A DNA stretch of 64,000 bases from contig CANLWG010000003.1 in NCBI GenBank assembly GCA_947494715.1, forward strand, positions 186,001 through 250,000, written 5' to 3'. The notes under the pieces are model-generated. The model saw only the letters and a program-made list of their open reading frames with translations, was not told the origin of the DNA and ran no database searches. Every line of letters begins with the position of its first letter. Within the stretch, counting starts at the first letter, position 1. Shown piece by piece: positions 1-64,000 of the stretch. Both the position numbers and the translations under genes were made by a program. The stretch is from an uncultured Flavobacteriaceae bacterium (GTDB lineage Bacteria; Bacteroidota; Bacteroidia; Flavobacteriales; Flavobacteriaceae).

Positions 1-840
1 CTGGGCCACATTTTTGGGAACACCTACAATTTGAATTTTCTTTTTGGAATTGTAGCTTGTACCGATACCTTTTGGGGAATTCTTTTGAAAATAGGGCCAT
101 TTTCGAAGATGATACCTAATAAAATGACTTGCATCATGAACGGGGTCGTCCAAAAAATAGGCATCCAGATCCCAATAAATATTGGATTTAGTGGCCGAAA
201 GAATTTTTTGGATGATTTCGCTCTCTGCTGTATTTAAGGCATTGAAACCTATGAAGATGTGGGTTTGGGGTCCAATTTTAGCAACGTAGTCATCCAACCG
301 TTCACAAGCTTGCCTATATATTAGCCCTTGATGGCCAAGTCCCTTTTCTAATAATGTTGAGTTGAATACGTCGTAAAGTTCTTGCAGGCCATCCCAAAAC
401 CTCAAATGTTCCTTCATGATTTGGGTTTTTTCCGTATCCAATGACCAATGGCTTATTTGCTGAATTTCTGATAAGCTGGAAAATAGTTTTTTGGCGTCAA
501 TTACATAACGATCTATTTCATTAATATCTTGGAGCAAGGTCCTTCCCCATTTTGAAAAGGCAAAAAAATCATCTTTATTCGGATATGAACTTTTTTTGTA
601 GGCACTATAAAGTTCAAAGAGCTGTTGTGTAGGCTTGACAGAGGTGAGTCCGGATATCTTTTCAATAAAACTCTCAATGCTATAGATTTCGGGAACAAAA
701 AGAGGCTTGGTACTTGTTCTTGCTATTATATGTTTTAGAAAAGTCCCGGCTCGTTTGCTGGGAAGTATAAAAATCAAATCTTCAAGGGAACCAAACTTCT
801 GCCCTGTCTCGTTAATGACTTCTTCCAAAAAACTTTGCAT
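1..840 (-). CDS. AddB-like PD-(D/E)XK nuclease/helicase-like protein, N-terminal part
   Basis: This reading frame is open on the minus strand from an ATG at 840 to the window edge, so 280 residues of the N-terminus are visible. The start (MQSFLEEVINETGQKFG) followed by 'LIFILPSKRAGTFLKHII' resembles the inactivated helicase domain of AddB-type proteins, where a 'P(S/N)xR' segment stands in place of a working P-loop. A conserved 'FIGFNALNTAESEII' segment follows near residue 215. The C-terminal nuclease domain would lie outside the window. The AddA-like partner (3575-6667) is nearby on the same strand, separated by kbl and ompA. Family placement rests on those partial motifs and on context, so it is good but not certain. 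Confidence 0.75.
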   Translation of the reverse strand, partial: MQSFLEEVINETGQKFGSLEDLIFILPSKRAGTFLKHIIARTSTKPLFVPEIYSIESFIEKISGLTSVKPTQQLFELYSAYKKSSYPNKDDFFAFSKWGRTLLQDINEIDRYVIDAKKLFSSLSEIQQISHWSLDTEKTQIMKEHLRFWDGLQELYDVFNSTLLEKGLGHQGLIYRQACERLDDYVAKIGPQTHIFIGFNALNTAESEIIQKILSATKSNIYWDLDAYFLDDPVHDASHFIRYHLRKWPYFQKNSPKGIGTSYNSKKKIQIVGVPKNVAQ

Positions 841-850
841 AGCTAAAAAT

Positions 851-880
851 AAAAAAAGCCCTGACATAATTGTCAGGGCT
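851..880 (-). terminator. Intrinsic terminator of the OmpA gene
   Basis: A 10-bp perfect stem (857-866 with 871-880, loop TAAT) is followed on the minus strand by seven T residues (851-857). It lies 35 nt past the stop of the OmpA-family gene and just before the nuclease gene, so the two are probably separate transcripts. Confidence 0.85.
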
Positions 881-914
881 TTAAACTTAATTTATCCCAG
901 TATTGTGGAAGAGC

Positions 915-2261
915 TTATTTTACCAAGTTAATCTCTACCCTTCTGTTCTGTGTTCTACCAGCTCTTGTATTATTAGTGGCTATTGGCTTGTCTTCACCAT
1001 AACCGATGGCTGACAATCTGAACTCATCAATACCTTTATCTACCAAGAACTCTTTTACGGAAAGCGCTCTTTTTTCAGATAGACCTTGATTCAATTTAGC
1101 ACTACCAACACTATCTGTGTGTCCTTCTACAGTGAACCTAGCTGTTGGGTACTCGCTCAAAATTTGAATAATATCTACCATTACGGAAGTAGATTCTGCT
1201 TTGATACTAGCTTTACCTGTATCGAACAAGATTGTTCTTGCGTAATCGTTCAATTGTTTTTGAACTTCCTCAGTTACTTCAGGGCAACCTTGGTTGGCTA
1301 CAGTACCGGCAACATCAGGACATTGGTCATCTTTGTCCAATACACCATCACCATCTTTATCTGGCCATGGGCATCCTTTGTTTTCAGCAGGACCAGCCTC
1401 ATTAGGACACTCATCATCCTTATCGGCAACGCCGTCACCATCAGCATCAGGACATCCTGCTAAAGCGGCAAGACCAGCTTCGTTAGGACAAGCATCATCC
1501 TTATCTGCAATACCATCGCCATCAGCGTCGGGACATCCATTCATTTCCTTAGATCCAGCTTCGTTGGGGCAGCTATCCTTGCTATCCTCTATTCCATCGC
1601 CATCAGCATCGGGACAACCGTTGAAAGCCTCAAGACCTGCAACTTCTGGACAGGCATCATCTTTATCGTATATACCATCACCATCTGTGTCGGTTCCTCC
1701 GAATTTAACGGAAATACCGGCCAAATGCTGCCAGTGGGTAACCCCATAGTCCTCAAACGCATGCTTATATTGCGTCTGAACGGTAAGGCCTAAATTTTCA
1801 GTAAACCAGAAATTGATACCTACACCACCATTGGCAGTACCAGCACCTATTTCATCTACCCAAGTATAACCACCGCCAACTTCTACGAAAGGATCTATGA
1901 AGCTGTTGGGAAGAAATGTATATTTTATGGTACCATCTATAGCATAATGGGAGAGGTCATCTACTCTTGTATCCCCTAATTTACTAATCTTGTTCAAGGA
2001 ACCTCTAGCCCCAACGGAAAACCCGCTACCTACCGACTTGGATACACCTACGTAAGAGATAGATGGAAGGACGTTCCAGTGATCGTTCGCATTGAAGAAC
2101 TGGTTGCCAAAAGAACTTACATCACCTGTTGGGAATACGTCTACGGCATTTACCCCAAACTGAACCTGCCAAGGGTTATTCTCGTCTTGCGCTTGTATGC
2201 TGTTGAATCCTACAACAAGTAGGGCAACAACCAATAATTTGCTAAGATGTTTCATGTTCAA
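915..2261 (-). CDS. OmpA-family outer membrane protein with thrombospondin type 3 repeats
   Basis: The 448-residue protein links the outer membrane to peptidoglycan. It has a signal peptide ([21 protein letters not shown]... cleaved near AQA/QD at about residue 25), an N-terminal beta-barrel of about 165 residues, then about five calcium-binding TSP3 repeats of the type DxDGDGxxDxxDxCP between residues 190 and 325. The C-terminal OmpA domain (about 335-448) contains '[22 protein letters not shown]' as an overlapping pair of motifs ([14 protein letters not shown]) and ends '[10 protein letters not shown]', as expected for peptidoglycan binding. It has its own strong promoter and terminator and is probably abundant. 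The repeat region produces a long antisense open frame that I regard as an artefact. Confidence 0.93.
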
Positions 2262-2289
2262 AATTTTAAGTTTAAGTGTTTATTAGCTG

Positions 2290-2321
2290 CAAATGTAAGT
2301 TGTTAAATATTATTAACAAAA
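2290..2321 (-). promoter_or_regulatory. Bacteroidota-type promoter of the OmpA gene
   Basis: On the minus strand TTTTG (2317-2321) is followed after 19 nt by TACATTTG (2290-2297). This is a full match to the flavobacterial -33 TTG / -7 TAnnTTTG consensus. It sits 29 nt before the start codon. Confidence 0.85.
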
Positions 2322-2368
2322 TCAATTTTCTATTTTTTTTAACGCAGTTTATAGAAAAAATAACACCG

Positions 2369-3562
2369 TTAAACGATTTTTAATACCTCTCCAACCTCCT
2401 TAAATGCGGCAAGTGCCCGATTCAAATGTTCCATTTCGTGGGCTGCCGATAATTGTACCCTAATTCTTGCACGCCCTTTGGGAACCACAGGGTAAAAGAA
2501 ACCGATTACATAGATTCCTTTCTCCAATAACATGCTTGCCATTTGTTGTGATAGTTTGGCATCATAGAGCATTACCGGTACTATTGCGGAATCCCCATCG
2601 ATAATGTCAAAACCTACCTTTTTCATCTCTTTTTTGAAATATTCCGTATTCTTTTGAAGTTTATCCCGTAAGGAGGTATCCTTTTCCAACATATCAAAGA
2701 CCTTTATAGAGGCACCCACAATAGCGGGCGCCAAGGAATTTGAAAAGAGATAGGGTCTGGACCGTTGCCTCAGTATTTCAATTATTTCCTTTTTCCCCGT
2801 GGTATATCCCCCCATAGCACCGCCAAGGGCTTTTCCTAAGGTACCCGTAATGATATCTATACGACCCATCACTCCTTTTTCCTCTAAGGTTCCTCTCCCT
2901 TTTTCACCTATAAAACCTGTAGCATGGCATTCATCAATCATTACTAGGGCATCATATTCATCTGCTAGGTCGCATATTTTGTCCAAAGGAGCCAGCAGGC
3001 CATCCATAGAAAACACACCATCGCTTACTATAATTTTAAATCGAGCTCCATCCGTGTTGGCTTGTTTTAATTGTTTTTCCAACTCGCCCATATCACTGTT
3101 GGCATACCTATATCGCTTTGCCTTGCAAAGGCGAACACCATCTATTATCGAGGCATGGTTCAGGGAATCGGAGATAATGGCGTCTTCCGCGGTGAGCAGC
3201 GGTTCAAAGACTCCGCCATTGGCATCAAAGGCCGCGGCATATAATATGGTATCCTCAATACCATAAAAATGCGCTATTTTATGTTCCAGTTCTTTGTGAA
3301 TATCTTGAGTGCCACAAATAAAGCGTACCGACGACATTCCAAAGCCATGTGAATCCAAAGTTTCCTTGGCAGCTTTGATGACATCTGGATGTGATGACAG
3401 CCCAAGATAGTTGTTGGCGCAAAAATTAATGACTTCCTCCCCGGTAGAAATTTTGATTACCGCATCTTGCGGTGAGGTAATGATACGTTCTTCTTTAAAG
3501 AGTCCTGCCTCCTTTATAGCGTTCAATTCTTCCCTTAAGTGTTCCTTTATCTTTCCGTACAT
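2369..3562 (-). CDS. kbl: Glycine C-acetyltransferase (2-amino-3-ketobutyrate CoA ligase)
   Basis: This PLP enzyme of the alpha-oxoamine synthase family (397 residues, the usual length) cleaves 2-amino-3-ketobutyrate with CoA to glycine and acetyl-CoA, the second step of threonine breakdown. The PLP-binding lysine is K244 in 'GTLGKALGG'; '[17 protein letters not shown]' around 208-224 is the aspartate/histidine cofactor segment. Its ATG lies 12 nt after the AddA-like stop codon, so it is probably translated from the same transcript. The usual partner, threonine dehydrogenase (tdh), is not in the window. KBL is favoured over 8-amino-7-oxononanoate synthase (BioF) by strong overall resemblance and the [13 protein letters not shown] start. 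Confidence 0.93.
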
Positions 3563-3574
3563 AGGTTTTGATTT

Positions 3575-6500
3575 CTATATGAATTCTGGGTTTACTTCCT
3601 TTTCAATATATACAATGATTCTATTCTCTACAACATATCCCATATGTTCCAAGGTATCCGCATACATATATAGTTGTTCATGATACTTGGTATTCTTCTT
3701 CCCGGTTTTATAGTCTATTATGGTGGCTTTATTATCTCTAAGTATTATTCTATCCGGCCTTAAGATTGTGCCATTTTTTGAAATAATGTCCTTCTCGTTC
3801 TTTACAATGTTTCCTTTGCTATAATGGTTAAGCAATTTGGGGTGATAGATAACTTTATGGACCATGGCCTTGAGATAATTAGCTTCGTTCTTTTCAATGT
3901 CCCCATTTTGAATCAAATGATCAAAAGTAGCTTCCAGATCCTCTTGGATTTCAATTTTACCTAATATATAATGTATAAGGTTTCCCCTTATAATGGCTGC
4001 TTCTCTTTCGGTGTCCCACAACATACCAGATTTAGTCAAAACCCTAAAGCCTGTTCGATCTTTGTGGGAATACATATAAGAGATGCTCTCTTCCAAATGC
4101 TGTGGGCCATTTTTAGTGGTTGGCAATGGGAGGGTACCAAATAGGTATTGGGAACTATTTTCTTGCCATATCCCTTTTTCCTTTAAAAAATGAATAAAAA
4201 GCCCTGAATACCTATCCGTTTTATGCTCACCTTTAGAAGTGAAATCTTTTTCCGAAATAACATAAAGACCTTTTATAGCACGAGTGAGGGCTACATATAA
4301 TATATTAAAGGCATCGAGTTCCAATTTGTATTGTTCCTCATTGAATAAAGTAGTCGCCTCTTCACCATATTCGGCTATTTCCTTTTTTTTACTGATCAAA
4401 ACCTCTGAAAATCCATTAAAGAGATCCTTTTTAACAGACAACCATAGTTTGGGGTCTATCTCCTCATATATATAGGAATTGGCATATGGAAAAATTACTA
4501 TGGGAAATTCCAATCCTTTGGCCTTATGTACGGTCATTATCTGTACGGCATTGTAAGCCGTGGGAGCTGTTATACCCAGTTTTTCCTTCTTCTTTTCCCA
4601 ATGTGACAAAAAAGCGGATATACCACCTTCTTCCTTATGCTCTGTCTCTAGGGCAAAATCCAACAGATTTACGATATAGGCATCCGATTTTTCCACTAAG
4701 CGGAACTGTCTTATAGCGTATTCCAGGCCATCGTAAACTGATAATCGATTCAGTTCCTCTAAATTGAAATCGTACTCTTTTTGCAATAAAAATGTAGGGT
4801 TTTCCAAATGGGCGACTATAAAGGAATGCTTCCCACTTATGTCGCCAGCAAGAAAATACAGGATTTGATAACTAGTTTCCAAATCCCCTGGTTGATTGGC
4901 ATAGCAGAGGAGGTTAACGAGAAAACCTACTTTAGGGCTACTTGCGAGCAATAGAGTTTCCGAGGAAACAATAGGAATATTTTGCCGCATCAAAAAATCC
5001 GCCAAAAGAATCCCGTGTTTTCTTTTGCGGGTAAGGATACAGATATCCGCAAATCGATATTCTTTTTCCGACAATTCCCGTATATGTTCCAGAACTTTAT
5101 GACAATACAATTCGTCACTGTTCAAATCTTCTTCCTTTTCCAAAAAAGTAATTTTGACCAAGCCACCATTTTGTGAATTGAGCTCCTGTTCGTTGCCCTT
5201 TTCAAATAGGGTGTTGTACATTTCATTGTTAAGGAACGGGCTCGTACTTTTAAAAAAGGAATTGTTGAACTTCACAATTTCCTCGAAACTACGGTAATTC
5301 TTAGGGAGACTCTCTATGGTGGGGGAAACGACAAATGGATTGACGGTCAAATTTGTAAGGTTCAGAAATTGCTCTGCCTTACCTCCCCGCCATCTATATA
5401 TGGCCTGTTTGGCATCCCCTACCAGAAATAGGGATCCACTTTCACCGGCCAAGGCATTGTCTATGAGGTGGGTAAGGTTGTTCCATTGCATTTCTGATGT
5501 ATCTTGGAATTCGTCTATAAAGTAATGACGGTACTTTTCCCCTAAACGTTCGTAGATAAATGGGGCAGGCTGATTTTTGATTTCCTTGGATATTATGGAA
5601 TTAAATTCAGAAATGGACAATTGATCGCGTTCCGTTTGGATACTTTTCACTTCATGGTTAATGGCGTTTAGAACGGTCAGGGGAACTATGTTTGCATAAA
5701 CGTTTCTTAGAAATGCCCTATGGTACAGTATTTCTTTTATTCCACGATATACGGTAAGAAGATTTGTAGGGATTTCCATTGAGGGAAGTTGAATACCCGA
5801 CTTTAGTATTTTTCCTTCTAGAAGATTGTCTTCCAACTTATTATTGTAGAGCTTGTAAGGATTAAATTCCGATGCACTGATTTTTTTAAAATGATTGGGA
5901 AGCGTTTCTCTTGGAAAGTCACCGGCTTCCAATCCTGAGGCTTCGATTATTTCCAAAGCCTCCCCCGCAGATAGAATTGCCTTTTTTTCGAGTGATTTGA
6001 TTTCGGAACGAATATGTTTTTTCAACGTTATAAAATCGTCCAATCCTCTGTTTTCCAGGTTTTTTATGTGGGAAGAATGGGTCTCATTAAACAGAAGTAT
6101 TCCTATTTTCTTAAGATCGAAGGCTATATCCCAACTCTTGTTATCGTCTATTTTTTCAAGTGCAAATTCAATGAGCACCTGGGTCAATTGTTTATCGTTT
6201 CCAGCTTTACCAATAAGCCGATCCACCGCCTCGCCTAAGAGAATGTCGTTGTCCAAAACTACCTCAAAATTCTGGGGTAATTTTAAATCACGGGCAAAAG
6301 TCCGGATCAAACGATGTGTGAATTTATCTATGGTGGAAACATCAAAAAAGGCATAATTATGAAGTATGTCCTTAAGGGTGTGCTTTGCACGATCCCGTAA
6401 GGTTTCCAGGTTCAATTTCAGATCGCCCATAACATCCAGAAACAATGGGGATGCCTGTTTTAAATCCTTTGTGCGACTAAAATCAAATAGGCTTTCCAAA

Positions 6501-6667
6501 ATGCGATTTTTCATTTCGTTCACCGCTTTGTTAGTGAAGGTAATGGCCAAAATATTCTTAAAACTTTTGGGCGAGGAAAGGGCAATTTTTAAATACTCCC
6601 TTGTAAGAGTATACGTCTTACCAGACCCTGCAGAAGCATCATATATTTTGAAAGAAGTACCCAACAT
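3575..6667 (-). CDS. AddA/RecB-like UvrD-family helicase with C-terminal PD-(D/E)XK nuclease
   Basis: The 1030-residue ATP-dependent 3'-5' DNA helicase/nuclease should act in double-strand-break end resection with the AddB-like protein. Visible motifs are Walker A 'ASAGSGKT' (11-18), Walker B '[12 protein letters not shown]' (near 385), '[14 protein letters not shown]' (motif III region), helicase motif '[14 protein letters not shown]' (near 711) and a C-terminal RecB-type nuclease core '[10 protein letters not shown]...IIDYKTGKK' (near 970-987). The gene begins a minus-strand run with kbl (12-nt gap) and is divergent from superoxide dismutase. Flavobacterial homologues are usually annotated only as UvrD-helicase domain proteins; the AddA role is inferred from domain order and the AddB-like gene nearby. 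Confidence 0.88.
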
Positions 6668-6738
6668 TCCAATTGCAAAATACGGAATATGAAACGGTTC
6701 TTAACAAATAATTATGGGAATATGTTTGTTAAAAAATG

Positions 6739-6746
6739 TAAATTTG
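6739..6746 (+). promoter_or_regulatory. Probable -7 box of superoxide dismutase
   Basis: TAAATTTG matches the TAnnTTTG element and lies 35 nt before the chosen ATG at 6782. I see no good TTG at -33, so the promoter is called on the -7 box alone. Confidence 0.5.
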
Positions 6747-6781
6747 AATTGCAATATTTATTAACTAAAAACACAATAAAA

Positions 6782-7390
6782 ATGGCTTTTGAACTACCTA
6801 AATTACCTTATGCCTACGACGCATTGGAACCACATATTGATGCCAGGACCATGGAAATTCATCATACAAAACATCATAATGGCTATACTTCAAAATTGAA
6901 TGGAGCGATAGAAGGAAGTAATCTTGCGAACAAGAGTATAGAAGATATTCTGAAAGATTTGGACATGTCCAATTCTGCTGTTCGGAATAATGGCGGCGGA
7001 TACTATAACCATTCCTTGTTTTGGGAGATTATGTCTCCCAATGGAGGAGGAGCTCCATCCGGGGAATTGGCCAATGCCATAAACAGTGCCTTTGGTTCTT
7101 TTGATGGCTTTAAGGATGAATTTAGCGGTGCTGCGGGATCTAGGTTCGGATCGGGTTGGGCTTGGCTTTGTGTGCATCCGGGAGGAGAGGTGAAAATTTG
7201 CTCTACCCCCAATCAAGATAATCCGTTAATGCCGGACACAGGCTGTGGAGGCTATCCTATTTTGGGATTGGATGTTTGGGAACATGCCTATTACTTAAAC
7301 TATCAAAATAGAAGACCTGATTACATCAATGCATTTTTTAATGTAATCAATTGGGAAAAGGTCAGTGAGCTCTATGCATCAAATAGTTAG
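6782..7390 (+). CDS. sodA: Superoxide dismutase (Fe/Mn family)
   Basis: The 202-residue cytoplasmic enzyme disproportionates superoxide to hydrogen peroxide and oxygen. Metal ligands are visible: H27 in 'MEIHHTKHH', the histidine of 'YYNHSLFW', and Asp and His of '[18 protein letters not shown]'. The reading frame stays open upstream to 6689, but the family begins at [18 protein letters not shown], and the promoter-like box at 6739 lies between the two, so the ATG at 6782 is chosen. Metal preference (Fe, Mn or cambialistic) cannot be read safely from the sequence. A terminator follows at 7443. Confidence 0.95.
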
Positions 7391-7442
7391 CAGATGATCT
7401 TTAACTTATTTTGAGTTAGAGATAATAATACTTGGTTAAAGA

Positions 7443-7467
7443 ATCCCGCCAAAGCGCGGGATTTTTT
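7443..7467 (+). terminator. Intrinsic terminator of superoxide dismutase
   Basis: The stem ATCCCGC/GCGGGAT (7443-7449 and 7456-7462) is followed by a run of T residues, 53 nt after the sod stop codon. Confidence 0.85.
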
Positions 7468-7485
7468 ATGGGTTTTTTGAAATAG

Positions 7486-7555
7486 AAAAGGGTGGAGAAG
7501 CCTCCACCCTTTTCGTCCCAAATCTTACCATAAACTTAACCTACTTATGCTATGG
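7486..7555 (-). ncRNA. Putative small RNA, array copy 1
   Basis: Predicted transcript of about 70 nt. The core occupies 7516-7555 (one change: TTTATGG where the others read TTCATGG). The hairpin arms are 7486-7497 and 7502-7513 (AAAAGGGTGGAG with CTCCACCCTTTT, plus-strand loop AAGC). The likely -7 box is TAATTTAG (7561-7568), 5 nt before the core, one mismatch from TAnnTTTG. I do not recognise a named RNA family. Confidence 0.65.
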
Positions 7556-7560
7556 CATTA

Positions 7561-7568
7561 CTAAATTA
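7561..7568 (-). promoter_or_regulatory. -7-like box of small-RNA copy 1
   Basis: TAATTTAG on the minus strand, at the same 5-nt distance from the conserved core as the boxes of the other copies; no clear -33 element. Confidence 0.4.
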
Positions 7569-7690
7569 CTGGTATTGTGGGAAATAAAAAAGAAATTTTA
7601 AGAAATTTTAAGGGATTTGAACCAAAAGAACATGGATTAATACGGATAAAAGTGGGTTAATCCTTGTTAATTACTTGACTCTCAGCAATA

Positions 7691-7759
7691 AAAATGGCGG
7701 AGCTCAGCTCCGCCATTTTCCCCAAATCTTACCATGAACTTAACCTACTTATGCTATGG
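7691..7759 (-). ncRNA. Putative small RNA, array copy 2
   Basis: Predicted transcript of about 69 nt. The core is 7720-7759. The hairpin arms are 7691-7703 and 7707-7719, with GGCGGAGC paired to GCTCCGCC and AAAAT/ATTTT flanks. Compared with copies 3 and 4, one base pair of the stem is swapped (G:C for A:T), which keeps the pairing intact. Confidence 0.7.
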
Positions 7760-7764
7760 TCCTC

Positions 7765-7796
7765 CAAACATAGTGTATCAATGCTATTCCAAAAAA
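7765..7796 (-). promoter_or_regulatory. Promoter of small-RNA copy 2
   Basis: On the minus strand TTTTTTG (7790-7796) precedes TATGTTTG (7765-7772) with a 17-nt spacer. TATGTTTG is a full match to TAnnTTTG. The conserved core starts 5 nt downstream, where transcription would be expected to begin. Confidence 0.65.
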
Positions 7797-7898
7797 GGTT
7801 TTGGATGAACGCCCTTATCTATGGTTGAAATACCATCCAAAGGGCAATGTCTTATAAAAGAATAGGAAAAGGAATACAAAAGCAGATCTGGCACAAAT

Positions 7899-7967
7899 AA
7901 AAAGGCGGAACTCAGTTCCGCCTTTTTCCCCAAATCTTACCATGAACTTAACCTACTTATGCTATGG
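7899..7967 (-). ncRNA. Putative small RNA, array copy 3
   Basis: Predicted transcript of about 69 nt with core 7928-7967 and hairpin arms 7899-7911 and 7915-7927 (GGCGGAAC with GTTCCGCC, A5/T5 flanks, which give a U-tract on the minus-strand RNA). It is nearly identical to copy 4 through core, hairpin and spacer. Confidence 0.7.
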
Positions 7968-7972
7968 TCCTC

Positions 7973-8004
7973 CAAACATAGTGTATCGATGTTATTCCAA
8001 AAAA
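7973..8004 (-). promoter_or_regulatory. Promoter of small-RNA copy 3
   Basis: TTTTTTG (7998-8004), 17-nt spacer, TATGTTTG (7973-7980) on the minus strand, then 5 nt to the core. Confidence 0.65.
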
Positions 8005-8106
8005 GGTTTTGGATGAACGCCCTTATCTATGGTTGAAATGCCATCCAAAGGGCATTGTCTTATAAAGGGACAGGAAAAGGAATACAAAAGCAGATCTGGC
8101 ACAAAT

Positions 8107-8175
8107 AAAAAGGCGGAACTCAGTTCCGCCTTTTTCCCCAAATCTTACCATGAACTTAACCTACTTATGCTATGG
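8107..8175 (-). ncRNA. Putative small RNA, array copy 4
   Basis: Predicted transcript of about 69 nt with core 8136-8175 and hairpin arms 8107-8119 and 8123-8135. The unit matches copy 3; the spacer upstream of its promoter diverges after about 60 bp. Confidence 0.7.
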
Positions 8176-8180
8176 TCCTC

Positions 8181-8188
8181 CAAACATA
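8181..8188 (-). promoter_or_regulatory. -7 box of small-RNA copy 4
   Basis: TATGTTTG on the minus strand, 5 nt before the core. The -33 position reads TTTTTTA instead of TTTTTTG, so this promoter may be weaker than those of copies 2 and 3. Confidence 0.55.
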
Positions 8189-8293
8189 GTGTAACGATGT
8201 TATTCTAAAAAAGGTTTTGGATGAATGTCCAATAAGTAGGTCAAAATACAGGATTGTTGAACGATATAGTATTATAAAGGATTTCGTAAAAAT

Positions 8294-8364
8294 AAAAAAG
8301 GTGGAGTAGCCTCCACCTTTTTTGCCCCAAATCTTACCATGAACTTAACCTACTTATGCTATGG
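8294..8364 (-). ncRNA. Putative small RNA, array copy 5
   Basis: Predicted transcript of about 71 nt with core 8325-8364 and hairpin arms 8294-8306 and 8311-8323 (GGTGGAG with CTCCACC, A6/T6 flanks). The stem is of the copy-1 type, with T:A where copies 2-4 have C:G. The upstream sequence is unrelated to that of copies 2-4. Confidence 0.68.
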
Positions 8365-8369
8365 CAGAC

Positions 8370-8377
8370 CTAAAATA
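8370..8377 (-). promoter_or_regulatory. -7-like box of small-RNA copy 5
   Basis: TATTTTAG on the minus strand, again 5 nt before the core and one mismatch from TAnnTTTG; no clear -33 element. Confidence 0.4.
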
Positions 8378-8426
8378 GGTTGGCTGTACTCCTTATAGGC
8401 CATAAACCCGACAAAAGACAACAATG

Positions 8427-8462
8427 ATCGATGAAATGCACAAATTTGTGCATTTCATCGAT
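8427..8462. repeat. Perfect 36-bp palindrome downstream of purF
   Basis: Two uninterrupted 18-bp arms (8427-8444 and 8445-8462, beginning ATCGATGAAATGCAC) meet without a loop, 8 nt beyond the purF-like stop codon. It may act as the purF terminator although no U-tract follows, or be a protein-binding site. It is AT-rich and unlike the GC-rich hairpins of the neighbouring array. Confidence 0.85.
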
Positions 8463-8470
8463 AAAGACAA

Positions 8471-10369
8471 TTAGTAGGCTCTTTGGTTTTTACCTTCAAA
8501 AAAGTTGATAAATGCCTTATTTACCACCCTATTCCCCCCTGGGGTTGGATAATTTCCGGTGAAGTACCAATCGCCCAAATTTTTTGGACATGCTTCATGT
8601 AGACTTTCTATGGTCTGATATATGATTTGTACTTCGGACCTGATGTCTTTTGGACTTAGCAATTCCCCAATTTTCTGTGATATTTCGATAGCGGTAAAAG
8701 GAGCATAAAACTCTTTTACATAGTTGACAACGTCTTTATCCCTCGTCTGTAATTGGTCAACACATTTCTTGTATATGTCTTCCACAATGGAATAGCTTCC
8801 CTTTTCATTATGTAATGCCAATGCCGCCCTAAACGCGATGAAATCTTCCAATTTTGCCATATCTATTCCATAACAATCCGGGTATCTGATTTGAGGCGCC
8901 GAGGAAACTACAATTATTTTTTTAGGAGATAAGCGATCCAAAATTCTAAGAATGCTCTTTTTTAGCGTTGTACCCCTTACAATACTATCGTCTATAATAA
9001 CCAGGTTATCTCCTTTTTCAACCGAACCATACGTAATATCATAAACATGGGTCACAAGATCGTCTCGGCTACTGTCCTGGGTGATGAAGGTTCTTAACTT
9101 TGCGTCCTTGATCGCAACTTTTTCGATTCTTGGCCGTACTTCCAAAATTTCATGTAGCTGCTCGCTCGTTATTTTGCTACCTATGGATAAGATTTGTTCT
9201 TCCTTTTTTTTGTTAAGGTAATTTTGGGCCTCTTTTACCATTCCTAGAAATGAGGTCTCGGCAGTATTAGGTATATAGGAGAACACCGTTTTTTTAATAT
9301 TCCCATCTATGGCGGTCAAGATTTGAGGGAAAATCCTTTTCCCCAGTTCTTTACGTTCTTGATATATTTCCTTATCACTTCCTCTTGAAAAATAGATGCG
9401 TTCAAAGGAACAGGCTTTTCTTTCTGTTGGTTCCAGTATTTCTTTTATGGCCGAAACCCCGTTCTTTTTTATAATGATGGCATGCCCCGGTTCAAGTTCC
9501 CTTACATCTTCGTAACCTACATTGAAGACGGTCTGTATAGCCGGCCTTTCCGATGCGACCACAACAATCTCATCATCCTTATAATAATAGGTAGGGCGAA
9601 TGCCTGCCGGATCTCGCAATACAAATGCATCCCCATGGCCTAATAACCCGGCCATGGCATAACCTCCATCCCAATTTTTGGCCGCACGTCTTAAAATCTT
9701 GGAAACTCGTAATCGTTCAGCAATCAACGGAGAGGCCTCCTGTTTCGTATACCCTTCTTTTTTAATTTGTTTATAAAGCTTGGCAACGGCATCATCCAAA
9801 AAGTGACCTATTTTTTCCATAACGGTTATCGTATCCGCCATTTCCTTGGGATGCTGTCCCAATTGCACCAAATTATCAAATAGCTCATGCACATTGGTCA
9901 TATTGAAATTTCCTGCCACTATAAGATTGCGGTGCATCCAGTTATTCTGTCTTAAAAAAGGATGCACGCTTTCTATGCTGTTCTTGCCGAAAGTCCCATA
10001 ACGTACATGACCCAATAAAAGTTCCCCTACATATGGGATATTCTTTTTTTGCCAGGCCACATTATCCACTTCTTCGGGATGTGCTTCGAAAGCCGTATTT
10101 ATTCGATCCGTGATTTGGGCAAAGATATCTTGTATCGGTTGCTGTTGTATGGACCGTGCTCTACTCATATACCTTTCCCCGGCTGCCATATCCAATTTAA
10201 TACTGGCAAAACCTGCCCCATCTTGCCCTCGGTTATGTTGCTTCTCCATCATTAGGTACATTTTGTTTACCCCATAAAAGGCCGTACCGTATTTTTTATG
10301 ATAGTATTCCAATGGCTTCAACAGGCGTATTACGGAAATCCCGCACTCATGTTTGATAGCGTCGCTCAT
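8471..10369 (-). CDS. purF: Amidophosphoribosyltransferase, long Bacteroidota form
   Basis: This enzyme family makes 5-phosphoribosylamine from PRPP and glutamine, the first committed step of purine synthesis. The N-terminal glutamine amidotransferase (Ntn) domain has its candidate nucleophile at C9 in 'KHECGISVI', with 'QHNRGQDGAGFAS' and 'LLGHVRYGTFG' following. The PRPP-binding loop 'VIIDDSIVRGTT' lies near 456-467. At 632 residues it is well above the 470-510 of the standard enzyme; the extra length falls mainly in the middle and C-terminal part. It sits with a PfkB kinase and purN on the same strand. A second, shorter purF may exist elsewhere in the genome, so the physiological role is less sure than the family. 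Confidence 0.87.
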   Translation of the reverse strand: MSDAIKHECGISVIRLLKPLEYYHKKYGTAFYGVNKMYLMMEKQHNRGQDGAGFASIKLDMAAGERYMSRARSIQQQPIQDIFAQITDRINTAFEAHPEEVDNVAWQKKNIPYVGELLLGHVRYGTFGKNSIESVHPFLRQNNWMHRNLIVAGNFNMTNVHELFDNLVQLGQHPKEMADTITVMEKIGHFLDDAVAKLYKQIKKEGYTKQEASPLIAERLRVSKILRRAAKNWDGGYAMAGLLGHGDAFVLRDPAGIRPTYYYKDDEIVVVASERPAIQTVFNVGYEDVRELEPGHAIIIKKNGVSAIKEILEPTERKACSFERIYFSRGSDKEIYQERKELGKRIFPQILTAIDGNIKKTVFSYIPNTAETSFLGMVKEAQNYLNKKKEEQILSIGSKITSEQLHEILEVRPRIEKVAIKDAKLRTFITQDSSRDDLVTHVYDITYGSVEKGDNLVIIDDSIVRGTTLKKSILRILDRLSPKKIIVVSSAPQIRYPDCYGIDMAKLEDFIAFRAALALHNEKGSYSIVEDIYKKCVDQLQTRDKDVVNYVKEFYAPFTAIEISQKIGELLSPKDIRSEVQIIYQTIESLHEACPKNLGDWYFTGNYPTPGGNRVVNKAFINFFEGKNQRAY

Positions 10370-10383
10370 TTTACTTTTAAATT

Positions 10384-10407
10384 AAAAAAGCCCCGATTTA
10401 TCAGGGC
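10384..10407 (-). terminator. Intrinsic terminator after the PfkB kinase gene
   Basis: On the minus strand GCCCTGAT and ATCGGGGC (10400-10407 and 10390-10397) form a stem with one G-U pair, followed by six T residues. It separates the kinase gene from the purF-like gene. Confidence 0.8.
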
Positions 10408-10413
10408 ATGTAC

Positions 10414-11340
10414 TCATTGTAATTCAATCTCAAATTGTGTCAGGGCTTTAAACTGATGCAACCGTTTGCTCACCTCTTCCTTTTCCAAGCCCTGCATACG
10501 TTCCGTTCCAAAACGTTCTACACAGAACGAAGCCAGATTGGAGCCATGTATAACGGCATTTTTGATACTATTAAAGGAAGTATTTCCCGTTGCTGCAAGG
10601 TAACCGGAAAATCCTCCGGCAAAGGTATCCCCAGCCCCGGTAGGATCAAAAACCTCCTCCAGTGGAAGAGCGGGAGCATAAAACACATTGTCTTTATGGA
10701 ACAGGAGTGCACCGTGCTCTCCTTTTTTAATAACTACATATTTTGGTCCCATTTTTTGTATTTCCTCCGCTGCCCTTACTAAGGAGTACTCATTTGTAAG
10801 CTGTCTGGCTTCCTCATCGTTTATGGTCAGAACATCTATCATTTTAATTACTTCCATTAATTCTTGCAATGCATTGTCCATCCAAAAATTCATCGTATCC
10901 AAAACGATTAGGTTTGGCCGTCTGGTCATTTGGTTTATTACACTGATTTGGATATTCGGATGCAGATTGCCCAACATTACAACATCTGAATTTTTGTAAT
11001 TGTTCGGGACAATAGGATTAAAATCAGCCAATGTATTCAATTCCGTTATCAGGGTGTCCCTGGCATTAAGGTCGTTATGATATTTGCCTTTCCAATAAAA
11101 AGTCTTTCCGCCTTTAACAATTTCCAGTCCTGAAAGGTCAATACCTTTGTCTGAAAGGATATCCAGATATTCTTGAGGCATATCATCGCCCACTACGGAT
11201 ACAATGGCCGAGTCTACATTAAATTGTGATGCCGCCAGACCAATGAAGGTAGCCGCCCCGCCCAAGATTTTGTCCGTTTTTCCAAATGGTGTCTCAATGG
11301 CATCAAAGGCGACCGTGCCGACAATCAGGAGTTTACCCAT
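10414..11340 (-). CDS. PfkB-family sugar or nucleoside kinase
   Basis: This 308-residue cytoplasmic ribokinase-fold enzyme transfers phosphate from ATP to a sugar or nucleoside hydroxyl. The N-terminal 'GGAATFIGLAAS' substrate segment and the C-terminal signature 'DPTGAGDTFAGGF' (near 235-247, with the catalytic aspartate) are intact. The substrate is unknown; the purine-gene neighbours on both sides make a nucleoside or ribose substrate reasonable but unproven. Its stop is followed by a terminator, and the next gene upstream (RNase H) is 122 bp away, so it may be transcribed alone. Confidence 0.88.
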   Translation of the reverse strand: MGKLLIVGTVAFDAIETPFGKTDKILGGAATFIGLAASQFNVDSAIVSVVGDDMPQEYLDILSDKGIDLSGLEIVKGGKTFYWKGKYHNDLNARDTLITELNTLADFNPIVPNNYKNSDVVMLGNLHPNIQISVINQMTRRPNLIVLDTMNFWMDNALQELMEVIKMIDVLTINDEEARQLTNEYSLVRAAEEIQKMGPKYVVIKKGEHGALLFHKDNVFYAPALPLEEVFDPTGAGDTFAGGFSGYLAATGNTSFNSIKNAVIHGSNLASFCVERFGTERMQGLEKEEVSKRLHQFKALTQFEIELQ

Positions 11341-11462
11341 TTAACATTTGAAATTTGCTGCAAATATACGGTTTTGAAATACTAATAGCGAAGATGTTAC
11401 AAATCAAGTTATTAAAAACCTTCAAATGGATTTCATAGGCCTTTTGGAATGTACGAAGGGTC

Positions 11463-12098
11463 TTACTTTCTGCCAAAATCTGCTGGAATTTCGCCCCAAG
11501 CCTTGGTCTCCCATTTTACGATAGGGGTAACATAAGAATTGCTGTTCAACCAAGAGACGGCGCGGCGGATAAGGTCAAAAAGAGATTTGTTCTTTTCGGT
11601 CTCTTTCAATTGGGTGTTACAGCTTTTCTTCCGAACCCAGCTAATCGCTGTCCTGGAATCCGAGTAAATAAGGCGATTACTTTTCCGCTCCTTTAAAAAT
11701 GCAAGCCCATGCACAATGGCCAAAAATTCCCCAATGTTGTTGGTTCCTTCCTCAAAGGGGCCTTGTTTAAACAATCGTTTTCCCGTTTTGGTATCCACCC
11801 CTTGGTACTCCATGACCCCTGGGTTACCGCTAGAGGCCGCATCAACGGAAATGGAGTGGTAATTTGGACTTCCAATTTTGAGAAGTTGTTGCGGGGTAAG
11901 CCCTAAGCCGTCATTCTTTTTACCTTTATGTATTTCATAACTGTCATTATAGGCATCTTGGGCGGCCTTTAGGCTGGGAAAGGATTTATATTGCGCGCCC
12001 TTATACCCTGATATGGCTTTTTTGCACTCTTCCCATGTCATATAGATACCAGGTCTTTTCCCTTTCCAGACCGTATAGAACTTCTTTTTTTTAGCCAT
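11463..12098 (-). CDS. rnhA: Ribonuclease H with N-terminal viroplasmin domain
   Basis: This enzyme removes the RNA strand of RNA-DNA hybrids. Residues 1-50 form a viroplasmin-like (caulimovirus VI) domain with 'FYTVWKGKRPGIYMTWEECK' that binds hybrids, as in eukaryotic RNase H1. The RNase HI core follows: 'SVDAASSGNPG' (first Asp), 'GTNNIGEFLAI' (Glu), 'IYSDSRTAISWV' (second Asp) and the final Asp in 'ADFGRK'. At 211 residues it has the usual size for the Bacteroidota form. Its ATG overlaps the purN stop codon (TAATG), so the two genes are probably translationally coupled. Confidence 0.92.
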   Translation of the reverse strand: MAKKKKFYTVWKGKRPGIYMTWEECKKAISGYKGAQYKSFPSLKAAQDAYNDSYEIHKGKKNDGLGLTPQQLLKIGSPNYHSISVDAASSGNPGVMEYQGVDTKTGKRLFKQGPFEEGTNNIGEFLAIVHGLAFLKERKSNRLIYSDSRTAISWVRKKSCNTQLKETEKNKSLFDLIRRAVSWLNSNSYVTPIVKWETKAWGEIPADFGRK

Positions 12099-12667
12099 TA
12101 TCCTTTGATAAGCAGTTTCTCGATTATTCTTGGAAAGTGCTCATATTCCAGTGCTTGAACTTTTTTAGCTATAGATTGGACAGTATCTTCCGGGGATATA
12201 TTGGTCTTAGCCTGATATATGATTCCCCCTTCATCATAATTTTCGTTTACAAAATGGATGGTTATCCCGGTTTCTACTTCCTTATTTTCCTTGACCGCCT
12301 GGTGCACATGATTGCCGTACATACCTTTTCCTCCATATTTAGGCAACAGTGCAGGGTGTATGTTGATGATTTTATCAGGAAAATCTTGAATCAAGTCGTG
12401 TGGCATTTTCCACAAAAATCCGGCCAATACAATAAGATTTGGATTCAATGCCTTTAGTATTTTCCGAACCAGATCTTTTTCATAAAAAGAGCTCTTATTA
12501 AAATACAATGCGCTAATATTTAGATTATTGCATCTTTCTAAAACCTTGGCATCCCTTTTGTTGGAAAGTACTGCAGTTATGGTAATGTTTGGATTGGATT
12601 TAAAGTAACGCACAATATTTTCAACATTTGAACCGGAACCCGAAGCAAATAGAACTATATTTTTCAT
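12098..12667 (-). CDS. purN: Phosphoribosylglycinamide formyltransferase
   Basis: PurN transfers a formyl group from 10-formyl-THF to GAR in purine synthesis. The 189-residue protein has the N-terminal phosphate-binding 'FASGSGSNVENI', the active-site 'INIHPALLPKYGGKGMYG' with the catalytic His, and 'NENYDEGGIIYQ' with the catalytic Asp. It overlaps rnhA by one base and is divergent from acpP, a common flavobacterial arrangement. A possible -7 box TATTTTAG lies at 12709-12716 on the minus strand, 42 nt upstream. Confidence 0.94.
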   Translation of the reverse strand: MKNIVLFASGSGSNVENIVRYFKSNPNITITAVLSNKRDAKVLERCNNLNISALYFNKSSFYEKDLVRKILKALNPNLIVLAGFLWKMPHDLIQDFPDKIINIHPALLPKYGGKGMYGNHVHQAVKENKEVETGITIHFVNENYDEGGIIYQAKTNISPEDTVQSIAKKVQALEYEHFPRIIEKLLIKG

Positions 12668-12789
12668 GGGGTGAGTAAGCGTTAGAAACCGATGTACTTA
12701 TTTCCCGGCTAAAATACCATTCTTGTGTCTAAATTTCTTAAATTACGAGACATTTTGGATACAAATGACATTATTACACCAAAGTTTTT

Positions 12790-12797
12790 TATTTTTG
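12790..12797 (+). promoter_or_regulatory. Probable -7 box of acpP
   Basis: TATTTTTG matches TAnnTTTG and lies 33 nt before the acpP start codon. The -33 element is not clear. Confidence 0.5.
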
Positions 12798-12830
12798 CCA
12801 ACAATTTAAATTTTTAAAACCGATATTATT

Positions 12831-13064
12831 ATGTCAGACATTGCATCAAGAGTAAAAGCTATCATCGTCGATAAATTGGGGGTTGATGAAAATGAAGTGG
12901 TATCAGAGGCTAGCTTTACCAACGACTTAGGGGCGGATTCATTGGATACTGTTGAGTTAATTATGGAATTCGAAAAAGAATTTGACATTCAAATCCCTGA
13001 CGATCAGGCCGAGAATATTGCAACGGTCGGTCAGGCCATAAGCTATATAGAAGAAGCGAAGTAA
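12831..13064 (+). CDS. acpP: Acyl carrier protein
   Basis: This 77-residue acidic protein carries growing acyl chains during fatty acid synthesis. The phosphopantetheine attachment serine is S37 in '[17 protein letters not shown]'. It lies just before fabF, a conserved order in many bacteria, but a strong terminator separates the two, which fits a need for much more ACP than FabF. Confidence 0.97.
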
Positions 13065-13090
13065 TCGTATGATTTTTTGAACAAGATTTG

Positions 13091-13132
13091 AAATTATCCA
13101 TGTGGTAAACCTATCGCATGGATAATTTTTTT
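13091..13132 (+). terminator. Intrinsic terminator of acpP
   Basis: A 12-bp stem (13091-13102 with 13117-13128) is followed by T residues, 27 nt after the acpP stop. Confidence 0.85.
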
Positions 13133-13197
13133 AATTTACGATTGGCTTACGGATTGGGGAAATCCAGACCATTTCCTAAAAACAAAAATTTGGTTCA

Positions 13198-14448
13198 ATG
13201 CAATTAAAGCGAGTTGTGGTTACCGGACTGGGTGCTTTGACGCCCATCGGCAACAATATAAAGGAGTATTGGGACGGTTTGATCAACGGCAAGAGCGGTT
13301 CGGCACCGATTACCTATTACGATACCGAAAAGTTCAAGACCAAATTTGCCTGCGAACTTAAAGGATATAAGCCAGAAGACTTTTTTGATAGGAAAGAAGC
13401 GCGTAAGCTAGATCGTTTTTCGCAGTATGCCATTGTTTCTTCGGATGAAGCCATAAACGATTCCAAATTGGATTTGGACATAGTGGATAAATTTCGAGTC
13501 GGAGTAGTTTGGGGAGCGGGAATAGGAGGCTTGGAGACTTTTCAAAATGAGGTGATGAACTTTGCAGCAGGAGATGGTACGCCACGGTTCAACCCCTTTT
13601 TCATTCCCAAAATGATTGCTGACATTGCACCGGGGAACATATCCATAAAACATGGGTTTATGGGCCCCAATTATACTACGGTATCTGCATGTGCATCTTC
13701 GGCCAACGCGATGATAGATGCCCTTAACTATATTCGTTTGGGGTATTGTGATGTAATCGTCACTGGCGGGAGCGAAGCTGCGGTCACTATTGCCGGAATG
13801 GGTGGATTTGGAGCCATGCATGCCCTATCCACTAGAAATGATAGCCCTGAAACCGCCTCCAGGCCTTTTGATGCCACTAGGGATGGGTTTGTATTGGGCG
13901 AAGGAGCGGGATCGCTGATTCTTGAGGAATATGAACATGCCAAGGCCCGAGGGGCCAAAATATACGCTGAAGTTGTAGGAGGAGGGCTCTCCAGTGATGC
14001 ATATCACATGACGGCCCCACATCCTGAAGGGATAGGGGTTGTAAGGGTCATGCAGAATTGTCTTAACGATGCGGGACTCAAAATTAATGAAATAGACGCC
14101 ATAAATACACATGGGACATCCACACCTTTGGGAGATGTGGCCGAACTCAAAGCCATTTCAGAGATATTTGGGGAACATGCACCGAACATAAACATCAATT
14201 CAACAAAATCCATGACAGGGCATTTGCTAGGTGCGGCCGGGGCCATAGAGGCCATTGCATCTATTTTGGCTATGGAGAACAGTATGGTGCCCCCCACTAT
14301 AAATCATAGTGTTGTGGATGAAAATATAGACCCGAAACTAAACTTAACATTGAACAAAGCCCAAAAACGAGAGGTAAATGTTGCCATGAGCAACACCTTC
14401 GGATTTGGAGGACACAATGCTTGTGTGGTCTTTAAAAAAATCAGTTAA
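13198..14448 (+). CDS. fabF: Beta-ketoacyl-ACP synthase II
   Basis: FabF condenses acyl-ACP with malonyl-ACP in fatty acid elongation. The 416-residue protein has the nucleophile Cys in 'TTVSACASSANAM' (about residue 165), the first active-site His in 'INTHGTSTPLGD', the Lys and second His in 'STKSMTGHLLGAAGA', and the 'NTFGFGGHNACVVF' end typical of KAS II. It runs into rnc with an 8-nt gap, so the two are probably co-transcribed. Confidence 0.97.
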   Translation: MQLKRVVVTGLGALTPIGNNIKEYWDGLINGKSGSAPITYYDTEKFKTKFACELKGYKPEDFFDRKEARKLDRFSQYAIVSSDEAINDSKLDLDIVDKFRVGVVWGAGIGGLETFQNEVMNFAAGDGTPRFNPFFIPKMIADIAPGNISIKHGFMGPNYTTVSACASSANAMIDALNYIRLGYCDVIVTGGSEAAVTIAGMGGFGAMHALSTRNDSPETASRPFDATRDGFVLGEGAGSLILEEYEHAKARGAKIYAEVVGGGLSSDAYHMTAPHPEGIGVVRVMQNCLNDAGLKINEIDAINTHGTSTPLGDVAELKAISEIFGEHAPNININSTKSMTGHLLGAAGAIEAIASILAMENSMVPPTINHSVVDENIDPKLNLTLNKAQKREVNVAMSNTFGFGGHNACVVFKKIS

Positions 14449-14456
14449 ATTCCAAG

Positions 14457-15197
14457 ATGAATTTTCGTTCCAATATATTCAATTCCCATTCCAAAGAGGA
14501 TGGGGATTTTTTTTTGGGGATAACGAAAATTCTGGGATTTAGGCCAAAGACATTGGACGTATATAAAAAAGCTTTTCTACATCGATCCATCAACAAGAAG
14601 GATGAAAATGGAAACCCCCTAAACTATGAACGTTTGGAGTTCTTGGGAGATGCCATGTTGGGGACTATAATTTCAAAGCATCTATATAACGAGGTTCCGG
14701 GAGGAGATGAAGGGTATCTTACAAAGATGCGTTCAAAAATTGTAAGTAGAAAACATCTCAACGAATTGGGAAAGGATTTGAATCTCATAAAATTTGTTGA
14801 AAGCAGGATTCCAAAATCCCATTTCGGAGACAATATTCATGGAAATGTTTTTGAAGCTTTGGTAGGGGCCGTTTATTTGGATAGGGGCTATAAATATTGT
14901 GAAAAGTTCATAAATGAAAGGGTCATTGAACCCTATGTTGATATTGAACAATTGGAAGGAAAGGTAATAAGCTATAAAAGCCTTATTATCGAATGGTGCC
15001 AAAAGCAAAAAAAGACCTTTAATTATAATGTATATGAAGATACCGGCAACGATGCATTAAAACACTTTGCGGTTAAACTATCCATAGATGGAAGGGTAAT
15101 GGCAAAAGCTAGGGCCACCTCAAAAAAAAAGGCAGAGGAAAGAGCTTCAAAAAGAGCATATTATGCTTTGCAGGATAAAATGGAAAACCGTAACTAA
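14457..15197 (+). CDS. rnc: Ribonuclease III
   Basis: This double-strand-specific endoribonuclease processes rRNA and structured RNAs. In the 246-residue protein the signature 'NYERLEFLGDAML' (56-68) supplies the catalytic Glu and Asp, and 'HGNVFEALVGAVYLD' gives the second acidic cluster. A C-terminal dsRNA-binding domain (about 167-240) ends in 'ARATSKKKAEERASKRAYY'. It directly follows fabF, as in other flavobacteria. Confidence 0.96.
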   Translation: MNFRSNIFNSHSKEDGDFFLGITKILGFRPKTLDVYKKAFLHRSINKKDENGNPLNYERLEFLGDAMLGTIISKHLYNEVPGGDEGYLTKMRSKIVSRKHLNELGKDLNLIKFVESRIPKSHFGDNIHGNVFEALVGAVYLDRGYKYCEKFINERVIEPYVDIEQLEGKVISYKSLIIEWCQKQKKTFNYNVYEDTGNDALKHFAVKLSIDGRVMAKARATSKKKAEERASKRAYYALQDKMENRN

Positions 15198-15291
15198 TTG
15201 AAAAATTGAAATGGTTTTTTCAAAAAATTCTTTGCTTATCCCAACTTAGGCTGTATTCGTTATTAATCCTATATTTACGTTTTGTACATCC

Positions 15292-15756
15292 ATGGTAGCA
15301 GTACATAGAATTACGGAAGATTTATGCGAGGATTCCTTTGAACTAATAGCTCTCCATAGCAGTTTGGAAGACTATGCTTTTGTATACACATTAAATTTTC
15401 ATTTAAAATCGAATTTTAAAAGAACTTCCAAAGATCTGGAAACCATGGAGCATATCTCTTTTCCTTTTTTTGAATGGAAGGATAGAGTCAACGATGGGTA
15501 TTGGAGTTTGATTAACAATAGTAGTTTAAAAGAAGAAAGTATGACGAGGGATAATCTTTTTGAAGACGAAACTTCTGTTGTGACCTATCATTTTTTACCT
15601 GAATATAAGGAAGTGGATTACATTCTTAAAATTGAACAGGAAGATATAGATTTGGAGGCCAATGTCGTTCGGATTTTGAATACAATACCACAGATTATGG
15701 CAGCTTACACTATAGAGGCCGATAAATTAAAATCTAAAAAGAACTTAATCTTTTAA
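15292..15756 (+). CDS. IPExxxVDY family protein
   Basis: This 154-residue protein belongs to a Bacteroidota family named after a conserved IPExxxVDY motif, here 'LPEYKEVDY' near residue 102. The function is unknown. There is no signal peptide or membrane segment, so it is probably cytoplasmic. The family is typically found between rnc and pyk, as here: its stop is 4 nt before the pyk start, which suggests co-transcription. Confidence 0.85.
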   Translation: MVAVHRITEDLCEDSFELIALHSSLEDYAFVYTLNFHLKSNFKRTSKDLETMEHISFPFFEWKDRVNDGYWSLINNSSLKEESMTRDNLFEDETSVVTYHFLPEYKEVDYILKIEQEDIDLEANVVRILNTIPQIMAAYTIEADKLKSKKNLIF

Positions 15757-15760
15757 CGGA

Positions 15761-17203
15761 ATGCCAGGAAAGAAAAAGACAAAGATAGTAGCCACTTTAG
15801 GTCCGGCAACGAGCAAAAAGGAAGTACTTCAAAAAATGATCGAAGCTGGTGTGGATGTCTTCAGGATAAACTTTTCCCATGCAGATTATGAGGACGTTAA
15901 GGAACGTATTCGAATGATAAGGGAATTGAATAAAGAGCTTCATGCCAACATATCCATACTAGCGGATTTACAGGGCCCTAAACTTCGAGTAGGCGTAATG
16001 GCCGGTGAAGTAGTGGTGGCCCCGGGAGATGAAATTACCTTTGTTACAGGGAAACCATTTGAGGGCACTGCGGAAAAAGTATACATGAACTATGCAACTT
16101 TTCCAAAAGATGTAAATCCAGGAGAGCGGATCCTGTTGGATGATGGGAAATTGATTTTTGAAGTACTATCCTCGAACAGAAAGGATGAGGTTAAGGCAAA
16201 AGTAGTTCAAGGTGGGCCGTTGAAATCCAAGAAAGGAGTGAATTTACCAAATACGAACATCTCTCTGCCTGCACTGACGGAAAAAGATGTTAAGGATGCC
16301 ATTTTTGCCGTATCCCAAGAGGTGGATTGGATAGCACTTTCATTTGTTCGCTTTAGTCAGGATTTAATCGACCTGCAAAATTTGATCAAGGAGCATTCCG
16401 AACACAAAATCCCGATTATTGCCAAGATCGAAAAACCTGAGGCAGTAGAGAACATAGATAAAATTGTTTCCTATTGTGACGGCTTAATGGTCGCTAGGGG
16501 AGATCTTGGAGTGGAAGTACCGGCCCAAGAAGTTCCTTTGATACAGAAACAATTGGTTTTGCGGGCAAAGCGGGCGCGGATTCCGGTTATTATTGCTACC
16601 CAGATGATGGAAACCATGATAACCAGCCTTACCCCAACCAGGGCAGAAGTAAATGATGTGGCCAACTCCGTTATGGACGGGGCGGATGCGGTGATGCTTT
16701 CCGGAGAGACCTCTGTTGGCAACTATCCCGTTCAGGTAATTCAAAAAATGTCCGGCATATTACAAAGTGTGGAAGGATCTGAACTAATACAAGTACCGCA
16801 GGAACCCCCTCATATCCGCACAAAACGATATATCACTAAATCCGTCTGCTATCATGCGGCGATTATGGCCAATGAGATAAAGGCCAAGGCTATTTCTACC
16901 CTGACCAATAGTGGCTATACCGCTTTTCAGATTTCTGCTTGGCGACCCAGTGCCCATATTTTGGTATTTACTTCCAACGAGCGGATCTTGACCCAGTTGA
17001 ATTTGCTTTGGGGGGTAAAGGCGTTCTATTATGATAAATATGTATCTACGGACGAGACCATAGAAGATGTAAACAAAATTGCCTGCCAAAAAGGATTTTT
17101 GGATACCGGGGATATGCTCATCAGTTTGGCGGCCATGCCCATTAAGGACAAAGGGATGGTAAATACGTTGCGGGTTACCGAAATTGAAACGTGTAGTTTC
17201 TAA
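15761..17203 (+). CDS. pyk: Pyruvate kinase
   Basis: This glycolytic enzyme converts phosphoenolpyruvate and ADP to pyruvate and ATP. The 480-residue protein starts 'KKTKIVATLGPATS' and has 'FRINFSHADYE', the active-site block 'IIAKIEKPEAVENID' with the catalytic Lys, 'GLMVARGDLGVEVP' for metal binding and 'ATQMMETMI' further on. Its C-terminal regulatory domain is complete. A strong hairpin terminator follows. Confidence 0.97.
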   Translation: MPGKKKTKIVATLGPATSKKEVLQKMIEAGVDVFRINFSHADYEDVKERIRMIRELNKELHANISILADLQGPKLRVGVMAGEVVVAPGDEITFVTGKPFEGTAEKVYMNYATFPKDVNPGERILLDDGKLIFEVLSSNRKDEVKAKVVQGGPLKSKKGVNLPNTNISLPALTEKDVKDAIFAVSQEVDWIALSFVRFSQDLIDLQNLIKEHSEHKIPIIAKIEKPEAVENIDKIVSYCDGLMVARGDLGVEVPAQEVPLIQKQLVLRAKRARIPVIIATQMMETMITSLTPTRAEVNDVANSVMDGADAVMLSGETSVGNYPVQVIQKMSGILQSVEGSELIQVPQEPPHIRTKRYITKSVCYHAAIMANEIKAKAISTLTNSGYTAFQISAWRPSAHILVFTSNERILTQLNLLWGVKAFYYDKYVSTDETIEDVNKIACQKGFLDTGDMLISLAAMPIKDKGMVNTLRVTEIETCSF

Positions 17204-17228
17204 GTAAGACCCTTGGATATAAAAAAGA

Positions 17229-17260
17229 AAAAACCCCAAGGAACATTCCTTGGGGTTTTT
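17229..17260 (+). terminator. Bidirectional terminator between pyk and the PAS gene
   Basis: A 15-bp perfect stem (17229-17243 with 17246-17260, containing ACCCCAAGGAA) carries A and T runs on both flanks, so it can stop transcription from both convergent genes. Confidence 0.9.
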
Positions 17261-17278
17261 ATTTGAATAGAATCACAC

Positions 17279-17800
17279 TTAGGCAACTTCTTTTTCATAG
17301 GCAATGAAGTTCACCACTTCACCGTATATATCGTATATAGGTTCTCCTTTGATCCAACATTTATAAGAGGAGCCGTTTTTTCTATAATTTAGCACTATCG
17401 CCTCAAATGGTCTTTGTTGTCTTATGGCTTGTCCTATTTCCTTGGAGGTTTGTACACACGTATCCTTGCCCTGGAACATTTTGGGCTTTTTCCCTATAAT
17501 TTCTTTGGGTATATATCCGTTCATTTCCAAGATATTATGGGTAGCGTGGACAATTTTTAGATGACTATCAGTAACCACGATAACATATTTGTCATGGGTC
17601 AACTTTTCATCAAACTCCAGTGGCGATGACCACTTGTTGGTTTGGGCAAGCTTTTTAAGAAGGAACACATCGGCATGGTCCTTACAGATTTTTTGGAAAT
17701 GCGCAGCGTGGAAATCCCATGAAATTAATGGCAGACTAGATATGGTTTGAGAGTTATAGAACTTATGTGCCGCCGTATCGTAGTTTTTGATTTCGTCCAT
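17279..17800 (-). CDS. Single PAS-domain protein, LOV-like without the photoactive cysteine
   Basis: The 173-residue protein has one PAS domain (about 65-170) and a short N-terminal extension. The segment 'EIIGKKPKMFQGKDT' (100-114) aligns with the flavin-binding LOV motif GxNCRFLQG, but proline 106 stands where the photoactive cysteine should be. The end 'IYGEVVNFIAYEKEVA' fits the last PAS strand. No output domain is fused, so it would act through a partner. The two nearest upstream plus-strand genes are unrelated. It may bind flavin or another ligand, or only mediate protein contacts. Confidence 0.75.
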   Translation of the reverse strand: MDEIKNYDTAAHKFYNSQTISSLPLISWDFHAAHFQKICKDHADVFLLKKLAQTNKWSSPLEFDEKLTHDKYVIVVTDSHLKIVHATHNILEMNGYIPKEIIGKKPKMFQGKDTCVQTSKEIGQAIRQQRPFEAIVLNYRKNGSSYKCWIKGEPIYDIYGEVVNFIAYEKEVA

Positions 17801-18003
17801 GTTTACGTTATGCTAGAATACTTTACCTTAAAACTGATAAAGAACAATTCCAAATCAATACTACAAAAACCCTTTAAGGGCTAAAAATTTATGACTGCCA
17901 TTAACATTTTTGTTTAATAAATACTTCTTTTAAAGCACTTTAGCAGTCGTAAGGATGAACAAAAAACAGAGACTAATTGTGCATTATCGGACAAAGTTAA
18001 AGG

Positions 18004-18852
18004 ATGAAGTTTGAGTTTCATGACCCCAAAATAGGTTCCCTTTTTGGACTGACAAATGATATAAAAAATGCAAAAGATCAGTTTTCGGCCCGTGCAGGGA
18101 ATATCAGTATTCTATGGAACAAAAACGAGAAGCCCGTTACTGTTGAGGTGGATGGAATCCCCTTTGAACTCCTTCCAGATCAATTGATGACCACTACATA
18201 CCTTCAACATGTTTCCTATGAAAAGGCCGAAATTCCAATTACCGCTTTTGTTTTTAATCGGGAGTTCTATTGCATTCGGGACCATGATGAAGAGGTTTCT
18301 TGTAATGGAATTTTGTTTTTCGGTACACAGGACATCCCCATAGTTTCCATCCCCGAGAATCAGAAGCCTAAATTCAATTTGTTGTACCAAGTGTTTGTTG
18401 AGGAATTTTCCACACCGGATAGCATTCAGGGCGATATGCTTCAGATGTTGTTGAAGCGTTTGATCATTATTTGTACCCGTTTGGCGAAGGAACAACATAT
18501 CGTCAAAAAATTGGACAACGAACAGGTTGATGTTATCCGCAAATTCAATATATTGGTAGATACCCATTACAAAACCAAAAGAAAGGTGAGCGATTATGCG
18601 GATATGCTCTACAAATCTCCAAAGACATTGTCCAACCTATTTGCCATCTACAACCAAAAATCGCCCCAGCAGATTATTCTGGATCGTTTGGCCTTGGAAG
18701 CCAAACGACTTATCAATTTTACGGATAAGCAGAATCAAGAGATTGCCTATGAACTTGGATTTAACGACCCTGCCCATTTTAGCCGTTTCTTCAAAAAAAT
18801 GATAGGCCAATCCCCTACGAAGTATAGGGAAATAAACACAATTTCTACATAA
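18004..18852 (+). CDS. AraC-family transcriptional regulator
   Basis: This 282-residue DNA-binding regulator has an N-terminal cupin-like sensing domain (about 1-165) and a C-terminal AraC helix-turn-helix pair (about 180-280): 'KVSDYADMLYKSPKTLSNLF' and 'QEIAYELGFNDPAHFSRFFKK', then 'IGQSPTKYR'. It stands upstream of the AhpD-like and cupredoxin-like genes on the same strand and may control them, but no binding site can be assigned. Confidence 0.92.
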   Translation: MKFEFHDPKIGSLFGLTNDIKNAKDQFSARAGNISILWNKNEKPVTVEVDGIPFELLPDQLMTTTYLQHVSYEKAEIPITAFVFNREFYCIRDHDEEVSCNGILFFGTQDIPIVSIPENQKPKFNLLYQVFVEEFSTPDSIQGDMLQMLLKRLIIICTRLAKEQHIVKKLDNEQVDVIRKFNILVDTHYKTKRKVSDYADMLYKSPKTLSNLFAIYNQKSPQQIILDRLALEAKRLINFTDKQNQEIAYELGFNDPAHFSRFFKKMIGQSPTKYREINTIST

Positions 18853-18944
18853 AGGGAAATTTCTACAAGTAGTCGGGCAATCCTTCCTAACTAGAGCCAC
18901 TTTTTCAGTCTCATCTTTGTACTGTAATTAAAAAACAGCGAAAG

Positions 18945-19094
18945 ATGAATAGCAAACGGACATCCATTTTCAATCTTATCGAAATATTCGGTCGGCCTAG
19001 AAAACCAGTCTTGAATATGATAAATGCGAAAACGCACTGTGAGCAAAAGCAGCACCACGATTTCTATTGCAATATGGAGAAATCTCATAAATGA
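18945..19094 (+). CDS. Candidate 49-residue protein rich in His and Cys
   Basis: A short open frame in an otherwise empty 307-base interval (18853-19159) between the AraC regulator and the AhpD-like gene. It begins MNSKRTSIFNLIEIFG and near its end has HCEQKQHHDFYC, a Cys/His cluster that could bind metal. An imperfect hairpin (18911-18918 with 18941-18948, inner pair CTGT/ACAG) covers the likely ribosome entry region, and CATCTTTG (18912-18919), one mismatch from a -7 box, sits 25 nt upstream of the ATG. I do not recognise a family. It could equally be non-coding. Confidence 0.4.
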   Translation: MNSKRTSIFNLIEIFGRPRKPVLNMINAKTHCEQKQHHDFYCNMEKSHK

Positions 19095-19159
19095 ATTCAA
19101 TAACAGATAAATAAGTAATAACCGTCATTCATGGGGAGTGACTTAAAAAATGTAAAATC

Positions 19160-19708
19160 ATGAGCACATTTAATGTACCGAAAAGAGAAGAAGTAAGCGC
19201 CAATAATCAGGCTATTTTTGACAACCTGGAAAAAGCCGTAGGCTTTGTACCCAACCTCTATGCCACATATGCACATTCAGAAAATGCACTGGGCAACTAT
19301 TTGGCATTACAGAACGCAAAAACATCTTTAAAATCCAAAGAAAAAGAGGTGGTTAACCTAGCGGTTAGCGAAGTAAACAATTGTATCTATTGTTTATCTG
19401 CCCACACGGCTATCGGAAAAATGAACGGGTTTACGGATGAGCAGATTCTTGAACTAAGGGCCGGATACTCTTCATTCGACAACAAATTGGACGCTTTGGC
19501 CCGTTTGGCCAAAAACATCACCGAGAATAGAGGTGGTACGGACGAGGAAGTTGTTGAAAATTTCTTCAATGCAGGTTGGACCAAAGAAAACTTAATCGAT
19601 ACCATAGTTTTGGTAGGTGATAAAACGATAAGCAACTATTTGCACAAAACCACTCAAGTGTCTGTGGATTTTCCAGTTGCGAAACCACTTGAAGCAGTAG
19701 GAGCATAA
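19160..19708 (+). CDS. AhpD-like / carboxymuconolactone decarboxylase family protein
   Basis: The 182-residue protein carries the AhpD-type redox motif C75-IY-C78-LSAH (C75, C78, H82) in 'NNCIYCLSAHTAIGK', characteristic of alkylhydroperoxidase-related enzymes. It begins MSTFNVPKREEVS and has no signal peptide, so it acts in the cytoplasm. It lies downstream of the AraC regulator and upstream of the cupredoxin-like gene. The exact electron donor and substrate are unknown. Confidence 0.88.
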   Translation: MSTFNVPKREEVSANNQAIFDNLEKAVGFVPNLYATYAHSENALGNYLALQNAKTSLKSKEKEVVNLAVSEVNNCIYCLSAHTAIGKMNGFTDEQILELRAGYSSFDNKLDALARLAKNITENRGGTDEEVVENFFNAGWTKENLIDTIVLVGDKTISNYLHKTTQVSVDFPVAKPLEAVGA

Positions 19709-19714
19709 GTTTTA

Positions 19715-19744
19715 GACCTGACAGGTTTCAAAACCTGTCGGGTC
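19715..19744 (+). terminator. Palindromic hairpin after the AhpD-like gene
   Basis: GACCTGACAGGTTT pairs with AAACCTGTCGGGTC (19715-19728 and 19731-19744; one G-T pair). Few T residues follow, so it may be a terminator or a dispersed palindrome of the CCTGACAGG type. Confidence 0.6.
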
Positions 19745-19828
19745 TTGACCATAAATAATATTGAACAAAGAAAAACGAAGTATAATAAAGAAATTCTCTT
19801 TTAAGGGGAATCACAAAAACAAAAAATC

Positions 19829-20218
19829 ATGAAAAAAGTAATCACAACAGTAGTATTTGCAATAGGCTTGGTATTTTCCATGACTGCCCAGGACAAAATG
19901 ATGAAAGAGTCCACAAAAACAATTGCCTTGGAGCAAACGCCAGGGGAATTCACTCAAAAGCAATTATCAGTTCCCGCAGGAACTTATGTCTTTGAAATAT
20001 CCAATAAGGGAGTAGGGCACGATGTGGGTTTTGTTTTGGTAAAGAAAGGAAAGGACGTCAGTAAACCTGAAAATCACATCCAAACCGCTTATGTGACCGA
20101 GGTGGTAAAAACTGGTGAAATACAACAATCCAATCCTACGGTACTGGAAAAAGGAGAGTATGTATATTTCTGCCCGATGAACCCAACGGCAACGGATAAC
20201 ACATTGATTGTGCAATAA
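19829..20218 (+). CDS. Secreted cupredoxin-like protein
   Basis: This 129-residue protein has a signal peptide (MKKVITTVVFAIGLVFSMTA, cleavage near residue 20) and a plastocyanin-like beta-sandwich. H64 in 'GVGHDVGF' and C115 in 'YFCPMNPT' occupy positions of two type-1 copper ligands. The usual second His of the C-P-x(n)-H-x(2-4)-M loop is missing, leaving M117 as the only other candidate. It may bind copper in an altered site or not at all. The context (AhpD-like gene) suggests a redox or stress role in the periplasm. Confidence 0.75.
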   Translation: MKKVITTVVFAIGLVFSMTAQDKMMKESTKTIALEQTPGEFTQKQLSVPAGTYVFEISNKGVGHDVGFVLVKKGKDVSKPENHIQTAYVTEVVKTGEIQQSNPTVLEKGEYVYFCPMNPTATDNTLIVQ

Positions 20219-20241
20219 TTTAGGTTTGGTTTAAGTGGTGT

Positions 20242-20277
20242 AGGCCCGATAGTTTTTTAAACTTATCGGGCCTTTTT
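20242..20277 (+). terminator. Terminator after the cupredoxin-like gene
   Basis: AGGCCCGATA (20242-20251) pairs with TATCGGGCCT (20264-20273), followed by T residues; A-rich DNA on the other side is limited, so it mainly serves the plus strand. Confidence 0.8.
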
Positions 20278-20283
20278 ACTATT

Positions 20284-21033
20284 TTAATTCCTACCGGCCA
20301 TTACCCCGCCATCGGTGTCCCAAATGGCTCCAGTTACCCAGGAGGCATCATCCGAGAGCAAAAAGGTAATCACTTTGGCCACGTCTTCGGCCTGGCCGTT
20401 TCTTCCTATAGGATGAAAACCATTAAACCCTTCCAAAGCCTTTTTTGCTTTTTCATGATTTCCAAAAACTGAATCATAGACCGGTGTTTGCACCACGGCC
20501 GGGGAAACTGCGTTAACCCGTATCTTGTCATCTGCCAGTTCCATGGCCAAATGTTGGGTAAGGCTATGAAGGCCTGCCTTTTGCATAGAATAGGCAGATG
20601 AAGGTGTCGCCTTAACCGCTTGCTTGGCCCACATGGAACCTACATTAACAATTGCGCCCCCACCAGTAGCCTTCATCTTCTTGGCGGCGGCTTGGGTGGC
20701 AAAGAAGAATCCTTTGTTTAGATTAAGATAGGAATTATAATCAGCTCGGGTATGTTCCAAAAAAGGTTTGGGCCCGAACACTCCGGAGGCATTTACCAAA
20801 TAGTCCAGGTTAGGCAGTTTACCTATTTCGGTAACCAATGCATCTACTTCTTCCTCATTGGTTATATCCGCTTTTTGAGGAACAATACCTTTAGTACCTG
20901 ATAACTTTTCGGCACTACGCCCGACTACATGAACGATGGCCCCTGCATTGACCAAGGCCCTTGTGGTCGCTTGGCCTATGCCGCTGGTACCACCTATTAC
21001 AATTGCTGTTTTGTTCTGAAAATTTGACATCAT
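20284..21033 (-). CDS. SDR-family oxidoreductase
   Basis: This 249-residue NAD(P)-dependent short-chain dehydrogenase has the cofactor loop '[10 protein letters not shown]' (14-23), 'NASG' in the core and the catalytic Ser/Tyr/Lys in '[11 protein letters not shown]'. The end '[18 protein letters not shown]' is typical. Two adjacent ATG codons (21033 and 21030) are both possible starts. A perfect 18-bp operator palindrome lies 24 nt upstream, and the TetR regulator gene is immediately upstream on the same strand, so this gene is the likely target of that repressor. Confidence 0.92.
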
Positions 21034-21056
21034 ATGATTTAAATAAAATTAATATT

Positions 21057-21074
21057 AGACAGACAAGTCTGTCT
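21057..21074. promoter_or_regulatory. Operator palindrome upstream of the SDR gene
   Basis: AGACAGAC-AA-GTCTGTCT is a perfect inverted repeat with a 2-bp centre, in the 59-bp gap between the TetR gene and the SDR gene. GTCTGTCT with the same AA centre recurs at 21682-21691, in front of the TetR gene itself, which supports it as that regulator's binding site. Confidence 0.8.
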
Positions 21075-21092
21075 TTTTAAAACTAAATTTTT

Positions 21093-21656
21093 TTATATTA
21101 TCAATTGGGCTCCGACGTCCCTTGCCGAATAAATGGGCCAATCACTTTGGTGTAAATGGCTTTCACTAACGGCACTTTCATACAACAGATATAATCCATT
21201 GGTAATTTTTTCTGCCTCTGCATTTGAAAGATTTTGGATATTGTTGGTAACAACTTCCTTTAAAAAGATTAGTAGCTCTTTTTTCTGTTTTTGGATTTCA
21301 TTTCGGATTTCCACGTTGTCCGCCGGAATTTCCGCAATTGTTCTAATACACCAACAACCATTAAAAGAAGGTTCCCGATAAAATTCCTTTAAGAAGTCGA
21401 AGACCCCCAATAGTTGGAATTTCCCTTTAGGTTTCCCTTCAATATAATTACGCAAGGCCAGTATAAAATAGGTATGCTTGTATTTTAGATAAGCGATGCA
21501 AATGTCGTCCTTAGTCCTAAAATGATTGTATAAGGTAGCTTTGGCAATACCTGCCTTGGCTATAATCTCATTAATGCCCGTAGCGTTGTACCCATTGGCA
21601 TAGAATAGTTCAGAAGCGGTATCAATGATGTGTTGTCGTATTTCCGAATGCTTCAC
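21093..21656 (-). CDS. TetR/AcrR-family transcriptional repressor
   Basis: The N-terminal TetR helix-turn-helix is clear: 'KHSEIRQHIIDTASELFYANG' spans the first helix region and 'GINEIIAKAGIAKATLYNHF' the recognition part; the rest is a ligand-binding domain. I choose the GTG at 21656 (187 residues) over the ATG at 21683, because a TATATTTG -7 box (21661-21668) lies between them and family members begin close to KHSEIR. That choice would make the message nearly leaderless. It probably represses itself and the SDR gene through GTCTGTCT sites. Confidence 0.88.
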   Translation of the reverse strand: MKHSEIRQHIIDTASELFYANGYNATGINEIIAKAGIAKATLYNHFRTKDDICIAYLKYKHTYFILALRNYIEGKPKGKFQLLGVFDFLKEFYREPSFNGCWCIRTIAEIPADNVEIRNEIQKQKKELLIFLKEVVTNNIQNLSNAEAEKITNGLYLLYESAVSESHLHQSDWPIYSARDVGAQLII

Positions 21657-21660
21657 AGCG

Positions 21661-21691
21661 CAAATATAACAAAAAATGAACAAGTCTGTCT
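21661..21691 (-). promoter_or_regulatory. Promoter and second operator of the TetR gene
   Basis: On the minus strand TATATTTG (21661-21668) is a full -7 match. Directly upstream lies a GTCTGTCT half-site with AA centre (21682-21691); the opposite arm (21674-21681) keeps only 4 of 8 bases. A repressor bound there would cover the -33 region. Confidence 0.65.
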
Positions 21692-21846
21692 GTTTTTGCT
21701 CAAGAGCCTATTAAATAATTGGAATTCATAAGGACTTGGTATGCGACGTATCTAAATATTAACATGTCTTTCCTGGGCTCCTTATAGAAACAAGATTTGG
21801 CTGTTTTGCCGTCCTGAACAAATATTTGATAAAAGTCTATTATCAA

Positions 21847-22947
21847 CTAAAAATCAAACTTTAACTGTACGGAAACCAAGTCTTCCTTGGGCTCGGTCTT
21901 TTTGTTTTCAGTATTCAGGTTTGCCAAGGAAATGCCCAGCAGGCGCACGGAATTTTGTAACTGTTCCTGGTACAGCAGTTCTTTCGCCATTTCCAGAATT
22001 AACGCCTTATCCGCAATATAATAGGGAAGTGTTTTGCTTCGGGTTTGAAGGGTAAAGTCACTGTATTTTATTTTTAACGTTATGGTCTTTCCAGCGATAT
22101 TGGACTTTTTTAACCGTCTATCCAGTTCATCTGCAATATGTTCCAACCGTTCCAACATAAAGATTTCGCTACTCAAGTTTTCGCTAAAAGTACGTTCTGC
22201 CCCTACCGATTTTGGAATTCGGTGCGGCTTAACTTCACTGTTATGGATACCGCGTACCACATGGTAGTAATAACTTCCACTTTTTCCAAAATTTGAATCC
22301 AAAAACTCCAATGTTTTTTGTTTGAGGTCCTTGCCCGTAAAAATCCCCAACTTGTACATTTTCTCTGCGGTAACCTTGCCCACCCCGTAAAACTTTCGGA
22401 TTTCCAAATCTTCCAAAAATTGAATGACCTCTTCAGGATTTATGGTCTTTTGCCCATTGGGTTTGTTCATATCACTCGCTACCTTGGCAATGAATTTGTT
22501 GATGGATATTCCAGCTGATGCCGTTAAACCCGTTTCCTTAAGGATTCGTTGGCGGATTTCTTGGGCAATCAAGGTGGCGGACGGATTTCCCTTTTTATTA
22601 TGGGTGACATCTAGATAGGCCTCATCGAGGGATAGGGGCTCTACCAAGTCCGTATATTCAAAGAAGATGGTACGGATTATATTCGAGATTTCTTTATACC
22701 GGTCAAATCGAGCCTTTACAAAAATGAGTTCGGGACAGTTCCGTTTGGCCAATACACTGCTCATGGCACTACGAACACCAAATTTTCGGGCCTCATAGCT
22801 TGCGGCGGCCACAACGCCCCTTTTGGAACTTCCCCCAACGGCAATAGGCTTTCCCTTAAGCTCTGGATTATCCAACTGCTCCACCGATGCATAGAACGCA
22901 TCCATATCAACATGGATTATCTTTCGTAAAGAAATTTCATCGGACAT
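21847..22947 (-). CDS. dinB: DNA polymerase IV
   Basis: This 366-residue Y-family translesion polymerase has the catalytic carboxylates in 'IHVDMDAFYASVEQ' (11-24) and 'PLSLDEAYLDVT' (near 105-116), a helix-hairpin-helix 'FYGVGKVTAEKM', and a little-finger domain. The end 'DLVSVQLKFDF' resembles the sliding-clamp-binding tail (QLxLF-type) expected of Pol IV. No LexA-like site was identified upstream. Confidence 0.95.
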   Translation of the reverse strand: MSDEISLRKIIHVDMDAFYASVEQLDNPELKGKPIAVGGSSKRGVVAAASYEARKFGVRSAMSSVLAKRNCPELIFVKARFDRYKEISNIIRTIFFEYTDLVEPLSLDEAYLDVTHNKKGNPSATLIAQEIRQRILKETGLTASAGISINKFIAKVASDMNKPNGQKTINPEEVIQFLEDLEIRKFYGVGKVTAEKMYKLGIFTGKDLKQKTLEFLDSNFGKSGSYYYHVVRGIHNSEVKPHRIPKSVGAERTFSENLSSEIFMLERLEHIADELDRRLKKSNIAGKTITLKIKYSDFTLQTRSKTLPYYIADKALILEMAKELLYQEQLQNSVRLLGISLANLNTENKKTEPKEDLVSVQLKFDF

Positions 22948-23017
22948 AGCACAAAATTACGTGTCTCTTGGTTAAAGTAAGCATTTAGAAGTGGGGAAGG
23001 AATATTTAACAATATTA

Positions 23018-23050
23018 ATATGTTTAAACATATAAACATGATTATCTTAG
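23018..23050 (+). promoter_or_regulatory. Promoter and palindrome upstream of the mannoside cluster
   Basis: A perfect 16-bp palindrome ATATGTTTAAACATAT (23018-23033) is followed by AAACATG, partly repeating its arm. A -7-like box TATCTTAG (23043-23050) lies 22 nt before the ATG of the first cluster gene, so the palindrome covers the -33 position. This is where a repressor such as the cluster's GntR protein could bind; no second copy was found inside the cluster. Confidence 0.45.
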
Positions 23051-23072
23051 CCTTACGAACAAAGCCTGCTGG

Positions 23073-24842
23073 ATGAAAAGAAATACCTCTCAACACTTAA
23101 TACCTCTAAAAAAGGAAAAAAGAGATTATACGGCTTATGAAGTATATCCCTCTTTTCATCTCTCTGATGGAAGCATCCAAAGCGGGTACGAAACCCTGGC
23201 CGAACAACTCGCCCTTAAGAAAAAAGTGATTTTGGATGGTTATATCGGAGTGGATTGGGATGAGGTCCTCGGTAGCTTAAAGGATCTATTAGTGAAGAAG
23301 GGGCTCAGGGTCGCCACCTTCAACATCAAGGACTTTTTGAAATCTGAGGATGAAATTCTATCCCTAGTATGTCCTTTTTTAGGAGGGGACGACCCTATTT
23401 TTGGGTATAGAACAGGTCTTGAACTTCTGGATTACTTTAAAAAAGAGGAACTGCACAATTTAGAACTGGACCAAAACGCCGACCTGAACATTATTTATGG
23501 TATTGGTGCCTCCCTGACCCATATTGATGGGTTCCTCGTGTATTTTGATGTACCTAAGAACGAACTGCAATATCGTATGCGCGCCCAGTCTATCACCAAT
23601 TTGGGGTTCTCTCTCCCCAAGGATGCCAAACAAATGTATAAGCACTTCTATTTTGTGGATTGGGTAGTGCTGAATCGGGAAAAGAAACGATTGTTGCCCC
23701 AAATGGATATTGTGGTCGATCAACAACGACCCAAGGAACCCACATGGATAAGAGGCGAAACGTTACGCAAGGGCTTGAACCAGATGTCCAAAAGCTATTT
23801 TCGGGTAAGGCCCTGGTTTGAACCTGGTATCTGGGGAGGCCAATGGATGAAGGATCGATTTCAGGATTTAAACCAAAACGTACCCAATTACGCCTGGTCC
23901 TTTGAAATGATCGTTCCCGAAAACGGCCTTCTTTTTGAAAGCGATGAGACTTTGCTCGAAGTGTCCTTTGATATGTTGATGTACCAGGAAAAAGAAAACA
24001 TATTGGGAAGGGCAGTCAAAACATTTGGGGATGAATTTCCTATCCGGTTTGATTTCTTGGATACTTTCAAAGGGGGAAATCTTTCCGTTCAGTGTCACCC
24101 AAGCCCCGAATACATTAAGCGGGAATTCGGAGAGAACTTTACACAGGACGAGACCTATTATATATTGGATGCCGAAGAAGGGGCCCAAGTATATCTGGGC
24201 TTTCAGGAAGGTGTGGAACGGCATCAATTCAAACAAGCCTTGGAATACAGTTATAAAACCAAGGAAGCGTTGGAGGTAGATAGTTTTGTACAAAAATTTC
24301 CGTCCAAGAAACATGACCTCTTCCTCATTCCGCATGGAACGGTACATTGTTCCGGTACCAATAATCTGGTTTTGGAAATCAGTGCCACCCCCTATATTTT
24401 CACTTTCAAGATGTACGATTGGCAACGTATGGACCTGGACGGCAATCCCAGACCCTTGAATATTGAACGGGCCATGAAAAATTTAAATTTTGAAAGACAG
24501 GGAGTCGAAGTGTCCGAAAGTCTCATATCCAAACCTACTGTTGTCGATTCAGGATCGGATTGGGAAAAAATACACTTGCCCACGCATCCCCATCATTTTT
24601 ATGACATATACCGGTATGATTTTGAAACCAGGGTAAACCTTATCACCAACTCCCAATGCCATATCTTGATTTTGGTAGAGGGGGAGGTACTGGAATTAAA
24701 GGTAGGAGATTTGCCTTTCCAAAAGTTTCATTTTGCAGAGACTTTTGCGGTTCCCGCTGTGGCGGAAAGTTATACCCTGATTAATAGAGGAAAGAAAAAG
24801 GCCAAGGTAATCGTATCTTTTGTAAAGGATGAGGCCTGCTAA
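23073..24842 (+). CDS. manA: Class I mannose-6-phosphate isomerase with N-terminal degenerate kinase domain
   Basis: This protein interconverts mannose-6-phosphate and fructose-6-phosphate. The 589 residues are far more than the 300-420 of ordinary class I enzymes. The isomerase domain (about 240-589) shows the zinc-site segments 'VQCHPSPEY' (near 338) and 'IPHGTVHCSGTNNLVLEIS' (near 417-435). The first 220 residues resemble a uridine-kinase-like P-loop fold, but the loop reads 'DGYIGVDWDE' (55-64) with no GK(S/T), so it cannot bind ATP in the usual way. It leads the mannoside cluster and lies 11 nt before the first GH92 gene. Confidence 0.85.
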   Translation: MKRNTSQHLIPLKKEKRDYTAYEVYPSFHLSDGSIQSGYETLAEQLALKKKVILDGYIGVDWDEVLGSLKDLLVKKGLRVATFNIKDFLKSEDEILSLVCPFLGGDDPIFGYRTGLELLDYFKKEELHNLELDQNADLNIIYGIGASLTHIDGFLVYFDVPKNELQYRMRAQSITNLGFSLPKDAKQMYKHFYFVDWVVLNREKKRLLPQMDIVVDQQRPKEPTWIRGETLRKGLNQMSKSYFRVRPWFEPGIWGGQWMKDRFQDLNQNVPNYAWSFEMIVPENGLLFESDETLLEVSFDMLMYQEKENILGRAVKTFGDEFPIRFDFLDTFKGGNLSVQCHPSPEYIKREFGENFTQDETYYILDAEEGAQVYLGFQEGVERHQFKQALEYSYKTKEALEVDSFVQKFPSKKHDLFLIPHGTVHCSGTNNLVLEISATPYIFTFKMYDWQRMDLDGNPRPLNIERAMKNLNFERQGVEVSESLISKPTVVDSGSDWEKIHLPTHPHHFYDIYRYDFETRVNLITNSQCHILILVEGEVLELKVGDLPFQKFHFAETFAVPAVAESYTLINRGKKKAKVIVSFVKDEAC

Positions 24843-24853
24843 AACGGAAATAA

Positions 24854-27800
24854 ATGGGAACAAAAAAATGGACTTTATTGGGATTGTTTTTCGTCACAGG
24901 ATTATGTACTTCACAGCAGGAGGCCATATGGCAAATTGGCGAATCGGACAATAGTTGTTTAGAATTTGCATTGGCCCCCAAGGACTATGAAGAGTTTCTC
25001 AAGGAAGATTTTGGATGGGAAGACCGTGTTTTTGTTATCGGGCATTCAAAAACGGAGGAAGATTTTCCCTACGTATTGCCTGGGGCCACCGACTACTGGG
25101 GAGGAACATCCGGCCTTGCGGGCATACGTCCACATCAGTTGAATCTTTTATTCAACGTCAAAAAAAGTGAAAATGATGGAATATGGAAATTAGTTGTTGA
25201 TGTTTTGGACTGTAGCCCTGAAGCACCTCCTCTTTTCAAGATTTCAATAAACGGGACATCCTGGAAATTTCAAATGAAAAAAGGAAGGGAAGTAGGTGTC
25301 CTAAAAGGAGAAACGAGTTCAGGTCAAGAACAAGTACTAGAATTACCTTTAGCTGAAGGGCTGATAAACGATGGAGGTAATGAAATCCAATTGACTACAT
25401 TGGAAGGTAGCTGGTTGGTTTTTGACCAGATACGACTGGAGGGGCCAGCTGGAACACAATTACGTATCCCAAAAAAGGCGATGATCAAGGAGGTTTATCC
25501 CGCAGATTATGAATTGGCTTGGGAATTACATAACGTTCAGCCACTTTTAGTGGAGGTACAGCACATAGAAGGTAATCCCGAAATAAAGGTGAAGTTGGAC
25601 GGTGAAATCATTTTTCGGGAAATCTTGGAGGATGGCAGAAAAATCTATGAGGCTCCTATGCCGGCAGTAGTATCAACAAGGCATAGTAAGTATCAAATAC
25701 TGCTGGACGGTGAAGTAGTTCAGGAGGGTACGGTGGAGAGAAATTCTAAAAAGCAGAACCAACCTGTGGATTACGTGGATACCAAAATGGGCACAGGCCA
25801 TTCCCGATGGATGATAGCCCCTGGACCGTGGATGCCTTTTGGTATGGTGAAAATAAGTCCGGACAATCAGGAAATGGGATGGCAGGCGGGATATCAACCT
25901 ACTTTTGAAAATGTCGGTACTTTTAGTCATATCCACGAGTGGACCATGGCCGGTTTGGGTACTTTCCCCACAAACGGACCGCTGATTACTACGATGGGCA
26001 CTCCAGAAGATCCCGAAAATGGATATCGGTCACGGATCGATAAGGCCACGGAACAAGCTCCTTTGGGATACTATTCGGTCCTATTGGACGATTACGATAT
26101 AAAGACGGAACTTACTGCGACCACAAGGTGTAGTTTTCAGCGGTATACCTATCCCGAAAATCAACCAGGGTCAAGAATACTGGTAGACTTAAAGATTCCC
26201 GCGGAATATGATTATACCATAGAAGAGGCCTTTTTTAAAAAGGTAAGCGATACCAAAATAGTGGGCTATAGCAAACAGATTTCATCATCGGTCTGGGGAG
26301 AGGCCTATTATAGAAAACAGATGGTCGAAGGTGGGGAAAGGCCAAGGGAATGGGACCAAATAGAGCAAGAGTATATAGTTCATTTTGCGATGGAATTTGA
26401 CCGTCCCATGACCCAATTTGGAATCCGCACGGATGAAGGGAACATCCTTCCAGAAGAAGGTTCGGACACCTATAAAATATCCAAACCCGAGGATGTAGTT
26501 GCATTTGTCGAATTTGATACTTCTAAATCCCAAGTGGTCCAAACCAGGACGGGATTATCCTACGTTAGTATGGATCAAGCTGACTTAAACCTTAAAAAGG
26601 AAATCGCGGAACCTTTTGGCTGGGATTTCGAAAAGGTAAGGAATCATCAGGAAGAGATTTGGAACGATTTACTCGGTAGGATTCGGATAACTACCACGGA
26701 CCGATTGGAAAAGGTAAGGTTCTATACCAATATGTATAGGGCCTTGGTGAGCAGAAATATTTTTAGCGATATTGATGGGAGTTGGGTAGATGCTACCGAG
26801 CAGGTTCGGAAATTTAAAAATCCCGATGAAGTGGCACTGGGTTGTGATGCCTTTTGGAACACGTTCTGGAATTTAAACCAGTTTTGGAACCTTGTGGTTC
26901 CGGAATGGTCTTCAAAATGGGTAAAATCGCAATTGGCCATGTACGATGCCAATGGCTGGCTGGCCAAAGGGCCGGCCGGTATGGAATATATTCCGGTAAT
27001 GGTGGCCGAACATGAGATTCCGTTGATCGTTGGGGCCTATCAAATGGGAATACGGGATTTTGACGCGGAAAAGGCCTTTGAGGCCATCCAAAAGATGCAG
27101 ACAACATTGGGAGAACAAATAGGCAATGGGTATGCAGGTAACCGGGACCTGGAGGCCTACCTCAAGTACAAGTATGTGCCTTATAACAAAGGACGTTTTT
27201 CCAATACCTTGGAATATTCATTTGACGACTTTGCCGTCTCACAAATGGCCAAGGCAATGGGTAAAAAAGAGGCATATCACAAATTCTTGGATCGTGCCTA
27301 TTGGTGGAAAAATGCCATAGACCCAGAAATAGGATATGCCCGGTTACGGCACTCGGACGGAAGTTGGTATCCTGATTTTGACCCTATAAAAACAGCGGGC
27401 AACCATCAATATGTAGAAGGCAATGCATGGCAACTCTCCTTTTTTGTGCCCCAGGATGTTCCTGCTTTGGCTGCGATTATTGGCGAAGAAGAGTTTTCCA
27501 AGCGTTTGGACAATGGTTTTAATGTAAGTAGCCAATGGCGCTATAACGCCCCTAATGAATTGTATTGGGACTTTCCGGTGACCCAGGGCAATCAACAATC
27601 GTTGCATTTTTCATTTTTGTTCAATTGGGTCAAAAAGCCGTGGCTTACCCAAAAATGGAACCGGGACATTCTGGAGCGTTATTATGGTCACGGAATTTCC
27701 AATGCCTATTTGGGAGATGAGGACCAGGGACAGATGAGTGCTTGGTTTGTCATGTCCGCTTTGGGTCTTTTTCAAATGGATGGGGGCACAAGGACTACTC

Positions 27801-28069
27801 CTATTTATGAAATTGGAAGCCCATTGTATCCCAAGGTTGAAATTGATTTGGGAGAACGTTATAACCGAGGAAAAACATTTACCATACTGGCCAAAAATAC
27901 CTCCTTCAACAATAAATATGTGCAACGGGCCATTCTTAATGGAAAGGATCTGAAGAATTTTTGGTTTCCGTCAAACGAGCTTTTAAAGGGGGGGCGCTTG
28001 GAACTTATAATGGGTCCTGAACCTAACAAAAATTGGGGAGTACATGCATTGCCCCCGAGTCCTAGATAA
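24854..28069 (+). CDS. GH92 alpha-mannosidase with N-terminal accessory domain
   Basis: GH92 enzymes are calcium-dependent exo-alpha-mannosidases that invert the anomeric centre. The 1071-residue protein has a signal peptide (first ~20 residues), an accessory beta-rich domain of about 280 residues ('TDYWGGTSGLAGIRPHQLN' resembles the C-terminal domains of family 4 polysaccharide lyases), and the GH92 region from about 305. The likely acid Glu is in 'YVEGNAWQLSF' (near 855), and 'GDEDQGQMSAWFVMSALGLF' (near 955) carries the catalytic-base aspartates. The N-terminal block reads 'GTGHSRWMIAPGPWMPFGM' instead of the common 'HTFPGA' form. It is secreted to the periplasm. Confidence 0.9.
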   Translation: MGTKKWTLLGLFFVTGLCTSQQEAIWQIGESDNSCLEFALAPKDYEEFLKEDFGWEDRVFVIGHSKTEEDFPYVLPGATDYWGGTSGLAGIRPHQLNLLFNVKKSENDGIWKLVVDVLDCSPEAPPLFKISINGTSWKFQMKKGREVGVLKGETSSGQEQVLELPLAEGLINDGGNEIQLTTLEGSWLVFDQIRLEGPAGTQLRIPKKAMIKEVYPADYELAWELHNVQPLLVEVQHIEGNPEIKVKLDGEIIFREILEDGRKIYEAPMPAVVSTRHSKYQILLDGEVVQEGTVERNSKKQNQPVDYVDTKMGTGHSRWMIAPGPWMPFGMVKISPDNQEMGWQAGYQPTFENVGTFSHIHEWTMAGLGTFPTNGPLITTMGTPEDPENGYRSRIDKATEQAPLGYYSVLLDDYDIKTELTATTRCSFQRYTYPENQPGSRILVDLKIPAEYDYTIEEAFFKKVSDTKIVGYSKQISSSVWGEAYYRKQMVEGGERPREWDQIEQEYIVHFAMEFDRPMTQFGIRTDEGNILPEEGSDTYKISKPEDVVAFVEFDTSKSQVVQTRTGLSYVSMDQADLNLKKEIAEPFGWDFEKVRNHQEEIWNDLLGRIRITTTDRLEKVRFYTNMYRALVSRNIFSDIDGSWVDATEQVRKFKNPDEVALGCDAFWNTFWNLNQFWNLVVPEWSSKWVKSQLAMYDANGWLAKGPAGMEYIPVMVAEHEIPLIVGAYQMGIRDFDAEKAFEAIQKMQTTLGEQIGNGYAGNRDLEAYLKYKYVPYNKGRFSNTLEYSFDDFAVSQMAKAMGKKEAYHKFLDRAYWWKNAIDPEIGYARLRHSDGSWYPDFDPIKTAGNHQYVEGNAWQLSFFVPQDVPALAAIIGEEEFSKRLDNGFNVSSQWRYNAPNELYWDFPVTQGNQQSLHFSFLFNWVKKPWLTQKWNRDILERYYGHGISNAYLGDEDQGQMSAWFVMSALGLFQMDGGTRTTPIYEIGSPLYPKVEIDLGERYNRGKTFTILAKNTSFNNKYVQRAILNGKDLKNFWFPSNELLKGGRLELIMGPEPNKNWGVHALPPSPR

Positions 28070-28082
28070 ACATTCGAACATC

Positions 28083-30476
28083 ATGAAATATATACTATTC
28101 ATCTCTGTCCTGACTTTACTTCTCATCAACTGTAAAGAAGAAAAGCATCAAGAAAATACAACTTTACATGATCTAACGCAGTATGTAGATCCCCAAATTG
28201 GGTCAGTGCATGGCCGATGGTTTTTTTATACGCCTGCGGCCAGGCCTTTTGGGATGGCCAAACTGGCACCCCATACCAATGCTTACAACAGTGATGGTGG
28301 ATGGGGCCCCACAGGCTATGACGATCGGCATACTTCTATAGAAGGATTTGGACATTTTCACGAATTTCAAATTGGAGGTTTGGTGTTTATGCCTACCACT
28401 GGTGACCTACAAACGGTTCCAGGGACTTTGGAGGAACCTGATAGAGGATATCGTTCACGATTTGACAAAACTACGGAAAACGCCGAGGCAGGATATTATA
28501 CCGTGCATCTCAACGATTATGATATTCAATCGGAACTTACTTCTTCGGAACGGGTGGGGTACCATAGATATACATACCCCCGGACGGAAACGGCACATTT
28601 AATTATCGATATTGGCCATAAGCAAGGTGAAAGTAGTGACGTAACGGAGGCCTTTGCCCAAATCGTAGATGAAACGGAAATAGAGGGCTATATAGAAACC
28701 TATCCGGAATACGCGAAATTCTGCGATTCGGGGAAACGGGTCAAAATGTACTTTGTGGCGAAACTCAACAAAAAACCGCTAAGGACCGGAAGCTTCATAG
28801 ATACGGTTCAACAGAAAGGGGTTTCGAAAACAAATGGCATAAACAATGGGTTGTATCTCACCTTTTCCATGGAAGAAAACGAACAGTTGGAGATTAGGAC
28901 CGGATTAAGCCATACTTCAGTGGCCAATGCACGTTTGAACCTGAATACGGAATCCAGCGGCAAATCCTTTGATGAGGTCAGGAACGAATCGCTTGAAATT
29001 TGGAACAGAGCCCTAAATAAAATTGTAGTCGAAGGCGGAAAAAAAGAAGACCGTGTAAAATTTTACACCGGACTATATCATGCCCTATTGGGTCGTGGGC
29101 TGTCCAGTGATGTCAATGGAAACTATCCCCAAATTGATGGAAAAATAGGGGAAACCCCTTTGGATGAAACGGGGAAACCGAAATATGCCCATTACAACAC
29201 CGATGGGATATGGGGCGGTTTCTGGAACTTGAGCCAAGTTTGGGGCCTGGCTTACCCAGTTTACTTTAGGGACTATGTGCAATCCAATATCGATTTTTAC
29301 AAGGACAGGGGCTGGCTTCATGATGGGGCGGCCAATGGGGTGTTTACTAATGGGGTGCAGACCAATTTTCAAGGTTTGTTGTTGGCCTCGGCCTACAATG
29401 TGGGCATTCGCGACTTTGATGTCAAGACGGGATACAAGGCGGCCTTAAAAAATGAATTGGAATATCGGGGTAGGAACCTCGGCAATGGTAAGTATGACTT
29501 AAGTTATTTTATCAAGCAAAAGTATATCCCCTATAAGGATACCATTATTTCCAACGGATGGGTATTCAATTTTGGGGCATCCCACACCCTGGAATACAGT
29601 TTTAGCTCTTATGCCGTGGCCCAAATGGCCAAGGGCATGAAGGATATGGACAACCATGGAAAGCTCACGGAACAGGCAGGCTATTATAAAAACTTGTTCG
29701 ATCCAGAAACCAAATTTATACGGCCCAAATTGGAGAACGGATCCTTTGTCCAAGATTTTGACCCCATGCTGGGTTGGGATGGTTTCCAGGAAGGAAATGC
29801 CTACCAGTTTAGTTGGTATGCACCTCATGATGTGGCCGGGTTGATTAAGTTAATCGGGAAGGATACCTTTAACGAGCGATTGGAAGCCATGTTCTCTAAT
29901 GCACAAAAAAGCATGTTCGGTGGGGGCTCCGAAGAAATCCATAGTTTTTCGGGTGTGGAAAAATTGTACAATCACGGGAATCAACCCTGTTTGCACAATG
30001 CATGGCTGTTCAACTATTCCGGTAAGCCCTGGCTCACCCAGAAATGGACGCGTACCATCTGTAACGAATTTTATGGGACAAGTCCCCTACATGGCTATGG
30101 TGTAGGTCAAGATGAAGATCAAGGACAATTGGGGGCGTGGTACGCAATGGCGGCCATGGGCCTATTCGATGTTCAGGGACATGCTTCGGCCAACCCCACC
30201 TTTCAGTTTGGCAGTCCCTTGTTTGACAAAGTAACCCTTAAACTCAATGAAAAGTACTATTCCGGAAGTGAATTGATTATAGAAACCAGAAATCAACACT
30301 CGGATAATCCGTATATCCAATCGCTCTCCTTCAACAGAAAGCCAATTACCAAGTGTTGGATATATAGAGAGGAGTTAATGAAGGGCGGAACACTGGTCTT
30401 TACCATGGGCCCGGAACCAAATATGGACTTGGGAGTTGGGAAAGTGCCACCATCCATGTCCAATGAAAACCACTAA
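28083..30476 (+). CDS. GH92 alpha-mannosidase lipoprotein
   Basis: This second GH92 enzyme has 797 residues from the ATG at 28083. The frame opens at 28044, but the signal peptide MKYILFISVLTLLLINC starts here, 13 nt after the previous gene's stop. The lipidated Cys is followed by KEE, similar to the lipoprotein export signal of Bacteroidota, so it may be exposed on the cell surface. Key segments are 'FQEGNAYQFSWY' (acid Glu, near 568) and 'GQDEDQGQLGAWYAMAAMGLF' split across 673-693 (base Asp). Like its neighbour it has a variant N-terminal block, 'GSVHGRWFFYTPAARPFGM', so both belong to an unusual branch of the family. Confidence 0.9.
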   Translation: MKYILFISVLTLLLINCKEEKHQENTTLHDLTQYVDPQIGSVHGRWFFYTPAARPFGMAKLAPHTNAYNSDGGWGPTGYDDRHTSIEGFGHFHEFQIGGLVFMPTTGDLQTVPGTLEEPDRGYRSRFDKTTENAEAGYYTVHLNDYDIQSELTSSERVGYHRYTYPRTETAHLIIDIGHKQGESSDVTEAFAQIVDETEIEGYIETYPEYAKFCDSGKRVKMYFVAKLNKKPLRTGSFIDTVQQKGVSKTNGINNGLYLTFSMEENEQLEIRTGLSHTSVANARLNLNTESSGKSFDEVRNESLEIWNRALNKIVVEGGKKEDRVKFYTGLYHALLGRGLSSDVNGNYPQIDGKIGETPLDETGKPKYAHYNTDGIWGGFWNLSQVWGLAYPVYFRDYVQSNIDFYKDRGWLHDGAANGVFTNGVQTNFQGLLLASAYNVGIRDFDVKTGYKAALKNELEYRGRNLGNGKYDLSYFIKQKYIPYKDTIISNGWVFNFGASHTLEYSFSSYAVAQMAKGMKDMDNHGKLTEQAGYYKNLFDPETKFIRPKLENGSFVQDFDPMLGWDGFQEGNAYQFSWYAPHDVAGLIKLIGKDTFNERLEAMFSNAQKSMFGGGSEEIHSFSGVEKLYNHGNQPCLHNAWLFNYSGKPWLTQKWTRTICNEFYGTSPLHGYGVGQDEDQGQLGAWYAMAAMGLFDVQGHASANPTFQFGSPLFDKVTLKLNEKYYSGSELIIETRNQHSDNPYIQSLSFNRKPITKCWIYREELMKGGTLVFTMGPEPNMDLGVGKVPPSMSNENH

Positions 30477-30480
30477 CATT

Positions 30481-31773
30481 ATGAAAAAACACATAAGCTT
30501 TCTTTTAGGGCTATTCTTGTTAGGTTGTACCCATCAAAAAGAAGATCAGGAATTGGCCCGTAAAATTTTGGATAATCGCGATTTCCAAGATGTAAAGACC
30601 AGGGCCTTGGAGGTTGTTAAAACCGGATTCAATGCCGGGGACGGATATGGCGAAGTTTGGATACGGGATTACAATACGTTCATAGAGCTCTCCGCTGAGG
30701 TATTTGACGCCGAAGAACTGGAAAGGAACTTACTTGTGTTTTTTAGGCTTCAGGGAGAGGACGGTAATATTGTGGATGGGTTTATCCCCAAGGAAAAGGC
30801 CGAAAATGTGGAAGGAGGATATACCTATATTTATTCCGATTTGGAACCAGACTATTGTGGTCATAAGAACACAGTGGAGACGGATCACGAAACATCTTTG
30901 GTTCAGGCCGTGTATAAGTATATCCAAGCTACGGGACAAAAGGAATTTTTAAAGAAAAAAGTGGGCCATAGTACCGTAGCCCAACGTATGGAACAGGCCA
31001 TGCAATTTTTGTTGGATTACCGCTGGTCCAAGGAGCATGGGTTGATTTATGGGGCCACCACGGCGGATTGGGGGGATGTTCAGCATACACATTCCTGGGG
31101 AGTCTATATTACCGAGGATACCCACTATTGTGTTGACATCTATGACAATGCCATGTTGTTGATCGCATTGGACAATATGATGGAACTGCTCCCGGAAACC
31201 GAGGATAAATGGCAAAAAATACGGAATTCTATCGCACAGAATATCATGACCACGTTATGGGATGAGGAGAACGAAAAGTTCATTCCACATGTATACTTGG
31301 AAAAATCCCCATATCCCGATGATTTCAATGAAAATGAAATTTATTATCAAGGCGGGACCGCGGTGGCGATTGAAGCAGGACTACTCAACAAGGAACAAAT
31401 AAGAATTTCCCTCAACAAAATGGTTACTAATGTAAAAGCTTCAGGAGCGGGATCTATAGGATTAACGCTCTATCCTCCGTATCCGGATTGGGCTTTTGAG
31501 AACAAGGGGATGTATTCCTATGGATATCAAAATGGGGGAGACTGGACCTGGTTCGGAGGGCGAATGATTCAGCAACTGATCAAAAATGGTTTTATCGAGG
31601 AAGCCTATGAACAATTGCTGCCGATGATTCAAAGAGTTGTCAAAAATGATGGATTCTATGAATGGTATACTGTAGACAACCAACCGGAAGGCTCGGGTAC
31701 CTTTAGGGGGTCCGCTGGGGTATTGTATAAAGCCATTCTTTTATTGGAGGAATGGGCAGAATCAAAAAAATAG
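30481..31773 (+). CDS. (alpha/alpha)6-barrel glycoside hydrolase-like lipoprotein
   Basis: The 430-residue protein starts at 30481 (MKKHISFLLGLFLLGC, a lipoprotein signal), 4 nt after the GH92 stop codon. It shows the repeated helix-loop pattern of GH15/GH63/GH125-like barrels: 'GEVWIRDYNTFIELSAEVF', 'VETDHETSLVQAVYKYI', 'WGVYITEDTHYCVDIYDNA' and 'GDWTWFGGRMIQQLIK'. 'WIRDYN' resembles the WLRD motif of GH125 exo-alpha-mannosidases, but the rest does not match well. A role in alpha-mannoside or glucoside breakdown is inferred from its neighbours; I cannot assign a family. Confidence 0.75.
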   Translation: MKKHISFLLGLFLLGCTHQKEDQELARKILDNRDFQDVKTRALEVVKTGFNAGDGYGEVWIRDYNTFIELSAEVFDAEELERNLLVFFRLQGEDGNIVDGFIPKEKAENVEGGYTYIYSDLEPDYCGHKNTVETDHETSLVQAVYKYIQATGQKEFLKKKVGHSTVAQRMEQAMQFLLDYRWSKEHGLIYGATTADWGDVQHTHSWGVYITEDTHYCVDIYDNAMLLIALDNMMELLPETEDKWQKIRNSIAQNIMTTLWDEENEKFIPHVYLEKSPYPDDFNENEIYYQGGTAVAIEAGLLNKEQIRISLNKMVTNVKASGAGSIGLTLYPPYPDWAFENKGMYSYGYQNGGDWTWFGGRMIQQLIKNGFIEEAYEQLLPMIQRVVKNDGFYEWYTVDNQPEGSGTFRGSAGVLYKAILLLEEWAESKK

Positions 31774-31820
31774 TGGTATGTTGATGACCTATTTAAAAAA
31801 AGACGCTAAATCCGAAATCA

Positions 31821-32558
31821 GTGGATTTTAAATTAGATCAAAACAGCTCCGTTCCTTTTCATGCCCAAATAGAAGGATACTTAAGGGAACTTATCCTTAG
31901 GAAAGACTATAGGAATGGTGCCAACTTTCTACCCAAAGAGGTGACCCTATCGAAAAAGTTGGGCGTTTCCAGAAATACGGTTCGGCAGGCGGTAAATACC
32001 TTGGTCAATGACGGACTTGTGGAACGTAAAAAAGGAGTAGGTACCAAGGTCATTACTAAAAAGATTACCACACGACTGGACAACTGGATCAGCTTTACCA
32101 AGGAAATGGAAAACCAGGGGATAGAGGTAGTCAATTACAGCGTTCAAATCTCAAATACAAGAGCCCCTGTTGAAGTGTCTAAGGCACTGGGGGTTTCCCT
32201 ATCGAAAAAAATCTGGAAATTGGAAAAAATTAGAGGATCAAAGAAGGCCAAGTATTTGTATTCTTTATCTTATTTTCACCCTAGGGTAGGTATCACGGGA
32301 AAGGAGGATTTTACAATACCCCTGTATGAGCTATTGGAAAAGGAACACGATACTATTGTGATGACCTCCAAGGAAAAAATTAGCGCGATTAAGGCGGCCG
32401 GAAATATAGGGTCTTTGCTGGATATAGGACCCGATATCCCTATTTTAAAAAGGGAAAGACTGGTGTGCGATCCTGGAGATAGGCCTGTGGAATATAATGT
32501 GGTGTACTATCATACTTCTTATTTCACTTATGATATTGAAATAAAACGGACATTATAA
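31821..32558 (+). CDS. GntR-family regulator with UTRA domain
   Basis: This HutC/GntR-type repressor has 245 residues. It has a winged helix (about 10-75: 'PKEVTLSKKLGVSRNTVRQAV' spans the recognition helix) and a UTRA sugar-phosphate-sensing domain (about 90-240: 'VEYNVVYYHTSYFTYDIEIKR'). It starts with GTG at 31821; no in-frame ATG is available nearby. Its place between the glycosidases and the ROK kinase suggests it controls the cluster in response to a phosphosugar. Confidence 0.9.
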   Translation: MDFKLDQNSSVPFHAQIEGYLRELILRKDYRNGANFLPKEVTLSKKLGVSRNTVRQAVNTLVNDGLVERKKGVGTKVITKKITTRLDNWISFTKEMENQGIEVVNYSVQISNTRAPVEVSKALGVSLSKKIWKLEKIRGSKKAKYLYSLSYFHPRVGITGKEDFTIPLYELLEKEHDTIVMTSKEKISAIKAAGNIGSLLDIGPDIPILKRERLVCDPGDRPVEYNVVYYHTSYFTYDIEIKRTL

Positions 32559-32608
32559 AATGCAACGTTATCAAAAAGTGATAATACAGCAAAAAATAGT
32601 AACCGAAG

Positions 32609-33544
32609 ATGGATACGTATAATCAAATTGCCATTGGGGTAGATGTTGGAGGAAGCCATATTATCAGTGCTGCCGTAAACTTAAGTGAATTGCAGATTCT
32701 TCCCGAAACGACCTTTAGCGTTAAAGTGGACAATAAGGCCAAAAAGGAAGTGGTTTTGGAAACTTGGAGTAAGGCTATTAATAAGACCATTGCCCATATT
32801 CCGGATAAAGAAAATGTTAATATAGGTTTTGCCATTCCCGGGCCCTTTGATTATGGCAAAGGTGTTGCCCTTTATGAAGGGGAAAATGACAAATACGTAA
32901 ACATGTATGGAGTCTCTGTTCCCAATGAGTTGACAAGGTATCTGGACAGTGAGAACGTGAATTTTAGATTTCTCAACGATGCCACTTCTTTTGGTGTAGG
33001 GATCGCTTCCCAAGGAGATGCCAAACAGTATCGTAAAATTATTGTGGTGACCTTGGGTACCGGTTTTGGCTCAGCTTTTGTTAAGGAGGGAATTCCCCAA
33101 GTGAACCATGTCGAGGTCCCTAAAAATGGTTGCTTATGGGATAAGCCATTTAAACAAGGTATTGGGGATGATTACTTCTCTACCCGTTGGTGTATAAAGA
33201 GATATCAAGAGCTTTCCTCGGAAAAGGTCAAGGGGGTAAAGGAAATTGCAGAGGCCAACAATAACCACGCACAAACTGTTTTTGAGGAATTCGGAGCCAA
33301 TATGGCCGAGTTTATGATACCTTTTCTTCAAAAGTTCCGTCCGGAATTATTGGTTCTTGGAGGCAATATTTCCCATGCCAGTAAGTTTTTCCTGCCCACA
33401 TTAAAATCTGGAGTACAAAGCGCAGGGCTGGACATTGACTTTGAAATATCTTTCCTCATGGAGGATGCCGCGATACTAGGTAGTGCCCAGCTTTTCGAGA
33501 GTCATTTCTGGAATCAGATAAAAAATAACCTGCCCAATATTTAG
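32609..33544 (+). CDS. ROK-family protein, sugar kinase-like without zinc motif
   Basis: ROK proteins phosphorylate hexoses or act as regulators. The 311-residue protein has the N-terminal phosphate loop 'IGVDVGGSHIISAAVNL', the catalytic Asp in 'FLNDATSFGVGIA' and the ATP-binding 'VTLGTGFGSAFVKEG'. The zinc-binding CxCGxxGCxE motif of typical ROK kinases is replaced by 'VEVPKNGCLWDKP...GDDYF', so it is an atypical member. No DNA-binding domain is present, which makes a kinase for mannose or glucose released by the cluster's hydrolases the best guess. Confidence 0.85.
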   Translation: MDTYNQIAIGVDVGGSHIISAAVNLSELQILPETTFSVKVDNKAKKEVVLETWSKAINKTIAHIPDKENVNIGFAIPGPFDYGKGVALYEGENDKYVNMYGVSVPNELTRYLDSENVNFRFLNDATSFGVGIASQGDAKQYRKIIVVTLGTGFGSAFVKEGIPQVNHVEVPKNGCLWDKPFKQGIGDDYFSTRWCIKRYQELSSEKVKGVKEIAEANNNHAQTVFEEFGANMAEFMIPFLQKFRPELLVLGGNISHASKFFLPTLKSGVQSAGLDIDFEISFLMEDAAILGSAQLFESHFWNQIKNNLPNI

Positions 33545-33647
33545 TACCGGAACGGTATCATCTTCAACTGGCCGAAAGGCAAGAATACGGGCCGTCTTTT
33601 TCATAGCCCATTGGATTTGACTATTTTTAGATAAATGAAAATGTTCT

Positions 33648-34124
33648 ATGGCTATAGAGATAGAGCGAAAATTCCTGGTCAATTCCGATGCCTTTAAGAA
33701 AGAGGCAACCATCTCGACCAGAATAGTCCAGGGTTTTCTAAATACCCATCCGGAACGTACAGTGCGTATCCGAATTGATGGTGATTTTGGATACTTAACG
33801 GTAAAAGGCCTTTCCAATGAAACAGGAACTTCCCGATTTGAATGGGAAAAGGAAATTACACCGGAGGAGGCTGAGGAATTAATACCTTTATGTGAGCAGA
33901 AAATATTGGAAAAAACCCGATATAAGATTCCCAATGGAAATCATTTTTTTGAGGTAGACGAGTTTCATGGTGAGAATGAGGGATTGGTAATGGCCGAGAT
34001 TGAACTGCAGAACGAAAAAGAAGTTTTTGAAATACCGGATTGGCTTGGGAAAGAGGTTACCGGAGAGATAAAATACTATAATTCGCAATTGAGTAAACAA
34101 CCTTTTAATACTTGGAAGAAATGA
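33648..34124 (+). CDS. CYTH domain protein (triphosphate tunnel metalloenzyme)
   Basis: The 158-residue protein begins with the CYTH signature MAIEIERKFLVN (ExExK), the metal-triphosphate site of a family acting as inorganic triphosphatases or adenylate cyclases. Further basic and acidic positions ('RIVQGFLN', 'RTVRIRIDGDFGYLTVKG', 'RFEWEKEIT', 'VDEFHGENEGLVMAEIEL') fit the tunnel. Small bacterial members mostly hydrolyse tripolyphosphate. Its stop codon overlaps the next ATG (ATGA). Confidence 0.9.
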   Translation: MAIEIERKFLVNSDAFKKEATISTRIVQGFLNTHPERTVRIRIDGDFGYLTVKGLSNETGTSRFEWEKEITPEEAEELIPLCEQKILEKTRYKIPNGNHFFEVDEFHGENEGLVMAEIELQNEKEVFEIPDWLGKEVTGEIKYYNSQLSKQPFNTWKK

Positions 34125-34618
34125 AAAAATACGTTTTACCGCTCCTTGTCCTTATAGCATTAGGCGCATGTAAGGAGGAGACCGAGGCTCCCAAGGAAAC
34201 CGCCGAGCTTGTGGAGGAAATGGCAAAAAAATCGACAAGGGAAATTAAGGAGGAGCTAACGGACAAGGGATATAAAATCTTTGATTATGTGGATGAAAAG
34301 ACTAAGGACACGGTCATCATGCAACAATATTTCATCGCTTTTTTAAAACGAGGAACCAATCGTTCATCCAACAAAAAAGAAGTGGACAGCTTGCAAATGC
34401 TACATTTGGCCCATTTAGGAAAGATGTACGAAGAAGGCCATGCGGATATTTCCGGCCCTTTTGGTGATGATGGGGAAATTCGCGGAATTACCATTTATAA
34501 CACCCCTACTTTGGAGATGGCAGATAGCTTGGCCAATATGGATCCTATGGTAAAATCGGGACGATTGATTATTGAAATGCATCCATGGTGGGCGGCAAAG
34601 GGTTTTCCTTTAAGGTAG
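34121..34618 (+). CDS. YciI-like domain lipoprotein
   Basis: The 165-residue protein starts at 34121, where its ATG overlaps the CYTH stop by 4 nt; the frame is open 9 nt further upstream. MKKYVLPLLVLIALGAC is a lipoprotein signal, and the Cys is followed by KEE, an export-signal-like sequence. The mature part contains a YciI/DGPF-type fold: 'QQYFIAFLKRG', 'LAHLGKMYEEGHADISGPF' and 'SGRLIIEMHPWWAAKG'. YciI proteins are usually small cytoplasmic enzymes, so a lipid-anchored form is notable. Its function is unknown. Confidence 0.78.
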   Translation: MKKYVLPLLVLIALGACKEETEAPKETAELVEEMAKKSTREIKEELTDKGYKIFDYVDEKTKDTVIMQQYFIAFLKRGTNRSSNKKEVDSLQMLHLAHLGKMYEEGHADISGPFGDDGEIRGITIYNTPTLEMADSLANMDPMVKSGRLIIEMHPWWAAKGFPLR

Positions 34619-34682
34619 GCCCATTTCAAAAAACTCATATTCAGAAAAAGGTAAGTGCTTCGGTGATTGAAGACTACACGGC

Positions 34683-35702
34683 TCATAGTGCACTCTTAAA
34701 CTGCTCCAAAAATCGTATGTCGTTCTCACTCAATAACCGTATATCCGAAATTTGATAGAGTAAAAGGGCTATTCTGTCAATTCCCATTCCAAAGGCAAAA
34801 CCTGAGTATTCCTTGGAATCTATACCACAATTATCCAATACATTGGGATCTACCATACCACAGCCCATAATTTCCAACCACCCTGTTCCTTTGGTCATCC
34901 GATAATCGGTTTCAGTTTCCAGGCCCCAATAAACATCTACCTCTGCACTGGGCTCTGTAAATGGAAAATAGGAGGGGCGTAGCCGTATTTTGGACTTCCC
35001 GAATAGTTCCGTAGTAAAGAATTGCAATGTTTGCTTTAGGTCTGCGAAGGACACATCCTTATCTATATATAATCCTTCCACTTGGTGGAAAAAACAATGT
35101 GAACGTGCCGAGATAGCTTCATTTCGATACACTCTTCCCGGGGAAATAGTCCGAATTGGGGGTTTATTGTTTTCCATATAACGCACCTGTACCGACGAGG
35201 TATGGGTTCGCAAAAGAATGTCCGGATCGGTCTCAATGAAGAACGTATCCTGCATATCTCGGGCCGGATGGTATTCTGGCAAGTTCAGTGCGGTAAAGTT
35301 GTGCCAATCATCCTCAATTTCCGGTCCTTCGGAAACATTGAAACCTATTCTTGAAAAAATCTCTATGATTTGATTCTTAACAATGGATATCGGGTGGCGT
35401 GCCCCAAGAGGAATAGGCTCTCCCGGTCGTGTAAGGTCACCATAAACATTTCCCCCCTCAGATTTATCTTCCAAGGCCGCTTTAAGGTTAGCTACTTTTT
35501 CAGTCGCAATTGTTTGAAGTTTATTAATAGTCTGACCAAATTCTTTTTTTTGTTCGTTTGGGACTTTTTTAAACTCAGCAAAGAAGTCTTTGAGCAATCC
35601 TTTTTTACCCAAGTATTTTATACGGAAGGCCTCTACGGCCTCCTTAGAGTTGGTTGTGAATTTTTCAACTTCGGCAATATGTTCTTTTATGGTATCGATC
35701 AT
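34683..35702 (-). CDS. pheS: Phenylalanine-tRNA ligase alpha subunit
   Basis: PheS is the catalytic subunit of the alpha2-beta2 enzyme that charges tRNA-Phe. The 339 residues from the ATG at 35702 (MIDTIKEHIAEVEKF) include the N-terminal coiled coil, 'HPISIVKNQIIEIFSRIGF', class II motif 2 'HTSSVQVRYM' and 'CFFHQVEGLYIDK', and motif 3 'AFGMGIDRIALLLY'. The partner pheT is not adjacent, as is often the case in Bacteroidota. Its end faces the YciI-like gene with no hairpin visible between them. Confidence 0.96.
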   Translation of the reverse strand: MIDTIKEHIAEVEKFTTNSKEAVEAFRIKYLGKKGLLKDFFAEFKKVPNEQKKEFGQTINKLQTIATEKVANLKAALEDKSEGGNVYGDLTRPGEPIPLGARHPISIVKNQIIEIFSRIGFNVSEGPEIEDDWHNFTALNLPEYHPARDMQDTFFIETDPDILLRTHTSSVQVRYMENNKPPIRTISPGRVYRNEAISARSHCFFHQVEGLYIDKDVSFADLKQTLQFFTTELFGKSKIRLRPSYFPFTEPSAEVDVYWGLETETDYRMTKGTGWLEIMGCGMVDPNVLDNCGIDSKEYSGFAFGMGIDRIALLLYQISDIRLLSENDIRFLEQFKSAL

Positions 35703-35780
35703 AATGGTCAACAAAGATGCAAATTTATCACTTTATGCCTTACCCAGATAATAATTTGTACCTAGACCTTGACGAGTAGG

Positions 35781-37661
35781 TTATGCTTCTTCTGCCAAAT
35801 ATTGGTCTTTGATGTTGTTCTCGATCCATTCTAGACACTGGTCAAATGTCTCAAAAATGTTTTCCTCAGGAATGAGATCGGGGATAATATCAACCCGTTC
35901 CATCATATATCTGGGTTGACGAAGCACGTCAACGAAGAGTATATTGATGTTTAATTTTCGCAAGTCAATGAGAATGTCTTCTAAGGTATAAAGCCCTGAT
36001 TGGTCCATATACTGCATTCGGTCCATTCTAATGATTACGGTAGAGGCAGAGTCGGGAATTTGCTCGGCAAGTGCTTGAAATTCACTAGTAGAACCAAAAA
36101 ACAACGGCCCCTTAAGGTGCTTGATAAAAACCTCTTCTCGTAGGCTTTTGGGAAGACCAGCTTCATCGGCCCAGGCCTTTTCTGTTTCCAAGCTTTTAAC
36201 GTCTGATCGCTCTGCAGTCAAATCACCCATTTTCTTCATGAACATCAATGAGGCTATAACAAGACCGATACCCACGGCATAAATTAAATCCCAAAAAGTA
36301 GCGAGACTCATTACTGTAAGCATGATAATGACCTCCGAACTTAATTTAAAAGGGCCAAGTTTAATATCTTTTGGTAAGCTGGGAATGGCTTTCAATCCTT
36401 TATAATCCATTACGCTGATGCCCACGGTAATTAAAATACCGGCCAAAACAGCTGCTGGAATTTGCGAGGCAATTGGCCCTAGAGTCAATAAGATCAGCAA
36501 TAAAAGTACGCCGGCGATCATACCTGAAAGTTTGGTTTTACCACCTGAATTGATATTTATGACCGTTCTTATAGTTGCACCGGCACCGGGAAGACCAGCA
36601 AAAATGGCCGCAATACTATTTCCGATCCCTTGACCTACCAATTCTTTGTTCGGTTTGTGCTTTGTCTTGGTCATATTATCGGCCACTACCGAGGTGAGCA
36701 ATGAATCGATGGCTCCCAATAGGGCCAAGGTCAATGCCGTAAAAATGTATGGTGTTATCGCTTTCAACTGAAACTCGGTAAATATTTCAAGTTTCGGCAT
36801 GGGTAACCCCTCGGGTATTTGCTCTATGGCGCGATAACTTAAACCAAAACCGTAGGCAATACCAGAAACGACGATAAGACCTACTAAAGTACTTGGAATT
36901 GCGGTTGTGATTTTTTTAAAGCCGAAAATGATAATTATGGTAGCAAGGGTCAATGCCAACTCAAGCCAATTGATGTTTTTTAGAGCTTTTGGTAAAACAT
37001 TTATGGCACCGATTACTCCCGAGGCTTTTGAAGCGGCCAAGGTTTGAGCCTCATCTAAAATAGCAGGTTCAGTGACTTCATGCGACCTTTTAATGGTTTC
37101 CTCAAAATCTTCTAAAACTAAAATTCCTTCCCCCGCCTCTTCTCGCAATATATTCTCAAGAATCAACTCCTCAGCCTGAGGTTTAAATTGGTTTACAAAT
37201 GCAGCATCTTCTTTTGGGTAGTACCCTAAAGCGGGTAAAATTTGAGTAATGATTATAATAAGGCCAATTGCGGTCATAAAGCCCGATACTACAGGATATG
37301 GAATGTACCGTATATATTTTCCGAGCCCAAGTAATCCTAACCCGATTTGAAAGAGGCCGGCCAATAGAAATACTGTGAGAATTGCTGGCAACGCTTTTTC
37401 GACACTTCCGTCGTAAATGGCAATAATACCGGCAATTATGACCATACTCACAGCGGTCATTGGTGCTGTCGGACCAGAAATTTGGGTATTGGTGCCACCG
37501 AACATAGCTGCGAAAAAACTAATGAAAATGGCTCCGTAAAGCCCAGCACTGGGCCCCAGACCCGAGCTGACACCAAATGCTAGAGCCAATGGTAGGGCAA
37601 CGATTCCTGCAGTTATTCCACCAAAAAGATCACCTTTTAGATTGGAGAAGAGGTTTTTCAT
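35781..37661 (-). CDS. SulP-family anion transporter with STAS domain (copy 1)
   Basis: This 626-residue inner-membrane transporter has about 12-14 membrane segments, with 'GGTNTQISGPTAPMTAVSMVI' (the SulP signature) near residue 55 and 'GQGIGNSIAAIFAGLPGAGATIRT' near 345, and a C-terminal cytoplasmic STAS domain (about 545-620, 'MDQSGLYTLEDILIDL'). Between about 150 and 210 it has a hydrophilic, Glu-rich insertion absent from copy 2. The carbonic anhydrase gene next door suggests bicarbonate rather than sulfate as the substrate (BicA-like). It lies beyond a terminator from carbonic anhydrase. Confidence 0.9.
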   Translation of the reverse strand: MKNLFSNLKGDLFGGITAGIVALPLALAFGVSSGLGPSAGLYGAIFISFFAAMFGGTNTQISGPTAPMTAVSMVIIAGIIAIYDGSVEKALPAILTVFLLAGLFQIGLGLLGLGKYIRYIPYPVVSGFMTAIGLIIIITQILPALGYYPKEDAAFVNQFKPQAEELILENILREEAGEGILVLEDFEETIKRSHEVTEPAILDEAQTLAASKASGVIGAINVLPKALKNINWLELALTLATIIIIFGFKKITTAIPSTLVGLIVVSGIAYGFGLSYRAIEQIPEGLPMPKLEIFTEFQLKAITPYIFTALTLALLGAIDSLLTSVVADNMTKTKHKPNKELVGQGIGNSIAAIFAGLPGAGATIRTVININSGGKTKLSGMIAGVLLLLILLTLGPIASQIPAAVLAGILITVGISVMDYKGLKAIPSLPKDIKLGPFKLSSEVIIMLTVMSLATFWDLIYAVGIGLVIASLMFMKKMGDLTAERSDVKSLETEKAWADEAGLPKSLREEVFIKHLKGPLFFGSTSEFQALAEQIPDSASTVIIRMDRMQYMDQSGLYTLEDILIDLRKLNINILFVDVLRQPRYMMERVDIIPDLIPEENIFETFDQCLEWIENNIKDQYLAEEA

Positions 37662-37708
37662 ATTTTGTGGTCAATTATATGGAGTCAAGATAGAACATTT
37701 TCATAATT

Positions 37709-37735
37709 AAAAAAGCCAATGCAAACGCATTGGCT
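37709..37735 (-). terminator. Terminator after the carbonic anhydrase gene
   Basis: AGCCAATGC (37714-37722) pairs with GCATTGGCT (37727-37735), followed on the minus strand by six T residues. Read-through would be needed to reach the first SulP gene unless it has its own promoter. Confidence 0.8.
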
Positions 37736-37755
37736 CTTCTTTAACAGATTTTATT

Positions 37756-38385
37756 CTAATCTAGAAAGGTGACCTCCCCATTTTTGATATCATACATTGC
37801 ACCCACGATTTTAATCTCTCCATTATCTTCCATTTGCTTTAAAACAGGACTAAGACTCCGCATATCTTCAATAGTCAAATGCACATTTTTAAGAACTACG
37901 TTGTTCACAAAATCAATGTTTTTAGAATTTCTCATACTAGGGTCAGCGGGTTCGCTAACTGCTCTTACCGCAGGTTTGATTTTGTGCAAAAGCGTCGTGA
38001 GGTTTCCCATTTTAGCATCATCACATGCCCCTTTCACGGCACCGCAAGCGGTATGGCCTAGAATGACGACGACTTTGGTCCCCGCAAGTTTGCATGCAAA
38101 CTCAATACTTCCCAAAAGATCTTCGTTGACAATATTTCCCGCCACACGAGCGCTGAAAATATCTCCTATTCCTTGGTCAAAAATCAGCTCGGCCGAAACT
38201 CTGGAATCAATACAACTCAAAATAGTCGCAAAAGGGTATTGCCCAGACTTTGTATCGCTTACCTGCTCTAATAAATCGCGATCCGCCTTTTGATTGGCAA
38301 CGAATCTTTTGTTTCCTTTTTTTAGTATTTCAATGGCGGCATCTGCAGTCATAGCCGCTTGAGATTCTTTTGTATGTGCTTTCAT
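37756..38385 (-). CDS. can: Beta-class carbonic anhydrase
   Basis: This 209-residue enzyme interconverts CO2 and bicarbonate. The zinc ligands are C58 ('SCIDSR', with D60 and R62 forming the Asp-Arg pair), H111 and C114 ('GHTACGAV'). There is no signal peptide, so it is cytoplasmic. It is flanked by two SulP transporters and a stress protein on the same strand, which points to a bicarbonate supply module for carboxylases. Confidence 0.96.
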   Translation of the reverse strand: MKAHTKESQAAMTADAAIEILKKGNKRFVANQKADRDLLEQVSDTKSGQYPFATILSCIDSRVSAELIFDQGIGDIFSARVAGNIVNEDLLGSIEFACKLAGTKVVVILGHTACGAVKGACDDAKMGNLTTLLHKIKPAVRAVSEPADPSMRNSKNIDFVNNVVLKNVHLTIEDMRSLSPVLKQMEDNGEIKIVGAMYDIKNGEVTFLD

Positions 38386-38427
38386 AATGTTTAGAGTTTA
38401 ATCATTTTTTATGGATTAGTACGTATT

Positions 38428-39237
38428 CTATTTTTGCACCCCGGTTACCAAAAGTGTAACATTGAGCTTGCCGACTACATTGTTGATATCTGACATTACC
38501 AAATCCGTTTTGTTGTCGGTTTGCTGCTTTGCCCTATCTATATATAATAGGTTAATGTTATTCTTTGACAGATAGTTAGAAAGATTCTTAATTGTACCAT
38601 CATTATGTTCAAATACATATTCTACCATTTTCTTATTCGCAGGTTGCGGTATTTCTTTCAATAGATACGAATTTTTAACGATTTTAAACGATTTCAGCGG
38701 TTTTTGAGCATGCGCCATTAAATCTTCGGCAAATTCTAAATTGAATGAAGGCTCCAAGTTATTTAGCATGCCCAAAGATATTTCTTTATTGGGCTCTAAA
38801 GCATTTTTATCAGTGGCAATCATTATTACACCTTTGAAGGTATTCAAAACAAACTGGGTAATATTATCACCGATGAAATTAAAAGGTCTGGGCTTTCTCT
38901 TGCCCAGAACTATAATATCTGGTCGACTTTTTTTAATAAAGTTGCTAATTTCATTTTTTATATTGCCAAACGCAAACGAATACTTTATGGCTATCTCATA
39001 GTCTTTAGATATCGGCTGTATTAAATTTTGAATTTTCTTATCGGTCTTTGTATGCAGACTATTGATGGTTCGAATAGCTGACAATTGATTTTCTTTATCT
39101 ACAATATCCGTAGGCCTTTTTACACTGAATACTTCTATATCACCATTGACTATTTTAGCCAAACTTACCGTGCTTTTTAGCGTTGTTCTTGTAGAAGAAT
39201 TTAAATCTGAAAGTACAACGATTTTGTATTTTTTCAT
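38428..39237 (-). CDS. Universal stress protein family protein
   Basis: The 269-residue protein has an N-terminal Usp fold (about 1-145: 'KYKIVVLSDLNSSTRTTL' and 'RPDIIVLGKRKPRPFNFIGDN' spans) and a diverged second Usp-like half. The ATP-binding G-x2-G-x9-G(S/T) motif is not intact: 'GKRKPRPFNFIGDNITQFV' keeps only part of it. Its start is 10 nt after the second SulP gene's stop, so the two are co-transcribed. It may regulate the transporters; this is inferred only from position. Confidence 0.8.
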   Translation of the reverse strand: MKKYKIVVLSDLNSSTRTTLKSTVSLAKIVNGDIEVFSVKRPTDIVDKENQLSAIRTINSLHTKTDKKIQNLIQPISKDYEIAIKYSFAFGNIKNEISNFIKKSRPDIIVLGKRKPRPFNFIGDNITQFVLNTFKGVIMIATDKNALEPNKEISLGMLNNLEPSFNLEFAEDLMAHAQKPLKSFKIVKNSYLLKEIPQPANKKMVEYVFEHNDGTIKNLSNYLSKNNINLLYIDRAKQQTDNKTDLVMSDINNVVGKLNVTLLVTGVQK

Positions 39238-39247
39238 ATGATTTTTT

Positions 39248-40828
39248 TTAAGCTGTTTTTGGCCTTAATTTGAAAAATTCGATAAAACTTCCGGGATTCT
39301 CAACTACACCACGTTCGGAAATCAACTTTATATCAATGTTTCTTTCTTTGGCTTTAAATGCAAAATCCTCAAGAATTTCGATAATGTCATTGTCCAGATA
39401 CCTGGTTTTTCTCACATCCAATTCCAAGTCAGTATCTCGGGGCAAACTATCTAGCTCAGTCAAAATAGCCCCTTTGTTAAAGAATGTAACTTCTTCTGCA
39501 AATGTCATTTTTATTCTGTGCTTACCATTGCTTTGATCTTCAATATGAAGAAAATGGGAGTTCTGATAACTTTTAATGAGGATTACAACGATGCCAACAG
39601 AAAGCCCTAGACCGATACCCACTAAGAGGTCGGTAAAAACGATTCCTAAAACAGTTACCGTAAAAGGAACGAATTGTTTCCAACCCAATTGGTACATTTT
39701 TATGAACAAACCGGGTTTTGCCAATTTATAGCCAACGATAAAAAGAATGGCCGCCAATACCGAAAGTGGAATCATGTTCAACAATTTGGGAATCAAGATT
39801 ATGGAGATCAACAAAAAGAAACCATGAATAATTGCAGACATTTTTGTCTTTCCACCAGACTGAATGTTCGCTGAGCTTCGAACAATAACTTGAGTAATTG
39901 GTAGGCCGCCGATCATTCCTGAAATAATGTTTCCTGTTCCCTGGGCCAACAGTTCCCTGTTTGTTGGTGTTACACGTTTTGCAGGATCTAGTTTATCCGT
40001 AGCTTCAACGCATAATAGGGTCTCTAAACTTGCCACCAAGGCAATTGTAAAGGCTGTAATCCAGATTTGTGGATTTACGATGGCACCGAAATTGGGAAAA
40101 CTGAACTGCGCCAGGAACGATGAGGCATCTTCCGGAATCGGGACAGTTACCAAATGATCCGAAGAAATCGAAAACATATCATTACTTTTTGTAAATACAT
40201 AAAATAGTATTCCAACTATGACGGCTACCAACGGCCCTTGCACTAATTGAAAGATCTTTCCTTTTTTAGAAAGTACTTTATCCCATAAGAGTAATATCGA
40301 AAGCCCTAGTACCGCAACCACGGTCGCTCCAGGACTGATATTATTTACAGTTTGAAAAATTTCAGAGAACGTATTTTCCCCATCGACTTGAAAAAAAGCA
40401 AAATCACCTTCAGGATCTGCATCATATCCGAAGAAATGCGGAATCTGTTTTAAGATGATTATAAGTCCTATTCCGGTTAACATTCCCTTTATGACCGAAG
40501 ATGGGAAGTAATAACCGATAATTCCCGCTTTTAGTATTCCGAATACAATTTGGATGATTCCTCCCAATACTACAGCAAGCAGAAAATTTTCAAATCCGCC
40601 CAAGGTACCTATAGCCGTCAAAACGATAGCTGCAAGACCTGCAGCCGGACCACTTACGCCAATCTGTGAACCACTCAAGGCACCTACGACGATTCCACCT
40701 ACAATACCTGCAATAAGGCCTGAAAATAATGGTGCACCACTAGCAAGAGCTATTCCTAAACAAAGAGGTAACGCGACAAAAAATACAACGATACTTGAGG
40801 GCAAGTCATTCTTTAAATATTTAAACAT
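39248..40828 (-). CDS. SulP-family anion transporter with STAS-like domain (copy 2)
   Basis: The 526-residue inner-membrane protein starts MFKYLKNDLPSSIVVFFVALPLCLGIALASG, which is the first membrane segment; 'GSQIGVSGPAAGLAAIVLTAI' is the SulP signature and 'GTGNIISGMIGGLPITQVIVRSSANIQSGG' contains the second conserved block. A short STAS-like domain occupies about 440-526. It is the first gene of the SulP-Usp-carbonic anhydrase run. A bicarbonate role is inferred from the carbonic anhydrase neighbour. Confidence 0.9.
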   Translation of the reverse strand: MFKYLKNDLPSSIVVFFVALPLCLGIALASGAPLFSGLIAGIVGGIVVGALSGSQIGVSGPAAGLAAIVLTAIGTLGGFENFLLAVVLGGIIQIVFGILKAGIIGYYFPSSVIKGMLTGIGLIIILKQIPHFFGYDADPEGDFAFFQVDGENTFSEIFQTVNNISPGATVVAVLGLSILLLWDKVLSKKGKIFQLVQGPLVAVIVGILFYVFTKSNDMFSISSDHLVTVPIPEDASSFLAQFSFPNFGAIVNPQIWITAFTIALVASLETLLCVEATDKLDPAKRVTPTNRELLAQGTGNIISGMIGGLPITQVIVRSSANIQSGGKTKMSAIIHGFFLLISIILIPKLLNMIPLSVLAAILFIVGYKLAKPGLFIKMYQLGWKQFVPFTVTVLGIVFTDLLVGIGLGLSVGIVVILIKSYQNSHFLHIEDQSNGKHRIKMTFAEEVTFFNKGAILTELDSLPRDTDLELDVRKTRYLDNDIIEILEDFAFKAKERNIDIKLISERGVVENPGSFIEFFKLRPKTA

Positions 40829-40966
40829 ATCAGATAGTTTTTGCCTTCAAATAGTGTTGAAAGCGGGTTAGTCAATCAAAAAGCCAATGTGGTTCTAAGC
40901 ATCAATAGACCGTTTCGAAATATGCCGATTTTTTTTGCGTGCCCTTTTTAGTACCCTAATTCGCTA

Positions 40967-40986
40967 ATCCCGATAACTATCGGGAT
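40967..40986. repeat. Palindrome ATCCCGATA-AC-TATCGGGAT
   Basis: A 9-bp perfect stem with a 2-bp centre in the 243-bp gap upstream of the second SulP gene. There is no T-run. It resembles the CCCGATA stem at 20243 and may be a dispersed palindrome or a terminator for the small gene at 41072. Confidence 0.6.
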
Positions 40987-41071
40987 GAACCATAGCCAGG
41001 CTTAAAAATTTGCCTCGTATGGTATTAAAAGTGACCTATGGAAACTCTAGGCACACATTTCAAAACAGTCT

Positions 41072-41365
41072 CTAAATGGTTTCTGGCGGAGGAAGTAATA
41101 TTTTCGCGGTGAAGTCGCTAGAGCCGGTAGTATGAAAATCGCCTGTACCCGACTTATTTGATTGGGCGATTAATGAAAAATCAGCAGGGTTGTTTTGAAG
41201 TATTTTTTCTTCTGTGGAGTCTTTTTTTTCCTGTTCTTTTTGCTCTTCTTCGTTTATTATATTTACCAATAAATTGTTATCCGAATCCACCAGCGTAATT
41301 ACACACGGAGCCATAATGGCCGAGAACCAAAAAAATAACAGTATAATTCTCACTAATTTCTTCAT
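41072..41365 (-). CDS. Small exported or membrane-anchored protein at the end of the bat operon
   Basis: This 97-residue protein has one N-terminal hydrophobic segment (MKKLVRIILLFFWFSAIMAPC) and a hydrophilic remainder with an EEEQKEQEKKDSTEEK charged stretch. No family is recognised. It is 59 nt after the batE-like gene on the same strand and could be co-transcribed. The coding call rests on a complete frame with a plausible signal peptide. Confidence 0.6.
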   Translation of the reverse strand: MKKLVRIILLFFWFSAIMAPCVITLVDSDNNLLVNIINEEEQKEQEKKDSTEEKILQNNPADFSLIAQSNKSGTGDFHTTGSSDFTAKILLPPPETI

Positions 41366-41424
41366 ATATAAAGCAAGAAATGCTAATATAACAGTAATAC
41401 TATTAACTTGTTGTTAATAAAGAC

Positions 41425-42183
41425 CTAAAAATCTTTTAATGCTTTAATGTTTTCAGAAGAGATCCATCCAGTTTTTCCATCGGCCAGCCTAATCTTTTTC
41501 CATTCGTTAAGAGAGTCCAAGACGTGAATTTTGGTTCCCTCATGCAAAGTGAAGACTTCTTGGCTCCTATTGTTCGGTTCTGATTTTACGGTCACTTCTT
41601 CCGAAAATATAATAGCCGGTCTATCTCCCTTGAAGTCATTGTGCTGAATAAAGGCAAAGGTCATGGAAATTATGGCAATGATTAAGGAAATCATACCGGT
41701 AATAAAAGCAATGCGCTTACGTGAAGAGTATCTAAAATAAAAAAATGCTATGTATAAGAGTACAAAGAGAATTGTGAATACTACTGCAGCGATAGCCCAT
41801 TGATCAAAGGATAAAAACCCTGTGATTTTATTGTAAATTTTGGAAAATCCCGTTTCGGGCATTTTTTCGATCGCGTCCAATGTCATATTTTGGGCATAGG
41901 CCAAATTGTTCTTTATTTCCGGATCATTGGGCTTTAAAAGCAGTGCCTTTTCATAGTAATAAATGCTAGGGGCAATTTGATTAATCTTGTAATACGAATT
42001 TCCCAGATTAAAATAAAGTGCGGCCGAGTGTTCCCCATTATCCAAAATTTCCAGGTAATTGGAAATGGCTTTTTCGTAATCCCCTTCGTTATAGGCCAAC
42101 GTGGCTTGTTCAAAGATTGCTTCATTCTGGGCATTTGACCAAAAGCCTATCCACAATAGTATGTAGCTTGCCAATCTTTTCAT
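41425..42183 (-). CDS. batE: BatE-like TPR protein with SH3 domain
   Basis: The 252-residue protein has a signal peptide, tetratricopeptide repeats (about 20-105: 'AALYFNLGNSYYKINQIAPS'), two transmembrane segments (about 130-180) and a C-terminal SH3b-like domain ('VKSEPNNRSQEVFTLHEGT' to 'GKTGWISSENIKAL'). It is the last recognised Bat gene, 5 nt after batD. Bat proteins form a periplasmic/inner-membrane complex linked to oxygen and envelope stress tolerance; the exact activity is unknown. Confidence 0.88.
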   Translation of the reverse strand: MKRLASYILLWIGFWSNAQNEAIFEQATLAYNEGDYEKAISNYLEILDNGEHSAALYFNLGNSYYKINQIAPSIYYYEKALLLKPNDPEIKNNLAYAQNMTLDAIEKMPETGFSKIYNKITGFLSFDQWAIAAVVFTILFVLLYIAFFYFRYSSRKRIAFITGMISLIIAIISMTFAFIQHNDFKGDRPAIIFSEEVTVKSEPNNRSQEVFTLHEGTKIHVLDSLNEWKKIRLADGKTGWISSENIKALKDF

Positions 42184-42188
42184 CTATT

Positions 42189-43976
42189 CTATAACTGTTT
42201 ATCCAAATATGAGATTACTTCGCTGGCCTTATCATAATCTTGGTGCATCTGTACGTCCGAGAAAGGGCTGTAACGGGCCATTTCACAGTTTTTGAGTAGT
42301 CCAATAAAGTCGTCCTTGGTAGTTTCGTCCACTTTTTTTTGGGTCAACAAAGCCTCGATTTTGTCTTTGCTGAATTCCGAGGTCTCTATTTTAAGTTTGG
42401 CCTTTAGATAATGATGTAGGGCCTTTTCAAGGGCGATATAGAAATCCTCCTTGTTCCCTAAAGCCTTTTTGGCCTTGGAAAGGTATTTTTTTGCCAGTTT
42501 ATTTCTCCTTTTTATTCTATTTCCTATAACATCACTAGCGATGGCCTCACGCTTTTTTCCAAATACAACCGCCGAGGGAATCAATAAAAGGGGCAACAGC
42601 AACCAAAGGTAAAACCGTGTGGATCCAAAAAAATAATTGGTGCCGATTGCCCTTAGGTCAGGTTTAAGCTTTATAAAATTAAATTGGCTGCCCGTAGCGA
42701 TTACACTTCGCTTATTTGTTCCAACGACATTGCTATTTCCGGCAGCAATGTTGGCCGGACCTTGAATTACGTCAATAAGGATTTCATCTGAATCCAGCCT
42801 CCTATATTTTTCAGTTTTGGGATCAAAGTAGCTAAAGGAAATACTTGGAATGGGATACTTGCCTTTAAATGAGGGGACTATAGTGTAGTTGTTACTAACC
42901 TTTCCCTGCATACCGGATAACGTAGTACGGACTTTTTCGTCAAATTCGGGCTCATATACTTCCAATGAGCTGGGCAAATCGGGTTCTGGCAATTGGAACA
43001 GCTTTAGATTTCCCTTTCCACTGACCTCCACTTTGGCTTGTAAGGATTCCGAAGCATTTAGTTTGGTCTTAGTCGTGGACACCGAAAATTCAAAGCTTCC
43101 GACGGCACCGCTAAAGTTTGCCGGTTTTCCTTCAGCGGGTAGTTCCTTTGCATTTATTGTACGTCTCCCGGCCGAAACCGTCTTATTGGTCTGTGAGTAA
43201 ATACGATCCCCGAAGAAACCACGTTTATTGGTAGGTACTTCCAAGGTGACCTCCAAGGATAGAGGTTCTATCTCCAATTTTCCTGCCTTTTGCGGATAAA
43301 GCACTACTCTTTTCAGTACTACATATCTAAAAGCTTTTCCCTTATAGGTTCCATTTTGTGGTACAGGTCTGGAAACAGGAATATCCTGGCTCCAAAAGTT
43401 GTTATATTTTGGATTATCCAACGGTCTGTAGTTGGTAATACCAATGCTAGAGCTAAAATATAGTTTGTAGACGACGCTTAGGGGCTCATTCAGATAGGGG
43501 GAGGTCTTGGAAACCTCGGCCACCAAAAACAAGCTTTCATCCGCAATATCGTCCACGGTCATCTGATCGCTGGGTTTGTCAACGGCAGCCGTTACTTCAA
43601 CTTGTTTTGGAAGTGATTTATAGATTTTTCCACTGATTGTAATGGTCGCTTGCTTTATGGAAAATTTTCCTCGCGCCGTAGGTGCCAAGGTATAGGAATA
43701 GGTCTTGGAATAACTCCGTTTCCCGTTGATCCAAGAGGAACTTATGGATTGAGACGGCCCCATTAGTACCCTGAAACCTTCAAAATCTGGTGGATTGAAG
43801 TTATCTCCATCTTGGTTCATGGTAAAGTCCACGCGCAAGCGCTCGTTGATTCCCAATTTTTCCTTGCTGAGATTCATTTCAAAGGTTACTGCATCCTTAT
43901 CTTGCCCTTGCGAAACAAGTGCCATACCTAAAAAAAATAAAAATGAAATATGTTTAAAGTTTTTGGGCATTACCAA
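42189..43976 (-). CDS. batD: BatD-like protein
   Basis: This 595-residue protein has a signal peptide, several immunoglobulin-like beta domains in the periplasm ('FEMNLSKEKLGINERLRVDF' spans the first strands), a transmembrane segment near 465-485 and a cytoplasmic helical tail ending 'DYDKASEVISYLDKQL'. It overlaps batC by a few bases at its start; M1 and M3 are both possible. It is the typical BatD of the aerotolerance operon. Confidence 0.9.
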   Translation of the reverse strand: MVMPKNFKHISFLFFLGMALVSQGQDKDAVTFEMNLSKEKLGINERLRVDFTMNQDGDNFNPPDFEGFRVLMGPSQSISSSWINGKRSYSKTYSYTLAPTARGKFSIKQATITISGKIYKSLPKQVEVTAAVDKPSDQMTVDDIADESLFLVAEVSKTSPYLNEPLSVVYKLYFSSSIGITNYRPLDNPKYNNFWSQDIPVSRPVPQNGTYKGKAFRYVVLKRVVLYPQKAGKLEIEPLSLEVTLEVPTNKRGFFGDRIYSQTNKTVSAGRRTINAKELPAEGKPANFSGAVGSFEFSVSTTKTKLNASESLQAKVEVSGKGNLKLFQLPEPDLPSSLEVYEPEFDEKVRTTLSGMQGKVSNNYTIVPSFKGKYPIPSISFSYFDPKTEKYRRLDSDEILIDVIQGPANIAAGNSNVVGTNKRSVIATGSQFNFIKLKPDLRAIGTNYFFGSTRFYLWLLLPLLLIPSAVVFGKKREAIASDVIGNRIKRRNKLAKKYLSKAKKALGNKEDFYIALEKALHHYLKAKLKIETSEFSKDKIEALLTQKKVDETTKDDFIGLLKNCEMARYSPFSDVQMHQDYDKASEVISYLDKQL

Positions 43977-44800
43977 TCCTTTTCATTTTTCACCTTGACG
44001 CCTTTTACCTTTTTTGCATCAATCTTTTCCTGTACTTTCTTTTCCTCGTTCTGCATGGCCTCCAACAGGTTTTGTATTTGTTGTTTGCTCAATTGGCTAG
44101 GACGAGGTTGTTTCTGTTCTTCAGGCTTGTCTCCTTGATTGGGCTGTTTTTTTTGCTCCTCCTTCTTGTCCCCATCACCTTCTTTATTATCCTCCTTTTG
44201 TTCGTCTCCCTTGTCTCCCTTATCATCTTGATCTTTCTGTTCTTGATCTTTGTTCTCTTCTTTATTGTCCCCTTCGTCCTTGTTATCCTGATTTTGATCC
44301 TGTTGATCTTTGTTGTCCTGGTTCTGGTCGTTTTGTTCCTGCTCTTTTTTCAAAAGCTCCTTTGCAAGGGCCAAATTGTAACGGGTCTCTTCATCTGTTG
44401 GATCGTTCCGTAAGGCTTCTTTATAGGCTTCCACTGCTTTTTGGTATTCTTTGCGTTTCATGAACACATTTCCCATATTGTGGTAAGCCCTATGCTTGTC
44501 GGATTTGTTCTCAGCAATTTCACCGGCCTGTTTGAAACGCCCAAAAGCTTCACTATACGTTTCTTTAGTGTAGTACGCATTACCTAAATTATAGGGTGCC
44601 GCTACATTTTTACTGCTTTTGGAGATGGCTTTTCTATAATCTACCTCGGCGGTAATAAAATTATTTTCGGAAAGCTCTTTATTGGCTTCCCAAGTAAGGT
44701 TTTTAGATTCATTTAAGGCGCCTTCATCAATTACTTTGTCCTCTTGGGCAAAAGAGAATACTCCCAATACTAAAAACACATATAATAAAATGCCTTTCAT
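43970..44800 (-). CDS. batC: BatC-like TPR protein with long charged tail
   Basis: From the ATG at 44800 (signal peptide MKGILLYVFLVLGVFSFAQ) the protein has 276 residues; an ATG 24 nt further upstream would put eight extra residues before the signal. TPR repeats fill about 30-155 ('AAPYNLGNAYYTKETYSEA'). The stretch from about 160 to 245 is low complexity, almost entirely D, E, K, N and Q, then 'RPSQLSKQQIQNLLEAMQNEE' and a basic end. The tail is probably disordered. Confidence 0.88.
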   Translation of the reverse strand: MKGILLYVFLVLGVFSFAQEDKVIDEGALNESKNLTWEANKELSENNFITAEVDYRKAISKSSKNVAAPYNLGNAYYTKETYSEAFGRFKQAGEIAENKSDKHRAYHNMGNVFMKRKEYQKAVEAYKEALRNDPTDEETRYNLALAKELLKKEQEQNDQNQDNKDQQDQNQDNKDEGDNKEENKDQEQKDQDDKGDKGDEQKEDNKEGDGDKKEEQKKQPNQGDKPEEQKQPRPSQLSKQQIQNLLEAMQNEEKKVQEKIDAKKVKGVKVKNEKDW

Positions 44801-44906
44801 AATAATTCTGGTATTCACGTTCAATAAATAAAAGAAAACAGAAAAAAGAACATATAACCTATGATTTAGAAAACTTTAATAGTGTATTGAAACCACCTTG
44901 TCTTCC

Positions 44907-45950
44907 CTATTCTTCATATTCATTGAACAAATTCAACTTTTTAAGCCATCTTGTCTTTCTGTCCAGCACAAAGATGTCCAAAAATAAAAATAACAATCCG
45001 GCCCCTAAAAACCATTGGAATTGATCCTTGAACTCTGCAAACTGTTTGGCCTCGAATTCGGTCTTGTCCATTTGGTTCAATTGTTCCCTAATAAATTCCA
45101 CAGCTTCTTCCGTATTGGAACCGTTAATATATTCACCATTACCTTCATCGGCTATCTCCTCTAGGATCTCTTCGTTTAATTTGGTGATGACCACCTCTCC
45201 CTGGGCGTCTTTTTTTAGACTTTCTACAACCCCATTTCGTTTAAGGGGAATAGGGGCACCTTTATCTTTGCCTACCCCGATTGTAAAAATACGTATGCCC
45301 TCTTCAACCGCTTCCTCAACGGCTTCCAGGGTAGAATTTTCAGAATGGTCTTCTCCGTCGGAAATAATGAACAACACTCTATTGGTCTGTTCATCGTCGT
45401 TGTAATAGGTAGTGGCTAGTTCTATGGCCTCATTGATGGCCGTTCCTTGGGAAGTAAGCATATCCGTGTTCATGTTTTGCAGGAACATTTTAGCAGCACC
45501 GTAATCCGTGGTAATAGGCAATTGGGGAAAAGCTTGTCCCGCATAGGCTATGATGCCAATCCGGTCACTCGCCAATTGGTTAATGATTTCGGATACCAAT
45601 CGCTTGGATTTTTCCAAACGATTTGGAGCAATATCCTCTGCCAACATACTTTTGGATACATCTACGGCAAAAACGATATCTACTCCTTCCCGTTTTACGG
45701 TCTCTAATTTTGAACCAATTTTGGGATTCACAAGCCCTAAAGCCAAAAAAGCAATACCAAGGGTAAACAGTAGTAACTTCAGATATGACTTAAAGTCCGA
45801 CTTTTCCGGGGTCAATCGTTTTAGCAAGGAAAGATCCGCAAATTTTTTCTGGGTTCTTTTTTTCCAGAATTGCAGCATAAGGAATAGAACGATCATCACC
45901 GGAATGATGAACAAGAGATAAAAGTATATTTTTTCGTCTAACTGAATCAT
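44907..45950 (-). CDS. batB: BatB, von Willebrand A domain membrane protein
   Basis: The 347-residue inner-membrane protein has two N-terminal membrane segments (about 8-27 and 57-73), a vWA domain with the MIDAS sequence D97-V-S-K-S101 and the downstream 'ISDGEDHSENS', and a C-terminal membrane segment. It follows batA after 21 nt. Together with BatA it should bind divalent metal and partner proteins in the complex activated by MoxR. Confidence 0.92.
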   Translation of the reverse strand: MIQLDEKIYFYLLFIIPVMIVLFLMLQFWKKRTQKKFADLSLLKRLTPEKSDFKSYLKLLLFTLGIAFLALGLVNPKIGSKLETVKREGVDIVFAVDVSKSMLAEDIAPNRLEKSKRLVSEIINQLASDRIGIIAYAGQAFPQLPITTDYGAAKMFLQNMNTDMLTSQGTAINEAIELATTYYNDDEQTNRVLFIISDGEDHSENSTLEAVEEAVEEGIRIFTIGVGKDKGAPIPLKRNGVVESLKKDAQGEVVITKLNEEILEEIADEGNGEYINGSNTEEAVEFIREQLNQMDKTEFEAKQFAEFKDQFQWFLGAGLLFLFLDIFVLDRKTRWLKKLNLFNEYEE

Positions 45951-45971
45951 TTTTTATACTCGGCCTAGCAA

Positions 45972-46970
45972 TTAAATAAAGCTCCTAAAAAGGGTATTTC
46001 GCAAAATCCATTCCATTACGAGTAAAGCGCCTGCCAAAAGGACCCAAGGCCTGAACTTTTCCTCGTACCTATAATATTTGAATTCCTCTATTTCGGTCTT
46101 TTCCAACTTGTTGATTTCGTCATAAATGGCCTCTAGCTTTTCATTGTTGGTGGCCCTAAAATACTTTCCTCTCGTGGTCTTGGCAATATTCTTTAGCAAA
46201 TCCTCATCAATTTCCACCTGACGCATACCATATCGATATGAACCATCCGAATTATAAGAGATAGGTGATAGGGCATTGCCATTGGTTCCCAAACCAATAG
46301 TATATACTTTTATGCCAAATTCTATAGCGAGCTCTGCAGCCGTCTGCGGCTCAATAAATCCGGAATTGTTCACCCCATCCGTTAGTAATATAATTACTTT
46401 GCTTATGGCCTTGCTTTCTTTTAGGCGGTTAACGGCCGTGGCCAGCCCCATTCCGATGGCCGTACCATCATTCAATTGTCCATAGGTAATTTCGCGTAAT
46501 GCACTCAACACTATGGATTTATCACTGGTGATAGGAGTTTTGGTATATCCCTCACCGGCGTAGGCCACCAAGCCTATACGATCATTGGGGCGTTCCCTGA
46601 TAAAATCCGCGGCCACTTCCTTCAAGGCAGAAAGCCGATTGGGTTTTAGGTCCCTTGCCAGCATACTTGAGGAAACATCAATGGCCATGACGATGTCTAT
46701 TCCTTTTGTTGTCTTGGTCCGTGTAGATATATCCTCGGTCTGGGGGCGTGCCATAGCAATTATGATGGCGGCCAATGCAAGTAAACGCAGTGCGAAGAGT
46801 ACAGGCCTTAATTTTGGGAGTATACTATTCGCCGTAAAGCCTTTAATACTGGAAATTTTTAGGGAAGCAACCTGTTCCTTTCGTCTAAAAAAGTACCATA
46901 GGAGGGCCAATGGAAGCAGTGAGAGCAACCAAAAAAACTCGGGATTCGCAAAGGACACATTGTCTAACAT
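45972..46970 (-). CDS. batA: BatA, von Willebrand A domain membrane protein
   Basis: The 332-residue inner-membrane protein has membrane segments at about 12-28 and 57-74, a vWA domain with MIDAS D98-V-S-S-S102 and 'LLTDGVNNSGFI', and a final membrane segment near 312-330. Its ATG immediately follows the stop of the preceding gene, so the two are coupled. Confidence 0.92.
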   Translation of the reverse strand: MLDNVSFANPEFFWLLSLLPLALLWYFFRRKEQVASLKISSIKGFTANSILPKLRPVLFALRLLALAAIIIAMARPQTEDISTRTKTTKGIDIVMAIDVSSSMLARDLKPNRLSALKEVAADFIRERPNDRIGLVAYAGEGYTKTPITSDKSIVLSALREITYGQLNDGTAIGMGLATAVNRLKESKAISKVIILLTDGVNNSGFIEPQTAAELAIEFGIKVYTIGLGTNGNALSPISYNSDGSYRYGMRQVEIDEDLLKNIAKTTRGKYFRATNNEKLEAIYDEINKLEKTEIEEFKYYRYEEKFRPWVLLAGALLVMEWILRNTLFRSFI

Positions 46971-48608
46971 CTATACCTCCGTTTTTACTTCCAGTGTTTT
47001 TAGCACCCTATCTACAATTTCTTGAGCGTAGGTGTCATCATCCAACCAAGTCAAGAGAATCTGCTGTTGAAAGCCCTTCCCCCCAAAACTTAGGATTACA
47101 TACTCGCCTTTCACCAACTCCTTGGATTCCGGGACCTTGAATTTTCCGCTACCATAGGTCTTAATCCCCTTAATTCCGCTAATAGTCGTGAATTCTTCCT
47201 GTTTGGTAATTATATTTTTTGCGCCATTACGTTCAAAGTTTTTGATCAACTGTTCAATAGTCTCTTCAAACTCTGGTTCCGCAGGTTGTGTAAAGGTAGT
47301 AGAGGTGGCGGCTACAGTGAACAGCGCATCCTCATCTCTGTAGGCGAAGGTCTGTAGTTCTTTGACTTTGTCCTTGGCTTCGGGTGGAATCTTGGTTTTT
47401 TGACGGACCAGTACCTTTGGAGCTTCTAAATTTATGGGAGGGTATCCATACGAACTGGATATCCATTCGCCTTCCAAAAGTCTTTTTGAAGGATGCCTTG
47501 TAATCGTGTCCCAAACATATTTTGGGCCATAATAGGCTGAAAGTGAAGCTATGGAAATCAATACAGCACCTAAAGCTATACCGCCTGTCAATATCCATTT
47601 TTTGCGATACGCCTTGCGGGCAAGTTCTTCTTGGTATTCCGCTTGCTCCTTGAGCTCTTCCTCGGTAGGTTCAGGTAGTGCATCATGGGTTTTTATGACA
47701 ATTTGTTCAATGGATTTTCTATCTTGTTCGGCTACGGAGGTAGGAGGTTTGGAACGGGCAAATTTGACAAGATCGGCAGTCTGCAGTATTTTTTTGAAAT
47801 GCCCTAAGGTATCATTGTCGATTTTCAGCTCCCCGGCATCCTTCAACATTTCCAACTTTGTAATGAGCTCGTCCGTTGTACTTTCCAGAGCGGTTACATG
47901 AACGTCTTCTTCCAAGTACGACCGAACAATATTGGTCAATTCCGAGTAGTATTGTTTGTATTCGTCCTGAATGAGGTATTTTGAATTTTCTAAGCGTTTC
48001 AACTCCAAAAGGGCCCTATCGTACGGAGGCAATAAAGCTTCTTTTTCAGCTTCGGTCAACGGCTTCCTTCTAAATATGAACCAATAGATAAGCCCACCAA
48101 GTATAGCCAATACCAAGAGGACGATTATAAGTATTTTCCAGAACTTGGCATTGCTTTTCTCAACGACCATCAATTCTTTGATATCGTACATTTTCTGTGC
48201 TACGGTATCCACCGGAATTGTGGCCACTTCAACACGTAGGGAATCCGTAAAATAACCTTTGCCGTTAATTTCTATGCGTTGGGCCGGAAGTTTGTAGGAA
48301 CCTGAATCGAATTGGGTAAGCGCATACGTCTTTTGCAGGGTAAATCGATCTTTTTTCTTAGTAGTATCCGTTTCAAAGGCCTCAACGGTCTCCAAGGGCG
48401 AAAAGGTCTGCCCTTCGGGAAAAATGACTTGAGCCATTGTATCGGCTTCAACGGTAACCGTAAACCGAATCTGTTCCCCGATTTTAATTGAAGTTGTATC
48501 TACTTCGGAACCGACCTTTGGATCGGTTTGGGAAAAACAGCTAAGGGAGAAAACGAAAACAAACCAAAGAAAAAAGCATCGCAACAGGTGCGATGTATAA
48601 TTCTTCAT
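46971..48608 (-). CDS. BatD-related membrane protein of the bat operon
   Basis: The protein has a signal peptide, a periplasmic beta domain of the BatD type ('TSIKIGEQIRFTVTVEADTM' region), a membrane segment at about 155-178, a DUF4381-like cytoplasmic helical region ('PYDRALLELKRLEN', 'YYSELTNIVRSYLEEDVHV'), a second membrane segment near 345 and a further ~190-residue domain. I choose the ATG at 48608 (545 residues; MKNYTSHLLRCFFLWFVF gives a normal signal) over 48629. The C-terminal domain is not recognised. It lies between DUF58 and batA, where flavobacteria commonly carry such a gene. Confidence 0.82.
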   Translation of the reverse strand: MKNYTSHLLRCFFLWFVFVFSLSCFSQTDPKVGSEVDTTSIKIGEQIRFTVTVEADTMAQVIFPEGQTFSPLETVEAFETDTTKKKDRFTLQKTYALTQFDSGSYKLPAQRIEINGKGYFTDSLRVEVATIPVDTVAQKMYDIKELMVVEKSNAKFWKILIIVLLVLAILGGLIYWFIFRRKPLTEAEKEALLPPYDRALLELKRLENSKYLIQDEYKQYYSELTNIVRSYLEEDVHVTALESTTDELITKLEMLKDAGELKIDNDTLGHFKKILQTADLVKFARSKPPTSVAEQDRKSIEQIVIKTHDALPEPTEEELKEQAEYQEELARKAYRKKWILTGGIALGAVLISIASLSAYYGPKYVWDTITRHPSKRLLEGEWISSSYGYPPINLEAPKVLVRQKTKIPPEAKDKVKELQTFAYRDEDALFTVAATSTTFTQPAEPEFEETIEQLIKNFERNGAKNIITKQEEFTTISGIKGIKTYGSGKFKVPESKELVKGEYVILSFGGKGFQQQILLTWLDDDTYAQEIVDRVLKTLEVKTEV

Positions 48609-48634
48609 ATATAATTTTTCATTTTTCATTTCCG

Positions 48635-49501
48635 TTACCCTCTTCGTTTGAAATAGCCTAATAATTTCTTTACATAGCTTTCATCAACTCGACAGCTTAA
48701 AATACCACAACCTGATTTGGTAAAGGTTTCCTTAAAATACTCTACGCGCTCCTTGTGATATGCTCCATAGGCCGCCCGTACTTTTTTAGATTGGGTATTG
48801 ATCAAGGAAACGGCTCCCGTTTCGGCATCCTGCATTTGTACCATCCCTAGATTGGGAATGCGCTCTTCGCGTTCATCGTAGACACGGATACCGGTTACAT
48901 CGTGTTTGTTACCTGTGATCTTCAAGGTTCTTTCATAATCGTCCGCCATGAAATCCGATAGTACAAATACAATTGCTTTTTTCTTTAGCACATTGGACAA
49001 GTATTTCAAGGCTTCGGCAATATTGGTCCGATTGCTGCCGGGCTTAAATTCCAACAATTCCCTAATAATCCGGAGCACATGGCTCTTTCCTTTTTTGGGA
49101 GGAATAAAAAGTTCCACCTCATCGGAGAAAAGTATCAAGCCTACCTTATCGTTGTTCTGAAGGGCCGAAAAGGCCAAAGTGGCGGAAATCTCCGTGATAA
49201 TTCCTTTTTTAAATTGATTGGTGGTTCCGAACAACTCCGAACCACTTACATCTACCATAAGCATCATGGTCAATTCACGTTCCTCCTCAAATACCTTTAC
49301 AAAAGGTTCATTGTATCGGGCGGTTACGTTCCAGTCAATACTCCTAACATCGTCTCCGAATTGATATTGCCGTACTTCACTAAAGGTCATACCGCGGCCT
49401 TTAAAAGTAGAGTGGTACTCCCCACCAAAGATATGGTCGGAAAGACGACGGGTCTTTATCTCAATCTTACGAACCTTTTTAAGTAATTCCTTGGTATCCA
49501 T
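48635..49501 (-). CDS. DUF58 domain protein
   Basis: This DUF58/vWA-like protein has 288 residues from the ATG at 49501 (MDTKELLKKVRKIEIKTRRL), chosen over the ATG at 49516 because family members begin here. It has the DUF58 block 'GRGMTFSEVRQYQFGDDVRSIDWNVTARYNEPFVK' in two parts (58-75 and 76-92) and a degenerate MIDAS 'VDVSGSELFGT'. DUF58 genes almost always accompany moxR and are thought to be its partners. Confidence 0.92.
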   Translation of the reverse strand: MDTKELLKKVRKIEIKTRRLSDHIFGGEYHSTFKGRGMTFSEVRQYQFGDDVRSIDWNVTARYNEPFVKVFEEERELTMMLMVDVSGSELFGTTNQFKKGIITEISATLAFSALQNNDKVGLILFSDEVELFIPPKKGKSHVLRIIRELLEFKPGSNRTNIAEALKYLSNVLKKKAIVFVLSDFMADDYERTLKITGNKHDVTGIRVYDEREERIPNLGMVQMQDAETGAVSLINTQSKKVRAAYGAYHKERVEYFKETFTKSGCGILSCRVDESYVKKLLGYFKRRG

Positions 49502-49596
49502 TTTTCCAGTAAGCAATATCAGTGGTGGTATGCAGTCGTTATTTGGAAAGTCTTTGAAAAAATACTGCCAACTACAACTGCGAACTGTCAGCTTGT

Positions 49597-50598
49597 TTAG
49601 GGTACTTCGATCTCGTTTACGATCTTGTTGATGATTTCTTCGGAAGTGATATTCTCGGCCTCGGCCTCATATGTAATACCTATACGATGACGCAAAACAT
49701 CATGTACCACGGCCCGTACATCTTCAGGAACCACATAACCCCTGCGCTTTATAAAGGCGAAGCATTTAGCAGCATTACCCAGATTAATACTTCCTCTTGG
49801 TGAAGCCCCGAAGCTAATCAATGGTTTCAGATTTTCCAAACCATATTTTTCGGGATACCGGGTAGCGAACACGAGATCAAGAATGTACTTTTCGATTTTT
49901 TCATCCATATAGACCTCGCGAACCGCTTTTTGAGCGCTTAGTATTTGCTGTAAGGTAACTACAGGATTAACGGCATCGTAAGCTCCTGCCAGATTTTGGC
50001 GCATAATCAATTGTTCCTCGTTCATTTTTGGATAATCGATTACCGTCTTCAACATAAAACGGTCTACTTGCGCTTCGGGTAGCGGATAGGTACCCTCCTG
50101 TTCAACAGGGTTTTGTGTCGCCATTACCAAAAAGGGCTTGTCCAGTATAAATGTCTCATCGCCGATGGTAACCTGTTTTTCCTGCATGGCTTCCAAAAGT
50201 GCGGATTGCACCTTGGCCGGAGCACGGTTTATTTCATCCGCCAGTACAAAATTGGCAAAGATGGGACCCTTTTTAATGGAAAAATCGTTCACCTTCATGT
50301 TGTAGATCATGGTTCCCACAACATCTGCGGGCAAAAGATCGGGAGTAAACTGAATACGGCTAAAACTTCCCTTTACCGCTTTGGCCAAAGTATTTATGGC
50401 CAAGGTCTTGGCCAGTCCGGGGACACCTTCCAAAAGAATATGGCCCTGTCCCAAAAGTCCGATAAGCAATCGTTCCACCATATGTCTTTGGCCAACGATT
50501 ACCTTGTTCATTTCTAACAGCAGCAGGTCTATAAAGGCACTTTCTTGGGCAATCTTCTCGTTCACAGCGCCGATATCTACGGTAGCATTTTCTTCCAT
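49597..50598 (-). CDS. moxR: MoxR-family AAA+ ATPase
   Basis: This 333-residue cytoplasmic ATPase is the first gene of the bat operon and is thought to act as a chaperone that activates the vWA proteins. Walker A is 'GVPGLAKT' (58-65), Walker B 'LADEINRAPAK', sensor 1 'VMATQNPVEQEGTYPLPEAQ' and sensor 2 'SPRGSINL'. It is divergent from the aldo/keto reductase. Confidence 0.95.
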   Translation of the reverse strand: MEENATVDIGAVNEKIAQESAFIDLLLLEMNKVIVGQRHMVERLLIGLLGQGHILLEGVPGLAKTLAINTLAKAVKGSFSRIQFTPDLLPADVVGTMIYNMKVNDFSIKKGPIFANFVLADEINRAPAKVQSALLEAMQEKQVTIGDETFILDKPFLVMATQNPVEQEGTYPLPEAQVDRFMLKTVIDYPKMNEEQLIMRQNLAGAYDAVNPVVTLQQILSAQKAVREVYMDEKIEKYILDLVFATRYPEKYGLENLKPLISFGASPRGSINLGNAAKCFAFIKRRGYVVPEDVRAVVHDVLRHRIGITYEAEAENITSEEIINKIVNEIEVP

Positions 50599-50756
50599 AA
50601 AGCTTTATTAGTAATTGTTTATCAATAGGTTGGTTTTAAAGCATGGCGCAAATTGAAAATTTATTTATTCATTGCCTGTTAACGATTGGTTAAAAATTGC
50701 GTAAACCCCCAAGTTTTATGAAGTATTTAAGGGATTTCTTTTTAATTTCATCGCTT

Positions 50757-51632
50757 ATGAAAAACACAACCAACTATTCCCGTATTATAGCTGGGGCCAT
50801 GACCTGGGGCCAATGGGGCAAGCAACTTTCAAAGGACGAAATAGCCGACTTAATAAACCATTGTCTGGAAGCGGGAATATTTACCTTTGATCATGCTGAT
50901 ATTTACGGCGGATATACCAATGAAAACGATTTTGGACAGGGCTTTGCCCAAAGCGGAATTTCACGTGATAAGATACGTCTTATCACCAAATGTGGTATCC
51001 AATATGTTTGTGAGGCAAGAAAGAACCGCATAAAGCACTATGACTATTCATCGGACTACATTGTTTGGTCCGCAGAGCAATCGCTAAGAAATCTGCATAC
51101 GGATTATGTAGATCTTTTTTTGCTGCACAGGCCCAGTCCGTTAATGCACCCCGATGAAATAGCCGAGGCGGTAAGTAAACTTAAAAAGGAGGGCAAAATC
51201 GTGGAATTTGGCGTATCGAACTTTACACCTTCGCAAATTGCACTTTTGGAAACCCGGATTCCGGTTTCGGCAAATCAGGTCGAATTTTCGCTAACGGCCG
51301 AAGGAGTTATGTATGATGGTACTTTGGATGATTGCATAGCCAACCAAAGAATGGCGATGTCCTGGAGTCCGCTTGGAAGTTATTTTAAAGAAGTAAACGG
51401 CCAAACGGAACGCATAAAAAGTGTATTGACAGTTATGCAGGAAAAGTACGACGCCACAGCCGATCAATTGTTGTTGGCGTGGATTATGACCCATCCCGCC
51501 AATGTACATCCCGTAGTTGGTACGACAACAAAAAAAAGATTGGAAGATGCCGTTAAGGCCAGCGAAATACAATTGGATTTAGAGGATTGGTTTATACTTT
51601 TGGAATCTAGTCAAGGACATAAGGTACCTTAA
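50757..51632 (+). CDS. Aldo/keto reductase
   Basis: This NAD(P)H-dependent carbonyl reductase has a TIM-barrel fold. From the ATG at 50757 the protein has 291 residues (MKNTTNYSRIIAGAMTWGQWG); the frame reaches 50697 only with a TTG. The catalytic Asp and Tyr are in 'FDHADIYGGYTNENDFG', the Lys in 'LITKCGIQYV' and the His in 'DLFLLHRPSPLM'. The C-terminal cofactor segment 'HPVVGTTTKKRLEDAVKA' is intact. It resembles E. coli YdhF. The next gene, an SDR, is 11 nt downstream. Confidence 0.93.
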   Translation: MKNTTNYSRIIAGAMTWGQWGKQLSKDEIADLINHCLEAGIFTFDHADIYGGYTNENDFGQGFAQSGISRDKIRLITKCGIQYVCEARKNRIKHYDYSSDYIVWSAEQSLRNLHTDYVDLFLLHRPSPLMHPDEIAEAVSKLKKEGKIVEFGVSNFTPSQIALLETRIPVSANQVEFSLTAEGVMYDGTLDDCIANQRMAMSWSPLGSYFKEVNGQTERIKSVLTVMQEKYDATADQLLLAWIMTHPANVHPVVGTTTKKRLEDAVKASEIQLDLEDWFILLESSQGHKVP

Positions 51633-51643
51633 AAATTAGAATT

Positions 51644-52399
51644 ATGGTTAAAACAGTATTGATAACGGGCGCCACTAGTGGTATTGGAAAAGCTACGGCA
51701 GAACTTTTCGCAGAAAAGGGATTTCATCTTATACTATGTGGAAGGCGCACGGAACGATTGGAGAATCTGAAGAAAAAATTAAGCCACAACACGCAAGTAC
51801 ATATTCTGAGTTTTGATGTTAGGGATAGAAAGGCCGTATTCGATGCCATAGGCTCATTGCCCGATGATTTTTCAAAAATAGATATTCTGATCAACAATGC
51901 AGGGAATGCCCATGGTTTGGATACTATTGATAAAGGGAGTATTGACGATTGGGATGCCATGCTGGATATTAATGTTAAGGGATTGCTCTACGTATCAAAA
52001 GCGGTAATACCTCAAATGGTTGAAAGAAAATCGGGGCATATCGTAAACATCGGATCCATAGCTGGAAAAGAGGTATACCCCAAAGGCAATGTGTATTGTG
52101 CCAGTAAATATGCTGTGGATGCCCTAAATCAGAGTATGCGAATTGATTTGAATCCACATGGAATACGTGTAGGTGCGGTAAATCCGGGAGCGGCGGAAAC
52201 GGAGTTCAGCAATGTACGTTTTAAGGGAGACGATGAAAGGGCAGACAATGTATATAAGGGGTTTGATCCCCTGACCCCCATGGATATCGCCGAAACAATA
52301 CTTTTTGTAGTCACCAGACCGGCCCATGTGAATATTTGGGATCTTGTTGTTACCCCAACAGCACAGGCTTCTGCAACTGTTTGGAATAAAAGATCGTGA
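51644..52399 (+). CDS. SDR-family NAD(P)-dependent oxidoreductase (YdfG-like)
   Basis: The 251-residue enzyme has the cofactor loop 'ITGATSGIGKATAELF', 'INNAGNAHGL', and the catalytic Ser in 'VNIGSIAGKEVYPKGN' with Tyr/Lys in 'VYCASKYAVDAL'. It resembles the YdfG-type 3-hydroxy acid dehydrogenases ('GAAETEFSNVRFKGD'), which use NADP. It is probably co-transcribed with the aldo/keto reductase. Confidence 0.93.
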   Translation: MVKTVLITGATSGIGKATAELFAEKGFHLILCGRRTERLENLKKKLSHNTQVHILSFDVRDRKAVFDAIGSLPDDFSKIDILINNAGNAHGLDTIDKGSIDDWDAMLDINVKGLLYVSKAVIPQMVERKSGHIVNIGSIAGKEVYPKGNVYCASKYAVDALNQSMRIDLNPHGIRVGAVNPGAAETEFSNVRFKGDDERADNVYKGFDPLTPMDIAETILFVVTRPAHVNIWDLVVTPTAQASATVWNKRS

Positions 52400-52440
52400 G
52401 TCGGTCTGTTCTTACAATCCGATAGCTTCAATCCGAGAAA

Positions 52441-53577
52441 ATGATCAACAAACGTCTTCTTGTAAAAAACCTTCTCGCCCATAATGACGAGAATAGTTTT
52501 TATGACAAAAAACGTATCATCAATATTGGTCAAAAAGAGGGCAAGGCCAAGTTTCTAAAACATGTCTGTGCCTTGGCCAACAGTAATCCCAAGAACAATT
52601 CTTTTATTGTTATCGGGGTAGAGGATGAGGACAACAAAATCATCGGGGTCGATTTTTTCGATGATAGTAAGATCCAAAACCTGGTCAATGCGTATTTGGA
52701 CAATCCCCCGCTTATTTCCTATGAGAATATCCCCTTTCCCCATTTGCCCGAAGACAAGGTAGTAGGGCTTGTAACCATTAAATCCAATGGAAAGGTGTGC
52801 GCACTTCGGCGGAATATTTGGAAATATTATGGGGGAGCGGTATTTTTTAGGGAGGGGAGTATAAGCCTTCCCAAAGCTTTTGACATTGAGCTTAAAAATA
52901 GTAACTCGAAAGCCGTGGCCACTATAGAACAGCATGCACGTAATAACATTGAACTTACTTTGGACGGGGTCATTGATTTTATCAATAACAGACACAAGGA
53001 TCTGGAGAGTAATTACAAAGTTTTTAAGGAGCAGTTTGTGGTCTGTTGGGCAGGAAACAAAAAAAAAGTGAATAGCAAAACATACTATTCGAGAGTAGAT
53101 ATCGAATTGATCAACGAACAAGTAAAGTTGTTCTACTCCACTTTGGATGAGGTTACCCTTGCCTATGACGAAAGTTCATTTACCACGATGGAGTATGTAC
53201 AATTGGGGCTAGGAAAAAAACAAACGTACTACCCATTGGAGAAAGTAGTCATTACCTTTGAGGACAATGGCACCTACCAAATTCAAAGCGACCTGATTTT
53301 TGAACCACCCCGGTATGATAAAAAGACACTTTTCCATATTTACAACGCCAACAATGTGCTGCTCCAAAAAATGGAACGTAACAGTGCCTTAAAGCCATCC
53401 GAGGAAATTGATTTAAAGCACTTGCCGGACACCTATTTGATCTGTTATCTCAATGGTTTTGAAGAGGCCAAGGAAAAAATGGAAACTGCCCGGGCATTGT
53501 TGAAAAAGCAAAATGAAAAAATCTATCGTTCTTTAAAGGAATCGTTGCGCATCTTAAGGAAGGTAAAGTATAGTTGA
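52441..53577 (+). CDS. AlbA_2 (Schlafen-type) domain protein
   Basis: This 378-residue protein has an N-terminal AlbA_2 putative nucleic-acid-binding domain (about 20-135: 'KAKFLKHVCALANSNPKNNSF', split by one residue, and 'FIVIGVEDEDNKIIGVDF'). The C-terminal 240 residues have no family I recognise and end in a basic helical tail ('KKQNEKIYRSLKESLRILRK'). AlbA_2 proteins often accompany helicase or regulatory domains; this one stands alone after an SDR gene and there is no defence gene nearby. Confidence 0.78.
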   Translation: MINKRLLVKNLLAHNDENSFYDKKRIINIGQKEGKAKFLKHVCALANSNPKNNSFIVIGVEDEDNKIIGVDFFDDSKIQNLVNAYLDNPPLISYENIPFPHLPEDKVVGLVTIKSNGKVCALRRNIWKYYGGAVFFREGSISLPKAFDIELKNSNSKAVATIEQHARNNIELTLDGVIDFINNRHKDLESNYKVFKEQFVVCWAGNKKKVNSKTYYSRVDIELINEQVKLFYSTLDEVTLAYDESSFTTMEYVQLGLGKKQTYYPLEKVVITFEDNGTYQIQSDLIFEPPRYDKKTLFHIYNANNVLLQKMERNSALKPSEEIDLKHLPDTYLICYLNGFEEAKEKMETARALLKKQNEKIYRSLKESLRILRKVKYS

Positions 53578-53589
53578 TCAATGTAGACA

Positions 53590-55314
53590 TTACTTCTCCA
53601 ATTTTTTCCCAACAATTTGCTGACCTGCCTGATGTAAGGTTACACTTTCAACCTTTCCATCCTCATTCTGATTAAAGGTGAGTTGGGCCTCCACAACCTT
53701 AAAATAAAATACGTTTTCTGATTTTGGAAAAACTGGAAATTCCGGTTGCGCAGTAGCCTGTGCCTTCAATTGATTACCTTCTTTTGAAACCGTAAGTATG
53801 AAATTTGGGGCCAATTCGTACTTACCGATGTAAGTAGCCAAGACTTTTTCATCAACAACTATTTCCTCAATGATATTCTCAGGATTTACTCCTAACTCCT
53901 TTAATTTTTTGATAGCCTCTAGATTCCCCGGATTCAGTTTTATGGATTTCCTATAATTCACAATGGAGGCTTCCTTATCACCATGTTTCAATTGTGCCTC
54001 ACCATAACCGGCGTATACATTGAAAGAATTTGGAAAAGCTTCGATATTCAGTTTGAATACGGCCAGGGCTTTTTTCACTTCTTTTTTGTTTAAATATTCA
54101 TACCCTAATCTATTTAATTGGCCCTCGGTGAAATCAAATTCCTCGGCTTTGTTTTTCTTTAAATCCCAATAGGTGCCCATTGCCGTTTCAATTCCTTGTG
54201 TATCGATTATCTCTTGTAACTTGGCTCCAATGGAAGGTTTTATTTCTTTGAGTGGAGAGTCGGGATGTAAGATGTGAATTCCAATATCATCTACGCCTGC
54301 ATTTGAATTGGAGAGTACTACTACACCTTTATCCCCACCCTTAATAAATCCGGCAAAAGTGCGATAACCACCCGTGCCGCCGTTATGCCAAACAATTTCC
54401 AAATCATCAAAGACCATGGTATGCCAGCCCAAACCTACAATTGGACTCGTCCCTTCAATTCTTGAATTTTGGTGAGTCAATTGCATTGCCGAATAAAGAC
54501 TACTTTTTTCAATCCCCATGTTTACCACCAAATAGTTGAGCATATCAACCGCGTTGGAACGGATCGCCCCCGCCCCTGCCAAAGTAGGGATGTCCCAATT
54601 TTCGACTTCCACTCCGCCACTGTGCCCCATAGCTAGATTTTTCTTCATTGAAGATGTAAGTGCAATACGGGTATCTTTAAGACCCAGTGGTTTGGCAATT
54701 CTTTCTATCAATAACTCTTCATAGGTAGATTCTTGTTTGGCTGCTAAAATATGCCCCAAAAGGCCCATGGCGTAATTGGAATATTCATATTGCGAACCGA
54801 TGTCTCGGGGAAGCTCATAACTCTCTAAAAACTCATACAACTGCTTCTCCGAATAATCCGCAAAGGGGTTTGCTGGATTTGAAGGATTGAAATTGGAAGG
54901 CATTCTAGGCAATGAAGAGGTATGATTGGCCATGTGTACCAACTTGATGGATTCTCCGTTTCGGGTAGGAGCAAGGACTCCTTGGGGGAGATAAAGTTGT
55001 AAAGGGTCATCCAATTTCATCTCATTTTTCAATATGCTCTCCGCTAATAAAATTCCGGTAAACGTTTTTGTAATGGACCCGATTTCAAAAATGGAATATT
55101 CATCTACAATCTCCTTGGTATCCAAAGATTTTACTCCATAGCTAAAATAGCTCGTGCCCTTGGTATCTATAAGCCCCACCACGATACCTGTGTTCATACC
55201 ATTATCGACCCGTAATTTGATATTGGCTTTAACTTCTTCGGATAGAGGGGTCTGTGCTTGACAGGCAGTGAGTACTCCCGCGAGGTAAAATATGGCCAGA
55301 ACTTTTTTTAACAT
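53590..55314 (-). CDS. Serine hydrolase (class C beta-lactamase fold) with TPR region
   Basis: This 574-residue exported protein has a lipoprotein-like signal (MLKKVLAIFYLAGVLTAC). The beta-lactamase/DD-peptidase domain (about 30-365) has the nucleophile motif S80-I-T-K83, the Tyr motif in 'YEYSNYAMGLLG' and 'WHNGGTGGYRT' in place of KTG. A TPR region (about 385-460) and a small C-terminal beta domain follow. It probably cleaves a peptide or ester in the periplasm, and need not be an antibiotic resistance gene. The sigma factor pair lies 48 nt upstream on the same strand. Confidence 0.9.
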   Translation of the reverse strand: MLKKVLAIFYLAGVLTACQAQTPLSEEVKANIKLRVDNGMNTGIVVGLIDTKGTSYFSYGVKSLDTKEIVDEYSIFEIGSITKTFTGILLAESILKNEMKLDDPLQLYLPQGVLAPTRNGESIKLVHMANHTSSLPRMPSNFNPSNPANPFADYSEKQLYEFLESYELPRDIGSQYEYSNYAMGLLGHILAAKQESTYEELLIERIAKPLGLKDTRIALTSSMKKNLAMGHSGGVEVENWDIPTLAGAGAIRSNAVDMLNYLVVNMGIEKSSLYSAMQLTHQNSRIEGTSPIVGLGWHTMVFDDLEIVWHNGGTGGYRTFAGFIKGGDKGVVVLSNSNAGVDDIGIHILHPDSPLKEIKPSIGAKLQEIIDTQGIETAMGTYWDLKKNKAEEFDFTEGQLNRLGYEYLNKKEVKKALAVFKLNIEAFPNSFNVYAGYGEAQLKHGDKEASIVNYRKSIKLNPGNLEAIKKLKELGVNPENIIEEIVVDEKVLATYIGKYELAPNFILTVSKEGNQLKAQATAQPEFPVFPKSENVFYFKVVEAQLTFNQNEDGKVESVTLHQAGQQIVGKKLEK

Positions 55315-55362
55315 GATATTTATTTAGGGTTACTTTTTTTGGGTTTCAATAGAAGTAGATTG

Positions 55363-55956
55363 TCACTCCTCCATCACTTTGATAAGTTCGTTAATTTTTT
55401 TAAGCCTTGGGTTGTATATGGTTCTAATAATCCATTTGAAATAGAAATGAGTAAAAATGGCTGTAATCAGGAATATACCAATGTTTACCGCAAATCTTCT
55501 AAATCCTATAGCATCCCCCAAGTAGAACCCTAAGGCAAAAAGGATACATCCAGTTATGGGCGGTAATATGTACCAATAAAATGCGGAACCCGTTAATTTT
55601 TTGTTTTGCTCCAAATAGGTTTTCCATTGATTCAGATAATCTAGATAGTTTTGGTCTTGCTCCTTAGGTCTATCTCGTTTTATCTTCCTCAAAAGGAACA
55701 TATACCAGATGCTCCAGGCAACAATCCAAAGGGAGGCAATTTTTGAAAGGAGGTGAGGCACCCAATAAATATAGTACAAAAACACCGGTACGATAGTGAC
55801 AACCGCTAACTGCTCTATCAAGAGGCCGTACTTGGCAAGGCGACTAAGACCTCGCAAACTCGACTGCAAATCCAGCATCAACCTTGATTTTTCAAATTTT
55901 ACCTGTTCCACTTTTGGGGAGGACTGCCAGATTTTTATAAGTTCATCTTCCATCAT
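55363..55956 (-). CDS. Membrane protein partner of the ECF sigma factor
   Basis: The 197-residue protein starts inside the sigma gene (4-nt ATGA overlap). It has a cytoplasmic N-terminus ('MMEDELIKIWQSSPKVEQVKFEKS' across 1-24) and about four membrane segments between 45 and 185. Position and topology suggest an anti-sigma or sensory partner, but there is no zinc-binding HxxxCxxC motif or FecR domain. The function is inferred only. Confidence 0.7.
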   Translation of the reverse strand: MMEDELIKIWQSSPKVEQVKFEKSRLMLDLQSSLRGLSRLAKYGLLIEQLAVVTIVPVFLYYIYWVPHLLSKIASLWIVAWSIWYMFLLRKIKRDRPKEQDQNYLDYLNQWKTYLEQNKKLTGSAFYWYILPPITGCILFALGFYLGDAIGFRRFAVNIGIFLITAIFTHFYFKWIIRTIYNPRLKKINELIKVMEE

Positions 55957-56459
55957 GACATCCCGTTTATACGGTTCAACAATTTGGTCTTTACCCGTTT
56001 TATCTTAACGGCCACAGTATTCTCCTTGAGACCGGTTATGTTCGAGATCTCCTTATAAGGAAGCTCTTCCAAATACAGGGTAATCACCGCCTTGTCCGCA
56101 TCGTTCAACGTTTTAATACAGCTCCTGAGCTTCATCAACTTTTCATCCACACTATTGTCCCGACTTTCGTTTTGGAGGTTGATAACGCGAATACTGCTCA
56201 GCCGGAGTATCTTTCTTTGCTTTTTGATTTCCCTGGTTTGAATGCGAAGACAAACGTTAAGGGTAATCCTGTACATCCACGTCCCTATTGAAGCGTTTCC
56301 TTTGAAAGAGGGCATAGCCCTCCAAATGTTTATCAACACCTCTTGAAACAGATCCTGGGAATCATCAGAATTGTTGGCATAGACGGAACAGATGCGCAAT
56401 AGCTTCTGTTGGTGCTCTTCCAACGCATTTAAAAAGATGTCCTCAAGGTCTTTTTCCAT
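55953..56459 (-). CDS. ECF-type RNA polymerase sigma factor
   Basis: This 168-residue sigma-70 family protein has region 2 at 'LFQEVLINIWRAMPSFKGNASIGTWMYRITLN' (about 36-68, in two halves) and region 4 with 'LYLEELPYKEISNITGLKENTV' (about 125-147). There is no extra domain. It is coupled by overlap to the membrane protein and may direct the downstream serine hydrolase gene. Confidence 0.93.
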   Translation of the reverse strand: MEKDLEDIFLNALEEHQQKLLRICSVYANNSDDSQDLFQEVLINIWRAMPSFKGNASIGTWMYRITLNVCLRIQTREIKKQRKILRLSSIRVINLQNESRDNSVDEKLMKLRSCIKTLNDADKAVITLYLEELPYKEISNITGLKENTVAVKIKRVKTKLLNRINGMS

Positions 56460-56565
56460 AGGCGTGACCAGTCTCCAATAAATTAGTTACCGGCGTTTTA
56501 AAAATATGACAAGTCAGAGCCATTTTTTTTAAAATAGGAGATAGAAGTCATGTAAAGGTCAGGGT

Positions 56566-57510
56566 CTAGCCAAAAACCTGATCATAAGTTGGTAATGAAG
56601 GAATAGCCCCAAAACCCGTGGTGGTAATTGCTCCGGCCACATTGGCCTTTTCGACCATTTTTGTCAATAATTCAAAATCGTCCAAAACTGCCAAGGCATT
56701 GTCCAAAGTAGAAATCTGATATAAAAGACAACCGATAAAAGCATCACCGGCTCCCGTGGTATCAAGCGGAGTTACAGGAATACTAGGGATGGTTTTCTTT
56801 AAACTTTCGATACTTAAAAGCGTGCCTTCGCCTCCAAGGGTTATAGTGATAACTTGGGTACCAACTTCATGCAGAAAATCACAACAGGCCTCTAAATCCG
56901 TTTGGCCAGATAGTAGCTGGGCTTCTTCCAAGCTAAATTTGCACAGGTGCGATTTTTCTACGAAAGGCATACATTTTTTAACGAAGGTTCCTTCGTCATC
57001 ACGCCATAGATCTCCTCTGTAGTTTGGGTCAAAACTGATAAAGGAATCTTGGGTAAGTGCATCAAAAAAATAGCGCCCATAAGCTTCTTCCAAGCCACCA
57101 CCAAGTAGGGCAGTTGCGGCTCCTAAATGAACCATATGTCCTTTGAATCCTTTTTTGACCGAAGATTCATATTTCAATTTTTTATCGGCCCCACGGCTAA
57201 ATACAAAATCACGTTCCCCGTCCTCGGCCAAGGATACAAAGGCAAGGGTGGTGAAAGTTTTACAACGTTGTGCCAAGGAAACATCCACATTATTTTTCTT
57301 AAGTACATTTAATAAAAATGTTCCAAAAGGATCCAGACCCACACTACCAATAAACCTACCTTTTCCACCCAATTTGGAAATAGCACAGGCCACATTTGCA
57401 GGGGCGCCTCCAGGTTTTTTGATAAAGGTATTTGCCTTTGAAAGGTCATTTCCTTGACCTTCCGCCACAAAATCAATTAAAAGCTCCCCGATACAGTAGA
57501 TGGATTTCAT
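56566..57510 (-). CDS. PfkB-family carbohydrate kinase (fructokinase-like)
   Basis: From the ATG at 57510 the protein has 314 residues (MKSIYCIGELLIDFVAEG); the frame opens 24 nt earlier. It has the substrate block 'KKPGGAPANVACAISKLGGKG' split at 30-50 and the signature 'DTTGAGDAFIGCLL' with the catalytic Asp. 'GELLIDF' and 'GGAPANVA' are typical of fructokinases. It stands alone, with no sugar transporter adjacent. Confidence 0.9.
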   Translation of the reverse strand: MKSIYCIGELLIDFVAEGQGNDLSKANTFIKKPGGAPANVACAISKLGGKGRFIGSVGLDPFGTFLLNVLKKNNVDVSLAQRCKTFTTLAFVSLAEDGERDFVFSRGADKKLKYESSVKKGFKGHMVHLGAATALLGGGLEEAYGRYFFDALTQDSFISFDPNYRGDLWRDDEGTFVKKCMPFVEKSHLCKFSLEEAQLLSGQTDLEACCDFLHEVGTQVITITLGGEGTLLSIESLKKTIPSIPVTPLDTTGAGDAFIGCLLYQISTLDNALAVLDDFELLTKMVEKANVAGAITTTGFGAIPSLPTYDQVFG

Positions 57511-57663
57511 TGATGGATTACTTGGAAGACCCAAGGTAATGACAAACGGTCGCTTGGCCCAAAAATTTTACGGTATTTTCAAGATAAAATATGAACCGTT
57601 AATCCTCTGATCAATAACTTTTGTTCTTTAGGGATAACCGTGGTTAAGAATTAGTCCAAACTA

Positions 57664-57692
57664 AAAGCGCATCTTACTAGAAAATGCGCTTT
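57664..57692 (-). terminator. Probable terminator of the class II RNR gene
   Basis: AAAGCGCAT (57664-57672) pairs with ATGCGCTTT (57684-57692). On the minus strand the stem is followed by TTTAGTTT, a weak T-tract, 20 nt after the stop codon. Confidence 0.7.
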
Positions 57693-57712
57693 GTTTCATG
57701 TGAGAATATTGG

Positions 57713-60262
57713 TCAACCACACTTGGAAGATCCACAATCCTTACAGGTAAGACAACCTTCCTGATAGACCAAATTTGTAGATTTACAACTGCTGCATTTT
57801 TGTCCCTTGGCCAAGGTGCCATCGGCCACATAACGTTTTAAGGCCCTGGCCACACCATTTTTCCAAGTATTTATCTGTTCACTATCCAATTGTAGGCTGT
57901 TGATCAAGTCCACAACTTTTTCTATCGCCATACCATGGCGTAGTGTGCCGGAAATTAATTTGGCGTAATTCCAATATTCAGGATTGAACTTATGGGAAAG
58001 ACCTTCAATAGTGGTTTTGTAACCTCGTTTGTTTTTGTATTGAAAATCATAACGTGAAGTACCGTCCTCATTTCCGTTTTTAATGATGAGGCCATCTTCT
58101 ACCCAGCGAGGAATCAATATGCCATCTTCATCATCGGCAAGACCCGTAAAGATTTCATAGGGCCTATCTTCTATTAACCCTATAAAAGCGATCCACTTTT
58201 CCTTATTGTTTTGAAATCGGACTACATCCGAATCAAGTACTTCAGGGCGTTTAGTGGGAAAAGGGTTTAGGGTCTCTTCCCCCTGTTTTTTCTCGTTATT
58301 GGAAATCAGGACCCCGGAGCGCGAACCATCACGGTATACCGTAACCCCTTTGCAACCCACACGCCATGCTTCCAAATAAAGTTGGCCTACCAACTCTTCT
58401 GATACATCGTTGGGTAGATTAATGGTTACACTTATGGAATGGTCCACCCATTTCTGTACGGAACCTTGCAGCCGCACTTTGCTCAACCAGTCCACGTCAT
58501 TGGAAGTGGCCTTGTAGTACGGGGATTTTTTGACCAGGGCATCAATTTGATCCTGGTCATAATTTTTTTCGGTATCAATACCGTTAACCTCCATCCATTG
58601 CTTAAAACGATGATGGAAAACAAGATACTCCTCCCAAGAGTCTCCAACCTCGTCCACAAAATCCACCCGGGAATCAGTATCGTTGGGATTCACTTTTCTG
58701 CGACGTTTATAGACCGGAAGAAATACCGGTTCTATCCCAGAGGTGGTCTGGGTCATTAAACTGGTAGTGCCCGTTGGCGCAATGGTCAATAACGCAATGT
58801 TTCTTCGTCCGTGTTCCAGCATTTCATAATACAGTTTTTCATCGGCTTCCTTCAACCGTAGGATAAAAGGGTTTTGCTTTTCGCGATCTGCATCAAAGAT
58901 CCCAAAGGCCCCACGGTCCTTGGCCAAATAAACAGATGAGCGATAAGTCTCCAAAGCAAGGGACTTATGTATGGAGATAGAAAACGCATTGGCTTCTTCG
59001 CTACCATACCGTAGGCCCAAGGCGGCAAGCATATCACCTTCTGCGGTGATACCTATTCCAGTACGGCGACCTTCTTTTGCCTTTTCCTGAATTTTTGTCC
59101 ACAGATTGCGTTCTACGGCCTTGGTTTCTTCCAATTCCGGGTCGGCATCTATTTTGGCAAGGATACGATCAACCTTTTCCAACTCCAGATCAATAATGTC
59201 GTCCATAATACGCTGTGCAGCGGCTACATGATTTTTAAACAATTCAAAATTGAACTGGGCCTTTTTGGTAAATGGCTCCTCTACATAGGAGAAAAGGTTT
59301 ATGGCCAAAAGACGACAGGAATCATAGGGACAAAGCGGAATTTCACCACAGGGATTGGTGGAAACCGTTCTATAGCCCAAATCCGCATAACAATCTGGTA
59401 CGGACTCTCGTATAATGGTATCCCAAAATAGTATTCCGGGTTCCGCAGATTGCCAGGCATTGTGAACAATCTTATTCCATACTTGCTTGGCATCTATTTT
59501 TTTGAACGCCTTTGGTTCAGCGGAGTGTACGGGAAACTTTTGGATATATTCCGAATCCTTTTCCACGGCCTGCATAAAGGCATCGTCCATACGTACGGAT
59601 ACATTGGCCCCGGTTACTTTGCCCTGCTCCATTTTGGCATCAATGAAATCCTCGGCATCAGGATGGTTTATCGATACGGATAGCATCAATGCCCCACGTC
59701 TGCCATCTTGCGCTACTTCACGTGTGGAATTGGAATAACGTTCCATAAAAGGAACCAGGCCCGTAGAGGTTAACGCTGAATTCTTTACCGGTGAGCCTTT
59801 AGGCCTAATATGTGAAAGGTCGTGGCCAACTCCGCCGCGACGTTTCATTAATTGCACTTGTTCTTGATCTATTTTTAGGACTCCACCGTAGGAATCGGAA
59901 TCACCATCGTTTCCCACCACAAAACAGTTGGAAAGGGAGGCTATCTGAAACGGATTGCCAATGCCTGCCATGGGACTACCCTGAGGTACAATGTATTTAA
60001 AATTTTGGACCAGCCCATAAATTTTTTCTTCATCCAATGGATGCGGATATTTGGCTTCTATCCGTGCAATTTCCTTGGCTATCCTTCTGTGCATATCGTC
60101 CGGGGTGCGCTCATAGATATTGCCCTGGGAATCCTTCAGGGCATATTTGTTTACCCATACCCTTGCGGCAAGGTCATCATTATTAAAGTAGGTCAAAGAA
60201 GCTTCAAAAGCTTCTTGTTGTGTACAGGTTTTCTGAGGAGTCTCCACGGAGCTAAGTTGCAT
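57713..60262 (-). CDS. nrdJ: Adenosylcobalamin-dependent ribonucleotide reductase (class II)
   Basis: The enzyme reduces ribonucleotides to deoxyribonucleotides using vitamin B12, without oxygen. I choose the ATG at 60262 (MQLSSVETPQKT, 849 residues); the frame extends 42 residues upstream into AT-rich hydrophobic codons that do not fit the family. Visible are 'SNCFVVGNDGD', 'RRGGVGHDLSHIRPKGSPV' with the substrate-site region, 'STNPCGEIPLCPYDS' and 'TIAPTGTTSLMTQTTSG'. A TSCPD-like domain precedes a Cys-rich zinc-ribbon end (CSSCKS...CLTCKDCGSSKCG). No cobalamin riboswitch was recognised upstream. Confidence 0.93.
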   Translation of the reverse strand: MQLSSVETPQKTCTQQEAFEASLTYFNNDDLAARVWVNKYALKDSQGNIYERTPDDMHRRIAKEIARIEAKYPHPLDEEKIYGLVQNFKYIVPQGSPMAGIGNPFQIASLSNCFVVGNDGDSDSYGGVLKIDQEQVQLMKRRGGVGHDLSHIRPKGSPVKNSALTSTGLVPFMERYSNSTREVAQDGRRGALMLSVSINHPDAEDFIDAKMEQGKVTGANVSVRMDDAFMQAVEKDSEYIQKFPVHSAEPKAFKKIDAKQVWNKIVHNAWQSAEPGILFWDTIIRESVPDCYADLGYRTVSTNPCGEIPLCPYDSCRLLAINLFSYVEEPFTKKAQFNFELFKNHVAAAQRIMDDIIDLELEKVDRILAKIDADPELEETKAVERNLWTKIQEKAKEGRRTGIGITAEGDMLAALGLRYGSEEANAFSISIHKSLALETYRSSVYLAKDRGAFGIFDADREKQNPFILRLKEADEKLYYEMLEHGRRNIALLTIAPTGTTSLMTQTTSGIEPVFLPVYKRRRKVNPNDTDSRVDFVDEVGDSWEEYLVFHHRFKQWMEVNGIDTEKNYDQDQIDALVKKSPYYKATSNDVDWLSKVRLQGSVQKWVDHSISVTINLPNDVSEELVGQLYLEAWRVGCKGVTVYRDGSRSGVLISNNEKKQGEETLNPFPTKRPEVLDSDVVRFQNNKEKWIAFIGLIEDRPYEIFTGLADDEDGILIPRWVEDGLIIKNGNEDGTSRYDFQYKNKRGYKTTIEGLSHKFNPEYWNYAKLISGTLRHGMAIEKVVDLINSLQLDSEQINTWKNGVARALKRYVADGTLAKGQKCSSCKSTNLVYQEGCLTCKDCGSSKCG

Positions 60263-60622
60263 TTGCAATAAATTATGGTTAGCAATAAATGAGTAATCGT
60301 ATGTAAAATTACTTAAAAGATAAATAACCAAAACCTGACAAAAGTCATAAAGTATACAAAAAATGTAGTTTAATATACTGTTTATCAATATTTTAAAAAT
60401 TTATCAACAATAAAAAGTTGACAAAAAAAATAAACTTCTAAATTTTACGGGACATTATTATATAGATAATTGAACTGAGAATTCTATATAAATTTTGAAT
60501 ATTTCCATACCTATCAAAAACATTGTTTTTATCTTGGCTCGGAAGCCAAACCTGTTTCATTTTACGCTTTGCACGTTTGAAGGAAATCAGTACCTTCTTA
60601 AAAATTTTGAAATCTTTAAAAT
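60263..60622. other. AT-rich divergent intergenic region
   Basis: This 360-base gap separates the RNR gene from the SPFH gene. On the minus strand TTTTG, a 17-nt spacer and TAATTTTA (60304-60311) make a possible RNR promoter. AGTATA (60351-60356) and TATACT (60374-60379) form a loose inverted repeat. TTATCAACA (60400-60408) looks like a DnaA box variant, but it is single. A short TTGGCT/AGCCAA hairpin (60534-60549) precedes the SPFH gene. I see no gene or RNA family here. Confidence 0.5.
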
Positions 60623-61762
60623 ATGGATCTTTTTAACGAAATAAAGAAAAAGCTTAGTCACGAATTTATAGACATTATAGAGTGGTTGGACAATACCAAC
60701 GACACCATTGTTCACCGTTTTGAGCGTTACCAGAACGAGATAAAGAACAATGCAAAATTAATCGTACGTGAAGGACAGACTGCTGTTTTTGTGAACGAAG
60801 GACAATTGGCGGATGTCTTCAAACCGGGCACCTATACCCTGAACACCCAAAACTTGCCTATACTAACCACGCTTAAAGGATGGAAATACGGATTTGATAG
60901 TCCGTTTAAGGCCGAAGTGTATTTTGTCAATACCCGTTTGTTCACAGATGAGAAATGGGGAACAAAAAATCCATTTATGCTCAGTGACGAAAGATTCGGG
61001 CTTGTTGAGATTCGGGCTTTTGGGACCTATAGTTTTCGAATAAGCGACCCAGGTAAATTTGTAATCGACATTGTAGGGACTGATGGCAATTTTACCAATT
61101 ATGAGGTAAATGAGCATTTAAAAAGTTTGATAGTAACCCGTTTTACGGATACTGTTGGAGAAGCCAATCTCCCTGTAGAATTATATGCCGCTAACACCAG
61201 TGAACTTTCTGAAACTTGCCAAGAGGTGATGCAACCGGAATTTCAGCGTGTGGGTATTGAGTTGGAGAAGTTTTACATTGAAAATGTATCCATGCCCGAA
61301 GAGCTCAAAAAGGAGATTTTTGAATACAGCCGCTTGGATAAATTGGACATGGCCAAACTTTCCCGGTTCAAGGCGGCAAAAGCCATGGAGGCCGCGGCCA
61401 AGAATGAAGGCGGTACCGCCGGTGCCGGTATGGGCATGGGTATGGGCTTTGTCCTTGCTCAGCAAATGGGAAGTATGATGAACCCCCAGGCCATACAACA
61501 GCCTTTTGGGGGTCAGCCCGTTCAAGGTGCGGCCGTACCTCCTCCTATGCCAGTACAAATACTATATCACTATGCAGTTAATGGGCAACAAATGGGACCC
61601 GTTTCCTTTGATAAGTTAAAGGAACTTTTTGCGAGTAGGACCATTAATAGGGATTCCTTGATTTGGAAACCTGGACTGCAGCAATGGACCGCCTTAAAGG
61701 ATATTGATGAACTTAAGGGATTCTTGGGAGGTAATACCCCACCCCCATTACCAACGGAATAA
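60623..61762 (+). CDS. SPFH-domain protein with C-terminal GYF-type domain
   Basis: The 379-residue protein has an SPFH/virion-core-like domain over about 25-235 ('VREGQTAVFVNEGQLADVFKPG' in two parts, 'YTLNTQNLPILTTLKGW', 'LVEIRAFGTYSFRISDP'), a Gly/Met-rich linker (about 255-300, 'GAGMGMGMGFVLAQQMG') and a GYF_2 domain at about 308-372 ('HYAVNGQQMGPVSFDKLKELF' with 'LIWKPGLQQWTAL'). It resembles Bacillus YdjI. The next gene encodes a zinc-ribbon membrane protein like YdjG, so the two may form a membrane complex. Confidence 0.85.
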   Translation: MDLFNEIKKKLSHEFIDIIEWLDNTNDTIVHRFERYQNEIKNNAKLIVREGQTAVFVNEGQLADVFKPGTYTLNTQNLPILTTLKGWKYGFDSPFKAEVYFVNTRLFTDEKWGTKNPFMLSDERFGLVEIRAFGTYSFRISDPGKFVIDIVGTDGNFTNYEVNEHLKSLIVTRFTDTVGEANLPVELYAANTSELSETCQEVMQPEFQRVGIELEKFYIENVSMPEELKKEIFEYSRLDKLDMAKLSRFKAAKAMEAAAKNEGGTAGAGMGMGMGFVLAQQMGSMMNPQAIQQPFGGQPVQGAAVPPPMPVQILYHYAVNGQQMGPVSFDKLKELFASRTINRDSLIWKPGLQQWTALKDIDELKGFLGGNTPPPLPTE

Positions 61763-61820
61763 ACCTGATTATTTGTCTTGCAATGGATTCCTTAATTCCC
61801 GGGAATGACAAGTACCGTTC

Positions 61821-62903
61821 ATGGAAGAAACCCAAAAATCGGAATTTAAAAAGGCATGCGCCAATTGCGGTGCGGAGCTCAGATTTAAGCCAGGGTCACA
61901 TCAATTGAAGTGTGAGTATTGCGGCTATGAGGAATTCATAGAACAGACCAAAAGTAGTTTTGAGGAACTAGAACTTCAACATTATCTCAAGGTTGTAGGT
62001 GAAAATGCATATACCGAGACCATAGAGCTGCTACATTGTAAAAATTGTGGTGCCAACCAACATGTTGAGGAAAACTATAAATCCCTGGATTGTGTCTATT
62101 GCGGGGAACCTCTAATACGGGAAGATATTGAAAAAGAAGGCTGGATCTTACCAGGAGCACTGGTACCTTTTCAATTGGATGCCATCAAAGCTAGAAATAT
62201 CTTTAAGAAATGGGTAAGTAACCTATGGTTTGCTCCAAACAAATTAAAGAGGGCAGCTCTGAATCCTGAAGGACTGCATGGACTTTATGTGCCCTATTGG
62301 ACTTTTGATGCCGATCTCTTTGCTTCTTATCAAGGACAACGCGGCGATTATTATTACGAGACTAGAAGGATACCTACCAAAAATGGTACAAGAACCCAAC
62401 GGGTAAGAAAGACACGATGGTCCCAAGCCTCTGGTAGCGTAAAAGGTTTTGTGGACGATATTTTGATCAATGCCTCTCAGAAAAAAAGAAGGGATATTCC
62501 TTCCAAAATTGCATTTTGGGACCTTAAGGAGCTGGCTACCTTCAATTCAAAATATTTGTCGGGCTTTGTGACCGAAAAGTATACCGTGTCCCTAAAGGAA
62601 GGGCACCATCAATCTTTTCAAAAAGCCAAGGAGATTGCGAACAACTGGATTCGGAGGGATATTGGCGGAGATACCCAGCGGATTCATCATGCGGACATAA
62701 AACTCTCCGAAGAAACCTTTAAGCATATTTTGCTTCCGGTTTATATCAGTTCCTATGGTTATAACGGTAAGGAGTATCATTTCTACATTAATGGGCAAAC
62801 CGGAGTTTTGAGTGGGACTAGGCCTTATTCATTCTGGAAAATTTTCTTGTTGGTGCTTTTCATCCTTGTCATCCTTGTCATTATTGCGATTTTTGCACAA
62901 TGA
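61821..62903 (+). CDS. Double zinc-ribbon membrane protein (YdjG-like)
   Basis: This 360-residue protein begins with two zinc ribbons: 'CANCGAEL...CEYCGYEEF' (about 13-36) and 'CKNCGANQ...CVYCGEPL' (about 73-97). A long middle region ('YVPYWTFDADLFASYQGQRGD') has no catalytic motif that I recognise. One membrane segment closes the protein (about 338-358), so the bulk faces the cytoplasm. In Bacillus the similar YdjG works with YdjI. It overlaps the phosphatase gene by 4 nt. Confidence 0.82.
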   Translation: MEETQKSEFKKACANCGAELRFKPGSHQLKCEYCGYEEFIEQTKSSFEELELQHYLKVVGENAYTETIELLHCKNCGANQHVEENYKSLDCVYCGEPLIREDIEKEGWILPGALVPFQLDAIKARNIFKKWVSNLWFAPNKLKRAALNPEGLHGLYVPYWTFDADLFASYQGQRGDYYYETRRIPTKNGTRTQRVRKTRWSQASGSVKGFVDDILINASQKKRRDIPSKIAFWDLKELATFNSKYLSGFVTEKYTVSLKEGHHQSFQKAKEIANNWIRRDIGGDTQRIHHADIKLSEETFKHILLPVYISSYGYNGKEYHFYINGQTGVLSGTRPYSFWKIFLLVLFILVILVIIAIFAQ

Positions 62904-63634
62904 GTATAAAGAGAACATTGGTCATCGGTGATATACATTCAGGACTAAAAGCTTTGGAACAAGTATTGAAAAGAGCCGCGGCAACTCCTGCGGATAAATT
63001 GATTTTTTTGGGCGACTATGTAGACGGATGGAGTCCGGCAGTTGAGACCGTTAATTTTTTGATACAGCTTTCCAAGACCCATGATTGCGTTTTTATAAGG
63101 GGTAACCACGATGAACTATGTTATGATTGGCTTGTAGACGGGGGAGACAATCCGCTCTGGTTGCAACATGGGGGAAGGGCCACAATGGAATCATATCAAA
63201 AAACGGATTCCGAAACCAGGAATACCCACATGCTATTCTATCAAAATCTGAAAAATTACCATCTGGACGAAAATAACAGACTGTTTTTGCATGCAGGCTT
63301 CACGAATCTAAGAGGTATCGAGTTCGAATATTTCAAACAAACTTTTTATTGGGACCGTACGTTATGGGAATTGGCCAGATCTCTAAATCCCAACCTGACC
63401 AAAGATGACCCGGCCTATCCCAAACGATTGACCCATTACCGTGAGATATACATTGGTCACACCCCAATTTCCAAAATCAGGGCAGTTGAACCACAAAGGG
63501 CCGCCAATGTTTGGAACATTGATACGGGGGCCGCTTTTAAGGGCCCACTTACAGCATTGGATGTGGATACCAAAAGAATCTGGCAGAGCGATCCAGTGCA
63601 TGAATTATATCCAAATGAGAATGGGCGCAATTGA
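62900..63634 (+). CDS. Serine/threonine-type metallophosphoesterase
   Basis: The 244-residue phosphatase has the PPP-family metal motifs GD11-I-H13, 'FLGDYVDGWSP' (D39, D42) and 'RGNHDE' (N69-H70-D71), then 'LHAGF' and 'YIGHTPIS' histidines. It is cytoplasmic and most like bacterial PrpA/ApaH-related phosphatases. The 4-nt overlap with the zinc-ribbon gene (ATGA) suggests one operon. Confidence 0.92.
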   Translation: MSIKRTLVIGDIHSGLKALEQVLKRAAATPADKLIFLGDYVDGWSPAVETVNFLIQLSKTHDCVFIRGNHDELCYDWLVDGGDNPLWLQHGGRATMESYQKTDSETRNTHMLFYQNLKNYHLDENNRLFLHAGFTNLRGIEFEYFKQTFYWDRTLWELARSLNPNLTKDDPAYPKRLTHYREIYIGHTPISKIRAVEPQRAANVWNIDTGAAFKGPLTALDVDTKRIWQSDPVHELYPNENGRN

Positions 63635-63694
63635 AAATCCTCCGTCAAGAAGCCCAATTCCGTATTTTTAACGATCTTTACAAAAAAATAGAAA

Positions 63695-64000
63695 ATGCCT
63701 GAAAAGAATATAAGATTGGAGGTTATGCAGGCTATTGAGCCACAGGTAGAAGGATTTATGGATTCATTTTTGATTCCAATAGAAGAGATATGGCAACCTT
63801 CAGACTTTTTACCGGATTCCCAAAGCGAAAATTTTCATGATAACATTGAACAATTGCGCGAAGAATCCAAGGAATTGGGTTATGACTTTTGGGTGACCAT
63901 GGTTGCAGATACCATAACGGAAGAAGCCTTGCCTACCTATGAATCCTGGTTAATGGATGTTGAAGGCATAAATCAACATGAAGAAGGCGGAAATGGGTGG
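63695..64000 (+). CDS. Acyl-ACP desaturase, N-terminal part
   Basis: The frame runs from the ATG at 63695 to the window edge (102 residues). 'MPEKNIRLEVMQAIEPQVEGF' (first 21, split here as MPEKNIRLEV and MQAIEPQVEGF), 'EIWQPSDFLPD' and 'MVADTITEEALPTYESWL' with the first di-iron Glu are those of plant-type stearoyl-ACP desaturases, which insert a cis double bond in saturated acyl-ACP. The E-E-x-x-H pair lies beyond the edge. Confidence 0.85.
   Translation, partial: MPEKNIRLEVMQAIEPQVEGFMDSFLIPIEEIWQPSDFLPDSQSENFHDNIEQLREESKELGYDFWVTMVADTITEEALPTYESWLMDVEGINQHEEGGNGW

Follow-up and report, generated by a model that had tools for sequence, protein, structure and literature searches.

Tandem copies of a predicted small RNA with a near-invariant core at a largely fixed locus in the Flavobacteriaceae

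The Qrr small RNAs of Vibrio depend on Hfq and on sigma-54/LuxO. In Bacteroides, the FopS/GibS small RNAs (RF04319) are described, in the text available, as base-pairing RNAs that occur in several copies, and the same account names sibling small RNAs that include OmrA/B and LhrC (PMC11697453). Four known and 85 new RNAs of Flavobacterium psychrophilum have been mapped and named Rfp1-89, of which Rfp18 was studied (PMC9723704), and candidate RNAs without Rfam matches have been reported from F. columnare (PMC5395568). The literature available suggests that little is known of post-transcriptional regulation in the Flavobacteriaceae.

Here a family of short elements is described that is an old and predicted multicopy small RNA family with a two-class promoter design, undescribed as far as literature searches reach. 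The titles and opening abstract lines of publications on multicopy or flavobacterial small RNAs held no description of it, four strings from its core did not occur in the literature text searched, and the words purF and superoxide dismutase are absent from the main text of PMC9723704. The transcript lists in the supplements of PMC9723704 and PMC5395568 may contain an unrecognised, unnamed member. The occurrence of the RNA in about five of six genera, its near-invariant core, its largely fixed locus and the absence of an Rfam match make it a handle on flavobacterial regulation.

Architecture of the array

The window is a stretch of 64,000 nt from the genome of an uncultured Flavobacteriaceae bacterium (the source genome). 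Direct reading of its sequence revealed five minus-strand copies between a purF-like gene, the conserved same-strand neighbour (8471..10369, minus strand; 632 aa; scoring 131.9 bits with TIGR01134, short of its cut-off of 350), and a superoxide dismutase gene, sodA, the conserved convergent neighbour (6689..7390, plus strand; Fe/Mn type, Sod_Fe_N and Sod_Fe_C). The true start of sodA is probably at residue 32. As the initial annotation had proposed, all five copies have an 8-nt TAnnTT(T/A)G box, then exactly 5 nt, a core and a hairpin. The copies start on the minus strand (first C of CCAT, CCATAGCATAAGTAGG) at 8364, 8175, 7967, 7759 and 7555. Copy 1, proximal to purF, spans 8288..8364 (core CCAT...GGGGC plus terminator; 88.8 bits with the covariance model described below). 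Copies 2 (8100..8175, 95.2 bits), 3 (7892..7967, 95.2 bits) and 4 (7684..7759, 93.8 bits) follow, and copy 5, proximal to sodA and of the TTTATGG / GGGACG type, spans 7479..7555 (86 bits); all five copies are also backed by a fold test.

The core is about 40 nt long, and CCATAGC through GATTTGGG is the same in all five copies except for one C/T difference, with the bases after GGG variable. Each copy is closed by a hairpin of 13-14 bp with a U-rich flank. The predicted RNAs are 70-71 nt in length in all five copies, within the 69-71 nt first claimed, and have z scores of -3.4 to -4.3, only 0-1 of 200 dinucleotide shuffles folding as well. Copies 2-4 each occupy one unit of a 208-bp tandem repeat (100, 94 and 67% in register) and share their flanks; the flanks of copies 1 and 5 differ from these, in agreement with the earlier observation. 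That annotation had recognised no named family, and Rfam release 15 likewise gave no match at the gathering score in the window, its sub-threshold matches (FopS among them, considered below) being weak. Each copy is best explained as an independent gene for a regulatory RNA with a predicted length of about 70 nt.

The first 28 nt are predicted to form a weak hairpin with the loop GUAGG, followed by a linker, UA(A)GAUUUGGGG, that is single stranded. There are 43 distinct natural forms of the core, of which 40 were aligned, three with a repeated CCA prefix being left out. All 40 fold at -2 kcal/mol or better, with a mean of -4.0 kcal/mol compared with -2.0 when the 5' strand was shuffled; on average, 16% of the 5'-strand shuffles were as stable as the natural form. 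The hairpin pairs form in 88% of the cells counted, with 26 of 500 shuffles reaching the same covariation, and the pair of columns 13-23 is unpaired in 19 of the 40 variants. The 3' strand, the loop and the linker are the least variable parts of the core. A stem between CCAT and ATGG had been suggested and is weakly supported; the covariation of the hairpin is only modestly above that of shuffled sequences, and the hairpin with loop GUAGG is likely. The linker is itself a TAnnTTTG box in one clade (TAGATTTG); this is probably a coincidence, as the spacing is broken in another clade.

A reading frame can be followed from the ATG of the core (ATGGTAAGATTTGGGG), as would be expected of a short coding gene. 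However, one clade is one A short at this point (TAGATTTGGGG) and thus out of frame, and the reading frame extends into the terminator; the probability of a coding function is considered negligible.

Distribution and genomic setting

A covariance model was built from 48 copies of 18 genomes and used for the search of flavobacterial genomes that had been proposed with the initial annotation. With one genome taken per genus, 125 of the 149 Flavobacteriaceae genomes contained the RNA at E <= 0.01, as did 110 of the 125 genomes of good quality. The match was strong in 120 of the 125 matching genomes and weak in five (E 1.6e-5 to 0.008). When the 16 of the 149 genomes that had supplied training sequences were excluded, the RNA was present in 109 of 133. 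Some complete Flavobacteriaceae genomes, for example G040, G042 and G148, gave no match in this search, the filters of which can lose weak matches.

Outside the Flavobacteriaceae, the class- and order-level searches gave no convincing covariance-model score. At the level of the class, 17 of 198 genomes matched, and only four of these, all Flavobacteriaceae, were convincing; at the level of the order, 62 of 196 genomes matched at E <= 0.05, with strong matches only in Flavobacteriaceae. Distant homologues were sought among these matches and rejected, as the best of them, in G267 (4.8e-5) and G373 (2.2e-5), look like a chance stem followed by a terminator. An element in a genome of another family (G294; L098:1501-1565; 31.6 bits, E 0.004) consists of TTCATAAGTAGTAGTTTAAGTTAGGTAAGA with a terminator immediately after it, and is possibly a distant relative or a chance match.

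A scan with the exact core pattern found the element in at least 118 stretches, from Zobellia, Maribacter, Arenibacter, Flavobacterium, Aquimarina, Winogradskyella, Salegentibacter and others, and the conservation seen in these named stretches is conditional on that pattern. Among the matches listed, 45, 33, 17, 17, 5 and 1 of the 118 stretches carry one to six copies, respectively, with a median spacing of 205 nt. Across genera the box, the core and the terminator are kept and most of the intervening DNA is not, which supports the multicopy small RNA family first suspected. No homologue was seen that keeps the hairpin alone, a result that had been named as one that would speak against the family; it is the core that is conserved, and the terminator stems that change in sequence. 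The elements are almost certainly members of a real small RNA family, as judged from these patterns of sequence conservation.

The locus is largely fixed across genera. In the 118 stretches among the matches listed, homologues of both PurF and SodA are encoded beside the RNA in 86, of PurF only in 16, of SodA only in 10 and of neither in six, so that one or both are present in 112. Three of the six stretches with neither neighbour are short or cut close to the copy. In most stretches the element keeps the same place and direction, following purF and opposed to sodA, which would also suit a cis element that serves in 3'-end processing or termination for purF, or in antisense control of the convergent sodA. 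However, each copy has a promoter box of its own and there are between one and six copies; the other three stretches (L199, L247 and L257) have neither neighbour even though the copy is not at an edge, and in G007, G008, G009 and G016 the copies lie on another contig or far apart. A function in cis is therefore considered very unlikely.

The multiplicity of the copies could also be that of a mobile or REP-like repeat that merely resembles a gene. REP-like intergenic repeats in the source genome (L046, L047 and L049, on contigs C1, C2 and C11) do end in sequence like GGTTAGTTATGGTAAGATTTGGGA, which is similar to the 3' half of the core. Against such an origin, the family occupies one conserved locus in most stretches and keeps its promoter and terminator, copy 3 as query found no match in plasmid and phage collections, and the core pattern was not found in viral contigs. 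This explanation is disfavoured and has very little probability.

Two further elements were encountered. In L050, a piece similar to GGTTAGTTATGGTAAGATTTGGGA follows a terminator. On contig C22 of the source genome (L028:1501-1585), a small RNA-like element with a box-like GATATTTG, CATAAGTAAGTTAAGTA, a second stem and a terminator lies after a DeoR-family regulator gene; it has only the loop sequence in common with the family.

Promoter boxes and upstream direct repeats

The -7 boxes of the five copies, assigned from the sequence and the family-wide box count, lie on the minus strand at 8370..8377 (TATTTTAG, copy 1), at 8181..8188, 7973..7980 and 7765..7772 (TATGTTTG, copies 2, 3 and 4) and at 7561..7568 (TAATTTAG, copy 5). 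Of the 260 copies in the 118 stretches among the matches listed, 233 have TAnnTT[TA][GA] in the 20 nt that precede them, 197 of these with a gap of 5 nt; in a control window that lies 40-60 nt upstream, the motif was present for 4 of 260. A sigma-70 promoter scan was uninformative here (3 found, 3.3 in shuffled sequence).

Most copies are also preceded by a pair of direct repeats. These are boxes of the type CATTTCATCKAAWA, located at positions -73 and -53 relative to the core. In the window, such pairs lie on the minus strand at 8405..8438 before copy 1 (CATTTCATCGATCA and TCTTTTGTCGGGTT, a LytTR-like putative operator; score 19.6), at 8215..8248 before copy 2, where the distal unit is weak (scores 2.2 and 10.1), at 8007..8040 before copy 3 (CATTTCAACCATAG and GCGTTCATCCAAAA; score 23.9) and at 7799..7832 before copy 4 (score 21.7). 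A repeat matrix was trained on the proximal box of half of the loci and tested on the other half. From 398 windows, 360 with CCA...AGTAGG were profiled, 358 had 120 nt upstream, and the 315 tested were those not of the sodA-proximal type. The best two sites were exactly 20 nt apart in 212 of these 315 held-out copies, compared with 5 in base-shuffled sequence, and 19-22 nt apart in 240 compared with 24; the copies are related, so these counts are not independent. At least one pair was found in 144 of 157 loci, compared with 23 after shuffling.

The sodA-proximal (GGGACG) type behaved differently, having a pitch of 20 in 2 of 43 copies and of 19-22 in 5 of 43. The profile and the repeat scan show that the block upstream of copy 5 (7569..7602, minus strand; ...TTTTTTATTTCCCACAATACCAG) is highly conserved across genera and lacks direct repeats. 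Because it has this conserved upstream block of its own, the sodA-proximal copy is probably controlled differently from the others.

Published LytTR sites, in the text available, consist of two 9-bp direct repeats separated by 10-13 bp (PMC11347149); AlgR sites are CCGTTCGTC or CCGTTCATC and are often not direct repeats (PMC4064291), and AgrA repeats are centred near -60 (PMC4227749). The pitch-20 pairs match the LytTR arrangement of repeats of about 9 bp, 10-13 bp apart and upstream of a promoter. As the layout agrees with the LytTR, AlgR and AgrA sites described, a LytTR-type regulator is the natural candidate, and the balance tips slightly towards such a regulator acting on the repeats.

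Exact repeat pairs were also counted genome-wide, giving 5 in the source genome (1 in the control) and 26 in six genomes (13 in the control); they were mostly not in promoter positions, and no LytTR protein was linked to them. Pairs such as TTCATCGGATTTTTTTGCCGTTTATCGG, close to those before the Flavobacterium copies, occur outside the array at L179:11163-11191 (source genome, C1:51163) and in L332 (G002). One outlying pair adjoins the start of a gene that we take to be acetyltransferase-like. A perfect 18-bp palindrome at 8427-8462, after the purF-like gene, contains TTCATCGAT and overlaps the first (distal) operator unit of copy 1; it is a probable terminator of the purF-like gene.

Partners, candidate targets and comparison with described systems

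Hfq (TIGR02383) was found in none of the 149 Flavobacteriaceae genomes, whereas five control genomes matched. The RRM_1 domain (PF00076), that of the FopS partner RbpB, was found in 4 of the 149, in one of them weakly; the source genome lacks it, and control genomes matched. It follows that the RNA functions in the absence of Hfq and, for most genera, also of any RRM protein, or else relies on another partner.

Possible sites of base pairing were sought in 989 upstream regions of the source genome. The sequences TTAACCTAC and AACCTACTT, both complements of the loop region, were each present 5 times, compared with an expectation of 0.4. They are the best of 32 9-mers of the core, an excess as large being reached by 33 and 36 of 262,144 9-mers, and antisense and gene-internal controls showed no enrichment. 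The 9-mers of AACTTAACCTACTTAT (the seed) occur in 11 of the 989 regions, paralogues that share one leader being among these matches, compared with a permuted mean of 3.1 (7 of 500 permutations as high). By a crude rule, a signal-peptide-like start is present in 8 of these 11 products, compared with 349 of 989 overall (Fisher 0.013).

Shorter seeds and other genomes gave no such excess. The 8-mers of the seed had 16 matches in the source genome compared with 12.1 in permutations (129 of 500 as high), and the 7-mers 44 compared with 47.0 (246 of 500). The seed 9-mers had no match in 343 genes of G023 and two in 315 genes of Zobellia (136 of 500 permutations as high), where the most enriched 9-mer complementary to the core comes from the linker (CCCCAAATC, 2 compared with 0.09). 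The density of TTAACCTAC before ATG showed no excess with the RNA, at 2.51 per Mb in the source genome, 0.83 in five other genomes with the RNA, 1.78 in three family genomes without a good match and 1.49 in 61 genomes of other families; this count covers 70 of 79 genomes, nine being left out (eight without a match and G410 with one), and G411, with a weak match, is counted as lacking the RNA.

The candidate targets in the source genome include a lipoprotein-like product with AACCTACTTATGC upstream and a protein of 1335 aa that has a T9SS sorting domain; the gene of the latter carries AACTTAACCTAC and lies immediately before a PorP/SprF gene. Also included are three paralogues that have VGIGTT repeats and one common leader, and a polysaccharide deacetylase. 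In Zobellia, AACTTAACCTAC lies upstream of a PorP/SprF gene and AACCTACTTATGC upstream of the gene for an unnamed signal-peptide-like product. Less telling are two seed matches that are copies of a repeat, and one that precedes what is presumably a thioredoxin-reductase-like gene, within its probable promoter box. A leader of the type TTAACCTACAAAA..CCCCGACAAAATG is found in the source genome at C1:650713, C2:61037, C2:219370 and C18:100595, three of which read as genes for secreted-looking VGIGTT-repeat proteins.

Several other target classes were considered and rejected. Among five PorP/SprF homologues sampled, the 12-mer was present in one Zobellia gene and a broken site in one source-genome gene. 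The full anti-core AACTTAACCTACTTATG, at up to 3 mismatches, had 16 non-self matches in the source genome and 59 in the reversed control. The anti-linker CCCCAAATCTTACCAT, at up to 2 mismatches, had 14 compared with 5, but at least three of these are a REP-like repeat, and the enrichment of CCATGAA/ACCATGAA was attributed to the start codon. Pairing with SusC start regions, taken from 30 of the 57 SusC matches of the source genome, all 30 being over the cut-off, was no better than for shuffled cores (mean duplex energy -14.53 compared with -14.07 +/- 0.91; 29 of 100 shuffles as good). Since the 7- and 8-base tests show no excess, the odds of base pairing, of the target class and of the whole explanation were lowered: base pairing with mRNAs has an even chance, and surface or secreted proteins as the target class are a lead, not a result, and a doubtful one.

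The mostly negative target tests would suit an RNA that serves, like CsrB/RsmZ, as a protein decoy or ligand, with the loop GUAGG and the linker GAUUUGGGG bound by an RNA-binding protein that the copy number titrates. About 30 nt, comprising the loop, the 3' strand and the linker, hardly vary between genera, which is beyond the needs of a pairing seed, the 5' strand may vary as long as pairing is kept, and the several copies resemble a dose. However, the searches for RRM_1 and Hfq gave no candidate protein in the source genome, and a 5' stretch of some 36 nt is likewise conserved in FopS, which acts by base pairing, according to the text available (PMC11697453). A decoy function is regarded as rather unlikely.

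A TAnnTTTG-type box, a near-invariant core, a terminator, a family-wide locus and direct repeats, which most copies have upstream and the sodA-proximal type seldom has, are seen in the sequence. The best explanation of the whole, with a probability of roughly 0.47, is a multicopy regulatory RNA that is switched by a LytTR-type regulator and pairs with mRNAs without Hfq. A LytTR-type regulator would bind the direct repeats and switch the array together, the last, sodA-proximal copy would be driven separately and give a basal level, and copy number would set the dose. The RNA would act in trans, its loop region AAGUAGGUUAAGUU pairing with mRNAs close to their start codons, possibly with assistance from the single-stranded linker. 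This pairing, for which neither Hfq nor, in most genera, an RRM protein would be available, would probably repress translation of some proteins that are secreted or located at the surface. With the array, the action of small RNAs in the absence of Hfq can be tested directly, and the operator that the copies share is a route to the signal.

The nearest described architecture is that of FopS/GibS, and as far as the available text goes the two families are alike in being multicopy RNAs of Bacteroidota of about 70 nt, with their own TAnnTTTG-type promoter, a conserved 5' part and one terminator (PMC11697453). Set against the FopS layout of a single-stranded 5' stretch followed by a terminator, the present RNA agrees in promoter, length, terminator and copies, but its 5' part is predicted to be weakly folded. 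It could be a flavobacterial branch of FopS/GibS that pairs with susC start regions and is antagonised by RbpB, and RF04319 does give a sub-threshold match of 21.7 bits, its best on the window. However, the gathering score is 56 bits, and RF04319 also matched none of the six Flavobacteriaceae genomes in a draw of 198. The FopS R1' seed is not significantly related to the four core forms, 0.03-0.23 of double and 0.05-0.33 of single shuffles giving as good a local alignment. The family differs from FopS in its direct-repeat operator, in showing no preference for SusC start regions and in the lack of an RRM protein from the source genome. The genes of FopS, in the text available, are dispersed (PMC11697453), whereas the copies here are mostly in tandem at one locus. 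Membership of the FopS family fails on score, seed, SusC start regions and partner, and this reading, which is mostly refuted, is highly improbable.

Like the present family, Rfp18 of F. psychrophilum is a flavobacterial small RNA that is conserved beyond its species and, as may be the case here, tied to secreted proteins; compared by description only, and in the text available, it differs in having at least three stem-loops, with pairing in the third (PMC9723704), and is probably a distinct RNA. The LytTR-type operators of AgrA, AlgR and CoxC are likewise short direct-repeat pairs upstream of a promoter, as far as the available accounts go (PMC4227749, PMC4064291, PMC11347149); the repeats described here have a pitch of 20 bp, and they have GTTCATC in common with the AlgR site of rhlI (PMC4064291). 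The repeats described here are putative operators of a candidate LytTR-type regulator.

In comparison with Qrr and other siblings, the family likewise has several near-identical copies, each with a separate promoter and terminator. A common direct-repeat operator precedes most copies, which are probably under a shared, putative regulator. It differs from Qrr in occurring in genomes without Hfq, in its LytTR-like site and in forming one tandem array. Tentatively, and with a low probability, a family-wide circuit may be envisaged in which a LytTR-type regulator would drive a tandem battery of sibling RNAs beside a separately driven basal copy. The RNAs would tune how surface and secreted proteins are displayed, including an adhesin-like protein exported by the T9SS and the PorP/SprF partner of that protein, in bacteria that lack Hfq and for the most part also RRM proteins; this would be a Qrr-like design made from unrelated parts.
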